Below are positions 1-64,000 of a DNA stretch of 64,000 bases, piece by piece. Below the pieces are notes generated by a model. That model saw only the letters and a program-made list of their open reading frames with translations. It had not been told where the DNA came from and did no database searches. Location: assembly GCF_008638305.1 (NCBI RefSeq), contig NZ_VTPZ01000005.1, forward strand, positions 223,616 to 287,615. Reading direction: 5' to 3'. A program made the position numbers and the translations under genes. This stretch comes from Pseudomonas profundi (lineage in GTDB: Bacteria; Pseudomonadota; Gammaproteobacteria; Pseudomonadales; Pseudomonadaceae). Positions within the stretch are counted from its first letter, which is position 1, and every line of letters begins with the position of its first letter.

Positions 1-1
1 C

Positions 2-1372
2 ACCGGCGTGGTGACCATCGGCGCCTTGCTCGGCATGGCTGCCTACATCGAAGGCAAAGGCGTGCTGAACCTGGATATGGCCGGCATGGCGCAGAAAGGC
101 GGCGCCGTGTGGTCGCATATCCGCATCGCTGCCGAGCAATCGCAGCTACATGCACCGCGCATTGCTGCAGGCGAAACCAGTCTGCTGCTGGGTTGCGATC
201 TGGTGGTCAGCGCCAACAACGAGACCCTGGAAAAGCTCCGCCACGGCGTGACCCATGCCGTGGTGAATTCGGACGAAAGCATCACCAGCGAGTTCGTACG
301 CACCTTTGCCCTGCAGGCCGAGAGCGGCAACCTCGAAGCCCATCCCGATCCCAAGTTCCGCACCCAGGCCATGTCGGCGCAGATTGCTGAAGCGGTTGGC
401 GAGGGTCAGTCCAGTTTCCTGGATGCCAGTCGTATCGCCACCGTACTGATGGGCGACTCGATTGCCACCAACACCTTCATGCTCGGCTTCGCCTATCAGA
501 AGGGCTGGCTACCTGTCGCGCAAGAATCGCTGGTCCAGGCCATCGAGCTGAACGGCACCGCAATCGAGTTCAACCTCAAGGCATTCGATTGGGGCCGCCG
601 CGCCGCCGCTGATTTGCCGCGCCTGCGCAGCCTGATCGACAGCAACAGCAGCAAAGCCGCAGCGCAACCGCTGTCGCAGAATCTGGATGAGGTCATTCAG
701 CGCCGTATCGCCACTCTTACCGAGTATCAGAACGCCAAACTGGGTGACAAATACCTGGCGCGCGTGCAGCAGTTCCGCGAGGCTGAAACGCGAATCGCTG
801 GCGAGCCGGGCAAGCTGACCGAGACCGTCGCACGTAATTACTTCAAGGTGCTGGCTACCAAGGACGAATACGAAGTGGCGCGGCTGTATACCAACGGCGA
901 TTTCATGAAAAAGATCGAAGCGCAGTTCGAGGGCAACTACAAGCTCAACTTCCACCTGGCTCCGCCCATCATGAACAACGCCAAGCCAGGCGAAGAACCA
1001 AAAAAACGCAGCTTCGGCCCGTGGATGATGCGCAGCTTCAAGTTGCTGGCACGTCTGAAGTTCCTGCGTAATTCGGTCATCGATCCCTTTGGCTATACCG
1101 CCGAGCGCAAGGTAGAACGCGAATGGCTGGCGACCTACGAAGGCATTCTTGACGAGGTGCTCGACAAGCTGACCGCAGAGAAACTGCAAACCGCCGTAGA
1201 GCTTACCAACCTGCCAGACATCGTTCGCGGCTACGGTCCGGTCAAGGAGCGTTTCCTGGATCAGGCCCGCATTCAGCACGCCCGGCTGCTATCGGCATGG
1301 CGCAATGAGCGCAAAGCGGAATTTCACGACGCCACCGCCAAGGATGCGCGCATCCAGGCCACGCAGCTATAA
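2..1372 (+). CDS. indolepyruvate ferredoxin oxidoreductase, C-terminal part (truncated by window edge)
   Basis: The reading frame is open from the first bases, so the gene begins upstream; about 456 C-terminal residues are present. The first visible residues ([14 protein letters not shown], then [12 protein letters not shown]) match the gamma (IorB-like) domain of the large fused indolepyruvate:ferredoxin oxidoreductases. Known role of the family: oxidative decarboxylation of arylpyruvates or branched-chain 2-oxoacids to acyl-CoA with electrons passed to ferredoxin. The thiamine-diphosphate and 4Fe-4S parts would lie outside the window. It ends 25 bp before the liu operon on the same strand. 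By inference it could supply the isovaleryl-CoA that LiuA consumes, or be co-expressed for amino-acid catabolism. Family call is firm; substrate is not. Confidence 0.85.
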
Positions 1373-1397
1373 ACATAAGAACAGGAGATTACATAGT

Positions 1398-2579
1398 ATG
1401 AGCGCTATACCCGGACTGGACTTCTTCCTTGGTGAAGACATCGACATGCTGCGTGATTCGGTTGCCGGCTTTGCTGCCAAGGAAATCGCCCCGCGTGCCG
1501 CCGAAGCCGACCGCACCGACGAGTTTCCGATGGATCTGTGGCGCAAATTTGGCGACATGGGCCTGCTTGGTCTTACCGTGGCCGAAGAATACGGCGGCTC
1601 GGGTATGGGCTATCTGGCGCATATGATCGCCATGGAAGAAATTTCCCGCGCAGCCGGCGGTATCGGCTTGTCCTACGGAGCGCATTCGAACTTGTGCGTG
1701 AACCAGATTCACCGCAACGGCAGCGAAGCGCAGAAGCAGAAGTTCCTGCCCAAGCTGATCTCCGGCGAGCACATCGGCGCCCTGGCCATGAGTGAGCCGA
1801 ATGCCGGCTCTGATGTGGTCTCCATGAAACTGCGCGCCGACAAGAAAGGCGACCGTTACGTGTTGAACGGCACCAAGATGTGGATCACCAACGGACCTGA
1901 TTGCCACGTGTTGGTGGTCTACGCCAAGACCGATCTCGCCGCTGGTGCCAAAGGCATGACTGCCTTTATCCTGGATACCAATACCCCTGGTTTCTCCGTT
2001 GCGCAGAAGCTCGACAAGCTCGGCATGCGCGGCTCGCACACCGGCGAGCTGGTATTCAACAACGTTGAGATCCCGGAAGAAAACATTCTCGGCGGCCTGG
2101 GTGAAGGCACCAAGGTGCTGATGAGCGGCCTGGACTATGAACGCGCGGTGCTGAGCGGTGGCCCGATGGGCCTGATGCAGGCGTCCATGGACATCGTCAC
2201 GCCCTATATTCATGACCGCAAGCAGTTCGGTCAGAGCATCGGCGAGTTCCAGCTCATTCAGGGCAAGGTCGCTGACATGTACAGCACCCTCCAGGCGTGC
2301 CGCGCCTATCTCTACAGCGTCGGCAAATACCTCGACGCCATGGGCAGCGGGCATGTCCGCCAGGTGCGCAAGGATTGTGCGGGCGTGATCCTGTATACCG
2401 CCGAAAAAGCCACGTGGATGGCCGGTGAAGCAATCCAGATCCTCGGCGGCAATGGCTATATTAATGACTACCCCACCGGCCGCATCTGGCGTGACGCAAA
2501 ACTGTACGAGATTGGCGCAGGCACCAGCGAAATTCGGCGCATGCTGATCGGGCGCGAACTGTTCAACGAGACCCGGTGA
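1398..2579 (+). CDS. liuA: isovaleryl-CoA dehydrogenase LiuA
   Basis: A 393-residue acyl-CoA dehydrogenase that oxidises isovaleryl-CoA to 3-methylcrotonyl-CoA in leucine breakdown, with FAD as cofactor and electrons passed to ETF. The start at 1398 follows an ACAGGAG ribosome binding site; an upstream in-frame start at 1305 would overlap the previous gene and is rejected. Visible family marks are [10 protein letters not shown] (about residues 130-139), WITNG (162-166) and GLDYERAVL, where Glu248 sits in the position of the isovaleryl-CoA dehydrogenase catalytic base rather than the later position used by short- and medium-chain enzymes. The C-terminal ILGGNGY motif is also present. It is the first gene of a compact liuABCDE run. 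Specificity is supported by both the Glu position and the neighbours. Confidence 0.95.
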
Positions 2580-2619
2580 AGCCCCTCATAAAAAGCGCCC
2601 TTATAAAAAGAGATAACCC

Positions 2620-4227
2620 ATGAGCATTCTCAACAGTCAAATCAACCGCAACGCGCCAGAATATGCGGTTAACTGCTCGGCCATGCAGACACTGGTGACG
2701 GACCTGCGCGAGTTGCTGGCGCGCGTTGCCGAAGGCGGCGGCGCCAAGGCCCAGGAGCGCCACCTCTCGCGCGGCAAACTGTTGCCCCGCCAGCGCATCG
2801 ATGCCCTGCTCGACCCAGGTTCGCCGTTTCTGGAAATCGGCCAACTGACCGCCCATGAGGTCTACGGCGAAGACGTGCCCGCCGCCGGTCTGATCGCCGG
2901 TCTAGGGCGTGTGGAAGGTGTCGAATGCATGATCGTGGCCAACGACGCAACGGTCAAAGGCGGCTCCTATTATCCGCTGACAGTTAAGAAGCACCTGCGC
3001 GCGCAGACCATTGCCCAGCAGAACCGCCTGCCGTGCATCTATCTGGTGGATTCCGGCGGCGCCAACCTGCCACGCCAGGATGAGGTCTTTCCCGACCGCG
3101 AGCACTTCGGCCGCATCTTCTTCAACCAGGCCAACATGAGCGCCCAGGGCATTCCGCAGATTGCCGTGGTCATGGGCTCCTGTACCGCTGGCGGCGCGTA
3201 TGTGCCAGCGATGGCAGACGAAGCCATCATGGTGCGCAACCAGGCAACCATTTTTCTTGCCGGCCCACCGCTGGTCAAGGCCGCCACCGGTGAAGTGGTC
3301 AGCGCCGAGGATCTGGGCGGCGCCGATGTGCACTGCAAGACCTCAGGCGTGGCCGATCACTATGCCGAGAACGACGAACACGCCCTGGCCCTGGCCCGGC
3401 GCTGCATCGCCAATCTGAACTGGCGCAAGCAGGGTGAGCTGAACTGCCGCGCACCAATCAACCCGCGCTACGCCAGCGACGAGCTATACGGCATCATCCC
3501 GGCCGATGCCAAGCAACCCTTTGATGTGCGCGAAGTGATTGCCCGCCTAGTCGACGACAGCCAGTTCGATGAATTCAAGGCGCTGTATGGCACCACGCTG
3601 GTATGCGGCTTTGCCCATCTGCATGGGCATCCGGTAGCGATCCTGGCGAACAACGGCATCCTCTTCGCCGAGTCCGCGCAGAAAGGCGCCCACTTTATCG
3701 AACTGGCCTGCCAGCGCGGCATTCCGCTGCTGTTCCTGCAAAACATCACCGGCTTTATGGTCGGTCAGAAATACGAGGCCGGTGGTATCGCCAAGCACGG
3801 CGCCAAACTGGTTACCGCTGTGGCCTGCGCCCAGGTGCCAAAATTCACCGTGATCATCGGTGGCAGCTTCGGTGCCGGCAACTACGGCATGTGTGGCCGC
3901 GCCTACGATCCCCGTTTCCTGTGGATGTGGCCCAATGCTCGCATTTCGGTGATGGGCGGCGAACAGGCAGCAGGCGTGCTGGTGCAGGTCAAGCATGAGC
4001 AGGCTGAACGCGCCGGCGAGACCTTCAGCGCCGAGCAGGAACAGACGCTGCGCAAACCGATTCTTGAGCAGTACGAGCGGCAGGGTCATCCCTACTATTC
4101 CAGCGCGCGGTTATGGGACGACGGGGTAATTGACCCGGCGCAGACCCGCGACGTGCTCGGTCTGGCGATATCGGCCGCGCTAAATGCGCCTATTGCACCG
4201 ACCCGCTTTGGGGTGTTCAGGATGTGA
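2620..4227 (+). CDS. liuB: methylcrotonyl-CoA carboxylase, carboxyltransferase (beta) subunit LiuB
   Basis: A 535-residue carboxyltransferase subunit of 3-methylcrotonyl-CoA carboxylase, which moves the carboxyl group from biotin on LiuD to 3-methylcrotonyl-CoA. Features seen are [46 protein letters not shown], and the late [20 protein letters not shown] block that is typical of MccB and GccA. Length is as expected for the family. It begins 40 bp after liuA with an AGAGATAACCC leader. A geranyl-CoA carboxylase subunit (atuC) would look similar. The adjacent isovaleryl-CoA dehydrogenase and HMG-CoA lyase favour the leucine pathway. Confidence 0.94.
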
Positions 4228-4287
4228 TTGCTTTCAGCTGCCGCTTCACCCAGGCGGCTGATTGCCACAACACGGATTGAGAAAGCC

Positions 4288-5082
4288 ATGACCAGCTTCA
4301 AGACAATCGAACTCGAATACAGCGACAACGGCGTAGCAACCCTGTGGCTGAACCGGCCCGAACGCAACAACGCGTTCAATGCCGAGATGATCCGTGAGCT
4401 GCTGGCAGCCATGGATGAGGTTCAGGCCGCCAAAGGGCTGCGGTTTCTCCTGCTGCGCGGGCGCGGCAAGCACTTTTCTGCCGGAGCCGATCTGGCCTGG
4501 ATGCAGGAGTGCGCCAAGCTCGATTATCAGGCCAACCTGAGTGATGCCCGAGAACTTGGGCAACTGATGGCCAGTCTGGCGCAGCTCAGCCTGCCGACTC
4601 TGGCCGTGGTACACGGGGCAGCCTTTGGTGGTGCGCTGGGTTTGATCAGTTGCTGCGATATCGCTATTGGCACCAACGACAGCCTGTATAGCCTGTCCGA
4701 GGTGCGTATCGGCTTGCTTCCCGCAGTCATCAGCCCCTATGTAGTGCAAGCCATCGGGCAACGGGCGGCGCGCCGCTACGCCCTGACCGCCGAGCGTTTC
4801 AGCGGTGAACGGGCGCGGGAACTGGGATTGCTCGCCGAATGCTATCCGGCCGAGAAGCTGGACGTGGCGCTACAGGAGTGGGTCGATAACCTGCTGCTGA
4901 ACAGCCCCCAGGCCATGAATGCGACCAAGGCGCTTATGCAGACCGTCAAGCACGGTGAACTGACCGGGGAAGTACGCAGTTATACCGAAGCGGCCATTGC
5001 CGGCATCCGGGTCAGCGCGGAAGGTCAGGAAGGCCTGAGCGCCTTTCTGGAAAAGCGCAAACCGGCATGGCAGCCAGACTGA
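4288..5082 (+). CDS. liuC: 3-methylglutaconyl-CoA hydratase LiuC
   Basis: A 264-residue enoyl-CoA hydratase/isomerase-fold protein, placed between the two methylcrotonyl-CoA carboxylase genes. Its expected reaction is hydration of 3-methylglutaconyl-CoA to HMG-CoA. The crotonase marks are visible: HFSAGADLAWM forms the first half of the oxyanion hole and GAAFGGALGL the second, followed by SEVRIGLLPAVISPYV. The ATG at 4288 gives the family-typical N-terminus (MTSFKTIELEY); the reading frame is open back to the liuB stop, which adds 20 unlikely residues. The gap to liuB is 60 bp. The assignment to this substrate comes from gene order, since crotonases are hard to tell apart by sequence alone. 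Confidence 0.9.
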   Translation: MTSFKTIELEYSDNGVATLWLNRPERNNAFNAEMIRELLAAMDEVQAAKGLRFLLLRGRGKHFSAGADLAWMQECAKLDYQANLSDARELGQLMASLAQLSLPTLAVVHGAAFGGALGLISCCDIAIGTNDSLYSLSEVRIGLLPAVISPYVVQAIGQRAARRYALTAERFSGERARELGLLAECYPAEKLDVALQEWVDNLLLNSPQAMNATKALMQTVKHGELTGEVRSYTEAAIAGIRVSAEGQEGLSAFLEKRKPAWQPD

Positions 5083-5150
5083 GAGCTACCCGGTAAAGAT
5101 AGTGAAAACCGAACAACATAAAACTTCGCCATGATGTGGGACGAACAAAA

Positions 5151-7106
5151 ATGATCAATACCCTGCTTATCGCCAACCGCGGCGAAATTGCCTGCCGGGT
5201 CATGCGCACCGCCAGCGAGATGGGCATTACCACTGTCTCCGTACACAGTGACGTTGACCGTCAGGCACAGCACGTCCTGCAAGCCGATATAGCCATCGGC
5301 CTTGGTGGCGCGAAACCAGCGGACAGCTATCTGCTGGTCGACAAGATTCTCGCCGCCGCCCACGCCAGCGGTGCCCAGGCGATTCATCCCGGCTACGGTT
5401 TTCTGTCCGAGAATGCCGGTTTTGCCCGTGCCTGCGAAGAGCAGGGCCTGATCTTCGTCGGGCCACCCGCCTCGGCCATCGATGCCATGGGCAGCAAATC
5501 AGCGGCCAAGGCGTTGATGGAAAAGGCCGGCGTGCCGCTGGTGCCCGGCTACCATGGCGACGAACAGGACCTGCAGACCTTCGTAACGGCTGCCGAGCGC
5601 ATCGGCTACCCGGTGCTGCTCAAGGCCACCGCCGGTGGTGGCGGCAAGGGTATGAAGGTGGTCGAGCGCGAAGCGGATATGGCTGACGCCCTGGCGTCGG
5701 CGCAACGCGAAGCCCAGTCCTCCTTTGGCGATGCGCGCATGCTGGTGGAAAAGTACGTGTTGCAGCCCCGCCACGTGGAAATCCAGGTGTTTGCCGACCA
5801 GCATGGCAATGGTGTTTACCTGAACGAACGCGACTGTTCGATCCAGCGCCGTCACCAGAAAGTGGTTGAAGAAGCGCCTGCGCCGGGCCTTTCGCCCGAG
5901 CTGCGCAAGGCCATGGGCGATGCGGCGGTGAAAGCTGCCCAGGCTATCGGCTACGTCGGTGCCGGCACGGTGGAGTTTCTGCTGGACGCGCGCGGCGAAT
6001 TCTTCTTTATGGAAATGAACACCCGCCTGCAGGTCGAGCATCCGGTCACCGAAGCCATTACCGGACAGGATCTGGTCGCCTGGCAATTGCGGGTGGCCCA
6101 GGGCGAGAAGCTCCCGCTGACCCAGGAGCAGGTGCCGCTGATGGGGCACGCCATTGAGGTGCGCCTGTACGCTGAAGATACCGATAACGACTTTCTCCCG
6201 GCCAGCGGCACCCTGCAGCTGTATCGCGAGCCACCCGCCGGCAAGGGCCGCCGCGTGGACAGCGGCGTTACCGAAGGCGACGTTGTCTCGCCTTTCTACG
6301 ATCCGATGATCGCCAAACTGATTGCCTGGGGCGAGACGCGGGAAGAGGCGCGCCTGTCCCTGCTGGCCATGCTGCGCGAGACCGTGGTGGCTGGCGTGCA
6401 GACCAACCTGAAGTTCCTGACCCGTATTCTGGCCCACCCCGCCTTCGCCCAGGCCGAACTGGATACTGGTTTTATTCCGCGTCATGCAGAGCAATTGTTG
6501 CCCGCGCCTGAAGCACTTGATGAGCAGTTCTGGCGCACCGCGGCGAAGGCCTGGTTGCTGGCAATGCCTGGCGCCTCGTCCGTAGCCTCCGGACCTGGCG
6601 AATCCAGCCCATGGACTGACCTGACTAGCTGGCGCGCTGGACTGCCCGCGCAGAGCCGCCTGCACCTGCGTTGTGGTGAGCTGGATCAGCCCTTTGCCGC
6701 CGTAGACGTAACCGGCTGCTCGTATTGCCCGACTACCCAGACGCTATTGATCACCGAGGCGCAGCAGACCCGCCGCCACCGCCTGCTGATCAGCAATGGC
6801 GCGCTGTATCTGCACTGGCACAACAGCTGGCAGCGGATCGATCGATTTGACCCGATTGCTGAAGTGGACCATTCCCACCAGCATGCTGGTGGTTTGCAAG
6901 CGCCGATGAATGGCAGCGTCGTGCGCGTCATGGTCGAGCCAGGCCAACAGGTCGAGGCTGGCGCCGTGCTGCTGGTGCTCGAAGCGATGAAGATGGAACA
7001 CAGCATTCGCGCAGCCGAAGCCGGCACGGTGAAGGCAATCTTCTGCGCCGAAGGCGAGCTGATCGCCGAGGGCACTCTGCTGGTGGAAATGGAGGAAGCG
7101 CAATGA
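5151..7106 (+). CDS. liuD: methylcrotonyl-CoA carboxylase, biotin-carrying (alpha) subunit LiuD
   Basis: A 651-residue biotin carboxylase plus biotin carrier protein. The N-terminal half has INTLLIANRGEIACRVMRT, the ATP-grasp glycine loop KATAGGGGKGMKVV, the ERDCSIQRRHQK block and EMNTRLQVEHPVTE. The C-terminus carries the biotinylation motif EAMKMEH with the biotin-accepting lysine at Lys614. It carboxylates its own biotin from ATP and bicarbonate and works with LiuB. The ATG at 5151 is preferred to a GTG 15 bases upstream because the protein family begins at this methionine; the ribosome binding site is weak. The stop overlaps the liuE start in an ATGA, pointing to translational coupling. 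Confidence 0.95.
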   Translation: MINTLLIANRGEIACRVMRTASEMGITTVSVHSDVDRQAQHVLQADIAIGLGGAKPADSYLLVDKILAAAHASGAQAIHPGYGFLSENAGFARACEEQGLIFVGPPASAIDAMGSKSAAKALMEKAGVPLVPGYHGDEQDLQTFVTAAERIGYPVLLKATAGGGGKGMKVVEREADMADALASAQREAQSSFGDARMLVEKYVLQPRHVEIQVFADQHGNGVYLNERDCSIQRRHQKVVEEAPAPGLSPELRKAMGDAAVKAAQAIGYVGAGTVEFLLDARGEFFFMEMNTRLQVEHPVTEAITGQDLVAWQLRVAQGEKLPLTQEQVPLMGHAIEVRLYAEDTDNDFLPASGTLQLYREPPAGKGRRVDSGVTEGDVVSPFYDPMIAKLIAWGETREEARLSLLAMLRETVVAGVQTNLKFLTRILAHPAFAQAELDTGFIPRHAEQLLPAPEALDEQFWRTAAKAWLLAMPGASSVASGPGESSPWTDLTSWRAGLPAQSRLHLRCGELDQPFAAVDVTGCSYCPTTQTLLITEAQQTRRHRLLISNGALYLHWHNSWQRIDRFDPIAEVDHSHQHAGGLQAPMNGSVVRVMVEPGQQVEAGAVLLVLEAMKMEHSIRAAEAGTVKAIFCAEGELIAEGTLLVEMEEAQ

Positions 7107-8011
7107 GCCTGCCCGCCTCGGTCAAACTGGTCGAAGTAGGCGCGCGTGACGGCCTGCAGAACGAAGCCCAGCCAGTCAGCAACGCTGACAAGATCCGCCT
7201 GATCGATGACCTGAGCAACGCCGGGGTGGGCTACATCGAAGTGGGCAGTTTCGTCTCGCCCAAGTGGGTCCCGCAGATGGCCGGCTCTTTGGACGTATTT
7301 GCCGGGATTCAGCGGCGCGCCGGCACGACCTACGCGGCGCTCACGCCTAACCTGAAAGGTTTTGAAATGGCTCTGCAAGCCGGCGCTGAAGAGGTGGCGG
7401 TGTTTGCCGCCGCCTCCGAAGGCTTTTCACAGCGCAATATCAACTGCTCGATCAGTGAAAGCATACAGCGTTTCGAACCCGTCATGAGCGCCGCAGCCGA
7501 AGCCGGCGTGCGGGTACGCGGCTATGTATCCTGCGTGCTGGGCTGTCCCTATGACGGTGAGATCGCCGCCAGCCAGGTCGCCAGCGTGGCCCGCGAACTG
7601 CACGCCATGGGCTGCTACGAAATCTCCCTGGGCGACACTATTGGCACCGGCACGCCCGGTGCCACGCGCAACCTGTTTGAAACCGTTGCGCAGCATATTC
7701 CGCGCGATCATTTGGCCGGCCACTTTCACGACACCTACGGGCAAGCGTTGGCCAATATCTACGCCGGGCTGCTGGAAGGCATCCAGGTATTCGACAGCTC
7801 GGTTGCCGGCCTCGGCGGGTGCCCCTACGCCAAGGGTGCCACCGGTAACGTCGCCACTGAAGACGTTCTCTACATGCTCAATGGACTGGGCATCCACACT
7901 GGAATAGACCTGGACGCACTGATTCAGGCCGGCAACCGCATCAGTAAGCTGTTGAACCGGCCCTCCGGTTCGCGCGTTGCCCGGGCCAGAAGCAGCCAGT
8001 GTGACCAATAA
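7103..8011 (+). CDS. liuE: hydroxymethylglutaryl-CoA lyase LiuE
   Basis: A 302-residue TIM-barrel lyase that cleaves HMG-CoA to acetoacetate and acetyl-CoA, the last step of the liu pathway. The N-terminus shows VKLVEVGARDGLQNE with the metal-binding Arg-Asp pair. The C-terminal active-site loop reads GLGGCPYAKGATGN and contains the conserved cysteine of the HMG-CoA lyase signature. The HFHDTYGQALANIY block supplies metal-binding histidines. The start overlaps the liuD stop by 4 bp. Length and motifs are standard; no oddities were seen. Confidence 0.95.
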   Translation: MSLPASVKLVEVGARDGLQNEAQPVSNADKIRLIDDLSNAGVGYIEVGSFVSPKWVPQMAGSLDVFAGIQRRAGTTYAALTPNLKGFEMALQAGAEEVAVFAAASEGFSQRNINCSISESIQRFEPVMSAAAEAGVRVRGYVSCVLGCPYDGEIAASQVASVARELHAMGCYEISLGDTIGTGTPGATRNLFETVAQHIPRDHLAGHFHDTYGQALANIYAGLLEGIQVFDSSVAGLGGCPYAKGATGNVATEDVLYMLNGLGIHTGIDLDALIQAGNRISKLLNRPSGSRVARARSSQCDQ

Positions 8012-8047
8012 CGACAGACTTTAACGGGAAGAGGAGCATCTATAACA

Positions 8048-8746
8048 ATGAACAAAATCTATCCTAACGCTCGGGAGGCCCTCGCCGGGCTTGTCGACGA
8101 CGGCATGACGCTGGCGGTCGGCGGGTTCGGGTTGTGCGGTATTCCCGAAGCGCTGATCGAAGCCCTGCGCGACACGCAGAAGAAGGATCTCACCGTTATC
8201 AGCAACAACGCTGGCGTTGACGGTTTCGGGCTTGGGCTGCTGCTCGAATCCCGCCAGATCCGCAAGATGGTCTCGTCCTATGTGGGCGAGAACAAGGAGT
8301 TCGAGCGCCAGTACCTGTCAGGCGAACTTGAGCTGGAATTCACGCCCCAGGGTACCCTGGCGGAAAAGCTGCGCGCCGGTGGCGCCGGGATTCCGGCTTT
8401 CTATACCCGGACCGGCTACGGCACGCTGATCGCCGAAGGTAAGGAAACCCGCCAGTTCAACAGCGAGTGGTACGTCATGGAAACCTCGCTGACGGCTGAT
8501 GTGGCCCTGGTCAAAGCCTGGAAGGCTGATAAATCCGGCAATCTGGTGTTCAACAAGACCGCGCGCAACTTCAATCCCCTAGCGGCGACGGCCGGCAAGA
8601 TCTGCATTGTCGAGGTCGAGGAAATCGTCGAAACCGGCGCGCTCGATCCCGATCAGATTCACCTGCCGGGAATCTATGTACAGCGGATTGTGCTCAATGC
8701 CAATCCGGAAAAACGTATCGAAAAACGTACCACACGGAGCGCTTGA
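8048..8746 (+). CDS. atoD: 3-oxoacid CoA-transferase subunit A
   Basis: A 232-residue alpha subunit of a two-subunit 3-oxoacid CoA-transferase (called AtoD, ScoA or LpsI in different species). It shows the family's [16 protein letters not shown] coenzyme A-binding loop near the N-terminus and the [15 protein letters not shown] segment. With the next gene it should transfer CoA from succinyl-CoA or acetyl-CoA to the acetoacetate released by LiuE. It has a strong ribosome binding site (AAGAGGAG) and lies 36 bp after liuE, so it probably belongs to the same transcript. Whether succinyl-CoA or acetyl-CoA is the donor cannot be read from the sequence. Confidence 0.92.
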
Positions 8747-8748
8747 TC

Positions 8749-9399
8749 ATGGCCTGGACACGCGAACAAATGGCGCAACGAGCCGCTCAGGAATTGGCTG
8801 ACGGCTTTTACGTAAACCTCGGCATCGGGCTGCCTACGCTGGTGGCTAATTATATTCCCGAAGGCATGGATGTGTGGTTGCAGAGCGAAAATGGCCTGCT
8901 CGGCATCGGCCCCTTCCCGGAGGAAGACAAGGTCGATCCAGACCTGATCAACGCCGGCAAGCAGACCGTTACCAGCCTGCCCGGCAGCAGCTTTTTCGAC
9001 AACGCTGACTCCTTCGCCATGATCCGTGGCGGACATATCAACCTGGCGATCCTGGGGGCAATGCAGGTGTCGGAGAAAGGCGATCTGGCTAACTGGATGA
9101 TTCCCGGCAAGATGGTCAAGGGCATGGGCGGCGCGATGGATCTGGTCGCCGGCGTCAAGCGCGTCGTGGTGCTGATGGAGCACAACGCCAAGGACGGCAG
9201 CCCGAAGATTCTCAAGCAGTGCGAGCTTCCCCTGACCGGCCTTGGCGTCGTCACCCGGATCATCACCGATCTGGCGGTGCTGGACATCACCGACGCTGGC
9301 CTGGAACTGCTCGAACTGGCGCCCGGCATCACCGTCCAGGCATTGCAGGAAGCGACCGGTTGCCCGGTGCTGACCGAGCAATATCAAAACAAATATTAG
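8749..9399 (+). CDS. atoA: 3-oxoacid CoA-transferase subunit B
   Basis: A 216-residue beta subunit of the CoA-transferase. It carries the catalytic SENG motif, with Glu47 as the residue known to form the glutamyl-CoA thioester. The [12 protein letters not shown] and [11 protein letters not shown] segments are also typical. The ATG at 8749 follows the atoD stop by 2 bp; a TTG 6 bases earlier is in frame but less likely. The stop codon forms the first bases of a perfect 22-bp palindrome. With atoD it activates acetoacetate to acetoacetyl-CoA for the thiolase encoded next. Confidence 0.93.
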
Positions 9400-9420
9400 C
9401 CTACCCTGCAGGGTAGGCTT
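9399..9420. promoter_or_regulatory. perfect 22-bp palindrome just after atoA
   Basis: The sequence AGCCTACCCTGCAGGGTAGG followed by CT reads the same on both strands without a mismatch. It begins on the last base of the atoA stop codon. In RNA it would form a 9-bp stem with a 4-base loop, but there is no T-run after it. It may be an RNA-stabilising 3' hairpin, a factor-dependent termination aid or a protein operator; the sequence does not decide. Confidence 0.45.
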
Positions 9421-9480
9421 CACTGGTTTCCGGAGTAGCTGACCAAGCTGCACTGGGGAGTGCTGCCCGTTGAAGGTTTT

Positions 9481-9515
9481 ACGTGGCTCACCATTGCGGT
9501 AGCCACGTTTTTTTT
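9481..9515 (+). terminator. intrinsic terminator or attenuator directly before atoB
   Basis: The 8-bp stem ACGTGGCT/AGCCACGT with a 12-base loop is followed at once by eight T residues. The atoB ribosome binding site (GGAGA) begins on the next base and the ATG 12 bases on. A promoter for atoB would therefore have to lie upstream of the hairpin. The site may separate atoDA from atoB expression, act as an attenuator, or reduce atoB through partial read-through. Confidence 0.8.
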
Positions 9516-9527
9516 GGAGAAAAGATC

Positions 9528-10709
9528 ATGCAAGACGTCGTCATTGTCGCAGCAACGCGTACCGCCATCGGTAGTTTTCAAGGCTCGCTGGCCAACGTGC
9601 CTGCGGTTGAACTGGGCGCCACCGTTATCCGCTCGTTAATGAGCAGCACCGGCCTGGACGCCAGCCAGGTTGATGAAGTCATCCTCGGCCAAGTGCTGTC
9701 CGCCGGCTGCGGCCAGAACCCGGCCCGCCAGTCGGCGATCAATGCAGGCCTGCCGTTCAGCACCCCGGCGCTGACGCTGAACAAGCTGTGCGGCTCCGGC
9801 CTCAAGGCCGTGCACATGGCCATCCAGGCGATCCGCTGTGGCGATGCCGAGATCATCATTGCCGGCGGCATGGAAAGCATGAGCCTGGCGCCCTACGTGC
9901 TGCCCAAGGCGCGCACCGGCCTGCGCATGGGCCATGCCCAACTCGAAGACAGCCTGCTGAAAGATGGCTTGATCGATGCTTTCAACGACTACCACATGGG
10001 CATCACCGCCGAAAACCTGGCAAGCCAGTATCAGGTCAGCCGTGAAGACCAGGACGCCTACGCCCTGCTTTCCCAGCAGCGCGCCAATGCGGCGATCAGT
10101 GCCGGACGCTTCCAGGATGAAATCACGCCGGTGATGATTCCCCAGCGCAAGGGTGATCCCGTTGCCTTCGATACCGACGAGCAACCCAGGGCCGACACCT
10201 CTGAAGGCAGCCTGGCAGGCCTGCGTCCAGCGTTCAAAAAGGACGGCAGCGTCACCGCCGGCAATGCTTCGACGCTGAATGACGGCGCAGCGGCGGTAAT
10301 GCTCATGACGGCGGACAAGGCGAAGGCGTTGAATTTGCCGGTGCTGGCGCGTATCAAGGGCTATGCCAGCGCAGCGGTGGATCCGGCGATCATGGGTATC
10401 GGACCGGTGCCAGCCAGCAAGAAATGCCTGAGCAAAGCCGGCTGGTCTATCGCGGAACTGGACCTGATCGAAGCCAACGAAGCCTTCGCCGCTCAATGCC
10501 TGTCGGTCGGCAAAGAGTTGGAATGGGATGTGTCGAAGGTCAACGTCAACGGCGGCGCTATTGCCCTGGGTCACCCCATTGGCGCATCCGGTTGCCGTGT
10601 GCTGGTTACCCTGCTCTATGAAATGGCTCGGCGTGATGCCAGGAAAGGGCTGGCGACGCTGTGTATCGGTGGCGGCCAAGGCGTCGCGCTGGCAGTCGAG
10701 CGCGATTGA
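9528..10709 (+). CDS. atoB: acetyl-CoA C-acetyltransferase (thiolase)
   Basis: A 393-residue degradative or biosynthetic thiolase that splits acetoacetyl-CoA into two acetyl-CoA, or runs in reverse. The catalytic residues are all visible: Cys88 in [12 protein letters not shown], His349 in [12 protein letters not shown] and Cys379 in CIGGGQG. The start at 9528 has a GGAGA ribosome binding site and gives the usual N-terminus; the frame is open upstream to a GTG within the terminator, which is rejected. It completes the route from leucine to acetyl-CoA. Expression is probably separate from atoDA because of the hairpin in front of it. Confidence 0.94.
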
Positions 10710-10717
10710 CCAGCGCC

Positions 10718-10751
10718 GGCGCGGAGCCGGGGACGGCTCCGCGCCACTTTT
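10718..10751 (+). terminator. intrinsic terminator after atoB
   Basis: An 11-bp perfect stem (GGCGCGGAGCC/GGCTCCGCGCC) with a 6-base loop is followed by ACTTTT. It lies 9 bp after the atoB stop and just before the end of the convergent ferredoxin gene. Confidence 0.8.
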
Positions 10752-10753
10752 CA

Positions 10754-11077
10754 TCAGATTTGTGTTGGTGGAAGAGTCACCACCATGCCCTCATGCACAG
10801 CCTCCAGGATCACGCAACAGCCCAGGCGGCTCTGTGCAAGCCGGGGAGCAGCGGTACCTTCAAGCATGTCATCTTCCATACCATCCATTTCCGGCAACTG
10901 GTCCAGCCATGACTCGTCAATATAAACGTGGCAGGTAGCGCACTGGCACGCCCCTCCACAATCACCCAGGATCCCTTCCAGACCGTGGTTGGCCGCAACC
11001 TGCATAAGCGTCTGGCCCGCAACGGCTTCTACAACCTGTTGACGATCATCTGAAAAATTGAAAATTACGGTCGGCAT
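10754..11077 (-). CDS. [2Fe-2S] ferredoxin, putidaredoxin/adrenodoxin type
   Basis: A 107-residue ferredoxin. Cysteines 40, 46, 49 and 87 reproduce the Cys-x5-Cys-x2-Cys-x37-Cys spacing of vertebrate-type [2Fe-2S] ferredoxins such as putidaredoxin. Proteins of this type carry electrons to cytochromes P450 or to Rieske oxygenases. The start at 11077 has a GGAGA site 7 bases upstream and begins at the family-typical MPTVIF; an upstream start at 11122 lacks support. It is divergent from the two Rieske-homologue genes across about 200 bp. No ferredoxin reductase gene is seen in the window, so the electron donor must be encoded elsewhere. Its role as partner of the adjacent oxygenase is inference from position. 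Confidence 0.9.
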   Translation of the reverse strand: MPTVIFNFSDDRQQVVEAVAGQTLMQVAANHGLEGILGDCGGACQCATCHVYIDESWLDQLPEMDGMEDDMLEGTAAPRLAQSRLGCCVILEAVHEGMVVTLPPTQI

Positions 11078-11138
11078 TGGTGGTTCTCCGCGCCTGGTGA
11101 CTACCGGTAACTGGGTATTCATGATGCCTTACAAATTA

Positions 11139-11167
11139 ACAGATTTGAACATTTATAAGATATCTGT
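11139..11167. promoter_or_regulatory. AT-rich divergent promoter region with ACAGAT/ATCTGT inverted repeat
   Basis: The 199-bp gap between the ferredoxin and the first Rieske gene is AT-rich for this genome. It contains ACAGAT and ATCTGT arms 17 bp apart, a possible operator for a dimeric regulator of both transcription units. No regulator gene is adjacent. The arms are short, so this could be chance. Confidence 0.3.
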
Positions 11168-11276
11168 CTACTTTCATTTGATCAAAATGCCGAGCCAGCC
11201 TAAAGTATTTCCAGGCATCTTCAGCAAGGCGAAGGCTGCACATAACACTAAAACAACAACAACGAGGTAGACCCTG

Positions 11277-12218
11277 ATGGCTAATAGCGCTTGGTGGGCT
11301 TCGGCTTTGTCCGAGGCCGTAAACAATGAAAAACCCCTGGCAGTCGTCTGCAATGGCGAGGAGCTGGTCCTGTTTCGGGACAGGCAAGGTCAGGCGTTTG
11401 CATTGGAAGACCGTTGCCCTCACCGCCGCGTGCCCCTATCCCTTGGCTGCGTTGTAGAGAGCGGAATTCAGTGTGGCTACCATGGCTGGACATTTGACGG
11501 CGCCAGTGGCGCTTGCACGGCGATACCCAACCTGCACGTCGATGAACGAGTGCCTGCCCGATATGCGGCGCGAGCCTATCCGGTGGCTGAACGAAACGGA
11601 TTTGTTCACGTCTGGTTAGGGGAAGGTGAGCCGAACGAGTCAGTGCCTGCGGCAACTTATCAGCCTGAAGGTCGCGAATATACCGGCGCGGCCACCGTCA
11701 GTATTCTGCACGAGGAATATCTTGCCGCAATGCTTGATGGACCCCACTGCCTGATCAGTTTTGACGCGGTAAAGATGACCGATTTCTTTCTGGGCGATCC
11801 CTGTCTGAAGGATAACCATCTGGTCCTTGATCGAGGTGCAGTCTGGTCTACCAGGGTGCTTCCGCCGCAATTCGTTGTCGACTATCCCCTGATCGTCCGT
11901 ACGTCCGTTCCTGTATGCGGAGGCGACATTCGCGTCGACCTTCTCACCGAGGAGGAAACGCCGCTGTGTACCGTTTTCATTGCCTCGGGAGCCAACCGAC
12001 GCAGTACCACCAGTCTCTGTTGGCGAGGCTTTCTGCACCGAAGCGAAGCCGGAGTTACACCGCTGCGCTGGCGTGCAGCGCGCCGGGCACAACGCCCACC
12101 TTTTCGGGTACATGCCCATGTCGATGGCGAAGCGTTAGCCGCTCTGCTGGTAGCACCCTCCCGTGACCTGGACCGGCTACGCGATCAATCGCTGATTCCT
12201 GTACGTGCCGCCGTCTGA
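11277..12218 (+). CDS. Rieske [2Fe-2S] oxygenase homologue with intact Rieske cluster but altered iron site
   Basis: A 313-residue protein of the Rieske non-heme iron oxygenase alpha-subunit superfamily (VanA/PobA-like). The Rieske ligands are intact: Cys47 and His49 in CPHRR, Cys66 and His69 in CGYHGW, with the usual spacing. In the catalytic domain the family pattern Asp-x2-His-x4-His becomes Asp154-Gly-Pro-His157 followed by Phe162 where the second iron-binding histidine should be. The C-terminus is short and no clear third carboxylate ligand is seen. It should therefore hold and pass electrons but may not bind the catalytic iron. The following gene shows the opposite loss. Inference: this is the electron-transfer subunit of a hetero-oligomeric oxygenase. 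Substrate unknown. Confidence 0.85.
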   Translation: MANSAWWASALSEAVNNEKPLAVVCNGEELVLFRDRQGQAFALEDRCPHRRVPLSLGCVVESGIQCGYHGWTFDGASGACTAIPNLHVDERVPARYAARAYPVAERNGFVHVWLGEGEPNESVPAATYQPEGREYTGAATVSILHEEYLAAMLDGPHCLISFDAVKMTDFFLGDPCLKDNHLVLDRGAVWSTRVLPPQFVVDYPLIVRTSVPVCGGDIRVDLLTEEETPLCTVFIASGANRRSTTSLCWRGFLHRSEAGVTPLRWRAARRAQRPPFRVHAHVDGEALAALLVAPSRDLDRLRDQSLIPVRAAV

Positions 12219-12239
12219 TTGTCCCAAGGAGAATTCACA

Positions 12240-13277
12240 ATGCACACTGTATCCACCAACGACACCGTCGCAGGGCAGCGCAGCAAGCGTCCCTCCGACT
12301 GGACTCCGGTCAATTATGATCTGCACGACACCTGGTTTCCGGTCTCGCACAGTCGCGACGTGAGCTCAAGGCCAATCCGCCGAATCATCCATTCCCAGCC
12401 TTATTTTCTCTGGCGTGAAAACGGAATACCTCAGGCGGCCGAGTTCCATCCATCGCGGCTGGAAGCCCTGCGCCACGCCAGCAGCGCCTTCACCGGAGGT
12501 TCCGGCAGCTATCCTGTTATAGAACGCTACGGCTATATCTGGGCGTGGTATGGCAACCCCGACAACGCAGACATTCAGCTGCTGCCACATATCCCCTTCC
12601 TGCCCCTGGACGGCAATATTCCGGGCTACACACAGCGGACTGTGCGGTTCGATGCCTCATCGGCGCTCTCGGTGGAAAACCTCATCGACCTGACCCACGC
12701 CGATTTCCTGCATGCCAATACCATAGGCGACGGCATCTCCGAATCCGACGTCGTCGAAGTCGAATGGACGTCCGAAACGGTAACCAGAACCCGTATGGTC
12801 ACGCAAAAGTCAGTCGCGCCGGTGATGCGCTGGGTGGGCGGGGTACGCGCCAAGTATCAAGATTTCCGTGCCGTGCTGCATATTCACTTGCGCAGCAATG
12901 TCTGCATTTCCTACCCCCGATTTCGACCTGGTTACGACGTTCCCAATCTGCAACCGTTTTTGCCGGTAGGACGGCATCGCTCCCGTTGCGACGTTACTTT
13001 CAACACCACCGCAGCGCCCTCTCCTTTTCGCTATTTGATGCCGCGCATCAATTACATCATCCAGCCTCAGGACAACTCGGTGGTACGTCCGCAGAACCAG
13101 CGCTATCTGGACGAATCAGACAGGCGTGACCTGCATTCTCGCTTCGACGCACCCGGCACTCGATACCGCTACCAGATGGAACAACTGGCTAAGCGCCAGC
13201 GCCGGGGGGACTTTTCCTACGGTACTGATGCGGAACCGGGACGTGACATCACCACATTGCTAGGCATGGATGGCTAA
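12240..13277 (+). CDS. Rieske-oxygenase catalytic subunit lacking the Rieske cluster
   Basis: A 345-residue homologue of Rieske oxygenase alpha subunits. The N-terminal fold is recognisable (DTWFPVSHSRDV at 30-41, then PVIERYGYIWAWYG at 92-105). However, all four Rieske ligands are gone and roughly 35 residues are missing where CxH...CxxH should be; only an EFHPSR remnant remains near residue 70. The mononuclear iron site is intact: Asp150, His153 and His158 in ENLIDLTHADFLH, with Asp278 in QPQDNSVV as the likely third ligand. It starts 22 bp after the preceding Rieske-containing gene with an AAGGAG site. NdmC of caffeine degradation, which lacks a Rieske domain and borrows one from NdmD, is a known precedent for such a split. 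Substrate unknown; demethylation or hydroxylation is possible. Confidence 0.85.
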   Translation: MHTVSTNDTVAGQRSKRPSDWTPVNYDLHDTWFPVSHSRDVSSRPIRRIIHSQPYFLWRENGIPQAAEFHPSRLEALRHASSAFTGGSGSYPVIERYGYIWAWYGNPDNADIQLLPHIPFLPLDGNIPGYTQRTVRFDASSALSVENLIDLTHADFLHANTIGDGISESDVVEVEWTSETVTRTRMVTQKSVAPVMRWVGGVRAKYQDFRAVLHIHLRSNVCISYPRFRPGYDVPNLQPFLPVGRHRSRCDVTFNTTAAPSPFRYLMPRINYIIQPQDNSVVRPQNQRYLDESDRRDLHSRFDAPGTRYRYQMEQLAKRQRRGDFSYGTDAEPGRDITTLLGMDG

Positions 13278-13351
13278 ATGCTCCGCGCGCCCGAGAAACC
13301 TTGCGATCAACTGAGCGCCATGTAACGCGCTCCAACCAGGAGAACTGCCCT

Positions 13352-13726
13352 ATGTTTTCACACGTCACTGTAGGTACCAACGACCTATCCAGAGCTCGCA
13401 TCTTCTACGATTCAGTGCTTGGCGCACTGGGTTATGAAAACCTCGGCAACATGGAAACGGCATCGCTCTGGGGCGGCGCAGGCCCGCGCTTCGTAGTGCT
13501 GAAACCAGCCGACGGCAACGTCGCCAGTGTAGGCAACGGCCTGACCGTAGGCTTTGCAGCGGCGGATCGAGCCGCAGTGGGTGAATTCCACAAGCGTGCC
13601 CTGGAGGCAGGAGGAACGGATGCTGGCGCCCCGGGGTTTCGGGACGTGGGGCCGAATGTGTACGCAGCCTATGTACGCGATCCGGATGGTCACAAGATAG
13701 TGGCCAGCTGCATTAGCGAAGGTTAG
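13352..13726 (+). CDS. VOC (glyoxalase/bleomycin-resistance) superfamily protein
   Basis: A 124-residue protein with two beta-alpha-beta-beta-beta modules of the vicinal-oxygen-chelate superfamily. The N-terminus MFSHVTVGTNDLSRARIFYD and the C-terminal YVRDPDGHKI are standard for small single-domain VOC proteins. His4 is in the position of a metal ligand in this family. A CAGGAGA site lies 7 bases before the ATG. It follows the split Rieske pair by 74 bp on the same strand and is probably in the same transcript. VOC proteins include lyases, isomerases and ring-cleaving dioxygenases; which one this is cannot be told. Confidence 0.82.
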   Translation: MFSHVTVGTNDLSRARIFYDSVLGALGYENLGNMETASLWGGAGPRFVVLKPADGNVASVGNGLTVGFAAADRAAVGEFHKRALEAGGTDAGAPGFRDVGPNVYAAYVRDPDGHKIVASCISEG

Positions 13727-13795
13727 TGCTCCCAAAGGCAACGAGAAAAGTCGCCGGAGTAAAACGATCAAATCGCTTCTGCCATTATTAACGCG

Positions 13796-13830
13796 CCCCG
13801 GAGCGCTTCCCTTCAGAAGGGCTTCCGGGG
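13796..13830. terminator. hairpin between convergent VOC and ydeP-like genes
   Basis: Outer arms CCCCGGA and TCCGGGG enclose an inner CCCTT/AAGGG stem with a small asymmetric internal loop. It lies between two convergent genes, where a shared terminator would be expected. No good T-run follows on either strand. Confidence 0.35.
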
Positions 13831-13929
13831 GGTCCATGCCAGCATTGCAGCCAAGCTTGAGCCTAAAGCCTCAACATAGCTAATCGAGGCCTTTCGTGCA
13901 TACATCCTGGCAGGTAGCGACTTACTGAC

Positions 13930-16272
13930 CTATCCATGGACAAACCTTAACTGGTGCTTCGATCCGCAATCACCCGGATAAAGCTTGATCGGTATGAACT
14001 TCGATGCTGGCGTGAAGCTGTCAACACCGTAACTATCCAGCGGCACCAGCGGATTGATCTCTGGGTAATAGGCCGCTGCCTGCCCTTCCGGAATGTCGTA
14101 GGGAAGCAGCGTAAAACCTTTTATCCGTCGCTCAACACCATCATCCCAGAGTGAAACCAGATCTACTTTCTGAGCCGCCTCAAAGCCCAACCTGTCGATA
14201 TCCTTCTGATTGACGAAAAGGACTTCGCGCTGCCCCGAAACTCCCCGGTAGCGATCATTCAAGCTATAGATAGTTGTGTTGTACTGATCGTGTGAGCGGA
14301 GGCTTTGCAAGATCAAATCATGGGTTCGTCCACTGGCATGAACCTTCTCGTGAATCAGACTACCCGGCAGGGAGGTAGCTGAAAAACGCGCCTTCTCGGT
14401 ACTGGTACGCCACACACGCTGGCTGGCCAAGTTGGGCAAGTGAAAGCCGCCAGGCTGCTTCAGACGGTCTTCAAACTGATCGAAACCGGGCACCGTCCGG
14501 GCAATGGCGTCCCGGATCAGCCGATAGTCGTCACGCATCGCTTGCCAGTTTAAGGGATGGTTGCCCAGCGTGGCCTCGGCGATGCCGGCTATGATCCAGG
14601 GTTCCGAGCGCATCTGCTTTGACAGAGGCTCTAGTTGCCCAAACGATGCGTGCACCATGCTGAAGGAATCTTCAACGGTGACGCATTGAGGGCCTGTTGC
14701 CTGCTGGTCGATATCCGTTCTGCCAAGACATGGCAAAATCAGAGCATCCCTGCCCACCATCAGATGGCTGCGATTGAGCTTGGTACTGATCTGCACCGTC
14801 AACGCACAATTGCTCAGTGCCTGATGGGTCAGCACGCTGTCAGGCGTGGCTTGCGCAAAATTACCACCCAGCGCTACAAACACACGGGCTTCGCCTTTGA
14901 GCATGGCGTGGATGGCTTCAACAGTGTTGTGGCCATCGCGGCGTGGCGGCTCGAAACTAAAGCTCTCCGCCAGCCGGTCGAGGAAGCCCTGCGGCGGCCT
15001 TTCGTTGATGCCCATGGTGCGGTCACCCTGAACGTTGCTGTGCCCGCGCACCGGACAGAGGCCAGCACCGGGGCGTCCGACGTTGCCGCGCAATAGCTGC
15101 AGGTTGACTATTTCCTGAATAGTCGCCACGCCGTGATGATGTTGGGTGATGCCCATCGCCCAGCAGAAGATGACGTTGGACGCCTCGCAATAGAGCTTGG
15201 CGGCCCTCTCGATCTGACCCAGACTCAGGCCTGATTGCTCGACGATATGCTCCCAGCCAGTGGCGTCCAGCACCTCCAGATAGGTGGCAAATCCATCGGT
15301 CTGCATGAGAATGAAGTCATCGTCCAGTACGCCGGAAACCCCGCGGCGTTGCGCGTCTCTTTCCCATGCCAGGAGATATTTCGCCATGCCCCGGAGAATG
15401 GCCATGTCACCACCCAGCGCCGGTCGAAAGAAATCCGTATGCATCGGCTTCGACCGGTTGGTGAGCATTTCCGACATCTTCTGCGGATGCTGAAATCGCT
15501 CCAGCCCGCGCTCCTTCAATGGGTTGAAACACACCACCTGCGCGCCGCGCCTGACAGCATCCCGCAGCGGCTCAAGCATGCGCGGGTGATTGGTACCGGG
15601 ATTTTGCCCAAGAACGAATATGGCATCGGCATGCTCGAAGTCGTCGAAGGTCACCGTACCCTTGCCCGTCCCCAGACTCCCGTTCAGCGCTACACCGCTC
15701 GCCTCGTGGCACATGTTCGAGCAATCGGGAAAATTGTTGGTGCCGTAGGCACGGGCAAACAACTGATAGAGAAAGGCCGCTTCGTTGCTGGCGCGACCCG
15801 ACGTATAAAATTCGGCCTGATCCGGAGATTCCAGATGGTTGAGGTGGCCGGCAATCAGCGCAAAAGCAGCATCCCAACTGATCGGGAGATATCGGTCGGT
15901 CGCGGCATCATAGCGCATCGGTTCCGTCAGGCGTCCCTGGTATTCAAGCCAGTAGTCACTCTGCTCACGCAATTGTGCGACGCTATGCCGGGCGAAAAAC
16001 TCGGCGTTCACCCGACGACTGGTCGCTTCCCAATTGACCGCCTTGGCGCCATTTTCACAGAATTTGACCGCACCGGATTCCGGTGAATCACCCCAGGCGC
16101 AACCGGGGCAATCAAAGCCTCCCTGCTGATTGGTTCTGAGCAACGCCTTGATGTTCTTGATGGGCTGTTCGCTGTTCAGCCACGCATGGGTAACGCTCAG
16201 CAACGCACCCCAGCCAGCTGCCGGGCCATTGTAGATTTTGAACTGCGTTTTGCTGTTATGTAACCAACTCAT
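13930..16272 (-). CDS. FdhF/YdeP-family molybdopterin oxidoreductase
   Basis: A 780-residue oxidoreductase of the formate dehydrogenase H/DMSO reductase superfamily, closest in appearance to the YdeP branch. The N-terminal GGFDCPGCAWGDS (Cys55, Cys58) and KFCENGAKAVNWE (Cys72) are YdeP-type; the classic Cys-x2-Cys-x3-Cys-x27-Cys 4Fe-4S pattern of formate dehydrogenases is not seen. Molybdopterin-binding segments such as ADAIFVLGQNPGTNHPRM and PVRGHSNVQGDRTMGI are present. YdeP is linked to acid resistance in E. coli, but its substrate is not established. No fdhD or electron-transfer partner is adjacent. It converges on the VOC gene and is divergent from the MDR dehydrogenase. Any role in oxidising one-carbon products of the nearby oxygenase is speculative. 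Confidence 0.85.
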   Translation of the reverse strand: MSWLHNSKTQFKIYNGPAAGWGALLSVTHAWLNSEQPIKNIKALLRTNQQGGFDCPGCAWGDSPESGAVKFCENGAKAVNWEATSRRVNAEFFARHSVAQLREQSDYWLEYQGRLTEPMRYDAATDRYLPISWDAAFALIAGHLNHLESPDQAEFYTSGRASNEAAFLYQLFARAYGTNNFPDCSNMCHEASGVALNGSLGTGKGTVTFDDFEHADAIFVLGQNPGTNHPRMLEPLRDAVRRGAQVVCFNPLKERGLERFQHPQKMSEMLTNRSKPMHTDFFRPALGGDMAILRGMAKYLLAWERDAQRRGVSGVLDDDFILMQTDGFATYLEVLDATGWEHIVEQSGLSLGQIERAAKLYCEASNVIFCWAMGITQHHHGVATIQEIVNLQLLRGNVGRPGAGLCPVRGHSNVQGDRTMGINERPPQGFLDRLAESFSFEPPRRDGHNTVEAIHAMLKGEARVFVALGGNFAQATPDSVLTHQALSNCALTVQISTKLNRSHLMVGRDALILPCLGRTDIDQQATGPQCVTVEDSFSMVHASFGQLEPLSKQMRSEPWIIAGIAEATLGNHPLNWQAMRDDYRLIRDAIARTVPGFDQFEDRLKQPGGFHLPNLASQRVWRTSTEKARFSATSLPGSLIHEKVHASGRTHDLILQSLRSHDQYNTTIYSLNDRYRGVSGQREVLFVNQKDIDRLGFEAAQKVDLVSLWDDGVERRIKGFTLLPYDIPEGQAAAYYPEINPLVPLDSYGVDSFTPASKFIPIKLYPGDCGSKHQLRFVHG

Positions 16273-16468
16273 CCAGTATTCACCAAGTGCGGGTGCTTGG
16301 GTCAGAGTATCGCGAAGAGACTTTAGAAATGTCCTTCATTCGCCACGCTCCGTTCTTTTGACAGAATATCAATCTTACTACAGAATCATATCCCACTACA
16401 GCGCACAAACATGCCAGACATCAGCCGGAGCTTCTCTCTCACGCATTTGTCGGCAACAGGAGATAACA

Positions 16469-17401
16469 ATGAAAGCAGCTGTCATTACCGAACGCGGCGC
16501 CCTCCCCGTTATGCAGGACTTCAAGGAACCGGAAGCCCAGGACGGCGCGATACTGATCGACGTTGATACTGCAGGCCTCGGCGGCTGGGACGTGCTCGGC
16601 GCGTATCGACTCGGCGTAGCCTATCCCTGCGTCATCCGTGGCGAGGGCGTCGGTCGCACGGCGGAAGGCAAGCGCGTGTATTTTGGCGAACGCTCTGTAT
16701 TGCCTTTTGGCGCCTGGGCCGAGCGCACACTGGTCCCTGCCGAAGAAGTCTGGGAGGTGCCGGACCATATCGATGACCGTACCGCCATTACCATGGGTAT
16801 TGCCGCAACCGGCGCGCTGATCCCGCTGGAAACCGCAAAGATTCAACCCGGTGAGACCGTATTGATCCTCGGCGGTACCGGCACGCTCGGGCAGATCGCC
16901 CTGCAGCTTGCCCGTTATCTGGGAGCGGGCAAGGTAGTTGCCGCAGGCAGAAGTGAAGCAGCTCTGGCACGCTTGAAAGAGCGCGGAATTACCGACGCGA
17001 CGGTATGCCTCAAGGGCGACGAAACTGATGTGGCGGCACTCAAGGCCGAAGCGGGAGAAGGTTATGACGTAGTGCTTGATCTGGTGTGTGGGCAGCCCAT
17101 GCTGAATGCATTGAAGGCAACGCGATGGGGAGCGCGCATCGTAACCGTCGGCACCGGTGCGGGACGGCAACTCAATCTGGATATCGCTGACCTCCTGTTC
17201 AGGACGCTTTCATGCATCGGCACCGGTCAACGCCCTCCGGCTGACCGTCGCAAAATCTGGGAACGCTTGCTGGATATCACCACCACGGAAAACATTACTG
17301 TGGACTATGCCGAGTTCGACTTCGACGAGACGCCAAAAGCCTGGGAATCACAGGTGAATGGGCCCCACGCAAAAATTTACGCGAAGGTCGGTAAATCTTG
17401 A
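16469..17401 (+). CDS. quinone oxidoreductase-like MDR family dehydrogenase
   Basis: A 310-residue medium-chain dehydrogenase/reductase. The nucleotide-binding loop GGTGTLGQIALQLARYLGA lies near residues 130-150. The cysteine and histidine ligands of the zinc alcohol dehydrogenases are absent, so it is a zinc-free quinone-oxidoreductase type, usually NADPH-dependent. The ATG at 16469 follows a CAGGAGA site; upstream in-frame codons run back into the divergent gene's promoter and are rejected. Substrate unknown. It sits alone after the ydeP-like gene and ends at the border of the gene-poor island. Confidence 0.85.
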   Translation: MKAAVITERGALPVMQDFKEPEAQDGAILIDVDTAGLGGWDVLGAYRLGVAYPCVIRGEGVGRTAEGKRVYFGERSVLPFGAWAERTLVPAEEVWEVPDHIDDRTAITMGIAATGALIPLETAKIQPGETVLILGGTGTLGQIALQLARYLGAGKVVAAGRSEAALARLKERGITDATVCLKGDETDVAALKAEAGEGYDVVLDLVCGQPMLNALKATRWGARIVTVGTGAGRQLNLDIADLLFRTLSCIGTGQRPPADRRKIWERLLDITTTENITVDYAEFDFDETPKAWESQVNGPHAKIYAKVGKS

Positions 17402-18183
17402 GTTTGCACAGGTGAAACTCGACCCAATCACATCAGATAGCTAGGTAGGGCGCGCGCTATCCACCAATCCAGCTCCGGGACGGCTAAGGAATGCCGCCTG
17501 TGAGCTCAAGACACCCTCTCCCGGCACAAGCGTTAGCGGTTTAGCGTAAAGATTCAGACGCATCGGGTAAATGTGCTGGAAGTGGTTCGCTCGATAAAAA
17601 TAAGCTTCTTTAGCTGTCATGGGCGACAAGGATGTTTTAGAGCAATGCGTGTTGATCGTGGAATTAGAAGCCGCCCGGATGCTCGCCAATCGGCTACATA
17701 CTGTTGACAGTATTGTTTAAGCTCGATGCTGATCTGGCATTCCCGTTGTGGTTGCGGTGGAGTCAGTGTGGTATGGCTTGACTATGGAAAACAAATGCAG
17801 GTTCTTGGCGCTTACCCTTGATCAAAAAAATAAAAAAATTCTAGGAAACGTTCATGACCACCTTAGGAGCACCATTTAGCCATGTTTTCAAGATGGGATT
17901 TTTCGCACCCTTGTTAGCGCTTGCTTAATGCTTTCCGGGCATTGTCGAATGGAAACCAGAGCCCAACGCAACCCATTCGTTGCGTATTTTGATCGCGGCG
18001 GTAAGGGCCTGATCATACCCTCCGTACTTTGCTGCTGAAAAATATTATTGTCGGTACTTCCTCAGCACGCTCTTCCGTACCAGGTAACCACCCGGGTAGC
18101 CTGGATGAATCTGAGCTCGGGTACAAATTCGGTCGATTCCATGATTTCTCTAACGTCTCTACAACGGAGCGACGTGCTCCTGG
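17402..18183. other. gene-poor interval at the left edge of the accessory island
   Basis: No convincing coding sequence was found on either strand. The base composition is visibly more AT-rich than the flanks, with A-runs near 17825-17845. A TTGACA hexamer occurs at 17703 but without a good -10 partner. Short open frames (for example 17441-17689 minus, 18029-18298 plus) show no family resemblance or ribosome binding site. No copy of the tRNA-Ser 3' end was seen here. Confidence 0.5.
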
Positions 18184-18453
18184 TTACTCTTCAGATGGAC
18201 TGAAACGAGGGCTTCCGCTTAACAACAGAGCAAGCTGCTGGTCGTCTGTCTTCAAGCCACACAGCCGCTTTTCTATCTCGCCAATGGCTTCCAGATGAAA
18301 ATTTTCCGGGTAGTGCCGCAACAGCGCCCTGGCTTCGTCACGCAGTTCGTGCGGCAAAGCCGTGTCGCCAAGTAGCTGCTGCAAAAACAGCCTGGTACGC
18401 AGTACTGCCCGAGCGCGCTCATAAGGCAGTGTCGTGTCTGCTCCTAGCCGCAT
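18184..18453 (-). CDS. BPSL0761-family small protein
   Basis: An 89-residue protein whose core (TLPYERARAVLRTRLFLQQLL, then LRDEARALLRHYPEN) matches the small BPSL0761-type proteins of Burkholderia and Pseudomonas as I remember them: a conserved N-terminal ERTRAVL block, then EAR.LLRHYP. The function of the family is unknown. The start codon follows the stop of the preceding 69-residue frame with no gap (TGA-ATG), so the two are probably translationally coupled. It is the last gene of the minus-strand island unit. Confidence 0.65.
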   Translation of the reverse strand: MRLGADTTLPYERARAVLRTRLFLQQLLGDTALPHELRDEARALLRHYPENFHLEAIGEIEKRLCGLKTDDQQLALLLSGSPRFSPSEE

Positions 18454-18663
18454 TCAGATCCCATCATCAATCAGAATCGGGCGCTCTGGTTTGGTTTTTC
18501 TATATATGACGGTTCGCTCAAAATTAGCCGGACCTTCAGCAAGTCCGAAATAAGGATGCCCCCGGGCAAAATATCTCTTCCCGTTCGAGCAGGTTAACAG
18601 TTGCGACGTTCTCCCTTCCTCGATTTCACCTTGCTCGACTCGCAACACCATGCCGACTTCCAT
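18454..18663 (-). CDS. small protein of unknown function, coupled to BPSL0761-family gene
   Basis: A 69-residue open frame that I do not recognise. It is rich in Glu, Arg and Gly, has no membrane segment, and contains one cysteine (LLTCSNGKRYFARG). The second methionine (start 18651) has a GGAAG site 5 bases upstream, so the true protein may be 65 residues. Its stop abuts the next start codon, which supports its being translated. Confidence 0.5.
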   Translation of the reverse strand: MEVGMVLRVEQGEIEEGRTSQLLTCSNGKRYFARGHPYFGLAEGPANFERTVIYRKTKPERPILIDDGI

Positions 18664-18752
18664 GTCATACGTCTCGCTTTGCTGTCATGGCATGAGCAGG
18701 TTGATAATGTGATCCACAACGGAGTCGGCCTCGATCAGCATCAGTTGGCCGC

Positions 18753-20171
18753 TTAGGTTGGTATGCCTAGAACGTCTTTGGGATGAAGAATCAATTTGTG
18801 GGCCACCTCAGGAAAAAGAAAGCTAAGGAGAGGATCGAAATCGCGGTTTGGCATGTATTTCTCATCGCCCCGTTTCAGCGCAGCTCTGTAACCCTTCGCC
18901 TTGGCGAGCCAATTTTTTTTTGGATCATGTATTTTCATGGTCGCTGCGCGGTCGTGCGCCTCCAGCATCAATCGAAATAACCAAATCGTTCGCTTTCGTT
19001 GATCGACCAAATAATGGCCGACCTTTACGAGGTCCGTGTGACGCGTGCCTACGGGCATTCCTGCTCTAGCCGAGTAGGCAGCAACGAGATAAAAGTGCAG
19101 GCCATCACTGCGAACCGGCCGATCCGGTAGCAAAATACCGCGCTGAAAAAAACGAACCATGAAATCAGACCAGGTACGGTCGAATTCTTCACCATGGATT
19201 TGCTCCGCCAGGAACGACAAGTAAAAACGGTTAAAGTCTTTTCGCAGGCTAGCGTCGTGTTCGTGCAACTGAATTGTATACAGCTTCGCCTGCGTTGCCG
19301 ACCTGGCTGATTCGTAATCGAAAAAATATGCGCGGGGCACGCCTGCATAGCTGTTATCGAAAGTCAATTGATCGAAATAGACTATACTGCGTCCAATCCG
19401 TTCGACGATTTCCGTACCTGCCAAAACCGGCTCAAGCCACATACACTCAAGAGCGAACCTCTTGTTCACTTGCGAAAGCTGCACAGTCTCTCTCGTAATA
19501 CGAAACGCGTTTCTGTTGTTCGCATAAAAGATGTCGTCTTCAGACAAACGAAACAGATCCAGTTCTAGATCCCTAAAAAGCCACAGAAGCCTCCCCTCGT
19601 TTCGCCGATAAAACGCCATGCGCTCGGCTATAACGTGAAGGAACGTGGTCGACAACTGTACTTCAAATGCGACGCGCAGACCGTTCCTGCAGCTCCGAAC
19701 ATCAGGCTGACGCCAACTGACGCCATCGATATCCCACCACCGCTTCTCTGACATCGTCTCGGAAAAAGAAGCATCTGCAGCCAGGCTCTCGAGAAGCATA
19801 CCTTTCAGTTGCTTATGTTCATGCCCTTCTTTAGCCTGGGCGAAGCGCCTTGCGTCAATGGCTTTTGCTCCGGACCCGCCGAGGCCCGTGCACGAGCCAT
19901 CGTCTCGTAGGTGTTTGAAAAAGAAGCGTTCGACGGCCCGGTCTCTAATTTTTATAGATGCGAGAATCATTGCATTCTCACACTTTGGGCAAACGTATCT
20001 ACTCTGCCCCTCGATCAACTGAATACGTAAAGCGACGCGACGCTCGCTTATTACACTGCCATAATCCTCTCCTCCCATGAATTCCAGCAGGCTGAGCCAT
20101 CGACCTGTATCTCGGTCCAGCACCATTTCATGTTCTTGAGTCTGAGCAGGCTCTACGATGCATCCGTTCAT
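18753..20171 (-). CDS. DUF6035/CoiA-like predicted nuclease
   Basis: A 472-residue protein resembling DUF6035 proteins, which share the competence protein CoiA arrangement: a zinc-binding knuckle followed by a restriction-endonuclease-like domain. Seen here are Cys61-x2-Cys64 with His87 and Cys94 as probable zinc ligands, then Asp157 in WRQPDVRS and Glu170-x-Gln172 in AFEVQLSTTF as a PD-(D/E)xK-type active site (ExQ variant). The family-typical EDDIFYANNRNAF follows. The C-terminal 250 residues have no recognised domain. The ATG at 20171 has a strong AAGGAG site. It stands alone in an island beside tRNA-Ser. A role in DNA uptake, processing or phage defence is inferred only. Confidence 0.7.
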   Translation of the reverse strand: MNGCIVEPAQTQEHEMVLDRDTGRWLSLLEFMGGEDYGSVISERRVALRIQLIEGQSRYVCPKCENAMILASIKIRDRAVERFFFKHLRDDGSCTGLGGSGAKAIDARRFAQAKEGHEHKQLKGMLLESLAADASFSETMSEKRWWDIDGVSWRQPDVRSCRNGLRVAFEVQLSTTFLHVIAERMAFYRRNEGRLLWLFRDLELDLFRLSEDDIFYANNRNAFRITRETVQLSQVNKRFALECMWLEPVLAGTEIVERIGRSIVYFDQLTFDNSYAGVPRAYFFDYESARSATQAKLYTIQLHEHDASLRKDFNRFYLSFLAEQIHGEEFDRTWSDFMVRFFQRGILLPDRPVRSDGLHFYLVAAYSARAGMPVGTRHTDLVKVGHYLVDQRKRTIWLFRLMLEAHDRAATMKIHDPKKNWLAKAKGYRAALKRGDEKYMPNRDFDPLLSFLFPEVAHKLILHPKDVLGIPT

Positions 20172-20670
20172 AAAGCTCCTTCCGATGTGCGGATATCTAT
20201 CAATATTTTATATCAACGCAGGCCCAGCGATGCAGGAGATTGGCCGTGTAAGGTTTCGACGAAGCTCTGGGGCTACGGATCAATCAGCGACGTGAATCGT
20301 GCCTTTAACTTCTTAAACAGCGATCCAGATTAGACCGGCACCAGAAACGGTCTGCTCCGAGCGACTGCGTCTGACTGGGGAGTGGCTTATCCAACTTAAG
20401 AATTGCGTCTGTCCCGTTCTTTCGCATAACCACTCGGTCAGCTCACCGTTGCACCACACCTGCCGACGGCGGTACGCGTTGTTGCCATCCAGACCGCCGC
20501 TCAGCATCGACTGCGTTCGCCGACGCTCGACGCCCAGGTCACAACGCCGCTACGAAAAGCAACCCACCGACCGCTGGCTTTTCCGTCTAGACACTGTCTC
20601 ATTTGTCTCTAGCGAGAAAGATGGGAGATGAATGCACACCAGCCAACAGACGCCTCAGGCAAACCCGCAA
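20172..20670. other. intergenic stretch upstream of the DUF6035 gene
   Basis: About 500 bases with no supported gene on either strand. Short frames are present but lack ribosome binding sites and family marks. It probably contains the promoter of the DUF6035 gene and decayed mobile-element sequence. Confidence 0.4.
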
Positions 20671-20937
20671 TTAGTGTGGGTCTGCAACGGTCTCGAGCAG
20701 CGGATTGTGACAGTGCGCCTTCAACCCGGACATGGACGCGGCCATCAAATCGCGTGCCGCCGTGCAGCTGTAAGCTTTCAACATCTTCGGCAGTTCGGCC
20801 AGCAGCGCGCATCGCTCGATCTTCACCCGAGTATGTTCGGCCAGGTAGTCCATTCGCAGAAACGATGCCTTTTCGTCATCTGCATTGGCTGCGAGAGAAA
20901 ACAGGGAAACCATATGACTCAGTGCCTTGGTGTCCAT
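20671..20937 (-). CDS. hypothetical small protein downstream of alpA remnant
   Basis: An 88-residue frame, 54 bp downstream of the broken alpA-like gene and on the same strand. The composition is plausible for a helical soluble protein (many Ala, Leu, Met). There is no clear ribosome binding site and I do not recognise it. An overlapping plus-strand frame (20632-20955) is less protein-like. It may be a remnant. Confidence 0.25.
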   Translation of the reverse strand: MDTKALSHMVSLFSLAANADDEKASFLRMDYLAEHTRVKIERCALLAELPKMLKAYSCTAARDLMAASMSGLKAHCHNPLLETVADPH

Positions 20938-20991
20938 AGGACAGCACTGTCTTGACCTGCATCTCGTTGGGCTGCCCTCCCGTAGCCAGGT

Positions 20992-21276
20992 TCATCCCGG
21001 CTGCAGCCAGCGCATCGAGAAGACCCTATAGACACGCACGTTTTTATGGGTCTCTCCCGGCACCTCAATCCGGACATCACTTCCGGTGACGCACCAGCCC
21101 GTCAACTGATGCTCATACGCTTCCAGTTTATCGATTGGCCATCGGGTGCTACACCGGCCAATCTTCACCGGCTTCGAGAGCGAGCCATCTGCAGCCCACA
21201 CCTAGATTGTCGCCCGTGAAACTCCATAACGTTTTGCGACTTCGTTGACCGTCAACAACACCTTCTTTCCTCGCGT
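20992..21276 (-). pseudogene. AlpA/MerR-like excisionase-regulator gene interrupted by an amber codon
   Basis: Reading the minus strand gives KKVLLTVNEVAKRYGVSRATI, then TAG at 21202-21204, then VWAADGSLSKPVKIGRCSTRWPIDKLEAYEHQL in the same frame. Joined, this is a typical AlpA-family helix-turn-helix protein (SRATIW.W.ADG..PKPVKIG), in which the stop replaces the conserved Trp after SRATI. A single G-to-A change from TGG to TAG explains it. No good start codon is visible just before KKVLL. AlpA proteins regulate integrase expression in tRNA-inserted elements; no integrase gene remains here. Confidence 0.7.
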
Positions 21277-21409
21277 ATCGGTTTGATAGGCGAATCGTGG
21301 CGCAAAGCCCCTTGAAAGCGAGCGGCGTAAACACAGAAACAAGCGGTTGGACGGGGTAAAGCGACGGATAAAAGTGTCGGCGACAAGAGGGAGCTGGTGT
21401 TGTAGACAC

Positions 21410-21449
21410 AAAACTGCCCCAGATCATCCATTTCCAGGATGTGGGGCAG
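21410..21449 (-). terminator. intrinsic terminator after tRNA-Ser / purC transcript
   Basis: On the minus strand an 8-bp stem (CTGCCCCA/TGGGGCAG) with an inner CATCC/GGATG stem is followed by TTTTGTG. It lies 54 bp beyond the tRNA-Ser 3' end and would close the dapA-bamC-MBL-purC-tRNA unit. Confidence 0.7.
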
Positions 21450-21502
21450 GATGTTGGGTAGAAACCAAAACGACATATAAGCCGTTGATTTGTAAGGAAG
21501 CA

Positions 21503-21592
21503 TGGCGGAGAGTCAGGGATTCGAACCCTGGGTACGGTTGCCCGTACAACGGATTTCGAATCCGTCCCGTTCGACCACTCCGGCAACTCTCC
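21503..21592 (-). tRNA. serU: tRNA-Ser (anticodon CGA)
   Basis: A 90-nucleotide cloverleaf with encoded CCA. The acceptor stem is GGAGAGT/ACTCTCC, the anticodon stem ACGGA/TCCGT carries loop TTCGAAA giving anticodon CGA, the long variable arm GTACGGGCAACCGTAC is typical of serine tRNAs, and the T-arm CAGGGTTCGAATCCCTG is intact. It reads UCG codons. It lies 45 bp downstream of purC on the same strand, and the accessory island begins just beyond its 3' end. Confidence 0.95.
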
Positions 21593-21596
21593 AGTC

Positions 21597-21624
21597 GGCG
21601 CGCATAATATCAGCTATGCGCGCC
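21597..21624. repeat. perfect 10-bp inverted repeat between purC and tRNA-Ser
   Basis: GGCGCGCATA and TATGCGCGCC flank an 8-base loop. The hairpin begins 13 bp after the purC stop and ends 4 bp before the tRNA 5' end. There is no T-run. It may be a processing or stability hairpin in a shared purC-tRNA transcript. Confidence 0.55.
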
Positions 21625-21637
21625 GTTACAAAGAGTT

Positions 21638-22351
21638 TCAGGGCAAACTGACGCCCAGTCTTTGTGCGACTTCCTCATAGGCTTCGATAACGCCACCGAG
21701 GCCCTGACGAAAGCGGTCCTTGTCCATTTTTTTGCCGGTTGCCTTGTCCCACAGACGGCAACCGTCCGGGCTGAACTCATCGCCCAACACGATTTCGCCC
21801 TTGAACACGCCGAACTCGAGTTTGAAGTCGACCAGCATCAAGCCGGCGTCATCAAATAGCTGCTTGAGAACATCATTCACCTTGAGCGTGAGTTCCTGCA
21901 TGCGTTCAAGCTGGGCAGCAGTGGCCCAGCCGAAGGTCACCACGTGCGAGGCATTGATGAAGGGATCGCCCTTGGCGTCATCCTTCAGAAACAGCTCGAA
22001 GGTCGGCGGCACCAGGGCCTGCCCTTCCTCAATACCCAGACGCTTGACCAGACTGCCGGCAGCGTAGTTACGTACAACGCACTCGACCGGAATCATGTCG
22101 AGCTTCTTGACCAGACATTCGGTGTCGGAGACCAGGCTATCGAACTGGGTCGGAACGCCCGCAGCCTCGAGCTTCTGCATGATGAACGCGTTAAAGCGGT
22201 TATTGACCATGCCCTTGCGGTCCAGCTGTTCGATCTTCTTGCCATCGAATGCCGATGTATCGTTGCGGAACAGCAGGATCAGTCGATCCGGATCGTCGGT
22301 GGTGTATACCGACTTGGCCTTGCCACGATACAGCTCTGTGCGTTTTTCCAT
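21638..22351 (-). CDS. purC: phosphoribosylaminoimidazole-succinocarboxamide synthase PurC
   Basis: A 237-residue SAICAR synthetase that joins aspartate to CAIR with ATP in purine synthesis. The N-terminus [33 protein letters not shown], and the later [11 protein letters not shown] and [14 protein letters not shown] blocks are characteristic. The start at 22351 overlaps the last base of the upstream gene's stop (TAATG) and has a GGGAG site. The frame runs upstream but only into the neighbouring gene. It is the last protein gene of the dapA-bamC-MBL-purC unit. Confidence 0.96.
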
Positions 22352-23148
22352 TACCGGCTCCCGCTTTCGGCAAATTGGTGATGGGATAATCCCGAAATAT
22401 CCTGCCAGGGCAAGCCCTGCTTCTGTTCGGCCAGACACAGCTGGCCAGGCCACTCCTGTAACGCCCGGGAGAGTTCGCCCAGGGCAAGGTCCGGCCGATT
22501 GTTCTTCTCACTGATGTGGGCAATCGCGACATGCTTCAGCGTGCTGGTATCGATTTCAGCCAGCAGTCCCGCCGCTTGCTGGTTACTCAGATGCCCGAGG
22601 CTGCCGCCTACCCGCGCCTGCAGACGGGGCGGATATGGCCCATTTCTCAACATGACCGGATCGTAGTTGGCCTCGAGAAACAGCGCATCCAGGCTCGCGT
22701 ATTGCTCGACGATCCAGGGGGTGATGGTGCCGGTATCGGTCAGGATACCCAGCCGATGCAGGCCGCTATCGAAAATATACTGGCAGGGTTCACGGGCATC
22801 GTGCGGCACAGCGACAGGGGTAATTTCCAGATCACCGATCACAAAACGCCTGCCCAGTTGTACCCGCTCGAAGGGAAGCTCCGGCACGGCCATCGCATGG
22901 TGCGTACCGGCAGTCATATACACCGCAATGCCGTGGCGCCGGGCCAGGCGCTCGACACCTTGCACATGATCAGAGTGTTCGTGGGTGACCAGGACCGCGT
23001 CCAGCTGCTTTGGACTGATTCCAATGGCGGCCAGACGCTGCTCGGTGTTACGCAAACTGAACCCGCAATCGACAAGCACGCGGGTGCGGCCGCATTCAAC
23101 CAGCGTGGCATTGCCGCGACTACCGCTACCCAGCGAACAGTACCGCAT
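22351..23148 (-). CDS. MBL-fold metallohydrolase (YycJ/WalJ-like)
   Basis: A 265-residue metallo-beta-lactamase-fold hydrolase. The metal motif THEHSDH gives His56, His58, Asp60 and His61, and later HDAREP, LTDTG and AHISEKNN supply the remaining ligands. The opening [12 protein letters not shown] is typical of the YycJ branch, thought to include nucleases or phosphodiesterases. It lies between bamC and purC with a 4-bp gap and a 1-bp overlap. The position is conserved in Pseudomonas as I recall. Substrate not established. Confidence 0.88.
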
Positions 23149-23152
23149 CAGC

Positions 23153-24265
23153 TCAACTCAGATTGTCACGGATGCGTGTCAGCAGATCCCGCGCCAGCCC
23201 GAGGTCGGTGGCGCTGTCGATGCTTCGCTCAACGGTAACCTGAACCTGATTGCCGATTTGCGTCAGACGTACCTGCACGCGGTCCGCACCGCTTTCAGGC
23301 TCCGGCTCACCGCGGCCAAACAGACGCGCGAAGAACCCTGCCTCTTCTGCCTGTTCGCTGGCCGACTGCTCCAGATCGATGTAATAAACGCCAGAGCTGC
23401 GGTTCAGGTCAGCCACTGCCAGATCCGCGCGACCGAGCGCAGATCCCACCGCGGCCCAGGCACGATTGAAGTCACGCTGGATGGTCAGCACCGGATTGCC
23501 GGCGCCATCCTCGCTCAGTTCTGCAGTATCAGCGACCGATCCCTGCAGGGACGTGGCGAGTGAAGCAGCACTGGCGGTATCGGACTGGTTCAGGTAGGTT
23601 TCCATTTCCGCAAGCAGCGCGCGCTCGAGATTGCTGTTGTCAGAATCATCAGGCCATTCGGACTGTGGTCCGCCCTGGCTGCGCGACATGTGCAGTACGT
23701 GGATCTCACTGTTGGCGCCCTGCACGCCCGGCTCGATACGAACCCGGAATCGCTGTTCCCTGCCTTCAAGCCGTCGCCCTTCTCCCACCGAGGGAGTCAG
23801 CCGGCGAACCAGCGGGTTACTGGACTGAAGGTCAAATGCCAGCCACTCAGTCTCGAACTCACCAAGGGAAGAGGACTCACTGGCGACCGGCACCTGGTAA
23901 TCATCGAAGAACTGGCGCACCCGACCATACAATTCGGTCGGCGAGTTTGCGGCGAGCAGCCAGCGACGCGAGCCAGTCTGCTGCAGGGAAAACCCCGCAT
24001 CATTGCCGCTGACCATCATGGGTTGCGGGCGTGGCACGACGAACTTGTCGGCATTTGCGGGGGCAGTCACACCCGGAACGGGCAACATGTCGCCAAGCGG
24101 CTTGCTGTTGATGCCATCGGGAACCTGCATACGTGGCTCGACCGTCGACAGCTGGTAATCACCGCCACGATCACGGAAATATCCTTCCTCACCAAACATA
24201 TAACCACAGCCGCTAAGACTGCTACCCATTACCAGGATAGCCAGCGCACCCGTTACAGGCTTCAT
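23153..24265 (-). CDS. bamC: outer membrane assembly lipoprotein BamC
   Basis: A 370-residue lipoprotein component of the BAM complex, which inserts beta-barrel proteins into the outer membrane. The N-terminus MKPVTGALAILVMGSSLSGC is a lipoprotein signal with lipobox LSGC. It is followed by a disordered stretch and two helix-grip domains, the pattern of NlpB/BamC. The ATG at 24265 has an AAGGAA site; in-frame codons further upstream are rejected. It follows dapA by 35 bp, an arrangement conserved from E. coli to Pseudomonas, which supports the call. Confidence 0.92.
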   Translation of the reverse strand: MKPVTGALAILVMGSSLSGCGYMFGEEGYFRDRGGDYQLSTVEPRMQVPDGINSKPLGDMLPVPGVTAPANADKFVVPRPQPMMVSGNDAGFSLQQTGSRRWLLAANSPTELYGRVRQFFDDYQVPVASESSSLGEFETEWLAFDLQSSNPLVRRLTPSVGEGRRLEGREQRFRVRIEPGVQGANSEIHVLHMSRSQGGPQSEWPDDSDNSNLERALLAEMETYLNQSDTASAASLATSLQGSVADTAELSEDGAGNPVLTIQRDFNRAWAAVGSALGRADLAVADLNRSSGVYYIDLEQSASEQAEEAGFFARLFGRGEPEPESGADRVQVRLTQIGNQVQVTVERSIDSATDLGLARDLLTRIRDNLS

Positions 24266-24300
24266 CTTGTATTCCTTGCTAAACATGTTCCGGGGTTGTC

Positions 24301-25176
24301 TCATAACAGACCGCATTGACGCAGCGCTTCGCGAACCGGCTCGTGGCACCGGGCACTGAGTGGTGTCAGAGGTAGACGCAAACCGTCACCGATCAAACCC
24401 ATCTCGCTCATCGCCCACTTCACCGGTATCGGGTTGGATTCGATGAACAGCGTCTTGTGCAACGGCATCAATGCGTCGTTCAGGCGCCGGGCCAGATCCG
24501 CATCGCCAGCCAGGGCAGCCGCGCACAGTTCATGCATGGCGTGCGGCGCAACGTTGGCCGTCACCGAGATGTTGCCCTTGCCGCCCAGCAGGATCAGTTC
24601 GACCGCAGTCGGATCGTCGCCTGAGTAAACGCTGATCCGGTTGCCGACCCGGTCAATCAGCTCACGGGCACGCTGCATGTCGCCAGTCGCTTCCTTGATG
24701 CCAATGATGTTGGGGATGTCGGCAAGACGATCGACGGTCTCCGGCAACATATCGCAGGCGGTACGGCCCGGCACGTTGTACAGAATCTGGGGGATTGCAA
24801 CCGCTTCGGCGATGAAGCGGTGATGCTGATACAAGCCTTCCTGCGTGGGCTTGTTGTAATACGGCGTCACCAGCAAGCAGGCATCAGCCCGCACGCTGCG
24901 TGCGGCTTCGGTCAATTCGACCGCCTCGCGAGTGGAATTGGCACCGGTCCCGGCGATAACCGGAATGCGCCCGGCAACCTGCTCGACGACGCGGCGAATA
25001 GCTTCCTTGTGCTCGGTCATATCGAGGGTAGCAGACTCCCCTGTCGTGCCAACCGCAACGATGCCGTCAGCACCCTGCTCAAGGTGGAAGTCTACCAGTC
25101 GCTCCAGCGCGGACCAGTCCAGGCCGCCGCGCGAGTCCATCGGTGTTACCAGCGCCACCAGGCTGCCTGAAATCAT
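24301..25176 (-). CDS. dapA: 4-hydroxy-tetrahydrodipicolinate synthase DapA
   Basis: A 291-residue TIM-barrel enzyme that condenses pyruvate with aspartate semialdehyde in lysine and diaminopimelate synthesis. The Schiff-base lysine is Lys161 in GIKEATGD, the catalytic Tyr133 is in ILYNVPGRT, and GTTGESATL lies near residues 43-51. Length is standard. It heads the dapA-bamC-MBL-purC-tRNA-Ser unit and is divergent from gcvR across about 200 bp. Confidence 0.97.
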
Positions 25177-25375
25177 GCAACTGCTCCACTTGAAACGTTA
25201 ATCGGCAATGGTACTTTCGCGCCGCGATCTGCACAAGGAGCGGCGCCGGCAAAGCTGCAATCCAGGCGGATGAAACTGACGGTTGAACCCATGACGACGG
25301 ACAGGGACAATAGCTCCCTTGCGTCACGCCTGTCTTGCACTCTGGCCTGACAGAAACACCAGTCAGAGGATCATC

Positions 25376-25933
25376 ATGTCCATTACGCCCAGCCAGAAGG
25401 AACAGTTCCTGGTTATCACTGCAATGGGGCAGCAAACCACCGCGCTGGCCACCTTGCTCACCAAACTATGCATGGAGCACCGCTGCCTCATCGTCAGTAG
25501 TCGCATGAGCCGACACGGCACTTGTACTGCGTTGCTGTTACAGATCAGCGGCAACTGGGATGCCCTTGCCCGCCTGGAGACATCACTGCCGGCCCTGGCC
25601 AAGCGTGAACACTTCACGCTTTCGATGAGCCGCAGCAAGCCATTGGAAGAACGCCCCCAGGCGTTGCCTTATAACGTGTTCGTCACCGCGGCCCAACGGC
25701 CGGAGCTGGTGGCCGAGCTCTGCACCTTCTTTCAGCAGTTGGAAATCGAGCTGGAAGAACTGTTCAGCTTCACCTATATGGCCCAGCACACCGGAACGCC
25801 GATGCTCAACCTGACGCTGACCATCGCCATCCCGGCCAAGACGCAGCTCAGCTGGCTGCGCGAACAGTTTCTCGACTTCTGTGATGAGCTGAACCTGGAC
25901 GCCGTCATCGAACCCTGGCGTCCCCTCCACTGA
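25376..25933 (+). CDS. gcvR: glycine cleavage system transcriptional repressor GcvR-like
   Basis: A 185-residue protein with two ACT domains and no DNA-binding domain, as in GcvR, which in E. coli acts by binding GcvA in response to glycine. The N-terminal ACT repeat begins FLVITAMGQQTTALATLLTKLC, and the second follows near residue 100 (YNVFVTAAQRPELVAELC). The start at 25376 is preferred over an upstream codon at 25319. Followed 22 bp later by bcp, an order kept in Pseudomonas and E. coli. Confidence 0.87.
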   Translation: MSITPSQKEQFLVITAMGQQTTALATLLTKLCMEHRCLIVSSRMSRHGTCTALLLQISGNWDALARLETSLPALAKREHFTLSMSRSKPLEERPQALPYNVFVTAAQRPELVAELCTFFQQLEIELEELFSFTYMAQHTGTPMLNLTLTIAIPAKTQLSWLREQFLDFCDELNLDAVIEPWRPLH

Positions 25934-25955
25934 TAGCGCTGTAAGGATTTAATCA

Positions 25956-26423
25956 ATGAGCATTGAGCTGGATACCAGGGTGCCTGATTTTACGGTCGTG
26001 GCGACAAGCGATAAAACCATCACGCTGTCAGAGCTGGCCGGACGCAAGGTGGTACTGTATTTCTATCCCAAGGACAGCACGCCCGGCTGTACCACCCAGG
26101 GTCAGGGATTTCGTGACCTGCATGAAGAATTTGCTGCTGCGAACACGTTGGTGTTTGGCGTTTCGAGGGATAGCCTGCGCAAGCATGAGAACTTCAAAGC
26201 CAAACAGGCGTTCCCGTTCGAGTTGATCAGCGACGCGGACGAGGCGCTCTGCAAACTGTTTGACGTCATCAAACTCAAGCAGATGTATGGCAAGGAGTAC
26301 GAAGGCATCGAACGTAGCACCTTCCTGATCGACGAGAACGGCGTTCTTCGGCGTGAATGGCGTAAGGTCAAGGTCGCAGGCCATGTCGAGGACGTGCTCA
26401 AGGCTGCCAGGGAACTCTCCTGA
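25956..26423 (+). CDS. bcp: thioredoxin-dependent peroxiredoxin Bcp (PrxQ), apparently 1-Cys
   Basis: A 155-residue peroxiredoxin of the BCP/PrxQ family that reduces hydrogen and organic peroxides. The peroxidatic Cys45 lies in PKDSTPGCTTQ. In E. coli Bcp the resolving cysteine is at position 50; here it is Gln (sequence CTTQGQGFRD). Only one other cysteine, Cys99, is present, in a place not known to resolve the sulfenate in this family. It may use a 1-Cys mechanism with an outside thiol. Length and fold are otherwise standard. Confidence 0.93.
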   Translation: MSIELDTRVPDFTVVATSDKTITLSELAGRKVVLYFYPKDSTPGCTTQGQGFRDLHEEFAAANTLVFGVSRDSLRKHENFKAKQAFPFELISDADEALCKLFDVIKLKQMYGKEYEGIERSTFLIDENGVLRREWRKVKVAGHVEDVLKAARELS

Positions 26424-26432
26424 AGTCACGCT

Positions 26433-26465
26433 GGCGGGCAATTTCGACGTTGCCCGCCTCTATAA
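26433..26465. terminator. bidirectional intrinsic terminator between bcp and perM-like gene
   Basis: The 9-bp stem GGCGGGCAA/TTGCCCGCC with loop TTTCGACG is followed on the plus strand by TCTATAAAAG. It lies between convergent genes and so can serve both. Confidence 0.65.
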
Positions 26466-26468
26466 AAG

Positions 26469-27560
26469 CTAGGCGCCAGGTTCTTCCAGCGGCGGCACTT
26501 CAATATCTGCTTCCACGCCCCGCGGCCACGCGTACAGCACCGCCTTGAACAGCGTCGCTAACGGAATTGCAAAGAACACGCCCCAGAACCCCCACAGGCC
26601 ACCAAAAATCAACACGGCTGCAATGATCGCTACCGGGTGCAAGTTGACTGCTTCAGAGAACAACACCGGCACCAACACGTTGCCATCCAGTGCCTGAATC
26701 ACCGCATACACTGCCATCAACACCATGAACTCGTTACCCAGCCCCCACTGGAACATGCCAACCATGGCGATCGGCAGGGTGGCGACTGTCGCCCCGATAT
26801 AAGGCACCAGTACCGAGAGCCCGACTATCACCGCCAGCAACGCAGCGTAATTGAGGTGCAACACCGCAAAACAGACATAACTCACCGCGCCCACAATGAT
26901 GATTTCCACCGCCTTGCCGCGAATGTAATTGGCAATCTGCTGGTTCATTTCCGTCCAGATACGCGTCATCAACCGGCGCTCACGTGGCAGATGCGCAATG
27001 AACCAGCGCGTGATGGTCTGGTTGTCCATGAGAAAGAAAAATACCAGGATGGGTACCAGAATCAGGTAGACCAGAATGGTAATCAACAATGGCAGACTGG
27101 CCAGCGACTGGGATAATAACCACTGGCCGAGCTGGCCAAACTCACCACTGGCAGTATGGATCAGCTGGGTTATCTGCTCCTCGGATACGAATGCCGGGAA
27201 GCGATCCGGCAGGTGCATCAGTTGTTCCTGCCACTCGACAAGCATGCGCGGCAGCTCGCCGATCAGAGCCAGCGTCTGACGCCACACCAGCGGTATCACC
27301 ACGCCGATCAGCGCGCCCAGCACGCCAACAAACAGCAGGAACACTACCCACACAGCCAATACATGCGGCACATGCCAGCGACGCAAGCGCAGCACCAGCC
27401 CCTGCAACAGATAGGCGACCACCAGACCAATCAGCAGGGGCGCCAGTTTGTTGCCGAAGCTGATCACCACGGCGAAGCCCAGTATCAGCACAATGGCGAG
27501 GACTACCGCTTCTTCGTCTGAAAAATACCGCTGAATCCAGTTACGGAAGACTCGTATCAT
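26469..27560 (-). CDS. AI-2E family (PerM-like) membrane transporter
   Basis: A 363-residue membrane protein with about eight hydrophobic segments and the UPF0118/AI-2E exporter pattern: an early VVISFGNKLAPLLIGLVVAYLLQGL, an aromatic-rich central loop, and the C-terminal GLSVLVPYIGATVATLP and GNVLVPVLFSEAVNLHPV blocks. Substrates of this family vary (autoinducer export, ion antiport) and cannot be read here. Its start overlaps the tusA-like stop by 4 bp. A second member lies at 58608-59705. Confidence 0.88.
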   Translation of the reverse strand: MIRVFRNWIQRYFSDEEAVVLAIVLILGFAVVISFGNKLAPLLIGLVVAYLLQGLVLRLRRWHVPHVLAVWVVFLLFVGVLGALIGVVIPLVWRQTLALIGELPRMLVEWQEQLMHLPDRFPAFVSEEQITQLIHTASGEFGQLGQWLLSQSLASLPLLITILVYLILVPILVFFFLMDNQTITRWFIAHLPRERRLMTRIWTEMNQQIANYIRGKAVEIIIVGAVSYVCFAVLHLNYAALLAVIVGLSVLVPYIGATVATLPIAMVGMFQWGLGNEFMVLMAVYAVIQALDGNVLVPVLFSEAVNLHPVAIIAAVLIFGGLWGFWGVFFAIPLATLFKAVLYAWPRGVEADIEVPPLEEPGA

Positions 27561-27808
27561 GCTTTCTTCCGCAGCCAGTAATGAAATTCTCCACCCTCGA
27601 CAGAGGCGTTGAGCAACTGGTGGCCGGACAGCTCGGCAAAACGTTCAAAGTCGCGCTGGGAGCCGGCATCGGTGGCACTGACTTGCAGGACCTCGCCGGG
27701 TACCATCTCGTTGAGAGCCAGCTTGGCCTTGAGCAAAGGCAGAGGACAGGATAAACCCCGAGCGTCCAGTAGCCGATCGGCCCCTGATTCACACGATTTA
27801 ACAACCAT
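27557..27808 (-). CDS. TusA-family sulfur carrier protein
   Basis: An 83-residue TusA/SirA-like protein with the CPxP motif; Cys21 in LSCPLPLLKAK is the persulfide-carrying residue. These proteins pass sulfur to tRNA thiolation or molybdenum cofactor pathways. In P. aeruginosa the gene at this position (PA1006, from memory) affects molybdenum homeostasis, which fits a genome that also has a molybdopterin oxidoreductase in this window. Overlaps the transporter gene downstream. Confidence 0.9.
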   Translation of the reverse strand: MVVKSCESGADRLLDARGLSCPLPLLKAKLALNEMVPGEVLQVSATDAGSQRDFERFAELSGHQLLNASVEGGEFHYWLRKKA

Positions 27809-27890
27809 TTGCAGACTCCTTGTGATGCCTCAGTATAACCTTGCCGAACAGCGCGCAGACAATCATATACCGACGGGTTAGTTTACTTTC

Positions 27891-29351
27891 ATGCAACGTA
27901 TCAAAGCGGCCATCGCCCTCCTGCTCCAGGCAACGCTGATGTACTCGTTGGCGGTGGTCACGCCTGCCGCGGCAGCCTCTGAAATCAATCTTCCTTCGCT
28001 GGGTGATACCAGCTCATCGATCATGTCCCGCGAGCAGGAACACCAGCTCGGCCGGGCCTGGGTCTCGATGTTGCGCGGCGCGGTTGCGACGCTCGACGAC
28101 CCGCTGCTCAAAGACTTCGTCGAGGACCATGTCTACAAGCTCGCCGAAACCAGCCAGCTAGAAGACCGAAGGCTGACCTTCGTAGCGATAGACAGCCCTC
28201 AGCTCAATGCGTTTGCTGCGCCAGGGGGCGTGGTAGGCGTGAATGGCGGCCTGTTTCTGCATGCCCACACCGAGGCCGAGTTCGCTTCGGTCATGGCACA
28301 CGAGCTGGCGCACCTGTCGCAGCGGCATTTCGCGCGCAATCTGCAACAGCAGCAGCGCATGCGTATCCCATTGATGACGGCCATGCTTGCCAGCGTGGTA
28401 CTGGCTGCTGCAGGGGGCGGTGATGCAGGCTTCGCCGCCCTCGCCTCCACCCAGGCTGCGGCGATTCAGGAACAACGTCGCTTTTCTCGTCAGAACGAAC
28501 AGGAAGCCGACCGCATCGGCATCACCAACCTGCAGCAGGCCGGCTATGATCCAGAGGCCATGCCTGACATGTTTGAACGGCTGGCGCAGCTAAGCCGCTT
28601 CAGCCGCACCCCGCCGGAGTTCTTACTGACACACCCGGTACATCAGTCGCGCATCGCCGACTCACGCAACCGTGCCGAGCAGCTGAGCGGCAATGACCGC
28701 AAGGACAGCGTCGCGTATCAGATGATGCGTGCCCGGGTGCAGCTGAAATACGAACAGAGTCCGGGCCTGGCCGCACAGCGCTTCAAACTGTTGCTGGACG
28801 AGCATGACGGTGAGCATGATGCCGCTCGCTATGGCCTGGCGCTGGCTCTGACCCGCAGCGGTCAGTATGACGACGCAGCACAGGCGCTGAAGCCACTGCT
28901 GGAATCGCGTAGTAACGACATTGCGGTGAATCTCGCACAGGTTGAGCTGGACGCCAGTCGCGACCAAACGGAGCTCGCGTTGCAGCGCCTGGACCGCCTG
29001 CTGGCCATAGCGCCCGATAGTTATCCGGTACTCCAGAGCAAAGCAGACACCCTGCTTGGCGCACGGCGTTACAAGGACGCCGAACAGGTTATCAACCGTC
29101 TGGCCAACCTGAGGAGCGACGATCCGGATGTGTGGTTTCTGGCGGCGGAAATTCGCGGGCTGGCGGGGAATATCCTGGGTGTTCACATGGCCCGCGCCGA
29201 ATACTTCATGCTGGCCGGCGATCTGGATCAGGCCAGCCAACAACTCGACCTGGCGTTGAAACGCGCCGATGACAGCTTCGTGATGACCTCGCGTATCAAT
29301 GCGCGCAAGCAGGAGCTTGCGCGCCAGCGGGAGATCATCGACAGCTTCTGA
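27891..29351 (+). CDS. bepA: periplasmic M48 metalloprotease BepA
   Basis: A 486-residue protease and chaperone for outer membrane assembly. It has a signal peptide (about 29 residues, ending AAAA), the zinc motif HELAH at 137-141 with the third ligand in the QNEQEADRIG segment, and a C-terminal TPR region from about residue 270. BepA degrades stalled LptD or BamA. It is divergent from tusA. Its TGA stop directly abuts the stop codon of nadA on the other strand. Confidence 0.92.
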   Translation: MQRIKAAIALLLQATLMYSLAVVTPAAAASEINLPSLGDTSSSIMSREQEHQLGRAWVSMLRGAVATLDDPLLKDFVEDHVYKLAETSQLEDRRLTFVAIDSPQLNAFAAPGGVVGVNGGLFLHAHTEAEFASVMAHELAHLSQRHFARNLQQQQRMRIPLMTAMLASVVLAAAGGGDAGFAALASTQAAAIQEQRRFSRQNEQEADRIGITNLQQAGYDPEAMPDMFERLAQLSRFSRTPPEFLLTHPVHQSRIADSRNRAEQLSGNDRKDSVAYQMMRARVQLKYEQSPGLAAQRFKLLLDEHDGEHDAARYGLALALTRSGQYDDAAQALKPLLESRSNDIAVNLAQVELDASRDQTELALQRLDRLLAIAPDSYPVLQSKADTLLGARRYKDAEQVINRLANLRSDDPDVWFLAAEIRGLAGNILGVHMARAEYFMLAGDLDQASQQLDLALKRADDSFVMTSRINARKQELARQREIIDSF

Positions 29352-30392
29352 TCAGACCCTGGCTTTGCTGGTGAAATCCAGCATCCGCTCCAGCGGCTTG
29401 ATCGCCTTGGGAATCAGAGTCTCTGGCACCAGAATTTCGTCAGTGCCCTGCTCCAGCGCCTGCAACACCCGGGGCAAGGTATTCATTGCCATCCAGGGGC
29501 AGTTGGCGCAGCTGCGACAGGTTGCGCCGCTTCCGGCCGTTGGCGCCTCGATCAGCTGCTTGTCCGGCGCACCCTGCTGCATCTTGTAGAAAATGCCGCG
29601 GTCAGTCGCCACGATGAACGTCGGATTGGGCAAGGTCTGGGTTGCCTTGATCAACTGGCTGGTCGAGCCTACAACGTCGGCCAATTCCACCACCGGTGCC
29701 GGCGACTCCGGATGGACCAGTATTGCCGCGTCCGGATAGACCTTCTTCAAATCCAGCAGCGCCTTGGCCTTGAATTCCTCGTGCACGATGCAAGAGCCCG
29801 ACCAGAGCAACATGTCTGCTCCGGTCTTCTGCTGGATGTAGCCACCCAGATGCTGGTCCGGCGCCCAGAGGATCTTCTCTCCCTTATCCATCAGATGCTC
29901 GACAATCGCCTCGGCACAACTCGAGGTAACCACCCAGTCCGCTCGCGCCTTGACCGCTGCTGAAGTGTTGGCATACACCACCACAGTGCGATCGGGATGC
30001 TGATCGCAAAACGCCGAAAACTCGTCGATCGGGCAGCCGATATCCAGTGAGCAGGTCGCCTCAAGAGTAGGCATCAACACGCGCTTTTCCGGGCTGAGGA
30101 TCTTTGCCGTCTCCCCCATGAAACGCACGCCCGCCACCACCAGCGTGCTGGCAGGATGATTCTTGCCGAAACGGGCCATTTCCAGTGAGTCCGAAACACA
30201 GCCGCCAGTCTCCTCAGCCAACGCCTGTATCAACGGGTCGGTGTAATAATGAGCAACCAGCGCAGCGTCGTGCGCCTTGAGCGCAGCCGCGATGCGAGCC
30301 AGATAATCGGCCTGTTCAGCTTCGCTCAATACGCGCGGCGCCTTGGCCGCGAGATGCGCCTGAACAAGTACACGCTCGGGAATCTGAGACAT
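29352..30392 (-). CDS. nadA: quinolinate synthase NadA
   Basis: A 346-residue 4Fe-4S enzyme that makes quinolinate from iminoaspartate and dihydroxyacetone phosphate in NAD synthesis. Family marks are [42 protein letters not shown] and the cysteine-rich [13 protein letters not shown]. The start at 30392 ([17 protein letters not shown]) matches the Pseudomonas N-terminus; the ribosome binding site is weak. Length is standard. Confidence 0.95.
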
Positions 30393-30570
30393 AGTTCGAA
30401 CCACTCAACGAGATTTGACCGGCCAATAATACCATGCCAGGTCAAGCCCCCGTGCTTCCTGTTGTCGCCAACTCTGATTACGCGGGTGTTCCCACGGCGT
30501 GAACTTAGCGCAACGCTATCCAGTCAACCGTAACAGGCCCAGCCTGTATTAATCACTCCAGGAGCTCGTC

Positions 30571-31212
30571 ATGTTTCAATTATTGCCCAAGCTATTCACC
30601 TCTCCGCGCTCTGCCTGGCTGCCGATTCGGGAACACGCCGAGCAACACCCATGGGGCTTCCTTCCCGTTCTGCTCGTGTTGTCGGTCATTCCAGCGATCT
30701 GCGCCTATATCGGGACGGCACATGTGGGTTGGGAGCTCTTTGGCAGTGAAGACCCGACCTATCTCAATCAGGGCAGTGCGCTCTATCTCGCATGCATGGT
30801 TTACCTGGGTTTTTTGTGCGGCGTGTCGATAATGGCTCTCATGACGCGCTGGGTCCTGTTCCGCACACCGGGCCGGCCCACCCTGTTGCTTGCCTATACC
30901 TTCGCCACCTGCCTTTCCGTTCCATTGATGCTCGCCAGCATCGGCGCGGTGATACCTGTGCGCATGATGCTTCTGCTCTTCGCGGTGCTCGGAACGCTGT
31001 ACTCGATAATTCTGCTGTTTCGCGGCCTGCCGGTTTTCATGCATCTCAAACGCAACGATGAAACGCGCTTTTACGGAGCCTGCATTCTTGCTGTTGGCTT
31101 TCTGGTGTTTTTGACTAATGGCTTTATTTTCATGGAGCTGTGGTGGCAGCCCCTTAGCGGCGGTGAGTACATTAGCGAGCCCGCCGAATCAGACGATTTT
31201 TCACTGCCATGA
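30571..31212 (+). CDS. Yip1-domain inner membrane protein
   Basis: A 213-residue membrane protein with five predicted membrane segments and the N-terminal LFTSPRSAWLPIREH motif typical of bacterial Yip1-domain (YIP1 family) proteins. A CAGGAG site precedes the ATG. Function is unknown. It is transcribed toward the ferritin-like cluster and precedes it by 400 bp. Confidence 0.8.
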   Translation: MFQLLPKLFTSPRSAWLPIREHAEQHPWGFLPVLLVLSVIPAICAYIGTAHVGWELFGSEDPTYLNQGSALYLACMVYLGFLCGVSIMALMTRWVLFRTPGRPTLLLAYTFATCLSVPLMLASIGAVIPVRMMLLLFAVLGTLYSIILLFRGLPVFMHLKRNDETRFYGACILAVGFLVFLTNGFIFMELWWQPLSGGEYISEPAESDDFSLP

Positions 31213-31615
31213 GCTCAAGGGTCGGCCTCCCGCTGCTACCGACAAGCCGGGCCGACCCGATCATCACTCCAGGCGATTCAATAGTCCGCGATATATCCCA
31301 GTAAGAAAAGTTCAGTTCGCCAGGAACTTCGATTCATTCCAACAAGCATCCGCGGCTTTACGAACTTTTGCATAAATAACCAATCCATATTACCGAGAAG
31401 GGCATAACGCTCGGTCCATACACTGGTGTACGGAGGGTTTGAGATACGGCTAGATGACGTTCCGGCCCGTTTGTGTTTTGGAATCGGATCAACGCTTGCC
31501 TCGTATAAATGCAATTTTTTACTCCCGCCAGAAGCTCCTCGGATAATGCGAGCTCGTGTAATCCGCAAGATCAGCTTCTAGGCCTAATCAATCAACAAAC
31601 CGAAGGATAACTACC
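31213..31615. other. intergenic stretch before the DUF4142 gene
   Basis: About 400 bases without a supported gene. The last 40 bases hold the DUF4142 gene's leader with AAGGATAAC as ribosome binding site. No clear hairpin terminator for the Yip1 gene is visible. The content is less GC-rich than the flanks. Confidence 0.4.
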
Positions 31616-32131
31616 ATGACCAAAGTGAATTATATCAAGAACGGTATGCTCGCAGTGATTCTCGGACTCTCCGCGTCAACTTCCTGGGCGCAGGATATGG
31701 ATGCGACAGAGTTTGTTGATGAAGCAACTGCAAAAGGCATCGCCGAGATCGAAGCAGCTAAGCTTGCAATCGAACAAGGCGAAAGCTCGGAAATCAAATC
31801 TTTTGCTGAACGGATGATCGAAGATCACACCGAGATGAACCAGAAGCTTAAGGAACTCGCCCAGGAAAAGAATCTCGAAGTTTCCGATGATGCCACTTTG
31901 ATGGATCAGGCCAAAGCGATGATTCTTGAAATGCGTGACGGTGAAGGTTTTGACGACCATTACGCTAGCAACCAGGTAAACGCCCACGAGCAGACCATCG
32001 AACTGTTCGAAAACGCTGCGAAGAACCTGAACGATGAAGAGCTCCAAGAGCTTGCCAAAGACAACCTTGAAACCCTGCGCGAACACCTCGCCAAGGCCAA
32101 GGAGCTTGAAGGCCAGACTGAAGCTCAGTAA
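31616..32131 (+). CDS. DUF4142 exported ferritin-like protein
   Basis: A 171-residue exported protein. A signal peptide of about 25 residues ends at SWA-QD. The mature part is a Glu/Lys-rich helical DUF4142 domain (DATEFVDEATAKGIAEIEAAKLA, FAERMIEDHTEMNQKLKELA, NAHEQTIELFENAA). DUF4142 has a ferritin-like four-helix fold; its role is unknown but often linked with stress. Histidines and glutamates are spaced as possible metal ligands (EDH, NAHEQ). First of a run of helical-bundle proteins. Confidence 0.88.
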   Translation: MTKVNYIKNGMLAVILGLSASTSWAQDMDATEFVDEATAKGIAEIEAAKLAIEQGESSEIKSFAERMIEDHTEMNQKLKELAQEKNLEVSDDATLMDQAKAMILEMRDGEGFDDHYASNQVNAHEQTIELFENAAKNLNDEELQELAKDNLETLREHLAKAKELEGQTEAQ

Positions 32132-32480
32132 TCAGACGGTCCGGGGAGGCAGCGCTAGCGCGCTGCCGCAACCCGAAGAGTACTTCCCTGCCCGCCCCTT
32201 CCCGCAGCATCAGACCACCTCAGCTCATCCCTACCCTGACTCTCTGACTTCAGAGTCGATCAGTCCGCCCAAGCGGCATTAACTGTTAGCTGTAACCGGG
32301 CAAACCGGTCAATCCATCGACACTTGAGTGTAGTGTGTATAACGGGTCGTACCACGCGAAGGTGGTTCGCGTCGGGAGGGGGGCTAGGCGATCGATCGAG
32401 GAGGTTAGTAGGCAGCCATTCTGGCGCTTGAACCTCAGACGACAGGAACATGCCCCTCCTTTTTTCAATACGAACACAAA
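32132..32480. other. intergenic stretch between convergent DUF4142 and PA2169-family genes
   Basis: About 350 bases with no supported gene. A perfect hairpin (GGCAGCGC/GCGCTGCC, loop TAGC) lies at 32148-32167, just after the DUF4142 stop, without a T-run. The minus-strand terminator of the next gene closes the right side. Confidence 0.45.
32148..32167 (+). terminator. hairpin after DUF4142 gene
   Basis: An 8-bp perfect stem with a 4-base loop 16 bases after the stop codon. There is no T-run, so it may be a weak or factor-assisted terminator or a stabilising hairpin. Confidence 0.4.
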
Positions 32481-32503
32481 AAAGGGCAGCCTGGGCTGCC
32501 CTT
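32478..32503 (-). terminator. intrinsic terminator of the PA2169-family gene
   Basis: The stem AAGGGCAGCC/GGCTGCCCTT is followed on the minus strand by a run of T residues (TTTTTTGTGTT). It lies 17 bp beyond the gene's stop. Confidence 0.8.
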
Positions 32504-32519
32504 GTCCGAACCGTATCGA

Positions 32520-32975
32520 TCAAGCCTTGTGACTATCGCGCAATGCTTTTACCTGATCGTGGTTGCGCAGAACACCGTCATACTGGCGCTGCACGACCGC
32601 CCGTATATCGGTTGGTAGTTCTTTGTCTAGCGCTTTCTTATAGCTCTTCTTGGCTACATCTTCCCCGCGCTCACACTCATTCAGAACTGCCTGATCGTCT
32701 TTTCCGGTAATTGCCGATTTTATATCGACCCAGCGGCGGTGCATATCGCCACTCACGCTGGTGCTATCCTCGGGATCACCACCAAGCTGAAGCACCAGGG
32801 CTTGCAGCTCAGCAGCTGCCTTGCCACATTCCTGGGCTCTCGCTGAAAAGGTGTTCTTCAGATTTACGCTTTGGGCATCTTCGGCACAGGCTTTAAAACC
32901 AGCCTCGCCATCTTTGCTGGTTTCGATAAGATCGTTAAGCGTGGAAATTACGTCTTTAGTGTCCATGGTCGTCAT
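32520..32975 (-). CDS. PA2169-family four-helix-bundle protein (DUF2383)
   Basis: A 151-residue helical protein with the DUF2383 pattern: DVISTLNDLIETSKDGEAGF at the start, GDMHRRWVDIKSAITG in the middle, and YDGVLRNHDQVKALRD at the end. Members include PA2169 and are ferritin-like in fold, often induced in stationary phase or under stress. An AGGAG-like site (CAGGAGTC) precedes the ATG. No signal peptide. Function unknown. Confidence 0.88.
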   Translation of the reverse strand: MTTMDTKDVISTLNDLIETSKDGEAGFKACAEDAQSVNLKNTFSARAQECGKAAAELQALVLQLGGDPEDSTSVSGDMHRRWVDIKSAITGKDDQAVLNECERGEDVAKKSYKKALDKELPTDIRAVVQRQYDGVLRNHDQVKALRDSHKA

Positions 32976-33034
32976 AATTGACTCCTGTTTCGAACGAAAG
33001 TGTATCTAGCCTGGAAGCCGCAGCGAGACAGGCT

Positions 33035-33355
33035 TCAACCCGTCTTCTGCATCATTTTTTTCTTCATCTCGCAGTGGCCCGTATAACCGCGATAAATAGC
33101 GGCGCCGCCCATGGCCAGACTGATCAATCCAAACAGTCCGCCCTTGCGCAGTCCTTTGCCCACCAGCAAAGCGCCGCCCGCGACAGAGGCCACACGCTCC
33201 ATACCGGTCACATTGATGTCGCTGGATGAACCGGATTTGGTCACACTGGATGAGCCGGATTTGACCGGAGGCGTCTGGGCCTGAGTGGAAGGGCCAGCAT
33301 TGGGCGTTGCGGAAGTTGCCGTAACATTCCCTTGAGGCTGATTTGTCTGAACCAT
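33035..33355 (-). CDS. DUF2892-type small membrane protein
   Basis: A 106-residue protein with a disordered Ser/Thr/Pro-rich N-terminal half and a C-terminal pair of hydrophobic segments (MERVASVAGGALLVGKGL and GLISLAMGGAAIYRGYTGHC) typical of DUF2892/YgaP-like membrane domains. The repeated KSGSSSVT/KSGSSSDI units near residues 32-46 come from a 24-bp tandem near-repeat in the DNA. Ribosome binding site AAGGGGAA. Function unknown. Confidence 0.75.
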   Translation of the reverse strand: MVQTNQPQGNVTATSATPNAGPSTQAQTPPVKSGSSSVTKSGSSSDINVTGMERVASVAGGALLVGKGLRKGGLFGLISLAMGGAAIYRGYTGHCEMKKKMMQKTG

Positions 33356-33499
33356 AAGTGTTCCCCTTTGATGATATTAATGAACATATGCCAGTACCGG
33401 AACGGGACGTTGCCACCTCTAATAGAGACTCGTTGATCCCCCGGTGGTTCAACGACACGGCTTTATGCTCATGAATAAACAAGACTAAATTGTGGAGGT

Positions 33500-33724
33500 C
33501 TATTTAGTGCGGCGGCCAAGATTGCCATGACCAAGACCTTTTTGCGGACTCCGTTCGGAGCCAAAACGCTGCCACGCTCGCTCATGGAAGTAATACGCCA
33601 CGGTATTTACCATCGGTTCTACCAGAGCGATGAGGCCGCCGGTGATTACGCTCCCGGTAAGCAAATAGGCAACGGTGAACGCAACGGTGAAATGAACAAC
33701 TGCGAAGGTAAATGTCTTCAGCAT
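33500..33724 (-). CDS. DUF2061 small membrane protein
   Basis: A 74-residue protein with two hydrophobic segments matching DUF2061 (LKTFTFAVVHFTVAFTVAYLL, then ALVEPMVNTVAYYFHERAW). The ATG at 33724 has a GGGAG site; the longer frame to 33796 lacks one. Membrane location is predicted; function unknown. Confidence 0.8.
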   Translation of the reverse strand: MLKTFTFAVVHFTVAFTVAYLLTGSVITGGLIALVEPMVNTVAYYFHERAWQRFGSERSPQKGLGHGNLGRRTK

Positions 33725-33733
33725 TCCACTCCC

Positions 33734-33757
33734 GAAAAAGGCAGGCCGTAGCCTGCC
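33734..33757 (-). terminator. intrinsic terminator of yciE-like gene
   Basis: The stem GGCAGGC/GCCTGCC with a 4-base loop is followed on the minus strand by TTTTTC. It starts 4 bp past the stop codon of the ferritin-like gene. Confidence 0.75.
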
Positions 33758-33761
33758 CCTA

Positions 33762-34280
33762 TTAGCGTTTGGCCGTCGTGTCCGGCGCGGCGTCACGAGT
33801 AAGATAGGCTTGGGTCAGTTCCGGAAGATGGTCTTTAAGCCATGCTGCCATAGCTTCTTCCTGAGGCAGAATCTGCTCGCAAGCGCGCTGTGTTTCAATA
33901 TCGCCGGTGGCTTTCGCTGCAGCAATAAGGACAGTGTAGGAGGCTATTTCCATATTCTCGAATACGTAGCCAGACATAGCGCCCTTGATAACCTCGTCAC
34001 TGACGAACATGCCAGACGCGCCTTGGCCGAACGCCATGACCTTGCCCCCCATATCCTTGATGGTTGAAGGACTTGCATTCAGCCTCGCCAGGCAGCCGTC
34101 CAATAGCTTCTGCTGGCCCAGAGTTTCCTCAATATGCTGATCGATACGGGCCTTTAGCTTCGGATAATTCTCCAGCCGAGACGATTGCGCTTTCAACATG
34201 GTCTCAGCCTGTTGTTCCATCGCATGTGCGTCACGCAGCCAATCCACGAGGTTGTCAACTTTTGCATTGCTGTCGGTCAT
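33762..34280 (-). CDS. YciE/DUF892 ferritin-like protein
   Basis: A 172-residue member of the DUF892 (YciE) family: KVDNLVDWLRDAHAMEQQAE opens the bundle, HIEETLGQQKLLDGCL follows, and EEAMAAWLKDHLPELTQAYL closes it. The glutamate and histidine spacing resembles a ferritin-like metal site. YciE/YciF proteins are induced by osmotic and other stresses in enterobacteria. The start at 34280 gives the family N-terminus; the longer frame to 34331 is less likely. Confidence 0.87.
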   Translation of the reverse strand: MTDSNAKVDNLVDWLRDAHAMEQQAETMLKAQSSRLENYPKLKARIDQHIEETLGQQKLLDGCLARLNASPSTIKDMGGKVMAFGQGASGMFVSDEVIKGAMSGYVFENMEIASYTVLIAAAKATGDIETQRACEQILPQEEAMAAWLKDHLPELTQAYLTRDAAPDTTAKR

Positions 34281-34628
34281 CGGGGTGCCCTCTTGATAGG
34301 TGATCCTGTAATTGAGAAAGGCTGAGGACAACGAAGTTCCGACCTGGTGAATTCAAATCTTTTCCGCCGACTTTTAAATCAGTGTATTAGGCGCAACCTG
34401 AACGGCTCGTCTCATTTTCCGGACGGATATTGCACGGCATCCAGGCATACCAAAGTTGGAGACCAGCGATGCGTTACTTGGTTCTATCCGTTCTTCACTG
34501 ATTATTCCAAGAAATTAAAAACGGGCACTAAGAACCATTTGATATATAAAAACTATGAACGTTCTTGCTGGTTAAACTTCTACTTTGTACTACCACATCA
34601 ACGTGCCATTAACCGTCTGGAGGCATTC
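34281..34628. other. divergent intergenic region between two ferritin-like genes
   Basis: About 350 bases, AT-rich, without a supported gene. The plus-strand frame is open across most of it (from 34347), but its translation is unlike any bundle protein and has no ribosome binding site until 34618. It should hold two divergent promoters. Confidence 0.5.
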
Positions 34629-35798
34629 ATGCACGGACTTTCGGGAATATTCGACAACCAGGGCGTTCCGCTTGAAAAGCAGGAATTCTCCTGGAAGGAC
34701 ATAGCCAGTAAACCGATCAGCAAACTGGACGATGATGCGTTTACCCGGGTGCGCGTGATACTTATGAATGGTATCGAGCAGGATGCACTGCGTTTAAAGC
34801 ATATCGGCGCAAGAATGAACAAGTCACTGCGGCTGCCCCTGGCCCAGGTCCGTCGGGTGGAACAGCACCAGATGACTGCCATAAACTGGCTTCTATCCTC
34901 GGATCACTCTCCACTGGAAACCACTGTCGCCTACGAGCAAGTCGCGATTGAAGTGACCGCAGCCGTGGCTCAAAACGAGCCTGACCCGTATCAGGCGCAG
35001 ACCTACCGCTTCGGACTGCTGGAGGATTTCGATCACCTGTACCGCTACTCCGCCATGCTCGACCGGCTGGAGGGAAAGGACGCTAACAACATTCTGCAGG
35101 GCTATACCGACATCATCCCCGGCCGTCCCACCTCCGAGCATCACCGCGCCCCTGAAAGCGACCTGCGCGACAATTACGAGAGAGAAAACGCCGCGCTCAT
35201 CACCAAGATTCACGCAGCCATGATCACTGCTGCGGAATATCAAACACATGATTACTACATGAATATCGGCCCGCTGTTCGCCGACCCGGTGGCGCGTCAA
35301 CTTTATGCTGAAATCGCCTCGGTGGAAGAGCAGCACGTTACTCAGTACGGCTCGCTCATGGACCCTGACGAATCCTTCCTGGAAAAGTGGCTGATCCACG
35401 AAGCCATGGAAGTCTATAACTATCAAAGCTGCGCTCAACAGGAGGACAACCCTCGCATCAAGGCCATGTGGGAGCGCTTCCTGGACTACGAACTGGGTCA
35501 TTTGAATCTGGTCTGTGACCTGTTCAAGCAATACGAGCGTCGTGATCCGGCGGAGATTATCGGCGGGTCCGTACCCGCAATGATCGAGTTCAAGAGCCAG
35601 CGCGAATTTGTTCGCAAGGTGGTATCCGAGGAAGTCAATCTGCGCACTTCGGGCAACAAATACGTGCCCAAACAAGAGGAAAGCCCGCTATCGCTGGCTT
35701 ACCGCACCCAGATGAACACCCCGATTATCCCGGCCAACATAGTCTCAGCAGGCTATAACTGGCGCCCGGGTACCGAATTGGCAGAGAAAAAATCCTAG
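34629..35798 (+). CDS. ferritin-like diiron protein with two four-helix bundles
   Basis: A 389-residue helical protein that I know only as ferritin-like. The second half has a full diiron pattern: Glu in TAAEYQTHDYY, ExxH in VEEQHVTQYG, Glu in IHEAMEVYNY and ExxH in YELGHLNL. The first half has a similar but less regular set (GIEQDALRLKH, RVEQHQM, AYEQVAIEV, EDFDHLYRY), suggesting a duplicated bundle. The ATG at 34629 follows a GGAGG site; upstream sequence in frame is rejected. The gene lies 9 bp before a second diiron protein and is probably co-transcribed with it. Role in iron or oxidative stress is inferred. Confidence 0.78.
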   Translation: MHGLSGIFDNQGVPLEKQEFSWKDIASKPISKLDDDAFTRVRVILMNGIEQDALRLKHIGARMNKSLRLPLAQVRRVEQHQMTAINWLLSSDHSPLETTVAYEQVAIEVTAAVAQNEPDPYQAQTYRFGLLEDFDHLYRYSAMLDRLEGKDANNILQGYTDIIPGRPTSEHHRAPESDLRDNYERENAALITKIHAAMITAAEYQTHDYYMNIGPLFADPVARQLYAEIASVEEQHVTQYGSLMDPDESFLEKWLIHEAMEVYNYQSCAQQEDNPRIKAMWERFLDYELGHLNLVCDLFKQYERRDPAEIIGGSVPAMIEFKSQREFVRKVVSEEVNLRTSGNKYVPKQEESPLSLAYRTQMNTPIIPANIVSAGYNWRPGTELAEKKS

Positions 35799-35807
35799 GA
35801 GGCTTCC

Positions 35808-36539
35808 ATGGTGAGTTCAGCAAAAATGGGCCATAACCTGACCGGCGCCCAGATGTCCCCAAAAGACACCGCAAAGATGGCAGAGGCAGTCGAGCATTAC
35901 CCGGCGGATGTCCCGGGCAACGCATCAGACCTCTTGATTGCCCGTCGTAACGAAACCAACGAATCCGGCCGTATCGGATCCGTACCCGTGCCGGGTTCTG
36001 CAAAGGGCATGCTCAAGTCCACCTTCGAAAAGATGATGGGCAAGAACCCGGAAGTCCTGATCGACAAGCTGGGTGAACGGCTTGCTTACGAGCGTACCGG
36101 CGTGCGGCTTTACGAAGCCGCCATTGCCAAGGTTCAGGCACTCGATACCGGCGCCGGCGCACCCCCGGACCTGCTAAAGACCTTGCAAACAATACGCAAC
36201 GAGGAGGAAGAGCATTTCCACCTGCTCGTTGCAGCAGTGGAAAAGCTCGGTGCAGATCCGACTGCCATGACGCCCTCGGCCGATGTCGCAGGCGTGATCG
36301 CACTAGGCGTAATGCAGGTGCTTACTGATCCACGCACCAACATTTCGCATGCACTGAACGCGCTCCTGACCATCGAACTTGCGGACAACGCAGCCTGGGA
36401 ACTACTGATCGAAATGGCAGAAAGTGCGGGGCAGAAAGATATCGCCAAGAGCTTCGGCAAGGCGCTCACCCAGGAAGAACAGCACCTCGCCAATATCAAG
36501 GCGTTACTCAGACAGGACCAGCTCAAGCAGCTGTCCTGA
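35808..36539 (+). CDS. ferritin-like diiron domain protein
   Basis: A 243-residue protein with an extended, Pro-rich N-terminal 75 residues followed by a ferritin-like bundle. Metal ligands visible are Glu in ERLAYERTGVRLYE, ExxH in NEEEEHFHLL, Glu in TIELADNAAWELL and ExxH in QEEQHLANI. AGGAGG precedes the ATG. It follows the double-bundle gene by 9 bp and ends in a strong terminator. Function unknown; ferroxidase, peroxidase or manganese-catalase-like chemistry are possibilities. Confidence 0.8.
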   Translation: MVSSAKMGHNLTGAQMSPKDTAKMAEAVEHYPADVPGNASDLLIARRNETNESGRIGSVPVPGSAKGMLKSTFEKMMGKNPEVLIDKLGERLAYERTGVRLYEAAIAKVQALDTGAGAPPDLLKTLQTIRNEEEEHFHLLVAAVEKLGADPTAMTPSADVAGVIALGVMQVLTDPRTNISHALNALLTIELADNAAWELLIEMAESAGQKDIAKSFGKALTQEEQHLANIKALLRQDQLKQLS

Positions 36540-36563
36540 TAAAAATAGCCTGAGCCAGGGCCT

Positions 36564-36589
36564 GGGCCGACATGATCGGCCCTTTTTTT
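36564..36589 (+). terminator. intrinsic terminator after ferritin-like gene pair
   Basis: The stem GGGCCGA/TCGGCCC with loop CATGA is followed by seven T residues. Confidence 0.88.
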
Positions 36590-36628
36590 CCGCACTGTCC
36601 GTCGCGGAGCCGTCGATGAGGATTAGCC

Positions 36629-37090
36629 ATGAATGCGATAGACCTGTTGATTCAGGATCATGAAAAGCTGAAAAAACTGCTCGAACAGATCAGCTCGACG
36701 ACCGAGCGAGCCGCCAAGACACGCACTGACGTACTGGCGCAGATCGAGACCGAGCTGCTCAGCCACACCCGTATCGAAGAAGAGATTTTCTACCCAGCCT
36801 ACCGCGACGCTAGCGACAAGGAAGGGAAAAAGATGTTTCACGAAGCAGTGGAAGAGCATCGTGCGGTCAGCGAACTGGTGTTACCCGATCTGCTGAAGAC
36901 GCAGCCTGACACCGTGCAGTTTTCCGGCCGAATCAAGGTGCTCAAAGAGCTGCTTGAACATCATATCGAGGAGGAAGAAAGCGAGATGTTTCCCGATGCC
37001 AGAGAGGTGCTCAAGGACGAGGAGCTAAACAGGCTAGGCGAGGAAATGGAGACGAAGAAAAAATCCATCAAAGCTGAAATGAAGAAGTAG
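36629..37090 (+). CDS. hemerythrin HHE cation-binding domain protein
   Basis: A 153-residue protein with one hemerythrin domain. The ligands visible are His11 (IQDHEKL), His46 and Glu50 (LSHTRIEEE), His in VEEHRAV, and His plus Glu in LEHHIEEEESEMFP. Such proteins bind a non-heme diiron centre and sense or handle oxygen, NO or iron. It follows the ferritin-like pair after their terminator. Confidence 0.9.
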   Translation: MNAIDLLIQDHEKLKKLLEQISSTTERAAKTRTDVLAQIETELLSHTRIEEEIFYPAYRDASDKEGKKMFHEAVEEHRAVSELVLPDLLKTQPDTVQFSGRIKVLKELLEHHIEEEESEMFPDAREVLKDEELNRLGEEMETKKKSIKAEMKK

Positions 37091-37191
37091 GCACAGGCTG
37101 AGGTAGTCAGGCTGGCGCAGATCAAGAGCCTGGCTCACCTTCAACACCAACGGAAAACCGAAAGAAAAGACACAGCGGGGGAATCAAAAAA

Positions 37192-37267
37192 TGGTGGGTC
37201 GTGTAGGATTCGAACCTACGACCAATTGGTTAAAAGCCAACTGCTCTACCAACTGAGCTAACGACCC
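37192..37267 (-). tRNA. tRNA-Lys (anticodon TTT)
   Basis: A 76-nucleotide cloverleaf with encoded CCA: acceptor GGGTCGT/ACGACCC, D-arm GCTCAGTTGGTAGAGC, anticodon stem TTGGC with loop CTTTTAA (anticodon TTT), and T-arm TAGGTTCGAATCCTA. It lies downstream of cpoB on the same strand, where Pseudomonas genomes usually carry one or more tRNA-Lys genes. Confidence 0.95.
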
Positions 37268-37422
37268 CTTTGATGCGCGGTATATTACTGATTTTGCACA
37301 GAAACTCAAGAATTTTTTGCGCTTTTTTTCCAGGGTCCGCTACCGCTTCGTCGCGAGCCAAAAAGCAGTAATCCGAAGGTCCAGAGAGACGGCAGAGCGA
37401 GCGCCCTGCCGAAAGAGATATC

Positions 37423-38277
37423 CTAACCGAGGTTGTCCAGGTCGCGCCGCGCGAGTTGTGCAGCTGAAGAACCGGGATGCTTGGACAGAACTTCCTGATA
37501 CAGCTGACGCGCCTTGTCTGCATTGCCTAGACGACGTTCGACATCAGCCAGCTTGTACAGGGCGTCTGCTTCTTTCCGATGGCCCTGAAAGTTGCTGATG
37601 ACCTGAGCGAAAGCGCGACCCGCTGACTCCAGATCAGACTGGGCCAGATGGACCTCACCCAACCAGTACTGCGCGTTTCCAGCGTATGTACTGTCAGGAT
37701 AGCGACGCAGAAACGCATTGAACGCCATGGCTGCTTTTTCAAAATCGCGGGTCTTGACCAGGTCAAAAGCCGCCTCGTATAGCAGTTTCTCGCGTTCAGG
37801 ATCTGCCGGCGCCTGCTGGCTCGGCGCATCGGGGCGGTTCGCACCTGATTGCTGCTGCGCTGTCGGAGCGTTCGCCGCTGGTGCCTGGTTGCTCGGCGGC
37901 TGAACGGTCGCAAGCGGATCATCAGGCGAGCCGTTGGCCCTCCCGTTACGCGGTAATGCTGTAGTACCGCCCGTCATTGATGTTAACCGGCGGTCGAGAT
38001 CCTCGTACTGGTCAAGCTGGTTCTGTTCCAGCTGTTTCAGTCTATGTTCCTGCTCTTCAAGCAGGCCACGCAACATCGATACTTCCTGCTGCAGTTGGTC
38101 CACCTGCTGCATGAGCTGGCCCTCGATAGAGAGCCGGCCCCCGGAAGTCGCGGGTGCAGGAGTGGCTGGCTGGCTGGGGCGTGCACCGCCCGAGCTGCCA
38201 TCGATGATCGGTGCCTGTGCCAGGGCCGCTAACGGCGACAGCAGACAGACAAACGCAACACTCCTGAACCCTTTCAT
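37423..38277 (-). CDS. cpoB: cell division coordinator CpoB (YbgF)
   Basis: A 284-residue periplasmic protein of the Tol-Pal system that links outer membrane constriction with peptidoglycan synthesis. It has a signal peptide ending ALA-QAP, an N-terminal coiled coil (about 50-95, MQQVDQLQQEVSMLRGLLEE), a Pro/Ala/Gln-rich linker and a C-terminal TPR domain (about 165-284, YEAAFDLVKTRDFEKAAMAF). It is the last gene of the tol operon, 8 bp after pal. Confidence 0.94.
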   Translation of the reverse strand: MKGFRSVAFVCLLSPLAALAQAPIIDGSSGGARPSQPATPAPATSGGRLSIEGQLMQQVDQLQQEVSMLRGLLEEQEHRLKQLEQNQLDQYEDLDRRLTSMTGGTTALPRNGRANGSPDDPLATVQPPSNQAPAANAPTAQQQSGANRPDAPSQQAPADPEREKLLYEAAFDLVKTRDFEKAAMAFNAFLRRYPDSTYAGNAQYWLGEVHLAQSDLESAGRAFAQVISNFQGHRKEADALYKLADVERRLGNADKARQLYQEVLSKHPGSSAAQLARRDLDNLG

Positions 38278-38285
38278 GCGACCTC

Positions 38286-38801
38286 TTACTTACGCAGTTC
38301 TACGCGACGGTTCTGAGCCCAGTCTTCTTCGCTGGAACCCAGTGCATCCGGCTTCTCTTCACCGTAGGAAACCAGCTCCAGCTGTGCCGGAGAGACGCCC
38401 TGAAGAACCAGATAACGCTGAACCGCACCGGCACGACGCTCGCCCAGAGCCATGTTGTACTCGCGGGTGCCACGCTCGTCAGTATGACCTTCGAGGACTA
38501 CACGATTTCCTTCGGCTTTCAGGTCCTTGGCGTGAACGTCCAGGGCGCGCATGGCTTCCTGTTTCAGGTCAGCGCTGTCGAATTCGAAGTAGAAGGTGGT
38601 GATTGCACGCAGAGCGGCTTCTTCGCTGGTCACGCCGTCATCCGCCGAAGAGGGAGAAGTGCTGGTGTAACCGGCGTTCGGGTCAACTGCCCCGGTGCCA
38701 GCGCCAGTACCGGACGCATCACCACCCTTGGAGGAACACCCTACAACCACACCAAAAGCTACGATCAGAGCTGCTGCTTTGCCGAACTTGATAACTTCCA
38801 T
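38286..38801 (-). CDS. pal: peptidoglycan-associated lipoprotein Pal (OprL)
   Basis: A 171-residue outer membrane lipoprotein. The lipobox VVVGC places the lipidated cysteine at Cys22. The C-terminal OmpA-like domain has [12 protein letters not shown] and [22 protein letters not shown], which bind peptidoglycan. Two adjacent ATGs exist; the second (38801) is preferred because it gives the OprL-type N-terminus (MEVIKFGK) and better spacing from AGGAG, but 38804 is possible. Confidence 0.95.
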
Positions 38802-38843
38802 CATAAAACTCCTGAAACCCCATACGGTTTGTGTTGTTGCACC

Positions 38844-40157
38844 CTAAGGCAGGTACGGTGACCATGAAGGCACGCGCAGGTCGGTGAACTGTGTCGGTAT
38901 GACCGACCGCGCACGACCGTTAGTCGAGACCAGCATGAGAACGCCTTTTCCCTGTTGACGGGTGGCATAAATTAACATAGTGCCGTTGGGAGCGACAGTA
39001 GGCGACTCATCCAGCGACGTTTCTGTCAAAATCCTCAGATTGCCGCTCTTCAGATCCTGAGTGGCAATATGAAAATTACGGTAGCCCTGCTGCCGGTGAA
39101 CCATGACCATGGTCTGCCCATCCACCGAGAGCTTGGCATTGGCATTATAGTTGCCAACAAATGTCAGGCGCTCCGAAGAACCGCCGTTTATATTCTGTTT
39201 GTAAATCTGTGGTCGCCCACCCCGATCGGAAGTAAACACGATCGTATTGTTATCCATCCAGGCCGGCTCGGTATCGATTCCGTAATGGTTGGTCACCCGC
39301 CGCATATTCTTGGTGGCAAGGTTCATCACATAAATTTCTGGATTGCCGTCCCGCGACAACACAAACGCCAACCGCTCACCATCAGGCGACCACGCCGGAG
39401 CACCGTTGAGGCCCTCAAAGCTGGTGATACGCTCACGCCGCCCCGTCTGTACGTAATGAACATAGATCTCGGGCCGGCGCGACTCGAAGGATACGTAGGC
39501 AATACGTTGACCGTCCGGGGCATAGGAAGGCGTCAGGATCGGCTCCTTCGATTGCAGCAGGGTCACGGCACGTGCGCCGTCATAATCCGAGCGCTGCAAG
39601 GTAAAACGCGTGTTCTCCGCCGAGTGACGCTCGGCAGCCACGTAGAGCAGCTTGGTGTTGAACGCGCCCTTGATGCCCGTGAGCTCCTCGAAAATTTCAT
39701 CGCTCATATGGTGCGCCATATCACGCAGCTGCCGCTGGGTACCGCTCACCGTCTTGGACAACAGAACCTCTTCGCGAGCCACACCGTAGAGCACATATTT
39801 TATTTCGAAGCGGTCAGCCGACGGATTGGTAACGCGGCCAGCCACTACGTACTGCACGCCCAACGCATTCCAGTCCCGCGGGAATATCTCACTGGCCTGG
39901 GTCGGATAGCTGAGCATGTTGCCGCGATCAAACGGCACGAACATACCAGTATGACCGAGGTCGTTGCCGACAATCTCAGCGACGTCCTCTGGCAGTGGCG
40001 ACGAACCCTGCCACCCAAGAGGAACGACTGCGACCGGCGTTGCCTTGTCCGTACCACGGGTAATTTCAATGGCATTCTGTGCCATTGCAGTCTGGGCCAT
40101 GAACAGTACGGCCACAGCCGCCATCCACAACCGGGTTAACTTCGCTGCTTTTCTCAA
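38844..40157 (-). CDS. tolB: Tol-Pal system beta-propeller protein TolB
   Basis: A 437-residue periplasmic protein with a signal peptide ending AMA-QNA, an N-terminal alpha/beta domain and a C-terminal six-bladed propeller. The propeller repeats are visible ([50 protein letters not shown] and similar, described here by their PDG and YV marks). It binds Pal and TolA. Starts within the tolA stop (ATGA overlap). Confidence 0.96.
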
Positions 40158-41233
40158 AATGACAAATCCTCTGGCCTGAATCGCAGGGTCAGGTTACGGA
40201 ACCTGCGATCGAACGTTGTTGGATCTTCCCGCGACAATTGTTGCATTTCCGGGATCCGTCCCACATTACGCACCGCCTGCACTGCCGATTGGTCAAAGCC
40301 CGCATCACCGCTCGAACGAGACACTACCGCATCGGTAATCTGCCCGGTGGGCAGCATGCTGATCTTCACTTCTACCACCATACCGTTCCGCGCGGTGGGC
40401 GGTCGACGCCATTGGGCGCTAACGTAACGCCGTATGACGTCTTCGTAGCTGGCCGCAACTTCATCGCCCACCTGGTTGGCCTGGGCCTGCTGATACTGTG
40501 TTTCATCCGCCAGCAACTCGGCCAGCGCTTTGGCCCGGGCGTCTTCCTGCTCGCGCTTCTGTTTTGCGACGCGATCGGCTTCAGCCTTCTTCTTTGCCTC
40601 TTCGGCAGCCTTTTTCTTGGCGTCCTCGGCAGCTTTGTTCCTGGCCGCTTCAGCGGCTTTCTGCTTGGCGGCTTCTTCGGCTTTGCGTTTGGCGTCTTCT
40701 GCTGCCTTCTTCTTCGCAGCTTCAGCCTCGGCAGCTTTCTTGCGGGCCTCTTCCTCAGCGGCCTTGCGCGCGGCATCCGCTTTACGCTTGATCTCTTCTT
40801 CAGCCTGTTGCTTGGCTTTTTGCTCGGCTTCGGCGCGTGCCGCAGCAGCCTGTTGCTGCTGTTCGGCCCGGGCTGCTTCAGCTGCGGCGGCAGCGGCCTG
40901 CTTCTCAGCCTCGGCGGCGCGCTGCGCGGCCTCCTGCTCTTGTTGTTGCTGCTGTTGCTGCTGTTCCAGTTCTTCCGCTTCGTGTCGCGGCGCAGCAGTG
41001 CGCGCCGATTCGCCGGCAATCTGCTGATCCGTCTGGTTGGTCGCCGGGCTCTTCGAATCCAGCTGCACCAGGGTCGCCTGCACAATGGGCTTGGCCGGTT
41101 CAAACTCGGGTGCCGACGAGAACGAAACGAACAGCATCATCGCCACCAGCAGGTGTAGCGCCAGCGCCTTCAGCAGAGGCGCAGCGTAACCTGCCGAGTG
41201 CTCTTCCGGTGTCCGGTCTTCGCGCGTATTCAC
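40154..41233 (-). CDS. tolA: cell envelope integrity protein TolA
   Basis: A 359-residue inner membrane protein that spans the periplasm. One membrane segment lies near residues 20-42 ([19 protein letters not shown]). A very long Ala/Lys/Glu helical stretch runs from about 75 to 255 and a globular C-terminal domain follows ([20 protein letters not shown]). It joins the TolQR motor to TolB and Pal. The low-complexity coding region creates long open frames on the other strands that are not genes. Overlaps tolR by 4 bp. Confidence 0.95.
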
Positions 41234-41676
41234 GGTGCCTCGGTAATCAATCCGACATTGGGAACGCCAGCCTGCTGCAGCGTTGCCATAGCGGTTACCA
41301 CGATGCCGTAATTGGCCGTCTCATCGCCCCGTATGTATACCAGCGTATCCGGTCGGGCGTTGATAATCTTGGTCACCTTCTCTGACATTTCTTCGAGGGA
41401 CACAGCGCTCTCGCTCTGATTCTCGGTATCCACTGCTTCACCCAGATTCCAGTAATAGGTACCGTCCGCCAGAACAGACAAGGTCAGCACCTGCTGATTG
41501 CTGTCGGAGGGCAGTACTTCGCTGGACACCTGAGGCAGGTCGACCTTCACGCCCTGGTTGAGCATGGGCGCGGTCACCATGAAAATCACCAGCAGCACCA
41601 GCATGACGTCGATATAAGGCACGACGTTCATCTCGGCTACTGGCTTGCGTTTACGGCGTCTGCCTTGCACCTGCAT
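41230..41676 (-). CDS. tolR: Tol-Pal motor subunit TolR
   Basis: A 148-residue ExbD/TolR protein. The single membrane helix carries the conserved aspartate of the proton path (VPYIDVMLVLLVIFMV). The periplasmic domain follows. It overlaps tolA by 4 bp and begins 11 bp after tolQ. Confidence 0.95.
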   Translation of the reverse strand: MQVQGRRRKRKPVAEMNVVPYIDVMLVLLVIFMVTAPMLNQGVKVDLPQVSSEVLPSDSNQQVLTLSVLADGTYYWNLGEAVDTENQSESAVSLEEMSEKVTKIINARPDTLVYIRGDETANYGIVVTAMATLQQAGVPNVGLITEAP

Positions 41677-41687
41677 CGTGACTCCTG

Positions 41688-42374
41688 TTATTCGTCCCGG
41701 CTATGCACGCGGCGGTGCAGGATGCTCGAGAACTCGTCAGCGAAAGTGTAATAACGGCTGATCAGCGTCTCGGAGCGCGCAGAGAATCGGTTGTAGGCAA
41801 TCACCGCAGGGATGGCCGCGAACAGGCCCATGGCCGTAGCGATGAGCGCTTCGGCGATGCCCGGTGCAACCGTTGCCAGCGTGGCTTGTTGCACGGTGGC
41901 TAGGCCGCGGAAGGAATTCATGATTCCCCATACCGTGCCGAACAGACCCACATAGGGGCTGGTCGAACCGACCGTCGCCAGAAAAGACAAGTGCTGCTCG
42001 AGCTTTTCTTCCTCGCGGGAAATGGCCACGCGCATGGAGCGTTGCACAGCCTCCATCACCGCCTCCGGGTCCACTCCGGCCTGTTGGCGCATCCGGGAGA
42101 ACTCCTTGAAACCCGCGCGAAAGATCTGTTCCAGGCCGGAATCGTTATCCGGGCTGCCGGTCACCTGACGATACAGTTTGGACAGGTCTATGCCGGACCA
42201 GAAACGGTCTTCGAAATTCTCCAGCGCGGCCTTGGCCGAGCGAATAGTGGTGCTACGCTGGAAAATCATTACCCAGGACACTACGGAGGCGGCTACCAGT
42301 ACCAGCATCACCAGCTGGACCAACAGACTCGCACTGGATATCAGGTGCCACATCGACATTTGATCAGCTTGCAC
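41688..42374 (-). CDS. tolQ: Tol-Pal motor subunit TolQ (GTG start)
   Basis: A 228-residue ExbB/TolQ/MotA-type proton channel subunit with three membrane segments (VQLVMLVLVAASVVSWVMIF, the GLFGTVWGIMNSF region, and GLFAAIPAVIAYN). I choose the GTG at 42374: a TAGGAGAGG site lies 8 bases upstream and the result (VQADQMSMWHLIS) resembles Pseudomonas TolQ. The next ATG is 42359. The gap to ybgC is then 11 bp. Known partner TolR follows. Confidence 0.92.
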   Translation of the reverse strand: MQADQMSMWHLISSASLLVQLVMLVLVAASVVSWVMIFQRSTTIRSAKAALENFEDRFWSGIDLSKLYRQVTGSPDNDSGLEQIFRAGFKEFSRMRQQAGVDPEAVMEAVQRSMRVAISREEEKLEQHLSFLATVGSTSPYVGLFGTVWGIMNSFRGLATVQQATLATVAPGIAEALIATAMGLFAAIPAVIAYNRFSARSETLISRYYTFADEFSSILHRRVHSRDE

Positions 42375-42385
42375 TCTTGCCTCTC

Positions 42386-42829
42386 CTAACTCGGCCGTAC
42401 AGGTGCTGCCTTGCAAGCCAGAAAAGCTTCGCTCAAGGCAGCTGGAATTTTTATGGGCTTGTAATGGTCTGCACTTACACAGGCCACCAGAACTTCGCCC
42501 TCACATAATACTGATTCATCCGCCCGTTTGACCTGCTGGCGGAATCGGACGCTCGTTCGCTTGCGTTCCAAGACCTCCGCGGTGATGACAAGTTCGTCAT
42601 CCAGCCGGGCGGGCGCGTGATAGCGAGCTGCTACCGAGTGCACTACGAAAATGACGTTATCGCCCTGCAATCTGCTCTGGTTGAAACCCAGGCTGCGTAC
42701 CAGCTCGGTTCGCGCCCGCTCCATGAATTTCAGATAGTTGACGTAGTAGACGATGCCCCCGGCATCGGTGTCCTCGAAGTAGACCCGGGCCCGTATGGAA
42801 AACGGTGTCCCTGAAGTGTCAGCGCGCAT
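42386..42829 (-). CDS. ybgC: acyl-CoA thioesterase YbgC
   Basis: A 147-residue hot-dog-fold thioesterase that heads the tol operon in most gammaproteobacteria. The catalytic segment [25 protein letters not shown] contains the conserved Asp and Tyr of the YbgC/4HBT type (quoted by its marks EDTDAGG and YYVNY). Likely acts on short-chain acyl-CoA or acyl carrier protein. The promoter of the tol operon should be in the 66 bp upstream, after ruvB. Confidence 0.93.
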
Positions 42830-42895
42830 AATGTAGATACAACCGAAGCTCTTGCATATAGAAATTCTCGGGGAAGCGAAAATATTTATTCTGCG

Positions 42896-43939
42896 TCAGC
42901 CGGGATCGAACAGGTCCCGCGACATCTGCTCCATTTTCGCCGGAAGATCGAGGCCAAAATACAGGTAGGCGTGCCGGGTCACAACCCGCCCGCGTGGCGT
43001 GCGCATAATGAATCCTTGCTGGATCAGGTAGGGCTCGAGAACATCTTCGATAGTATGCCGTTCCTCACTGATCGCCGCCGCCAGGCTATCAACGCCAACT
43101 GGTCCGCCGTCAAACTTGTCGATCATGGTCAGCAGCAGCCGCCGATCCATATGATCGAAACCCTGTTCATCCACATCCAGCAGATTCAAGGCCTTATCGG
43201 CTACTTCCTTGGTGATCTTGCCCTGGCTGCGTACTTCGGCGAAGTCACGCACTCGACGCAGCAGGCGGTTGGCGATACGCGGCGTTCCACGCGAACGGCG
43301 TGCAATCTCCCGGGCGCCGTCCGGATGCAGATCCAGCCCGAGGATCCCGGCGGAGCGGCCGACAATCACCGACAGATCGTCCACTCCGTAAAACTCCAGA
43401 CGCTGAACGATACCGAAACGGTCACGTAACGGATTGGTCAGCATCCCGGCGCGGGTTGTCGCCCCGACCAGAGTGAAAGGAGGCAGATCAAGCTTGATCG
43501 AACGCGCCGCTGGGCCTTCGCCGATCATGATATCGAGTTGATAATCCTCCATCGCCGGGTAGAGAATTTCCTCCACCACAGGCGACAGACGGTGAATCTC
43601 GTCGACGAACAGCACATCGCCGGCTTCAAGATTGGTCAGCATCGCGGCCAGATCCCCGGCCCGCTCGAGGACCGGTCCGGAGGTGCTTTTAATCTTCACG
43701 CCCATTTCCTGGGCAATAATATTGGCCAGAGTGGTCTTGCCCAGACCGGGTGGGCCGAAAATCAGCACGTGATCCAGCGCCTCGCCGCGACCCTTGGCTG
43801 CCTTGATGAATAATTCCATCTGCTCGCGCACGGTTGGCTGGCCGATGTAGTCGGCCAACCGGTACGGGCGAATTGCCCGGTCTATCACTTCTTCCTGTTG
43901 CCGCGGGGCGGCAGCAATCAAACGGTCTTCTTCCAGCAT
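42896..43939 (-). CDS. ruvB: Holliday junction branch migration helicase RuvB
   Basis: A 347-residue AAA+ motor. Walker A is [10 protein letters not shown], Walker B is [10 protein letters not shown], sensor 1 lies in [19 protein letters not shown], and a winged-helix domain closes the protein ([16 protein letters not shown]). It drives branch migration with RuvA. Follows ruvA by 44 bp. Confidence 0.97.
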
Positions 43940-43983
43940 GCGGTGTCCGTGGCGATTAATGTCTGGCGGTAGCGCTGCAGCTG

Positions 43984-44583
43984 CTACACCATGCCTTTGA
44001 GTGCACGGCGAATCAACTCTTCGCTGCTCAGTCCGTCTTCTTCTACTGCTGCCACCGCCTTGCTCGCCTCCTGCGGCTTATAGCCAAGCGTGATCAAAGC
44101 GCTGACCGCATCGGCCGTCATCGACGGCGCGGCAGCCACACCGGTCACCAGTGGCTTGAACGATCCGGGCATGGCCTCCCACGCTTTGAATCTATCCTTG
44201 AGCTCGACCAGCAACCGTTCGGCAGTTTTCTTGCCGACGCCAGGCACCTTGACCAGTGCACTGGCGTCCTGGGATTGCACTGCACGTACCAGCTCGTCGA
44301 CGTCCAGACCTGACATCAATGCCAGCGCCAGCTTGGGCCCGACACCGTTGAGCCGTATCAACTCCCGAAATAAAGCCCGATCCCGCTTTGCGGAAAAGGC
44401 ATACAGCAGCTGGGCGTCTTCACGCACAACCATATGCGTGTGCAGGGTCGCTTGCTCGCCCAATGCCGGCAGCTGATAAAAGGTGCTCATGGGCGCATCC
44501 AGCTCATAGCCCACCCCATGCACGTCCAGCAAAATATGCGGCGGTTGTTTTTCCAGCAAAACGCCTGTCAGCCTGCCAATCAC
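43984..44583 (-). CDS. ruvA: Holliday junction DNA-binding protein RuvA
   Basis: A 199-residue protein with an N-terminal OB fold ([21 protein letters not shown]), two helix-hairpin-helix motifs ([16 protein letters not shown] and [17 protein letters not shown]) and a C-terminal RuvB-binding domain. It holds the four-way junction. Lies between ruvC and ruvB, 15 bp after ruvC. Confidence 0.97.
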
Positions 44584-44598
44584 TAGTCATCCTCTCAA

Positions 44599-45126
44599 TT
44601 AACGACGACGCACTCGTCCCGAGCGCAGCCCGATCAATCCGCCCCCCAACTGTGCATGCAGCGCGGCGGAATGGGCATGACACAGCGCAATGGCCAGCGC
44701 ATCGGCGGCATCGGCCTGTGGCGTACCAGACAGTCCCAACAGCTGGGTGACCATGTGCTGCACCTGCGCCTTGTCCGCCGCACCCGTCCCGACTACCGAC
44801 TGCTTCACCTGCCGCGCAGTGTATTCATGCACATCCAGGCCCGCATTGACTGCTGCAACAATCGCCGCGCCACGGGCCTGGCCCAGCTTGAGTGCCGAGT
44901 CGGGATTACGGGCGAGAAACACCTGCTCGATGCTCAGAATGGTCGGCTGGTAGTTAGTGATCAATTCGGACAAATGCTCGAATATCTGCTGTAACCGGCC
45001 TGGAAAGGGCCCATCGCCCAGACGAATGCATCCAGAGGTCACATACTCGCACTGCCCTGCCCGCTCACGAACGATGCCGAAGCCGGTTATCCGCGAGCCG
45101 GGGTCGATACCCAGTATCAGGGCCAT
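44599..45126 (-). CDS. ruvC: crossover junction endodeoxyribonuclease RuvC
   Basis: A 175-residue resolvase with the RNase H-like fold. The catalytic acids are in [13 protein letters not shown] (Asp8), IEQVFLARN and the C-terminal [12 protein letters not shown]. It cleaves Holliday junctions after RuvAB migration. First of the ruvCAB set, about 140 bp after yebC with a terminator between. Confidence 0.97.
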
Positions 45127-45202
45127 GTATCTCGTTTCCTTGAAGTCGCCGGCATCACCGTCCGCGGTGTGCCTGCGTGGTCATACCGCCAAGATGCCCG
45201 AT

Positions 45203-45229
45203 ATGAAAATGGGAGGCAACGCCTCCCAT
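45203..45229 (-). terminator. intrinsic terminator after yebC
   Basis: The 9-bp stem ATGGGAGGC/GCCTCCCAT with a 3-base loop is followed on the minus strand by TTTCATAT. It lies 38 bp past the yebC stop and separates it from ruvC. Confidence 0.7.
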
Positions 45230-45266
45230 GATGTGCCGAGGACAGACCCTCTGATCGCCGCTTTGA

Positions 45267-46013
45267 TCAGCTCATCTGCTCGAGTACGTCATCCGGAATG
45301 TCGGCATTGCTGTATACGTTCTGCACATCGTCCAGATCTTCCAGCATGTCGACCAGACGGATCACTTTCTCTGCGGTATCCATATCCAGCGTCGTAGTCG
45401 TTGACGGGATCATCGCCACGTCCGCCGACTCGCTGACAAAACCACCTGCATCAAGCGCATCCTTCACCGCACCGAACTCTTCGAAGGTGGTGAATACATC
45501 CAGCGAGCCGTCAGCATTGGTCACCACATCTTCGGCACCGGCTTCGAGCGCAGCCTCCAGCAACGCCTCTTCATCAACCCCGGAGGCGTAGCTGATCTGA
45601 CCGCGACGGGTAAACAGATAGGCTACCGAACCATCAGTGCCGAGATTACCACCACACTTGTTGAAGGCGTGGCGTACTTCGCTGACGGTGCGATTGCGGT
45701 TATCGGTCATGACCTCAACCAGAATCGCCACCCCACCCGCGCCGTAGCCTTCATAGGTGAGTTCCTCCATGTTGTCGGCATCATTACTGCCGGCACCACG
45801 GGCTATGGCTCGATCGATGGTGTCGCGTGTCATGTTTGCCGTCAGCGCCTTGTCAACCGCCGACCGCAAACGCGGATTGTCCGCCGGCACCGGCCCGCCG
45901 AGCTTGGCAGCCACGGTCAGCTCACGAATCAGCTTGGTAAATACCTTGCCCCGTTTGGCGTCCTGAGCCGCCTTGCGGTGCTTGATATTGGCCCATTTGG
46001 AATGCCCGGCCAT
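45267..46013 (-). CDS. yebC: YebC/PmpR-family transcriptional regulator
   Basis: A 248-residue YebC-type protein beginning [21 protein letters not shown]. Family members are described as transcription regulators (PmpR of P. aeruginosa) and, in other bacteria, as translation factors that relieve ribosome stalling at proline runs. The start at 46013 matches the family; the frame extends to 46097 but the extra residues come from the repeat element upstream. Gene order aspS-yebC-ruvC is standard. Confidence 0.94.
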
Positions 46014-46030
46014 AAAGACTCCGTACTTGA

Positions 46031-46163
46031 TTAAGGAGCCCCTGAATAACTGCTGCGCTCGGCCATGCTGCGTTGAAATCCTACTCAAAATGCTCATTTA
46101 CAATACGTAAACTCCGCTCTTTCGTAGGATTTCGCCTTGCCTGACCTTCGCTCGCGACGTTCT
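46031..46163. repeat. intergenic repeat-like element with GAAATCCTAC/GTAGGATTTC inverted arms
   Basis: The 133-bp space between yebC and aspS contains perfect 10-bp arms at 46075-46084 and 46124-46133 around an imperfect 39-base hairpin (ATTTAC/GTAAAC near its tip). The sequence TTCGCCTTGCCTGACCTTCG following it looks like a dispersed intergenic repeat that I recall from Pseudomonas genomes. Only one copy is present in this window, so the repeat status is not proven here. Confidence 0.5.
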
Positions 46164-46185
46164 TCAAAGACTCCTAGGTTCTACT

Positions 46186-47964
46186 TCAACCTTCAACCTT
46201 CGGCTGCTCGCGCAGGCGAATATGCAGCTCGCGCAGCTGCTTGGTATCAACCATACCCGGCGCCTGGGTCATGACATCCGCAGCGCTCTGGGTTTTCGGG
46301 AAGGCAATGACTTCACGGATAGACGCAGCGCCAGTCATCAGCATCACCAGACGATCCAGACCGAATGCCAGACCACCGTGCGGCGGTGCACCGTATTTCA
46401 GTGCGTCGAGCAGGAAGCCGAATTTCTCCTGCTGTTCTTCGGCGCTGATGCCCAGGATGCCGAACACGGTCTGCTGCATGTCCTTGCGGTGGATACGAAT
46501 CGACCCGCCGCCCAGCTCGGTACCGTTGAGCACCATGTCATATGCACGTGACAGTGCGTTGGCCGGATTGGCCGCCAGCTCTTCAGCTGTACACTTGGGC
46601 GCGGTGAACGGGTGATGCAATGCACTCAGGCTACCGTCGTCGTTCTCCTCGAACATCGGGAAGTCGACGACCCACAGCGGTGCCCATTCACAGGTAAGCA
46701 GTTCCAGGTCATGGCCAAGCTTGATACGCAGCGCGCCCAGGGCCTCGGAAACGATCTTGGCCTTGTCGGCACCAAAGAACACGATATCGCCATCCACTGC
46801 ACCAACCCGATCGAGGATGACGTTAAGGTTGCCCTCGGGGATGAACTTGACGATCGGCGACTGCAGACCATCGAGCCCCTTGGCGCGCTCATTGACCTTG
46901 ATATAGGCAAGACCCTTGGCACCGTAGATACCAACAAACTTGGTGTAGTCGTCAATCTGCTTGCGCGGCATGCTCGCCCCGCCTGGCACACGCAATGCAG
47001 CAACGCGACCCTTGGGATCAGTCGCCGGGCCGCTGAATACCTTGAATTCAACCTTATCCAGCTGATCAGCCACGTCCACCAGCTCCAGCGGGTTACGCAG
47101 GTCCGGCTTGTCCGAGCCGTAGCGGCGCATGGCTTCTTCAAAGCTCATGTGGGGAAAGGCGTCGAGTTCGAGCCCGAGCACTTCCTTGAACAGCCCGCGA
47201 ATCATGCCTTCGGTCAGACCCATGATGTCCGCTTCGTCGAGAAAGCTGGTTTCGATATCGATCTGGGTGAATTCTGGCTGGCGGTCAGCGCGTAGGTCTT
47301 CATCGCGGAAGCATTTGGCGATTTGATAGTAACGATCAAAGCCGGCCACCATCAGCAACTGCTTGAAGAGCTGGGGCGACTGCGGCAGAGCAAAGAAGCT
47401 ACCAGGGTGGGTGCGGCTCGGCACCAGATAATCGCGGGCGCCTTCAGGGGTCGCGCGGGTCAGAATCGGCGTTTCCACATCCAGAAAGCCGTTCTCGTCC
47501 ATATAGCGGCGAATGCTGCTGGTGATGCGCGAGCGCAACTTGAGCTTTTCAGCCATCTCCGGACGACGCAGATCGATGAAGCGATAACGCAGACGCGTTT
47601 CTTCACCCACGTCAGAGTATTCATCCAGCGGGAACGGCGGTGTTTCAGCCTGATTGAGCACTTCGAGCTCATAACCCAGCACTTCAATCGCGCCGGACGC
47701 CATGTTCGGGTTCACCGCCCCGGCAGGACGCGGACGTACCTTGCCGCGTACCTTCACCACGTACTCACTGCGCACCCGGTCAGCGGCGGCAAAAGTCTCT
47801 TCGCGATCAGGATCGAAAACCACCTGTGCCAGACCTTCGCGGTCCCGTATATCGAGAAAGATCACCCCGCCATGGTCGCGGCGGCGGTGGACCCAGCCGC
47901 AGAGTGTGACTTCCTGGTCCGCCAGCGTTTCGTTCAGCTGGCCGCAATAATGGGTACGCATCAT
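46186..47964 (-). CDS. aspS: aspartyl-tRNA synthetase AspS
   Basis: A 592-residue class II synthetase. The N-terminal OB fold has [24 protein letters not shown], motif 2 is around [18 protein letters not shown], and motif 3 is [15 protein letters not shown]; the GAD insertion domain lies between. Bacterial-type AspRS in Pseudomonas is often non-discriminating and also charges tRNA-Asn; the sequence as read does not settle that. The start at 47964 ([10 protein letters not shown]) matches Pseudomonas. Confidence 0.96.
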
Positions 47965-48434
47965 GGTGTGGTGTTCCTGTAGTCGACGAATCGGGCTGAG
48001 TTGGGCGGCGCCGCACAATGGCCGCCAGTCCGCTCGCATAAAAGCGCCATAATATACCCGAATTCGTCCCGCCGCGGGGAGAGCTCTGCTGAATCGATTG
48101 CCGCGCAAGCACACACCGAAACCTATTCAGCGATACGGCTTCACAAAAGCGAAATGCGTTCGTTCGCGCAACCATGCCGAGCCTGTCAGGCGTCAGGTAA
48201 CCTCGAATGCAGGCGCGGCTGGCAAAGAAGGGTTGAGCACTGCATCACACTCCCTATACTGGTTGCAGCTAAGCAGCCTCGAGCAACGTCGTTTAGGCAG
48301 GCCGACGAGATCTGGATCGAACGAAAGGGGACCGGGCTGACACCCACGCCCCTCTCTTATGTGAGGTCCCTCCGCGGCATGGCCTGCGCATCCGTTCGAG
48401 AGGCTCCTTATGTTCCACCAACCAAGGAGTCCCC
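47965..48434. other. divergent intergenic region between aspS and dps
   Basis: About 470 bases without a supported gene. A frame at 48001-48438 is open on the plus strand but has no family resemblance. A TATAATATA-like AT stretch near 48050 may serve aspS, and a sigma-70-like promoter for dps lies at 48233-48260. Confidence 0.5.
48233..48260 (+). promoter_or_regulatory. candidate sigma-70 promoter of dps
   Basis: TTGAGC and TATACT are separated by 16 bp. Transcription from here would give dps a leader of about 165 bases. Prediction from sequence only. Confidence 0.4.
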
Positions 48435-48905
48435 ATGAAAATTGATATTGGTATTTCCGAAGAAGACCGCTCCACCATTGCCGACGGTTTGTCGCACCTG
48501 TTGGCTGACACCTATACGCTGTATCTGAAGACCCACAACTTCCACTGGAACGTCAAAGGCCCGATGTTTCAGACCCTGCACATGATGTTCGAAACCCATT
48601 ACAACGAACTGGCGCTGGCTGTGGACGATATTGCCGAGCGCATCCGGACCTTGGGTTTTCCGGCGCCGGGCACCTACAAGAAGTTTGTGGAACTGAGTTC
48701 TATAAAGGAAGAAGAAGGCGTACCCGATGCCAAGGACATGATCCGTCTGCTGGTTGAAGGACACGAAGCCTGCGTACGCACCGCGCGCGGCATCTTCCCA
48801 TCCTGCGATTCAACCAATGATGAGCCTACCGCTGACCTGCTGACCCAGCGCATGCAGTTCCATGAGAAGACCGCATGGATGTTGCGCAGCCTGCTGGAAA
48901 GCTGA
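48435..48905 (+). CDS. dps: Dps-family ferritin / DNA-protection protein
   Basis: A 156-residue Dps protein. The intersubunit ferroxidase ligands fall at His37, His49, Asp64 and Glu68, with the same spacing as in E. coli Dps (51, 63, 78, 82). It forms a dodecamer that oxidises and stores iron with peroxide and may bind DNA, although the N-terminus is short and has few lysines, so DNA binding is less sure. Strong AAGGAG site. In Pseudomonas the gene at this position is also known as a pyocin-activator-like/Dps protein. Confidence 0.94.
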
Positions 48906-48954
48906 GCACCAGTGACTGACGTTTGTTCGCGGCCGCGACGAAACGACAGTAATC

Positions 48955-48994
48955 CCCTGGCTAAAAGCGGGCCTGGTCCTGCTTTTAACCAGGG
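48955..48994 (+). terminator. long hairpin after dps
   Basis: Arms CCCTGGCTAAAAGCGGG and CCTGCTTTTAACCAGGG pair with two mismatches around a 6-base loop. There is no T-run after it. Likely the dps 3' hairpin. Confidence 0.5.
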
Positions 48995-49084
48995 TCGACC
49001 TTCGTCCATTTTGTGACACCGGGTGTTTCAGGTTAGAGTTCGCACCCGGCCATAAATCGCCGTTTGCCGGTTTATTTTATTGTC

Positions 49085-49717
49085 ATGAATCTAAGGATGA
49101 ACAACTTGAACAGCATTCGTTATCTACATCTCTTAATCGGTCTGGTGGCATTGTTCACCGGGCTGTATTTCAGCATTCCGCTCTTTTCCCAGGCTGGCCC
49201 GATCGATCTGGTTGCCCTCGCCACGCTGTTGCTGGGTCTGATCAATATGCAACAGTTCAACAATGCTGCGGTGCCTGCTGCCTCAGGACGGCGCATCGCC
49301 TGGGTCATCGCTGGCGTTCTGCTGATTATTGCGACCGTGATCCCGCTCGCCGTGATGTTCGGGATTGCTGCTGCGGAACCCGTGATGATCTATGCGCTCG
49401 CCATGGCTATTGTGGGTGTCTGTATCAGCACTATTCTTGTTCTGATCAGACACCTGACCCGCTCTGCTTCAGGTCGAGCTTATGAAGACGACACCTACGA
49501 AGAAGATGACGACCGCGAAGCCGGCACAGTGAAATGGTTCAACACCAGCAAGGGTTTTGGCTTCATTTCCAGAGACCAGGGCGAGGATGTCTTCGTGCAT
49601 TTCCGCGCGATTCGCGGTGACGGGCATCGCATCCTGGTAGAAGGCCAGCGCGTGGAGTTTGTGGTGGCGCGCAGAGAAAAAGGCTTGCAGGCGGAAGACG
49701 TCACTATCATCGACTGA
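49085..49717 (+). CDS. membrane-anchored cold-shock-domain protein
   Basis: A 210-residue protein with about four hydrophobic segments (residues 12-125) followed by an acidic linker ([12 protein letters not shown]) and a C-terminal CspA-type cold-shock domain. RNP1 (KGFGFISR) and RNP2 (VFVHF) are intact, so RNA or single-stranded DNA binding is expected at the inner membrane face. The start is uncertain (49064, 49085 or 49097); none has a good ribosome binding site. The gene at this place in P. aeruginosa is annotated simply as a cold-shock protein, as I recall. Confidence 0.82.
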
Positions 49718-49746
49718 TCCTCCGCCTGCATTCAGCGGTGATCAGT
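49713..49746. terminator. bidirectional hairpin overlapping two stop codons
   Basis: ACTGATC and GATCAGT arms with an inner CCGC/GCGG stem lie between the convergent cold-shock and slyX genes. Each outer arm contains one of the two stop codons. There is no T-run. Confidence 0.45.
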
Positions 49747-49957
49747 AATGCGGCGGCGGTTCATCGTCCGCCGCTTCTCCCGGCATGGAAGCTGCCAGGT
49801 CTGCCTGGCGGCTGGCTAATAATTCCACCGCCCGGCGCAGGGTATCGAGTTCCAGTTGTTGTTTGCCCACCATATCGTTCAGGGCTTGAATAGTGTCGTC
49901 CTGAAAAGCCATTTTGGCTTCCAGTTCGTCAATACGGTTTTCCAGTTGCTTGCTCAT
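49742..49957 (-). CDS. slyX: SlyX family protein
   Basis: A 71-residue coiled-coil protein. The heptad pattern LENRIDELEAKMAFQDDTIQ and the C-terminal PPPHY are the SlyX signature. Function is unclear. The ATG at 49957 comes 1 base after the HIT gene's stop with its GGAGG site inside that gene, so the pair is coupled. Confidence 0.93.
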   Translation of the reverse strand: MSKQLENRIDELEAKMAFQDDTIQALNDMVGKQQLELDTLRRAVELLASRQADLAASMPGEAADDEPPPHY

Positions 49958-49958
49958 G

Positions 49959-50384
49959 TCATACCTCCGCAAATACAAAGTCGGTTGACAGGACGGCTTG
50001 CAGCCTGCCGATACGCTCCTGGCGTTCTGCTTCCTGGTAAGGCTTCGCCGGATGTTTGCCCCAAACCGGCGAAGGCCACGCCGCATCATCACGATACCGC
50101 GCTATATGATGAAGATGTAATTGACTGACCATGTTCCCCAGCGCAGCTATATTCAGCTTATGAGCAGCAAAGGCATCCTTGATCGCTTCGGCTAACAGGC
50201 AGGACTCGTCCAGAAGTTGGGCCCTGTCCGCCTTATCCAGCTGGAATATTTCCTGGACTTCTTCGCGCCGCGGGACTAATACAAACCAAGGATAGTTCGC
50301 ATCATTGATCATGAGCAAACGACTAAGCGGATAATCTCCTATCAAAATGCCATCATGAGCGAGTTGCGGATGAAGTTCGAACAT
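49959..50384 (-). CDS. HIT-family nucleotide-binding protein
   Basis: A 141-residue histidine-triad hydrolase-type protein. The active-site segment is QLHLHHIARY, the usual form in this Pseudomonas subgroup. The opening HPQLAHDGILIGDYPLSRLL and the central FVLVPRRE are typical. Likely cleaves a nucleotide phosphoester or phosphoramidate; substrate unknown. Confidence 0.92.
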   Translation of the reverse strand: MFELHPQLAHDGILIGDYPLSRLLMINDANYPWFVLVPRREEVQEIFQLDKADRAQLLDESCLLAEAIKDAFAAHKLNIAALGNMVSQLHLHHIARYRDDAAWPSPVWGKHPAKPYQEAERQERIGRLQAVLSTDFVFAEV

Positions 50385-50650
50385 ATGCCCCCCAGAAAAG
50401 ATCTAACCATGAATCGAATAGTCGAGTTCAGCCACGGAACGGAGCGAGTTATCCTCGCCGCAATCGCATTCATCGCTAGCCGGCTTCTGACACCTACTGC
50501 TACGACAAACTTTGGGCTTAATAAGTCAAGGAGCGATGTCGGAATCTCGTTCTTTCACACCTACCTCTTTAGTGCTTTAATGTTACCGGATAATAATAAG
50601 GAAAAATGGTTCCGTTGAACCTCGAAGCTTTTTTACTGAAGGAGTACACA

Positions 50651-51934
50651 ATGAAAAACGCTGTCAAATGGAGTTCCCTCGCTCTGGCCGTGGCTATGGG
50701 TAATGGGGTGATTGCATCACATGCGCTGGCACAAGAATCCACTCCCGGTGTAGGCATTGTTGAAGGCGCAACTGCGACCTTGAGCAGCCGCACAATGTAT
50801 TTCAATCGTGATTTCCGTGACGACGACGGCAATGCTGACGGCATTCGGGAAGAAGCAGCAACGGGCATGGTGCTCGATTTTCAATCCGGTTACAGCGAAG
50901 GCCTGATCGGCTTGGGCTTCGATGTGACTGCCATGGGCGGCTTGAAGCTCGACAGTGGTAGCGGCAGAACCGGAACAGGCATACTGCCAGTCGATCCTGA
51001 TGGCAGCGCGCCCAACGAATATGCGGAAATCCGCGGCACTGTAAAAGGCCGCATTGCCGAAGATACAGTTCTTCGTTACGGCACGCATTTCGTAGAGAAC
51101 CCCGTGGTCGCCTATGAAGACGCCCGCCTTCTGCCCAACCACTATTATGGCTACAGCGTAACCAACGAGTCGATCGAAGGATTGTTCGTCGAAGCCGGTC
51201 GCATGACGGATCGGGGCGAGATGGCTGGCTCATCACAAACTAATGATGGTTATCGCATTTCCACTGACGATTACAGCTATGGCGGAGATGTCAGCTATCT
51301 AGGCGGTAGCTACACCTTCAATGATGCTTTGGCAGCCACCCTCTATACCTCCAAGGCTGACGAGCTTTGGAAGCGCCATTTCCTTGGCCTCGCTCATACC
51401 GCAGAGCTGACTGACGCGCTGAGCCTGACCACCGAATTGTCACATTACAACACCTCAGATGACAGCGGAGCAGAGGCAAACTTCGATAACGACGCGACCT
51501 CGCTAGCCCTGACGCTGGGCGCCGGCAATCATGGCTTCACCGTGGCGTATCAGCGTATGAACGGTGACAGTGGGTACTCCTACCTAGATGGCGCAGTCTT
51601 CCTGGCGAACTCGGTTCAGTACTCCGACTTCAACGCCAAGGACGAGCGCTCCTGGCAGGCCCGTTATGACTATGACTTCGCCGGTCTGGGCATTCCGGGA
51701 CTGACCTTCATGACCCGCTATATCACCAGTAGCGACATCGATACCGAATACGAAGGTGTCGAACGGGACAGCCGCTGGGAACGCGACACCAACATCAGTT
51801 ACACCGTGCAGAACGGTACGCTCGAAGGCGTCAACATCCTCTGGCGCAACGCGACAGTACGTCAGGCCGCCGCCTTTGACGGCGACATCGACGAGAACCG
51901 CCTGATCGTCTCCTACTCCTGGGACCTGCTGTAA
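50651..51934 (+). CDS. OprD-family outer membrane porin
   Basis: A 427-residue substrate-specific porin. A signal peptide of about 27 residues ends SHALA-QES. The first strand segment ATLSSRTMYFNRDFRDDDG and the last, VSYSWDLL with terminal aromatic-rich strand, are OprD-type. Alternating beta-strand pattern throughout predicts an 18-strand barrel. The start at 50651 has AAGGAG; a longer frame to 50606 is rejected. Substrate (amino acid, peptide or aromatic acid) unknown. It is divergent from the HIT gene across 266 bp that hold no other gene. Confidence 0.88.
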   Translation: MKNAVKWSSLALAVAMGNGVIASHALAQESTPGVGIVEGATATLSSRTMYFNRDFRDDDGNADGIREEAATGMVLDFQSGYSEGLIGLGFDVTAMGGLKLDSGSGRTGTGILPVDPDGSAPNEYAEIRGTVKGRIAEDTVLRYGTHFVENPVVAYEDARLLPNHYYGYSVTNESIEGLFVEAGRMTDRGEMAGSSQTNDGYRISTDDYSYGGDVSYLGGSYTFNDALAATLYTSKADELWKRHFLGLAHTAELTDALSLTTELSHYNTSDDSGAEANFDNDATSLALTLGAGNHGFTVAYQRMNGDSGYSYLDGAVFLANSVQYSDFNAKDERSWQARYDYDFAGLGIPGLTFMTRYITSSDIDTEYEGVERDSRWERDTNISYTVQNGTLEGVNILWRNATVRQAAAFDGDIDENRLIVSYSWDLL

Positions 51935-51955
51935 CCCAGACTGTAGTTGACTGAG

Positions 51956-51981
51956 AAACCCGGCTCCGGCCGGGTTTTTTA
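51956..51981 (+). terminator. intrinsic terminator after OprD-type porin
   Basis: The stem ACCCGGC/GCCGGGT with loop TCCG is followed by six T residues. Confidence 0.9.
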
Positions 51982-52090
51982 TTGTCCGGGCAACACCCCG
52001 ACAGGCGCCGGGCCAGGCTATACGCCGGCCAGTCACAACCGTACAATACCGCCGATAAATCTGACCTTGATCTCAGGACCCTCCTTCCCT

Positions 52091-53824
52091 ATGCGTACCA
52101 GCAAATATCTGATCTCCACCCTCAAGGAAACACCCGCGGACGCTACGGTCATTAGCCATCAACTGATGTTGCGCGCCGGCATGATTCGCAAGATCGCCTC
52201 CGGCCTGTACACCTGGCTTCCGATGGGGCTGCGGGTACTGCGTAAAGTCGAGAAAATTGTCCGCGAAGAGATGGACAACGCCGGCGCTCTGGAAGTACTG
52301 ATGCCGGCCATCCAGCCCGCCGAACTCTGGCAGGAGTCCGGCCGCTGGGAACAGTACGGCCCCGAACTGCTGCGCCTGAAGGATCGCCACGACCGCGAAT
52401 TCTGCGTGGGTCCGACGCATGAAGAGATCATTACCGAGCTCGCACGCAACGAGATCAGCAGTTATAAACAATTGCCGCTCAACCTGTATCAGGTGCAAAC
52501 CAAATTCCGCGACGAGATCCGCCCCCGCTTCGGTTTGATGCGCGCCCGCGAATTCACCATGAAGGACGCCTATTCGTTCCACATGGACCAGGCTTCACTG
52601 CAGCAAACCTACGATGTTATGTATCAGGCCTACTGCAATATTTTCAGCCGCCTGGGCCTGGATTTTCGCCCGGTAGTGGCCGACAACGGCTCCATCGGTG
52701 GTGAAGGCTCGCATGAATTCCATGTACTGGCCGAGTCCGGTGAAGACGCCATCGTTTTTTCGGATTCCGGCTCCTACGCCGCAAACATGGAAAAAGCCAC
52801 AGCCCAGGCGCCCTCGGGTGATCGCCCGGCTGCCAGCCAGGAGCGTCAGGTGGTAGATACCCCCGACCAGCTCACTATCGAGGCGGTCAGCCAGTTCCTC
52901 AAGGTTCCGGCACAGCAGTCTGTGAAGACGCTTATCGTGCTCGGCGCTGCCGAAAAGGACAAGCCGCAGCCGCTGGTTGCGCTGATCCTGCGCGGCGACC
53001 ACGAACTCAATGAGATCAAGGCCGAGAACCATCCGGCTGTCCACGCGCCCCTGACCTTTGCCAGCGAGCAGCAGATCCAGCAGGTAATCGGCTGCAAACC
53101 CGGCTCGATTGGTCCGGTCGGGCTCAGCATCACGGTTATCGCCGACCATAGCGCAGCCTGGCTGGCCGATTTCGTGTGCGGCGCGAACGAAGACGGCAAG
53201 CACTTCACAGGCGTGAACTGGGAACGCGACGCCCAGTTCAGCGAAGTGGCCGATCTGCGCAATGTGGTCGAGGGCGATACCAGTCCGGACGGCAATGGCA
53301 CCTTGGTCATCAAGCGCGGCATTGAGGTGGGGCACATCTTCCAGCTTGGCCGTAAATACAGCGAAGCGATGAACTGCCAGGTGCTGAACGAACAGGGCAA
53401 GACCACTACCCTGACCATGGGTTGCTATGGCATTGGTGTATCCCGCGTTGTCGCCTCGGCTATCGAGCAGAATTACGATGACCGCGGCATTCTCTGGCCG
53501 GACGCCCTGGCGCCCTTCCAGGTGGCGTTGATCCCGATGAAAATGGAAAGCTCGGAAGCAGTGCGCGAGAAAACCGAAGAGCTCTACGCAGCGCTGCAGC
53601 AGGCCGGTATCGATGTGCTGATGGATGACCGCGACAAGAAGACCAGCCCTGGCGTCAAGTTTGCCGACATGGACCTGATCGGCATACCGCACCGCGTTGT
53701 GATCAGCGATCGCGGCCTTGCTGAAGGCCAGCTGGAATACAAGTACCGCCGGGACAAGGACGCACAGAACCTGCCCGTCGCAGAAATGCACGATTTTCTG
53801 CTCGGACAGATCAACAGGGCCTGA
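52091..53824 (+). CDS. proS: prolyl-tRNA synthetase ProS
   Basis: A 577-residue bacterial-type class II synthetase. Motif 2 lies in [29 protein letters not shown] (marks [10 protein letters not shown] and [11 protein letters not shown]), motif 3 in [14 protein letters not shown], and the editing (INS) domain sits between about residues 230 and 400. The anticodon-binding domain ends the protein. The start at 52091 fits the family N-terminus [14 protein letters not shown]. Confidence 0.96.
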
Positions 53825-53832
53825 TCACAGCC

Positions 53833-54411
53833 ATGATCCGGCTGGCCACATGGATAGTGACCGCCCTGCTTCTCGGGCCCTGGTCCGGCGCTTCTGCCAA
53901 TGCGCCGGCCGCGGTTGACCCGGCGCTCAAGGCTGCACTCATTGAAGCGATTGCCGAAGCCGACAGTTTTGATGATCGCTTCGATGCTGAAGTCTGGCTG
54001 CTCGACATGTCCACGCGCATGCGCCATTACCTGCCCGATGAAAGGGAGCGGCTGCACTTCCTGCGTCAGGTTCACAGCCAGGCGACCCGCGCCGGCCTCA
54101 AGCCGGACCTGGTACTGGCCGTCATTCATGTGGAAAGTCTGTTCGATCGTTACGCCCTGTCGCGTGTTGGCGCGCAGGGCGTCATGCAGGTCATGCCGTT
54201 CTGGAAGAACGAGCTGGGGCGTCCGGAAGACAATCTGATCGATCTGGCGACCAACCTGCGCTACGGCTGCACTATCCTCAAATACTATCTGGACCTTGAA
54301 AAAGGCAATCTGCGACGGGCCCTCGGCCGTTATAACGGCAGCCTCGGCAGCCATAAATATCCGGACAAAGTGCAGGATTACTGGTACAGCTACTGGTACG
54401 TCAAGGATTGA
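53833..54411 (+). CDS. lytic transglycosylase (SLT domain) protein
   Basis: A 192-residue exported protein with a signal peptide ending ASA-NAP and an SLT domain. The catalytic glutamate is Glu101 in VIHVESLFDRYA, followed by GAQGVMQVMPFW and the C-terminal ALGRYNGSLGSHKYPDKV. It cleaves the glycan strands of peptidoglycan. Begins 8 bp after proS, an order conserved in Pseudomonas. Confidence 0.9.
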   Translation: MIRLATWIVTALLLGPWSGASANAPAAVDPALKAALIEAIAEADSFDDRFDAEVWLLDMSTRMRHYLPDERERLHFLRQVHSQATRAGLKPDLVLAVIHVESLFDRYALSRVGAQGVMQVMPFWKNELGRPEDNLIDLATNLRYGCTILKYYLDLEKGNLRRALGRYNGSLGSHKYPDKVQDYWYSYWYVKD

Positions 54412-54433
54412 GGCATTTCGGTCTAACCCCGGG

Positions 54434-54474
54434 GCGTCTCGCAGACGCCGTCGGGCCGGGGGCGACCCTCCTAC
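54434..54474. repeat. REP-like element, copy 1
   Basis: A 41-base element that recurs at 63873-63913 with 37 identical bases. It starts with a small hairpin (GCGTCT/AGACGC) and ends in GCGACCCTCCTAC. An inverted partial copy (17 bases, 16 matching) follows at 54513-54529, giving a REP pair of the BIME kind. Confidence 0.7.
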
Positions 54475-54512
54475 AATGAGCAGAGTAGCGCCGTGCACAT
54501 ACCGGTGGGCGT

Positions 54513-54529
54513 GTCGCCCTCGGCACGAC
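54513..54529. repeat. inverted partial REP-like copy
   Basis: The complement of this 17-base stretch matches 63888-63904 with one mismatch. It faces copy 1 at 54434-54474 in opposite orientation. The interval 54412-54656 holds no gene. Confidence 0.55.
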
Positions 54530-54656
54530 GCTGGCCGGCAGGCCAGCCAATAACGCTCGCCCGCAACACCTAAGGTCGAGCTGGCGCCCGACCTTCCCGG
54601 AGAATCGTTCAACTCATAGCTGTGCTTAGGGGCATCTCGATTATCGGTTAATCAAT

Positions 54657-55118
54657 TCACGGAGCCCGGTCCGCCTCGCTCAGCGCTGCCAACAAGGCCG
54701 CCTCATCCTGCGGACCCTGCAACGTACGGATCACCTGCCCTTGCTCATCCAGCAAATAGGTGGTCGGCAAGACCTGTGGATGCTCCAGCTGCATTGTTTC
54801 GGCAAAATCCTTCCCCAGTACCGGAAAGCGAATGCCCATTTCGTCGCTAAGCTGCGTCAGGGCATCTCCGTCGATTCCGTCAAAATTGATACCCAGCACC
54901 GCAACGTCCGGCCGCGCCTCGGCCAGGGCATTCAGCTCAGGCAGTTCGTCCCGACAAGGCCCGCACCACTCCGCCCAATAGTTGACCAGCATCGGGCGCC
55001 CGGACAATTCCTCCTCGGTAATCCGGTTGCCGTGCTGATCCTGCCAGCTATTGCCACTACAGGCGCTCAACGCAAACAGCAGACCGACTGGCCAGAGTCG
55101 TCGAATAAGCTTGATCAT
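54657..55118 (-). CDS. TlpA-like thioredoxin-fold lipoprotein
   Basis: A 153-residue thioredoxin-like protein. The lipobox LSAC (Cys20) predicts a lipoprotein, and the redox motif WCGPC is at 51-55. The C-terminal VLPTTYLLDEQGQV is the cis-proline segment. It should act in the periplasm as a disulfide reductase or cytochrome c maturation helper. Overlaps the YihY gene by 4 bp. Confidence 0.9.
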   Translation of the reverse strand: MIKLIRRLWPVGLLFALSACSGNSWQDQHGNRITEEELSGRPMLVNYWAEWCGPCRDELPELNALAEARPDVAVLGINFDGIDGDALTQLSDEMGIRFPVLGKDFAETMQLEHPQVLPTTYLLDEQGQVIRTLQGPQDEAALLAALSEADRAP

Positions 55119-56395
55119 TTGGTCTCCTTGTCATAACCAGAGTGAGCAGGCTGCCCGGCATGTCCGGCATGTCCGGCGCCACATAGCCAGCTTTTCAGGC
55201 TGCCGCCCATGATCTCCCGGCGCTGATTCTCCAGTTCGGTGACAGCGGCAACGAAAGGCGGATACCAGGCCGGATCGCCTGCCAGCTGGCGCGGCATTTT
55301 ACCCGGCCCGGGGATGGCTTCCGGTACCTTGGCCAGAAAATCAGCCAGATCAATCTCTGCGAGATCACGGCTCAGAACAAAACCACCCTGCTGCACCCGG
55401 GTAATAATGCGTTCAGACTCCAGCCAATCGGTCATCTCCAGCCATACATCTTCGCGAAATTCCCATCCTGCCTCTTTTGCCCGATCCAGGTGCACGGACT
55501 GGCCGCGGCTGTGCGCATCGAGAAATATTCGCAACAAGCCCAGCAGGTAGACCAGCCGTGGATATACGGGCCGCTTCCAGGCCTGACTGTTGGCCAGGTT
55601 GGCCACCAGCTCCGCACCGAACAGGATGATCACCCAGCTGATGAAAATCCACAGCAAAAACACCGGGAACGCCGAGAAGGCGCCGTAAATCAGTTCATAC
55701 CCCGGAAACAACCGCAGATACAGGCCGAAGATGGCCTTGGCACTCTCGAACAACAGCGCCACCAGGACACCGCCTGCCAATGCATGCTTGAAGGGCACCC
55801 GCGTGTTTGGCACGGCCATGTAGGTCAAGGTGAAGGCCGTCATGCTCAACAGTAACGGCACCCACCTCAGCATCCATCGCCCGGCTTCGGCGAAGACCGC
55901 GCCTTCACGCAGCAAGGACATGGAAGCAATGTAGGTGCTCACGGCGAAACCTGCGCCCAGCAGCAGCGGCCCCAGGCTGAGTACCGCCCAGTACAGCAGA
56001 AAGCTCGAAATGCCGCGGCGGCGCTGGCGCACATGCCAGATATCGTTGAACGAGCTCTCGATCTTCAACATCATGATGAAGGCGGTAATCATCAGCGTAG
56101 CAATGCCCACCCCGGTCAACTGGCGCGCCTGTTCCGAAAACCTGAACAGGTACTGGCGCAACGCTTCGCCGGTGGAAGGGACGAAATTCTGGAAGATGAA
56201 ATCTTCGATCTGTCCGCCGACGTCACCAAACTGGGGAATAACCGCCAGCATCGCGTAGGTAACCGTCATGATCGGAACCACAGCGAACAGCGTCGTATAC
56301 GTCAGAGCAGCTGCTGTCTCCATGCAGTTATCGACGAAGAATCGTTTGACCAGATAACGTAAGAAATGCACCGATTGTTCCAATCGAGGCTGCAT
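55115..56395 (-). CDS. YihY/UPF0761 family inner membrane protein
   Basis: A 426-residue membrane protein with six membrane segments in the first 290 residues (AALTYTTLFAVVPIMTVTYA, LLYWAVLSLGPLLLGAGFAV, VFLLWIFISWVIILFGAELV) and a soluble, winged-helix-like C-terminus. Formerly annotated as ribonuclease BN, which is not supported. The start at 56395 (MQPRLEQSVHFLRYL) is family-like; a longer frame runs to 56521. It is divergent from arsC. Confidence 0.9.
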   Translation of the reverse strand: MQPRLEQSVHFLRYLVKRFFVDNCMETAAALTYTTLFAVVPIMTVTYAMLAVIPQFGDVGGQIEDFIFQNFVPSTGEALRQYLFRFSEQARQLTGVGIATLMITAFIMMLKIESSFNDIWHVRQRRRGISSFLLYWAVLSLGPLLLGAGFAVSTYIASMSLLREGAVFAEAGRWMLRWVPLLLSMTAFTLTYMAVPNTRVPFKHALAGGVLVALLFESAKAIFGLYLRLFPGYELIYGAFSAFPVFLLWIFISWVIILFGAELVANLANSQAWKRPVYPRLVYLLGLLRIFLDAHSRGQSVHLDRAKEAGWEFREDVWLEMTDWLESERIITRVQQGGFVLSRDLAEIDLADFLAKVPEAIPGPGKMPRQLAGDPAWYPPFVAAVTELENQRREIMGGSLKSWLCGAGHAGHAGQPAHSGYDKETK

Positions 56396-56497
56396 CACGG
56401 CTCCCTGACAGCTGGGTTTATAACGCTTAGAATAGCCATCATACCTGCCGCGAGCCACCCAGGCCCGGCCATCGCTGACCGAATCGGAGAACCCCCC

Positions 56498-57859
<1,362 letters not shown>

Positions 57860-57874
57860 CTGGTGCGAGAATGC

Positions 57875-57894
57875 GCGATCAGGCCCTGGCCTGA
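57875..57894. terminator. palindromic hairpin between DUF2069 gene and hda
   Basis: The arms GATCAGGCC/GGCCTGATC have a 2-base centre. It abuts the hda stop and lies 15 bp after the convergent gene. There is no T-run, but the position suggests a shared terminator. Confidence 0.5.
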
Positions 57895-58611
57895 TCACCA
57901 ACCCATTACGCGTTTTACGAAGGGAATGGTCAGTTTGTGCTGGGCTTGCAGCGAAGCCTGATCGAGCAGCTCGAGCGCTGCGAAGATATCCGTCATCCCT
58001 CGCGACCCACGGCTGAGAATATAGCGGGCGACTTCATCCGGAAGCTGCAGCCCGCGCAGTTCCGCACGCAACTTGAGCATCCGTTGTTTGTCTTCATCAC
58101 CCAGAGCTTGCAACTGATAGACCACGCCCCAACTCAGACGCGACGCCAGATCGGGCAGCTCGAGATCCAGCTCACGGGGCGTTGCCGATGCTGCCACCAG
58201 CAGCCGTCCGCCCTGATCGCGTAGTCGGTTGTACAGATGGAACAAGGCCTCTTCCCACTCATGCTGACCGGCGAGCGCATCGAGCCCGTCCAGACATAAC
58301 AGATCGAATTGTTCCATGCCTTCGAGGATGTCCGGTCCGTGGTCCATGACGTCATCCAGCGGCAGGTACATCGCTAGTCCGCTGTTATCGGCCATGCGGT
58401 GACAGGCGGCCTGGAGTAAATGCGACCTGCCGCTGCCCGCCGCGCCCCACAGATAGACGCACTGCTCCGCAGCGGGTGACGCCAGGTCAGCAAGGGCTTC
58501 CACAGCCGCAACGACCACCGCATTGGGGCCCGCGAAATAATTGGCGAAGGTTGCCTCGTCCCTGAGCTTGACGCCCAATGGCAACTGCATCGGTTGGCCC
58601 GGTAGCATCAC
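57895..58611 (-). CDS. hda: DnaA regulatory inactivator Hda
   Basis: A 238-residue AAA+ protein related to DnaA domain III. The P-loop is GAAGSGRSHLL, Walker B is LLCLDGLDALAG, and an N-terminal QLPLGVKL gives the beta-clamp-binding motif expected of Hda. With the clamp it stimulates ATP hydrolysis by DnaA. Overlaps the upstream transporter gene by 4 bp. Confidence 0.92.
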   Translation of the reverse strand: MMLPGQPMQLPLGVKLRDEATFANYFAGPNAVVVAAVEALADLASPAAEQCVYLWGAAGSGRSHLLQAACHRMADNSGLAMYLPLDDVMDHGPDILEGMEQFDLLCLDGLDALAGQHEWEEALFHLYNRLRDQGGRLLVAASATPRELDLELPDLASRLSWGVVYQLQALGDEDKQRMLKLRAELRGLQLPDEVARYILSRGSRGMTDIFAALELLDQASLQAQHKLTIPFVKRVMGW

Positions 58612-59705
58612 TCTTCTCTCAACTCGTCCAGTTCGATCATCCCTTCATCGTCGGATTTCTGGTAGGTCTCGGACGCCAGGTAGCTCTGATGCGCATGACG
58701 CACCAGCACCATGATCACCGCCGCCACCGGCAAGGCCAGGAGTATACCGACGAAGCCGAACAGGTGTCCGCCTGCAAGCACCGCAAAAATCACCGCCACC
58801 GGGTGCAAGCCGATACGATCGCCCACCAGCCAGGGCGTCAGCACGGTTCCCTCGATGGTTTGCGCCACGGTAAACACGGCGACCACCGCGACCAGATGCG
58901 CTACATCACCGAACTGGAAAATGGCAGCCACCAGCGCCGCGGCCATGCCTACGGCGAATCCAAGATAGGGCACGATGCTCGCCAGACCAGCAACCATGCC
59001 GATCAGCAAGGCAAGCTCCAGACCCACCGCCCACAGGCCCAGTGAATAGAGAATACCCAGGCCCAGCATGACCAGCAGTTGCCCACGGATGAAGGCGCCC
59101 AGCACCTCGTCGCAATCGTGGGCCAGTTTGACCACCAAGGGCTCATGATCGCGCGGCAGCAGGCCCTTGATACGCCCAACAATCACATCCCAATCCCTGA
59201 GCAGGTAAAAGCCGACCACGGGGATCATCACGAAATTGACGACCCAGGTCAGCAGCCCCATGGTCGAACGGGTCGCCTGCGCCAGCACCGCACCCACCAC
59301 ACCGGTATTTTCGCCGAGATTTTCGCGAATGCGTTCGCCCACGTCGGACAGCCTGACTTCGGTAATCGGCACACCGGTCCTGGCCTGGATCCAGGGCAGC
59401 GCAACCTCGGTTATCCAGTGCAGCATGTCCGGTATCTGTTCGCGTAGCGCGGAAATCTGATTACCAAGTAGCGGAATCAGCACAACCAGCGCCAACGTCA
59501 GGACACCCGCGCCAGCTGCAAAGACCACCAGCACACCCACCACGCGGGACATGCCGTAGGACTCCAGCCGATCGACGAGCGGGTCGCCGAGATAAGCGAG
59601 CAACATACCGATCAGAAAAGGCGACAGTATCGGACTGAGCAAATACACCATCGCCACTGCGGCGAGCAGCCCTGCCAGCCATATCCATCGCGAATCAAAA
59701 GTCAT
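58608..59705 (-). CDS. AI-2E family (PerM-like) membrane transporter
   Basis: A 365-residue membrane protein of the UPF0118 family, with the usual GMLLAYLGDPLVDRL near the start and VPYLGFAVGMAAALV and GTVLTPWLVGDRIGLHPVAV near the end. The hda-perM-DUF2066 order beside purM is a conserved Pseudomonas block. Only distantly similar to the copy at 26469-27560. Substrate unknown. Confidence 0.9.
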   Translation of the reverse strand: MTFDSRWIWLAGLLAAVAMVYLLSPILSPFLIGMLLAYLGDPLVDRLESYGMSRVVGVLVVFAAGAGVLTLALVVLIPLLGNQISALREQIPDMLHWITEVALPWIQARTGVPITEVRLSDVGERIRENLGENTGVVGAVLAQATRSTMGLLTWVVNFVMIPVVGFYLLRDWDVIVGRIKGLLPRDHEPLVVKLAHDCDEVLGAFIRGQLLVMLGLGILYSLGLWAVGLELALLIGMVAGLASIVPYLGFAVGMAAALVAAIFQFGDVAHLVAVVAVFTVAQTIEGTVLTPWLVGDRIGLHPVAVIFAVLAGGHLFGFVGILLALPVAAVIMVLVRHAHQSYLASETYQKSDDEGMIELDELREE

Positions 59706-59735
59706 TGCGTTGCCCTCGTGGCGATCGCACAGCGA

Positions 59736-60938
59736 TTAACGCCACCGGTAATACAGCGTATGGGGATCCGGCTCGACCGGTTCCGGCAGCACATTCACCG
59801 GAGCCGGTGCCGTCTCCATCGACGTGTCGGCGGCCGTGCTCAGCGGGTCATCGGTTGGACTTGTTGCGCCCTGTTCATCAGTGACCCCTTCTACCGGTGT
59901 CGGTTGGGTGACAGGCTCAGGCAGCAGGATGGGCCCTTGCTCGATGGGTTCAGGCTCGGGAGCCGGTATGCGTACCAGACGCTGATCAAGGCTCAGCATG
60001 CGCTCAAGTTGTGACTCGCTGCCAGGGAAATCCACACGTACCGTCACCACGTCGGTATCCACCGAGAGCATCTGCGGTGTGCTCTGTCCGCCGAGTTGCT
60101 GCAGCATGCCCTGCAGGCTTGCGTAATCGTCGATGCTGTTGATGTCCTGCACCACGAGCGTCCAACGGGTCAGCTCATCCTCGGATACCGCAGGCACCGC
60201 ATATTGTTCGAACGCAGCCGCTGCCACCTCCCGCATTATCTGATCGGCAGCAACGGCAGGATCATCACCACTGGCGCGACCGGAATAGGCCTGGTCATGC
60301 AGCCATATATGCCAGTCAGCACGGGTGCTCTCCCCGTTTGCGGTGAACGCGATCGCCAATACGCCCTCGCTGGCATAACGCTCGCTGGCTTCCAGCAAAT
60401 CCTCGCGCTTGCCCTCGCGAACGACCTCTTCAGTCACCATGCCCCGGTCTTCGAGGTCACCCATGGGAAAGCTCAACGCAACGCCGCGGTAGGCTGCTGC
60501 GGTTTTCAGACGATCACCCCATGTGCTCCCGGCACCGATCAGTTCATCACCCAGCGTACGCGCCTCGACCGCCCAGACCAGCATGCCGGGGCGACTGCGC
60601 CCCAGCATGGGCAGGCCACCGCTGACCATGACCCGGCGTACGGCGGAGGGCTCAAACTCAACGAGCAATGATCCGTCCCGCCCGCTGATACGGCGCACCA
60701 GATCACGCGGGTCGTTCAAGGCATTCGCGACCGGGCCGCTGTCCAGGTTTACATTGGCGCCACCAACGCGGGTGAACATGACTTCTGCCGCCTGGCGTAG
60801 CGTCTCGTCCCGGGACGCATCTTCTGCCTGTGGCTGGTTAACCCGATACAAACCCTCGAGGACCGCGGCAGACAGGTTGAAAGGCGTCCACAGCACCAGG
60901 GAAAGCAGGCTGATGACAACAGTGCGCAAAGAAAACAT
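59736..60938 (-). CDS. DUF2066 exported protein
   Basis: A 400-residue protein with a signal peptide (ending LSA-AVL) and the DUF2066 domain (AVLEGLYRVNQPQ, RDETLRQAAEVMFTRVGG). The last 80 residues are Pro/Glu/Thr-rich and probably disordered. The start at 60938 is chosen for the signal peptide; an open frame to 61037 lacks one. Function unknown; divergent from purM. Confidence 0.87.
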   Translation of the reverse strand: MFSLRTVVISLLSLVLWTPFNLSAAVLEGLYRVNQPQAEDASRDETLRQAAEVMFTRVGGANVNLDSGPVANALNDPRDLVRRISGRDGSLLVEFEPSAVRRVMVSGGLPMLGRSRPGMLVWAVEARTLGDELIGAGSTWGDRLKTAAAYRGVALSFPMGDLEDRGMVTEEVVREGKREDLLEASERYASEGVLAIAFTANGESTRADWHIWLHDQAYSGRASGDDPAVAADQIMREVAAAAFEQYAVPAVSEDELTRWTLVVQDINSIDDYASLQGMLQQLGGQSTPQMLSVDTDVVTVRVDFPGSESQLERMLSLDQRLVRIPAPEPEPIEQGPILLPEPVTQPTPVEGVTDEQGATSPTDDPLSTAADTSMETAPAPVNVLPEPVEPDPHTLYYRWR

Positions 60939-61219
60939 GGGCGATTCCGCTCGGCTGGTGCTGGTTTTGTCTCGCTGACGCGAGTACTGCAGCTGTATTA
61001 AAGCGCATACATTAAACAAGCGTCGGAGCGGCGGCAACCAAGCCGCGCCAAGAGCCGTTGCTGTTGAGCTCGGACGTAGCTGGCGCGGCCTTCACTTCGA
61101 CGTACCGAAGGGATCGTGAGCATGGTCCTGATGCGGTTGTATTGGTACACTAGCCCACTTCCCCGCGGCCGCTCCGAGCACTGGCCGTTCGCCCCCTTTT
61201 CGACCATCGAGACCGACGC

Positions 61220-62284
61220 ATGAGCAGCCAGAACCCTTCCAAACCTTCGATCAGCTACAAGGATGCCGGAGTCGACATCGACGCTGGGAACGCTCTGGTA
61301 GACCGCATCAAGCATGTCGCCAAACGTACCACTCGCCCCGAAGTCATGGGCGGACTGGGTGGCTTCGGCGCGCTCTGCGAGATTCCCGAAGGGTACAAGA
61401 AGCCGGTCCTGGTCTCCGGTACTGACGGCGTGGGCACCAAGCTGCGCGTAGCGATGGATCTGGGCAAACACGACACCATCGGCATTGATCTGGTGGCAAT
61501 GTGTGTCAATGACCTGGTCGTGTGCGGCGCTGAGCCCTTGTTCTTCCTGGATTACTACGCCACCGGCAAGCTGAACATCGATGTGGCTGCACAGGTGGTG
61601 ACTGGTATCGGTGCTGGCTGCGAACTGGCCGGCTGCGCGCTGGTGGGTGGCGAGACCGCGGAAATGCCCGGCATGTATGAAGGCGACGATTACGACCTGG
61701 CTGGCTTTTGCGTCGGCGTGGTCGAGAAGTCCGAGATCATTGACGGCAGCAAGGTCCAGACCGGCGACGTCCTCATTGCGCTGCCCTCCTCCGGTCCGCA
61801 TTCCAACGGTTATTCACTGATTCGCAAGATCATCGAGACGGCCAATGTCGACATTGCGGACATCACGCTGGACGGCAAGCCACTGGCCGAACTGCTTATG
61901 GCGCCGACGCGCATCTACGTCAAAGCCCTGCTGCAACTGATCAAGCAGACTGGCGCAGTCAAGGCCATGGCGCATATCACAGGCGGCGGCCTGCTGGAAA
62001 ACATTCCGCGCGTTCTACCTGCCGGCGCTGGCGCCAGCATTGATCTGTCCAGCTGGGAGCGTCCGGCGGTATTCAACTGGCTGCAGGAACAGGGCAACGT
62101 GGACGAGACCGAAATGCACCGGGTACTCAACTGCGGTGTAGGCATGGTGATCTGTGTGGGCGCTGACCAAGCCGACGCGGTTCTGCAGAACCTGCAGCAA
62201 TCCGGCGAGCAACCCTGGGTGATCGGCCAGATCGAGGCAGCTGCAGAAAACGGCGAAGCCGTCGTCCTGCGTAACGGTCACTGA
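61220..62284 (+). CDS. purM: phosphoribosylformylglycinamidine cyclo-ligase PurM
   Basis: A 354-residue AIR synthetase. [19 protein letters not shown] opens the protein, [15 protein letters not shown] holds the ATP/substrate-binding region, and [13 protein letters not shown] is near residue 255. Standard length. Three bases separate it from purN. The 280-bp region shared with the DUF2066 gene should hold its promoter. Confidence 0.97.
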
Positions 62285-62287
62285 CCT

Positions 62288-62932
62288 GTGGTCTGTCGTA
62301 TCGTAGTGCTGATCTCCGGATCGGGCAGCAATCTGCAGGCATTGATCGACAAGCTTGACCGGCAACACGGCGAAATCGTCGCCGTGTTGAGCAACCGGCC
62401 CGAGGCCTTTGGGCTGGAACGCGCCAGGCGCGCGGGTATCGAGACACTGGTACTCAACCACAGAGACTACCCGGACCGCGAGAGTTTCGACCGGGCGATG
62501 ATCAGCACTCTGGACGCGTTGCAACCAGATCTACTGATCCTTGCCGGTTTCATGCGCATCCTCACGCCGGAATTCGTTAGTCATTATCATGGTCGACTGC
62601 TGAATATCCATCCGTCGCTGCTGCCCAAATACAAGGGTCTGCACACGCATAAGCGTGCGCTGGAAGCGGGTGACAGCGAGCACGGAGCCACGGTGCATTT
62701 CGTCACAGAAGAACTTGATGGCGGACCGTTGGTCGTACAAGCACGGGTTCCGGTTATTGCAGGCGACACGCCCGAATCCCTGGCCGAGCGAGTCCAGTAC
62801 CAGGAACATGTGCTATATCCTCTAACGATGAACCTGTTCGCAAGCGGCCGGCTCCGACTGATTGATAGCCGTGCCTGCCTGGATAACGAGCCCCTTGGGG
62901 CCAGAGGTATCGAACCGGAACAAATTGACTAG
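62288..62932 (+). CDS. purN: phosphoribosylglycinamide formyltransferase PurN (GTG start)
   Basis: A 214-residue formyl-tetrahydrofolate-dependent transferase of purine synthesis. The start is GTG at 62288, giving VCRIVVLISGSGSNLQALID, which matches the family. The catalytic segment LLNIHPSLLPKYKGLHTHKRAL contains the Asn and His of the active site (marks NIHPSLLPKYKG and GATVHFVTEELDGG). Follows purM by 3 bp. Confidence 0.95.
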   Translation: MVCRIVVLISGSGSNLQALIDKLDRQHGEIVAVLSNRPEAFGLERARRAGIETLVLNHRDYPDRESFDRAMISTLDALQPDLLILAGFMRILTPEFVSHYHGRLLNIHPSLLPKYKGLHTHKRALEAGDSEHGATVHFVTEELDGGPLVVQARVPVIAGDTPESLAERVQYQEHVLYPLTMNLFASGRLRLIDSRACLDNEPLGARGIEPEQID

Positions 62933-63003
62933 GGTCCGTTGGTGTCCGTGTTGTGGCCATCTGCCGTGGACATCCAGCAGTCTCCGAACATTGAGGGATA
63001 CAC

Positions 63004-63768
63004 ATGCATGATCGACAGCGGCACATACGCGGGTTGCGCCGGGCAAGTTGGCTCACAGCTCTCGCCTTTGTAATCGGCAGCAGCATGGCTAGTGCCCAGG
63101 AAATACTCCCCTTTACTGCAAGTTACGCTGCGGATATGCGCAACGTGCCGCTTAACGGCGAAGCCAACCATTCACTCACGGAAAACGCAGACGGCACCTG
63201 GACCATGGAGTTCAACGCCGGTATGTTCGTCGCCCGGCTCTCCGAGAAAAGCACCTTCCTGTTGCAGGAAGACGCGATTGTCCCGGCCGAATATGAATAC
63301 AAGCGTCGCGGCCTCGGCCGTAGCCGCACCACCACCCAGCACTTCGACTGGGAATCCGGTGTAGTAACGGGCGATCATAAAAAAGAGCGTTTTACCCTTC
63401 CGACCGAACCCGGCCTGCTCGACAAGACCACCTACCAGCTCGCATTGCAACGCGACCTCATCGATGGCAAGACCGATATGCGCTACCGGGTGGTGGATGG
63501 CGACGATATCGAGGAATACCACTTCCGTGTGGTGGGGGAAGATCGGGTCACGACCCGTGTTGGCCAGTTCGATGCCGTTGAAGTTGAACGCGTTCGCGAA
63601 CCCGACGCCGAACGCGAAACCACTATCTGGTTCGCCAAAGACTGGCAGTACCTGCTGGTACGCCTGAACCAGATCGAGACCGACGGCCAGCACTATCAGA
63701 TCGTGCTGAAAGAGGCCACGCTTGGCGGCGAGCCAGTGGAAGGGCTTGCCCCGGGCAAAAAGAACTGA
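63004..63768 (+). CDS. DUF3108 exported protein
   Basis: A 254-residue protein with a signal peptide ending ASA-QEI and a DUF3108 domain (LPFTASYAADMRNVPLNGEA, then the late TTIWFAKDWQYLLVRLNQIE). DUF3108 proteins are periplasmic or outer membrane beta-rich proteins of unknown function that regularly follow purMN in Pseudomonas. Confidence 0.88.
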   Translation: MHDRQRHIRGLRRASWLTALAFVIGSSMASAQEILPFTASYAADMRNVPLNGEANHSLTENADGTWTMEFNAGMFVARLSEKSTFLLQEDAIVPAEYEYKRRGLGRSRTTTQHFDWESGVVTGDHKKERFTLPTEPGLLDKTTYQLALQRDLIDGKTDMRYRVVDGDDIEEYHFRVVGEDRVTTRVGQFDAVEVERVREPDAERETTIWFAKDWQYLLVRLNQIETDGQHYQIVLKEATLGGEPVEGLAPGKKN

Positions 63769-63872
63769 GACAGAGCGAAAAAAGCTCAACCCCCCGTAAG
63801 AATGCCGTTGGATCGCCGAACCGTCGCGGTAATGCCGACCAACAGGCAAGCTCCAGGCACCGCTAAAACCAG

Positions 63873-63913
63873 GCGTCCTGCGGACGCCGTCGGGCCGAGG
63901 GCGACCCTCCTAC
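63873..63913. repeat. REP-like element, copy 2
   Basis: Matches 54434-54474 at 37 of 41 positions. The first stem changes from GCGTCT/AGACGC to GCGTCC/GGACGC; the paired change keeps the hairpin. It lies between the DUF3108 gene and the start of a gene at the window edge. Confidence 0.7.
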
Positions 63914-63973
63914 GAAACCCTAAACCGAGCACCAATCTTGAACGGTAGCTCGGTCTACCTCGTGGGAGATTCT

Positions 63974-64000
63974 ATGGTTCACCACAACCCCTTTCAGGCT
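63974..64000 (+). CDS. start of a gene cut by the window edge, possibly a REP-associated transposase
   Basis: Nine codons (MVHHNPFQA) follow a GGGAGATTCT leader, a reasonable ribosome binding site. A REP-like element lies 60 bp upstream, the usual setting of a REP-associated tyrosine transposase (RAYT) gene. The nine residues alone cannot confirm the family. Confidence 0.35.

Follow-up and report, generated by a model that had tools for sequence, protein, structure and literature searches.

Rieske oxygenases usually carry both metal sites, the Rieske cluster and the iron, on each chain, and every chain works with the partner site of its neighbor. The known enzymes are described as C3-symmetric, with electrons passing from the cluster to the neighbor's iron over about 12 Å against about 45 Å within a subunit (PMC12445004). 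Two described systems lie closest to the locus reported here. NdmC is a catalytic subunit without a Rieske cluster that relies on the Rieske domain of another polypeptide (PMC4408171, PMC10380055), and NdmA/NdmB is an α3α′3 complex of two complete subunits (PMC12445004, PMC10380055).

The window analyzed is a stretch of 64,000 nucleotides from Pseudomonas profundi, in which two adjacent and co-directional genes were identified:

11277..12218, plus strand: P1, Rieske subunit, 313 aa; cluster ligands C47, H49, C66 and H69; second domain of predicted oxygenase fold, lacking the iron-ligand set
12240..13277, plus strand: P2, putative catalytic subunit, 345 aa; iron ligands H153, H158 and D278, with D150 as the expected bridging residue; Rieske domain reduced to a ligandless remnant

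Like NdmCDE, the methylxanthine N7-demethylase, the pair combines a catalytic subunit devoid of a cluster with a Rieske domain on a partner; however, in NdmCDE that domain is part of the reductase NdmD, whereas here it belongs to a second oxygenase-fold subunit without an iron site. NdmCDE is also described as requiring the GST-like protein NdmE; the neighborhood cluster representatives that were scanned included no GST-like gene. With NdmA/NdmB the pair has in common two different α-type subunits in one complex, predicted in our case, but the NdmA/NdmB subunits each carry both metal sites, and P1 and P2 have each lost one. The pair therefore shares its split with NdmCDE and its α/α′ make-up with NdmA/NdmB, and lacks a defining feature of each. 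Dicamba O-demethylase DdmC and guaiacol O-demethylase 7qwt consist of a single complete subunit type (α3), unlike the two incomplete types seen here, and the typical Rieske α subunit has both sites in one chain, which neither P1 nor P2 does. No published report of such a split pair was found in the open-access literature, most subscription papers lying outside the search.

Complementary loss of metal sites in P1 and P2

Both reading frames, and all of the residues named in a preliminary description of the locus, are present in the window; the translated P1 contains C47, H49, C66, H69, D154, H157 and F162. For P2, the ATG at 12240 is preceded by AAGGAG and fits the numbering D150/H153/H158/D278, and it is probably the true start, the TTG at 12219 given in the open reading frame list being unlikely. 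P1 and P2 share a reading frame, separated by one TGA plus 21 bases (12216–12239); among 71 distinct P1–P2 pairs 18 are in frame, with a TGA between the genes in 18/18. The closest named relatives of P2 are in Pseudomonas saliphila (99% identity), Halopseudomonas xiamenensis (98%) and H. bauzanensis (96%), which makes Halopseudomonas the probable genus. A pseudogene or an accident of a single species was ruled out, since both frames are intact and conserved in many genera.

In Pfam, P1 had Rieske matches only, with no reductase domain and no PF19112 match at E 1e-3, and its sequence contains the Rieske motif C-X-H-X(15-47)-C-X2-H. Among 74 distinct P1 proteins from 87 loci, C47, C66 and H69 were kept in 74/74 and H49 in 73/74, the remaining one having an unreadable residue. 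The 2-His-1-carboxylate iron site is absent: position 162, that of the second His, was never His (0/74; F in 48, I in 18, L in 4, M in 2, A and Y in one each), and position 157, that of the first, was His in 11/74 and otherwise mostly Glu or Gln, H157 of the window's P1 being an exception within its family. The preliminary description had P1 keep its Rieske ligands and lose the second iron His; both statements hold, and the loss proved wider than described. A second set, made up of the query and 120 listed of 1327 matches, gave C47 in 120, H49 in 121, C66 in 120, H69 in 119 and D154 in 121 of the 121, with His at position 157 in 7.

Profile alignment placed P1 on canonical oxygenases over residues 4–155 (E 1.9e-35) and detected no similarity to them after residue 155; the assignment of Phe162 to the ligand position is based, for that reason, on how far it lies from D154 and on the fold prediction. 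This second domain is the fastest-changing part of P1, with a median identity of 35% vs 54% for the Rieske part. Since D154 is invariant (74/74) and both D283 (63/74) and D/E174 (73/74) are well kept, the second domain may have a further role beyond that of a scaffold. Structure comparison of the model gave P1 a two-domain oxygenase fold resembling DdmC and 7qwt, and on the strength of this predicted full oxygenase fold a plain Rieske ferredoxin was rejected.

P2 matched PF19112, a VanA-type C-terminal domain, at 113 bits (gathering cut-off 23.5) and had no Rieske match. The Rieske motif is missing and the 2-His-1-carboxylate site is present in the alignment: E146, N147, D150, H153 and H158 were kept in 72/72 distinct P2 proteins and D278 in 71, with one gap. 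P2 could be aligned to canonical oxygenases over nearly its full length (E 2.7e-24), with the cluster-binding loops deleted and D278 on the canonical third ligand. The earlier view that P2 retains Asp150, His153 and His158 and has Asp278 as a likely third ligand was thus borne out across the family. Its loss of all four Rieske ligands likewise stood, and the deletion, put at about 35 residues, comes to 31 when P2 is aligned with one canonical oxygenase and to 36 when it is aligned with P1.

As a control, the PF19112 domain was located at 14 places in 39 genomes (L101 of this control is the same gene as L002). In contrast to P2, the proteins at the other 13 places carry their own Rieske motif, and all of them (13/13) have the iron motif as well, so that the complementary loss in P1 and P2 is more than chance. 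The best solved sequence relatives of both proteins include DdmC and 7qwt. Both scored far below the curated cut-off of 600 bits for the 4β-methylsterol monooxygenase SdmA (NF052579), at 73.1 bits for P1 and 30.7 for P2. A tree that included canonical oxygenases, built by a quick method, joined P1 and P2 at a support of 56 only, where long branches meet.

Linkage and co-occurrence

In 84,980 species genomes, 287 P2 relatives were detected. Among the best 80 of these, P2 is immediately preceded by a co-oriented P1 in 79 loci, and the remaining locus starts inside P2 at a contig end; hence, within these best 80 of 287, P2 without P1 was found nowhere that the neighboring DNA was readable. The gap, measured from P2 starts picked by script, ranges from about −20 to +66 nt in the 71 distinct pairs, 19 of which touch or overlap. 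Separate profile searches with P1 and P2 returned the same genomes in the family (14/298), phylum (1/397) and order (3/234) draws, which overlap and each include the window's genome. The complementary loss is family-wide. One genome of the same order (G703) holds three P1 and three P2 genes as three adjacent, diverged pairs (L134, L135 and L136); the split design has itself multiplied.

Plasmid records gave four matches, and the pair was present in 3/3 of those opened. The annotations there treat the two genes separately, one as "Rieske 2Fe-2S protein" and the other as "oxygenase" or "dioxygenase subunit alpha". On a Novosphingobium resinovorum plasmid (L091, 20308–24015) the pair is near annotated F420 genes cofC, cofH and npdG, and on a Croceicoccus marinus plasmid (L092, 20574–24993) near the same three and also cofD and cofE; F420-dependent LLM oxidoreductases occur near the pair in both. 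A P2 relative of 45% identity was also seen in the actinobacterium Parafrankia elaeagni (P0245).

Neighboring genes

The following genes flank the pair:

10754..11122, minus strand: [2Fe-2S] (Fer2) ferredoxin, divergent from P1 (PF00111, 37.9 bits)
13352..13726, plus strand: small VOC/glyoxalase-fold protein downstream of P2 (PF00903, 27.5 bits)
13930–16272, minus strand: molybdopterin oxidoreductase, 780 aa, between the pair and the MDR gene
16460..17401, plus strand: zinc-type (MDR) dehydrogenase/reductase (PF00107, 67.2 bits)

The ferredoxin is the likely electron donor to the pair, and a similar Fer2 ferredoxin occurs somewhere in the fetched stretch of 20/79 paired loci (L010–L089). An MDR-like gene was found in 19/79, adjoining P1 in some, and its product possibly acts in the same pathway. 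The VOC protein, with its start at ATG 13352 vs TTG 13301 in the open reading frame list, has counterparts in 7/79 loci. The molybdopterin oxidoreductase occurs in only 3/79 and is thus probably unrelated to the pair. Neighbors vary by lineage (CoA-transferase, acyl-CoA dehydrogenase, SDR, P450, DUF1302/DUF1329/MMPL, ring-hydroxylating alpha/beta and F420 genes), and this variety suggests hydrophobic ring compounds as substrates, without naming one. LB400 and P. vancouverensis both have relatives, which raised the idea of a resin-acid substrate; this idea was not confirmed. Elsewhere, the window's genome has 14 Rieske-domain matches, six of them clustered in 38 kb of a different contig (G000:C53:109744-147417), which is probably an aromatic catabolic cluster.

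A natural fusion and the joint model

A search with the joined chains, which drops proteins shorter than 0.55 of the chain length and hence most single P1 or P2, picked out nine proteins from the 7994 candidates that were scored. P0242, encoded in a Candidatus Binatia MAG, consists of a P1-type Rieske domain (residues 11–125, 56.5% identity to P1) followed by a whole P2 (119–458, 42.8% identity), including the ligandless Rieske remnant, and has no P1 second domain. This single sequence sits on a contig of 5,426 bases and may be an artifact of assembly. P0246 has the look of a fusion between P1 and an unrelated enzyme and was set aside; the remaining seven were either ordinary oxygenases or unfused relatives of P1 or P2.

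A first AlphaFold2 prediction, with few P2 rows in its alignment, left most of P2 unfolded. The joint P1–P2 model is confident; it is a prediction on a joined chain, in which pTM is an indirect sign of association. Both chains are predicted to keep the oxygenase fold and to associate, P1 by fold comparison and P2 by sequence and pLDDT, because the rows of the structure comparison were filled by P1.

Electron path and assembly

P1 and P2 are co-inherited and likely form one hetero-oligomeric oxygenase, in which the P1 cluster would reduce the P2 iron across the interface. The dedicated α/α′ pair with one function each, as the preliminary description had it, is supported by the complementary loss, adjacency (79/80), co-occurrence, the one fusion and the confident joint model. 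One chain with only the cluster and another with only the iron fits the rule of electron transfer between subunits. Electrons would pass from NAD(P)H, by way of a reductase whose gene lies elsewhere, to a [2Fe-2S] ferredoxin, e.g., the one beside the pair, then to P1 and on to P2, whose iron would activate O2 and where a substrate that is likely hydrophobic and ring-containing would be hydroxylated or demethylated; the second domain of P1 would serve as a scaffold. P1 Asp154, previously assigned the bridging role, is indeed kept, but that role would fall to P2's own D150 (72/72): the counterpart of Asp205 of naphthalene dioxygenase is a residue of the iron-bearing domain, which in the pair belongs to P2. 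D154 of P1, likely structural, would lie at a silent interface.

The assembly is more tentative. A mixed α3 ring, as first suggested, is not supported, as three places cannot alternate two subunits; strict alternation would need a dimer or an even ring (e.g., 3+3), and other conceivable assemblies are an unequal trimer or P1 docked on a P2 trimer. A reading in which P1 (electron transfer only) and P2 (oxygenation only) are subfunctionalized versions of the same α fold alternating strictly in a dimer or even ring is less likely than not. Counted against the hetero-oligomeric oxygenase are the C3 symmetry of known Rieske oxygenases, a misfit with 1:1 alternation in one ring, the H157 still present in the window's P1, and the origin of the fusion in a single MAG sequence. 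A P2 homotrimer on which P1 docks as an electron carrier, the second domain of P1 only holding P1 in place and no alternating ring being formed, has close to an even chance; the electron path would be that of the hetero-oligomeric oxygenase above, the assembly differs, and our confidences in these two readings overlap. The Binatia fusion is entirely without the P1 second domain, which is the least conserved part of P1, and NdmCDE is reported to contain each subunit in triplicate (PMC10380055); by analogy, the docking of the NdmD Rieske domain on NdmC may be a model for P1 on a P2 trimer. Against docking, P1 is predicted to keep the complete two-domain oxygenase fold, with invariant residues in the second domain.

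Direct reduction of P2 by a non-Rieske ferredoxin, with P1 as a regulatory or structural partner, would agree with the Fer2 gene beside the pair and in 20/79 loci, but is very unlikely given that P1 proteins retain the four Rieske ligands family-wide and that the Rieske domain is all that the fusion has of P1. Least credible is that each of the two proteins associates with other, complete Rieske oxygenases of the cell, of which the 14 Rieske-domain matches in the genome might offer some, and that the genes are adjacent for historical reasons only, as they occur in the same genomes and side by side in every case checked, diverged paralogous pairs included.

Judged from sequence, the pair is a natural and widespread arrangement with one metal site per gene product. 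Independent annotation of the two genes, as in the three plasmid records opened, conceals the enzyme within catabolic clusters, and P2 would likely be inactive if expressed by itself. With the two sites on separate gene products, mutation, swapping, titration or redox tuning of one would leave the other untouched, and electron transfer and gating between subunits would become directly testable. If strict alternation is true, this would be the first Rieske oxygenase off the three-fold rule, and its productive interfaces would all be of one kind, with every other interface silent.
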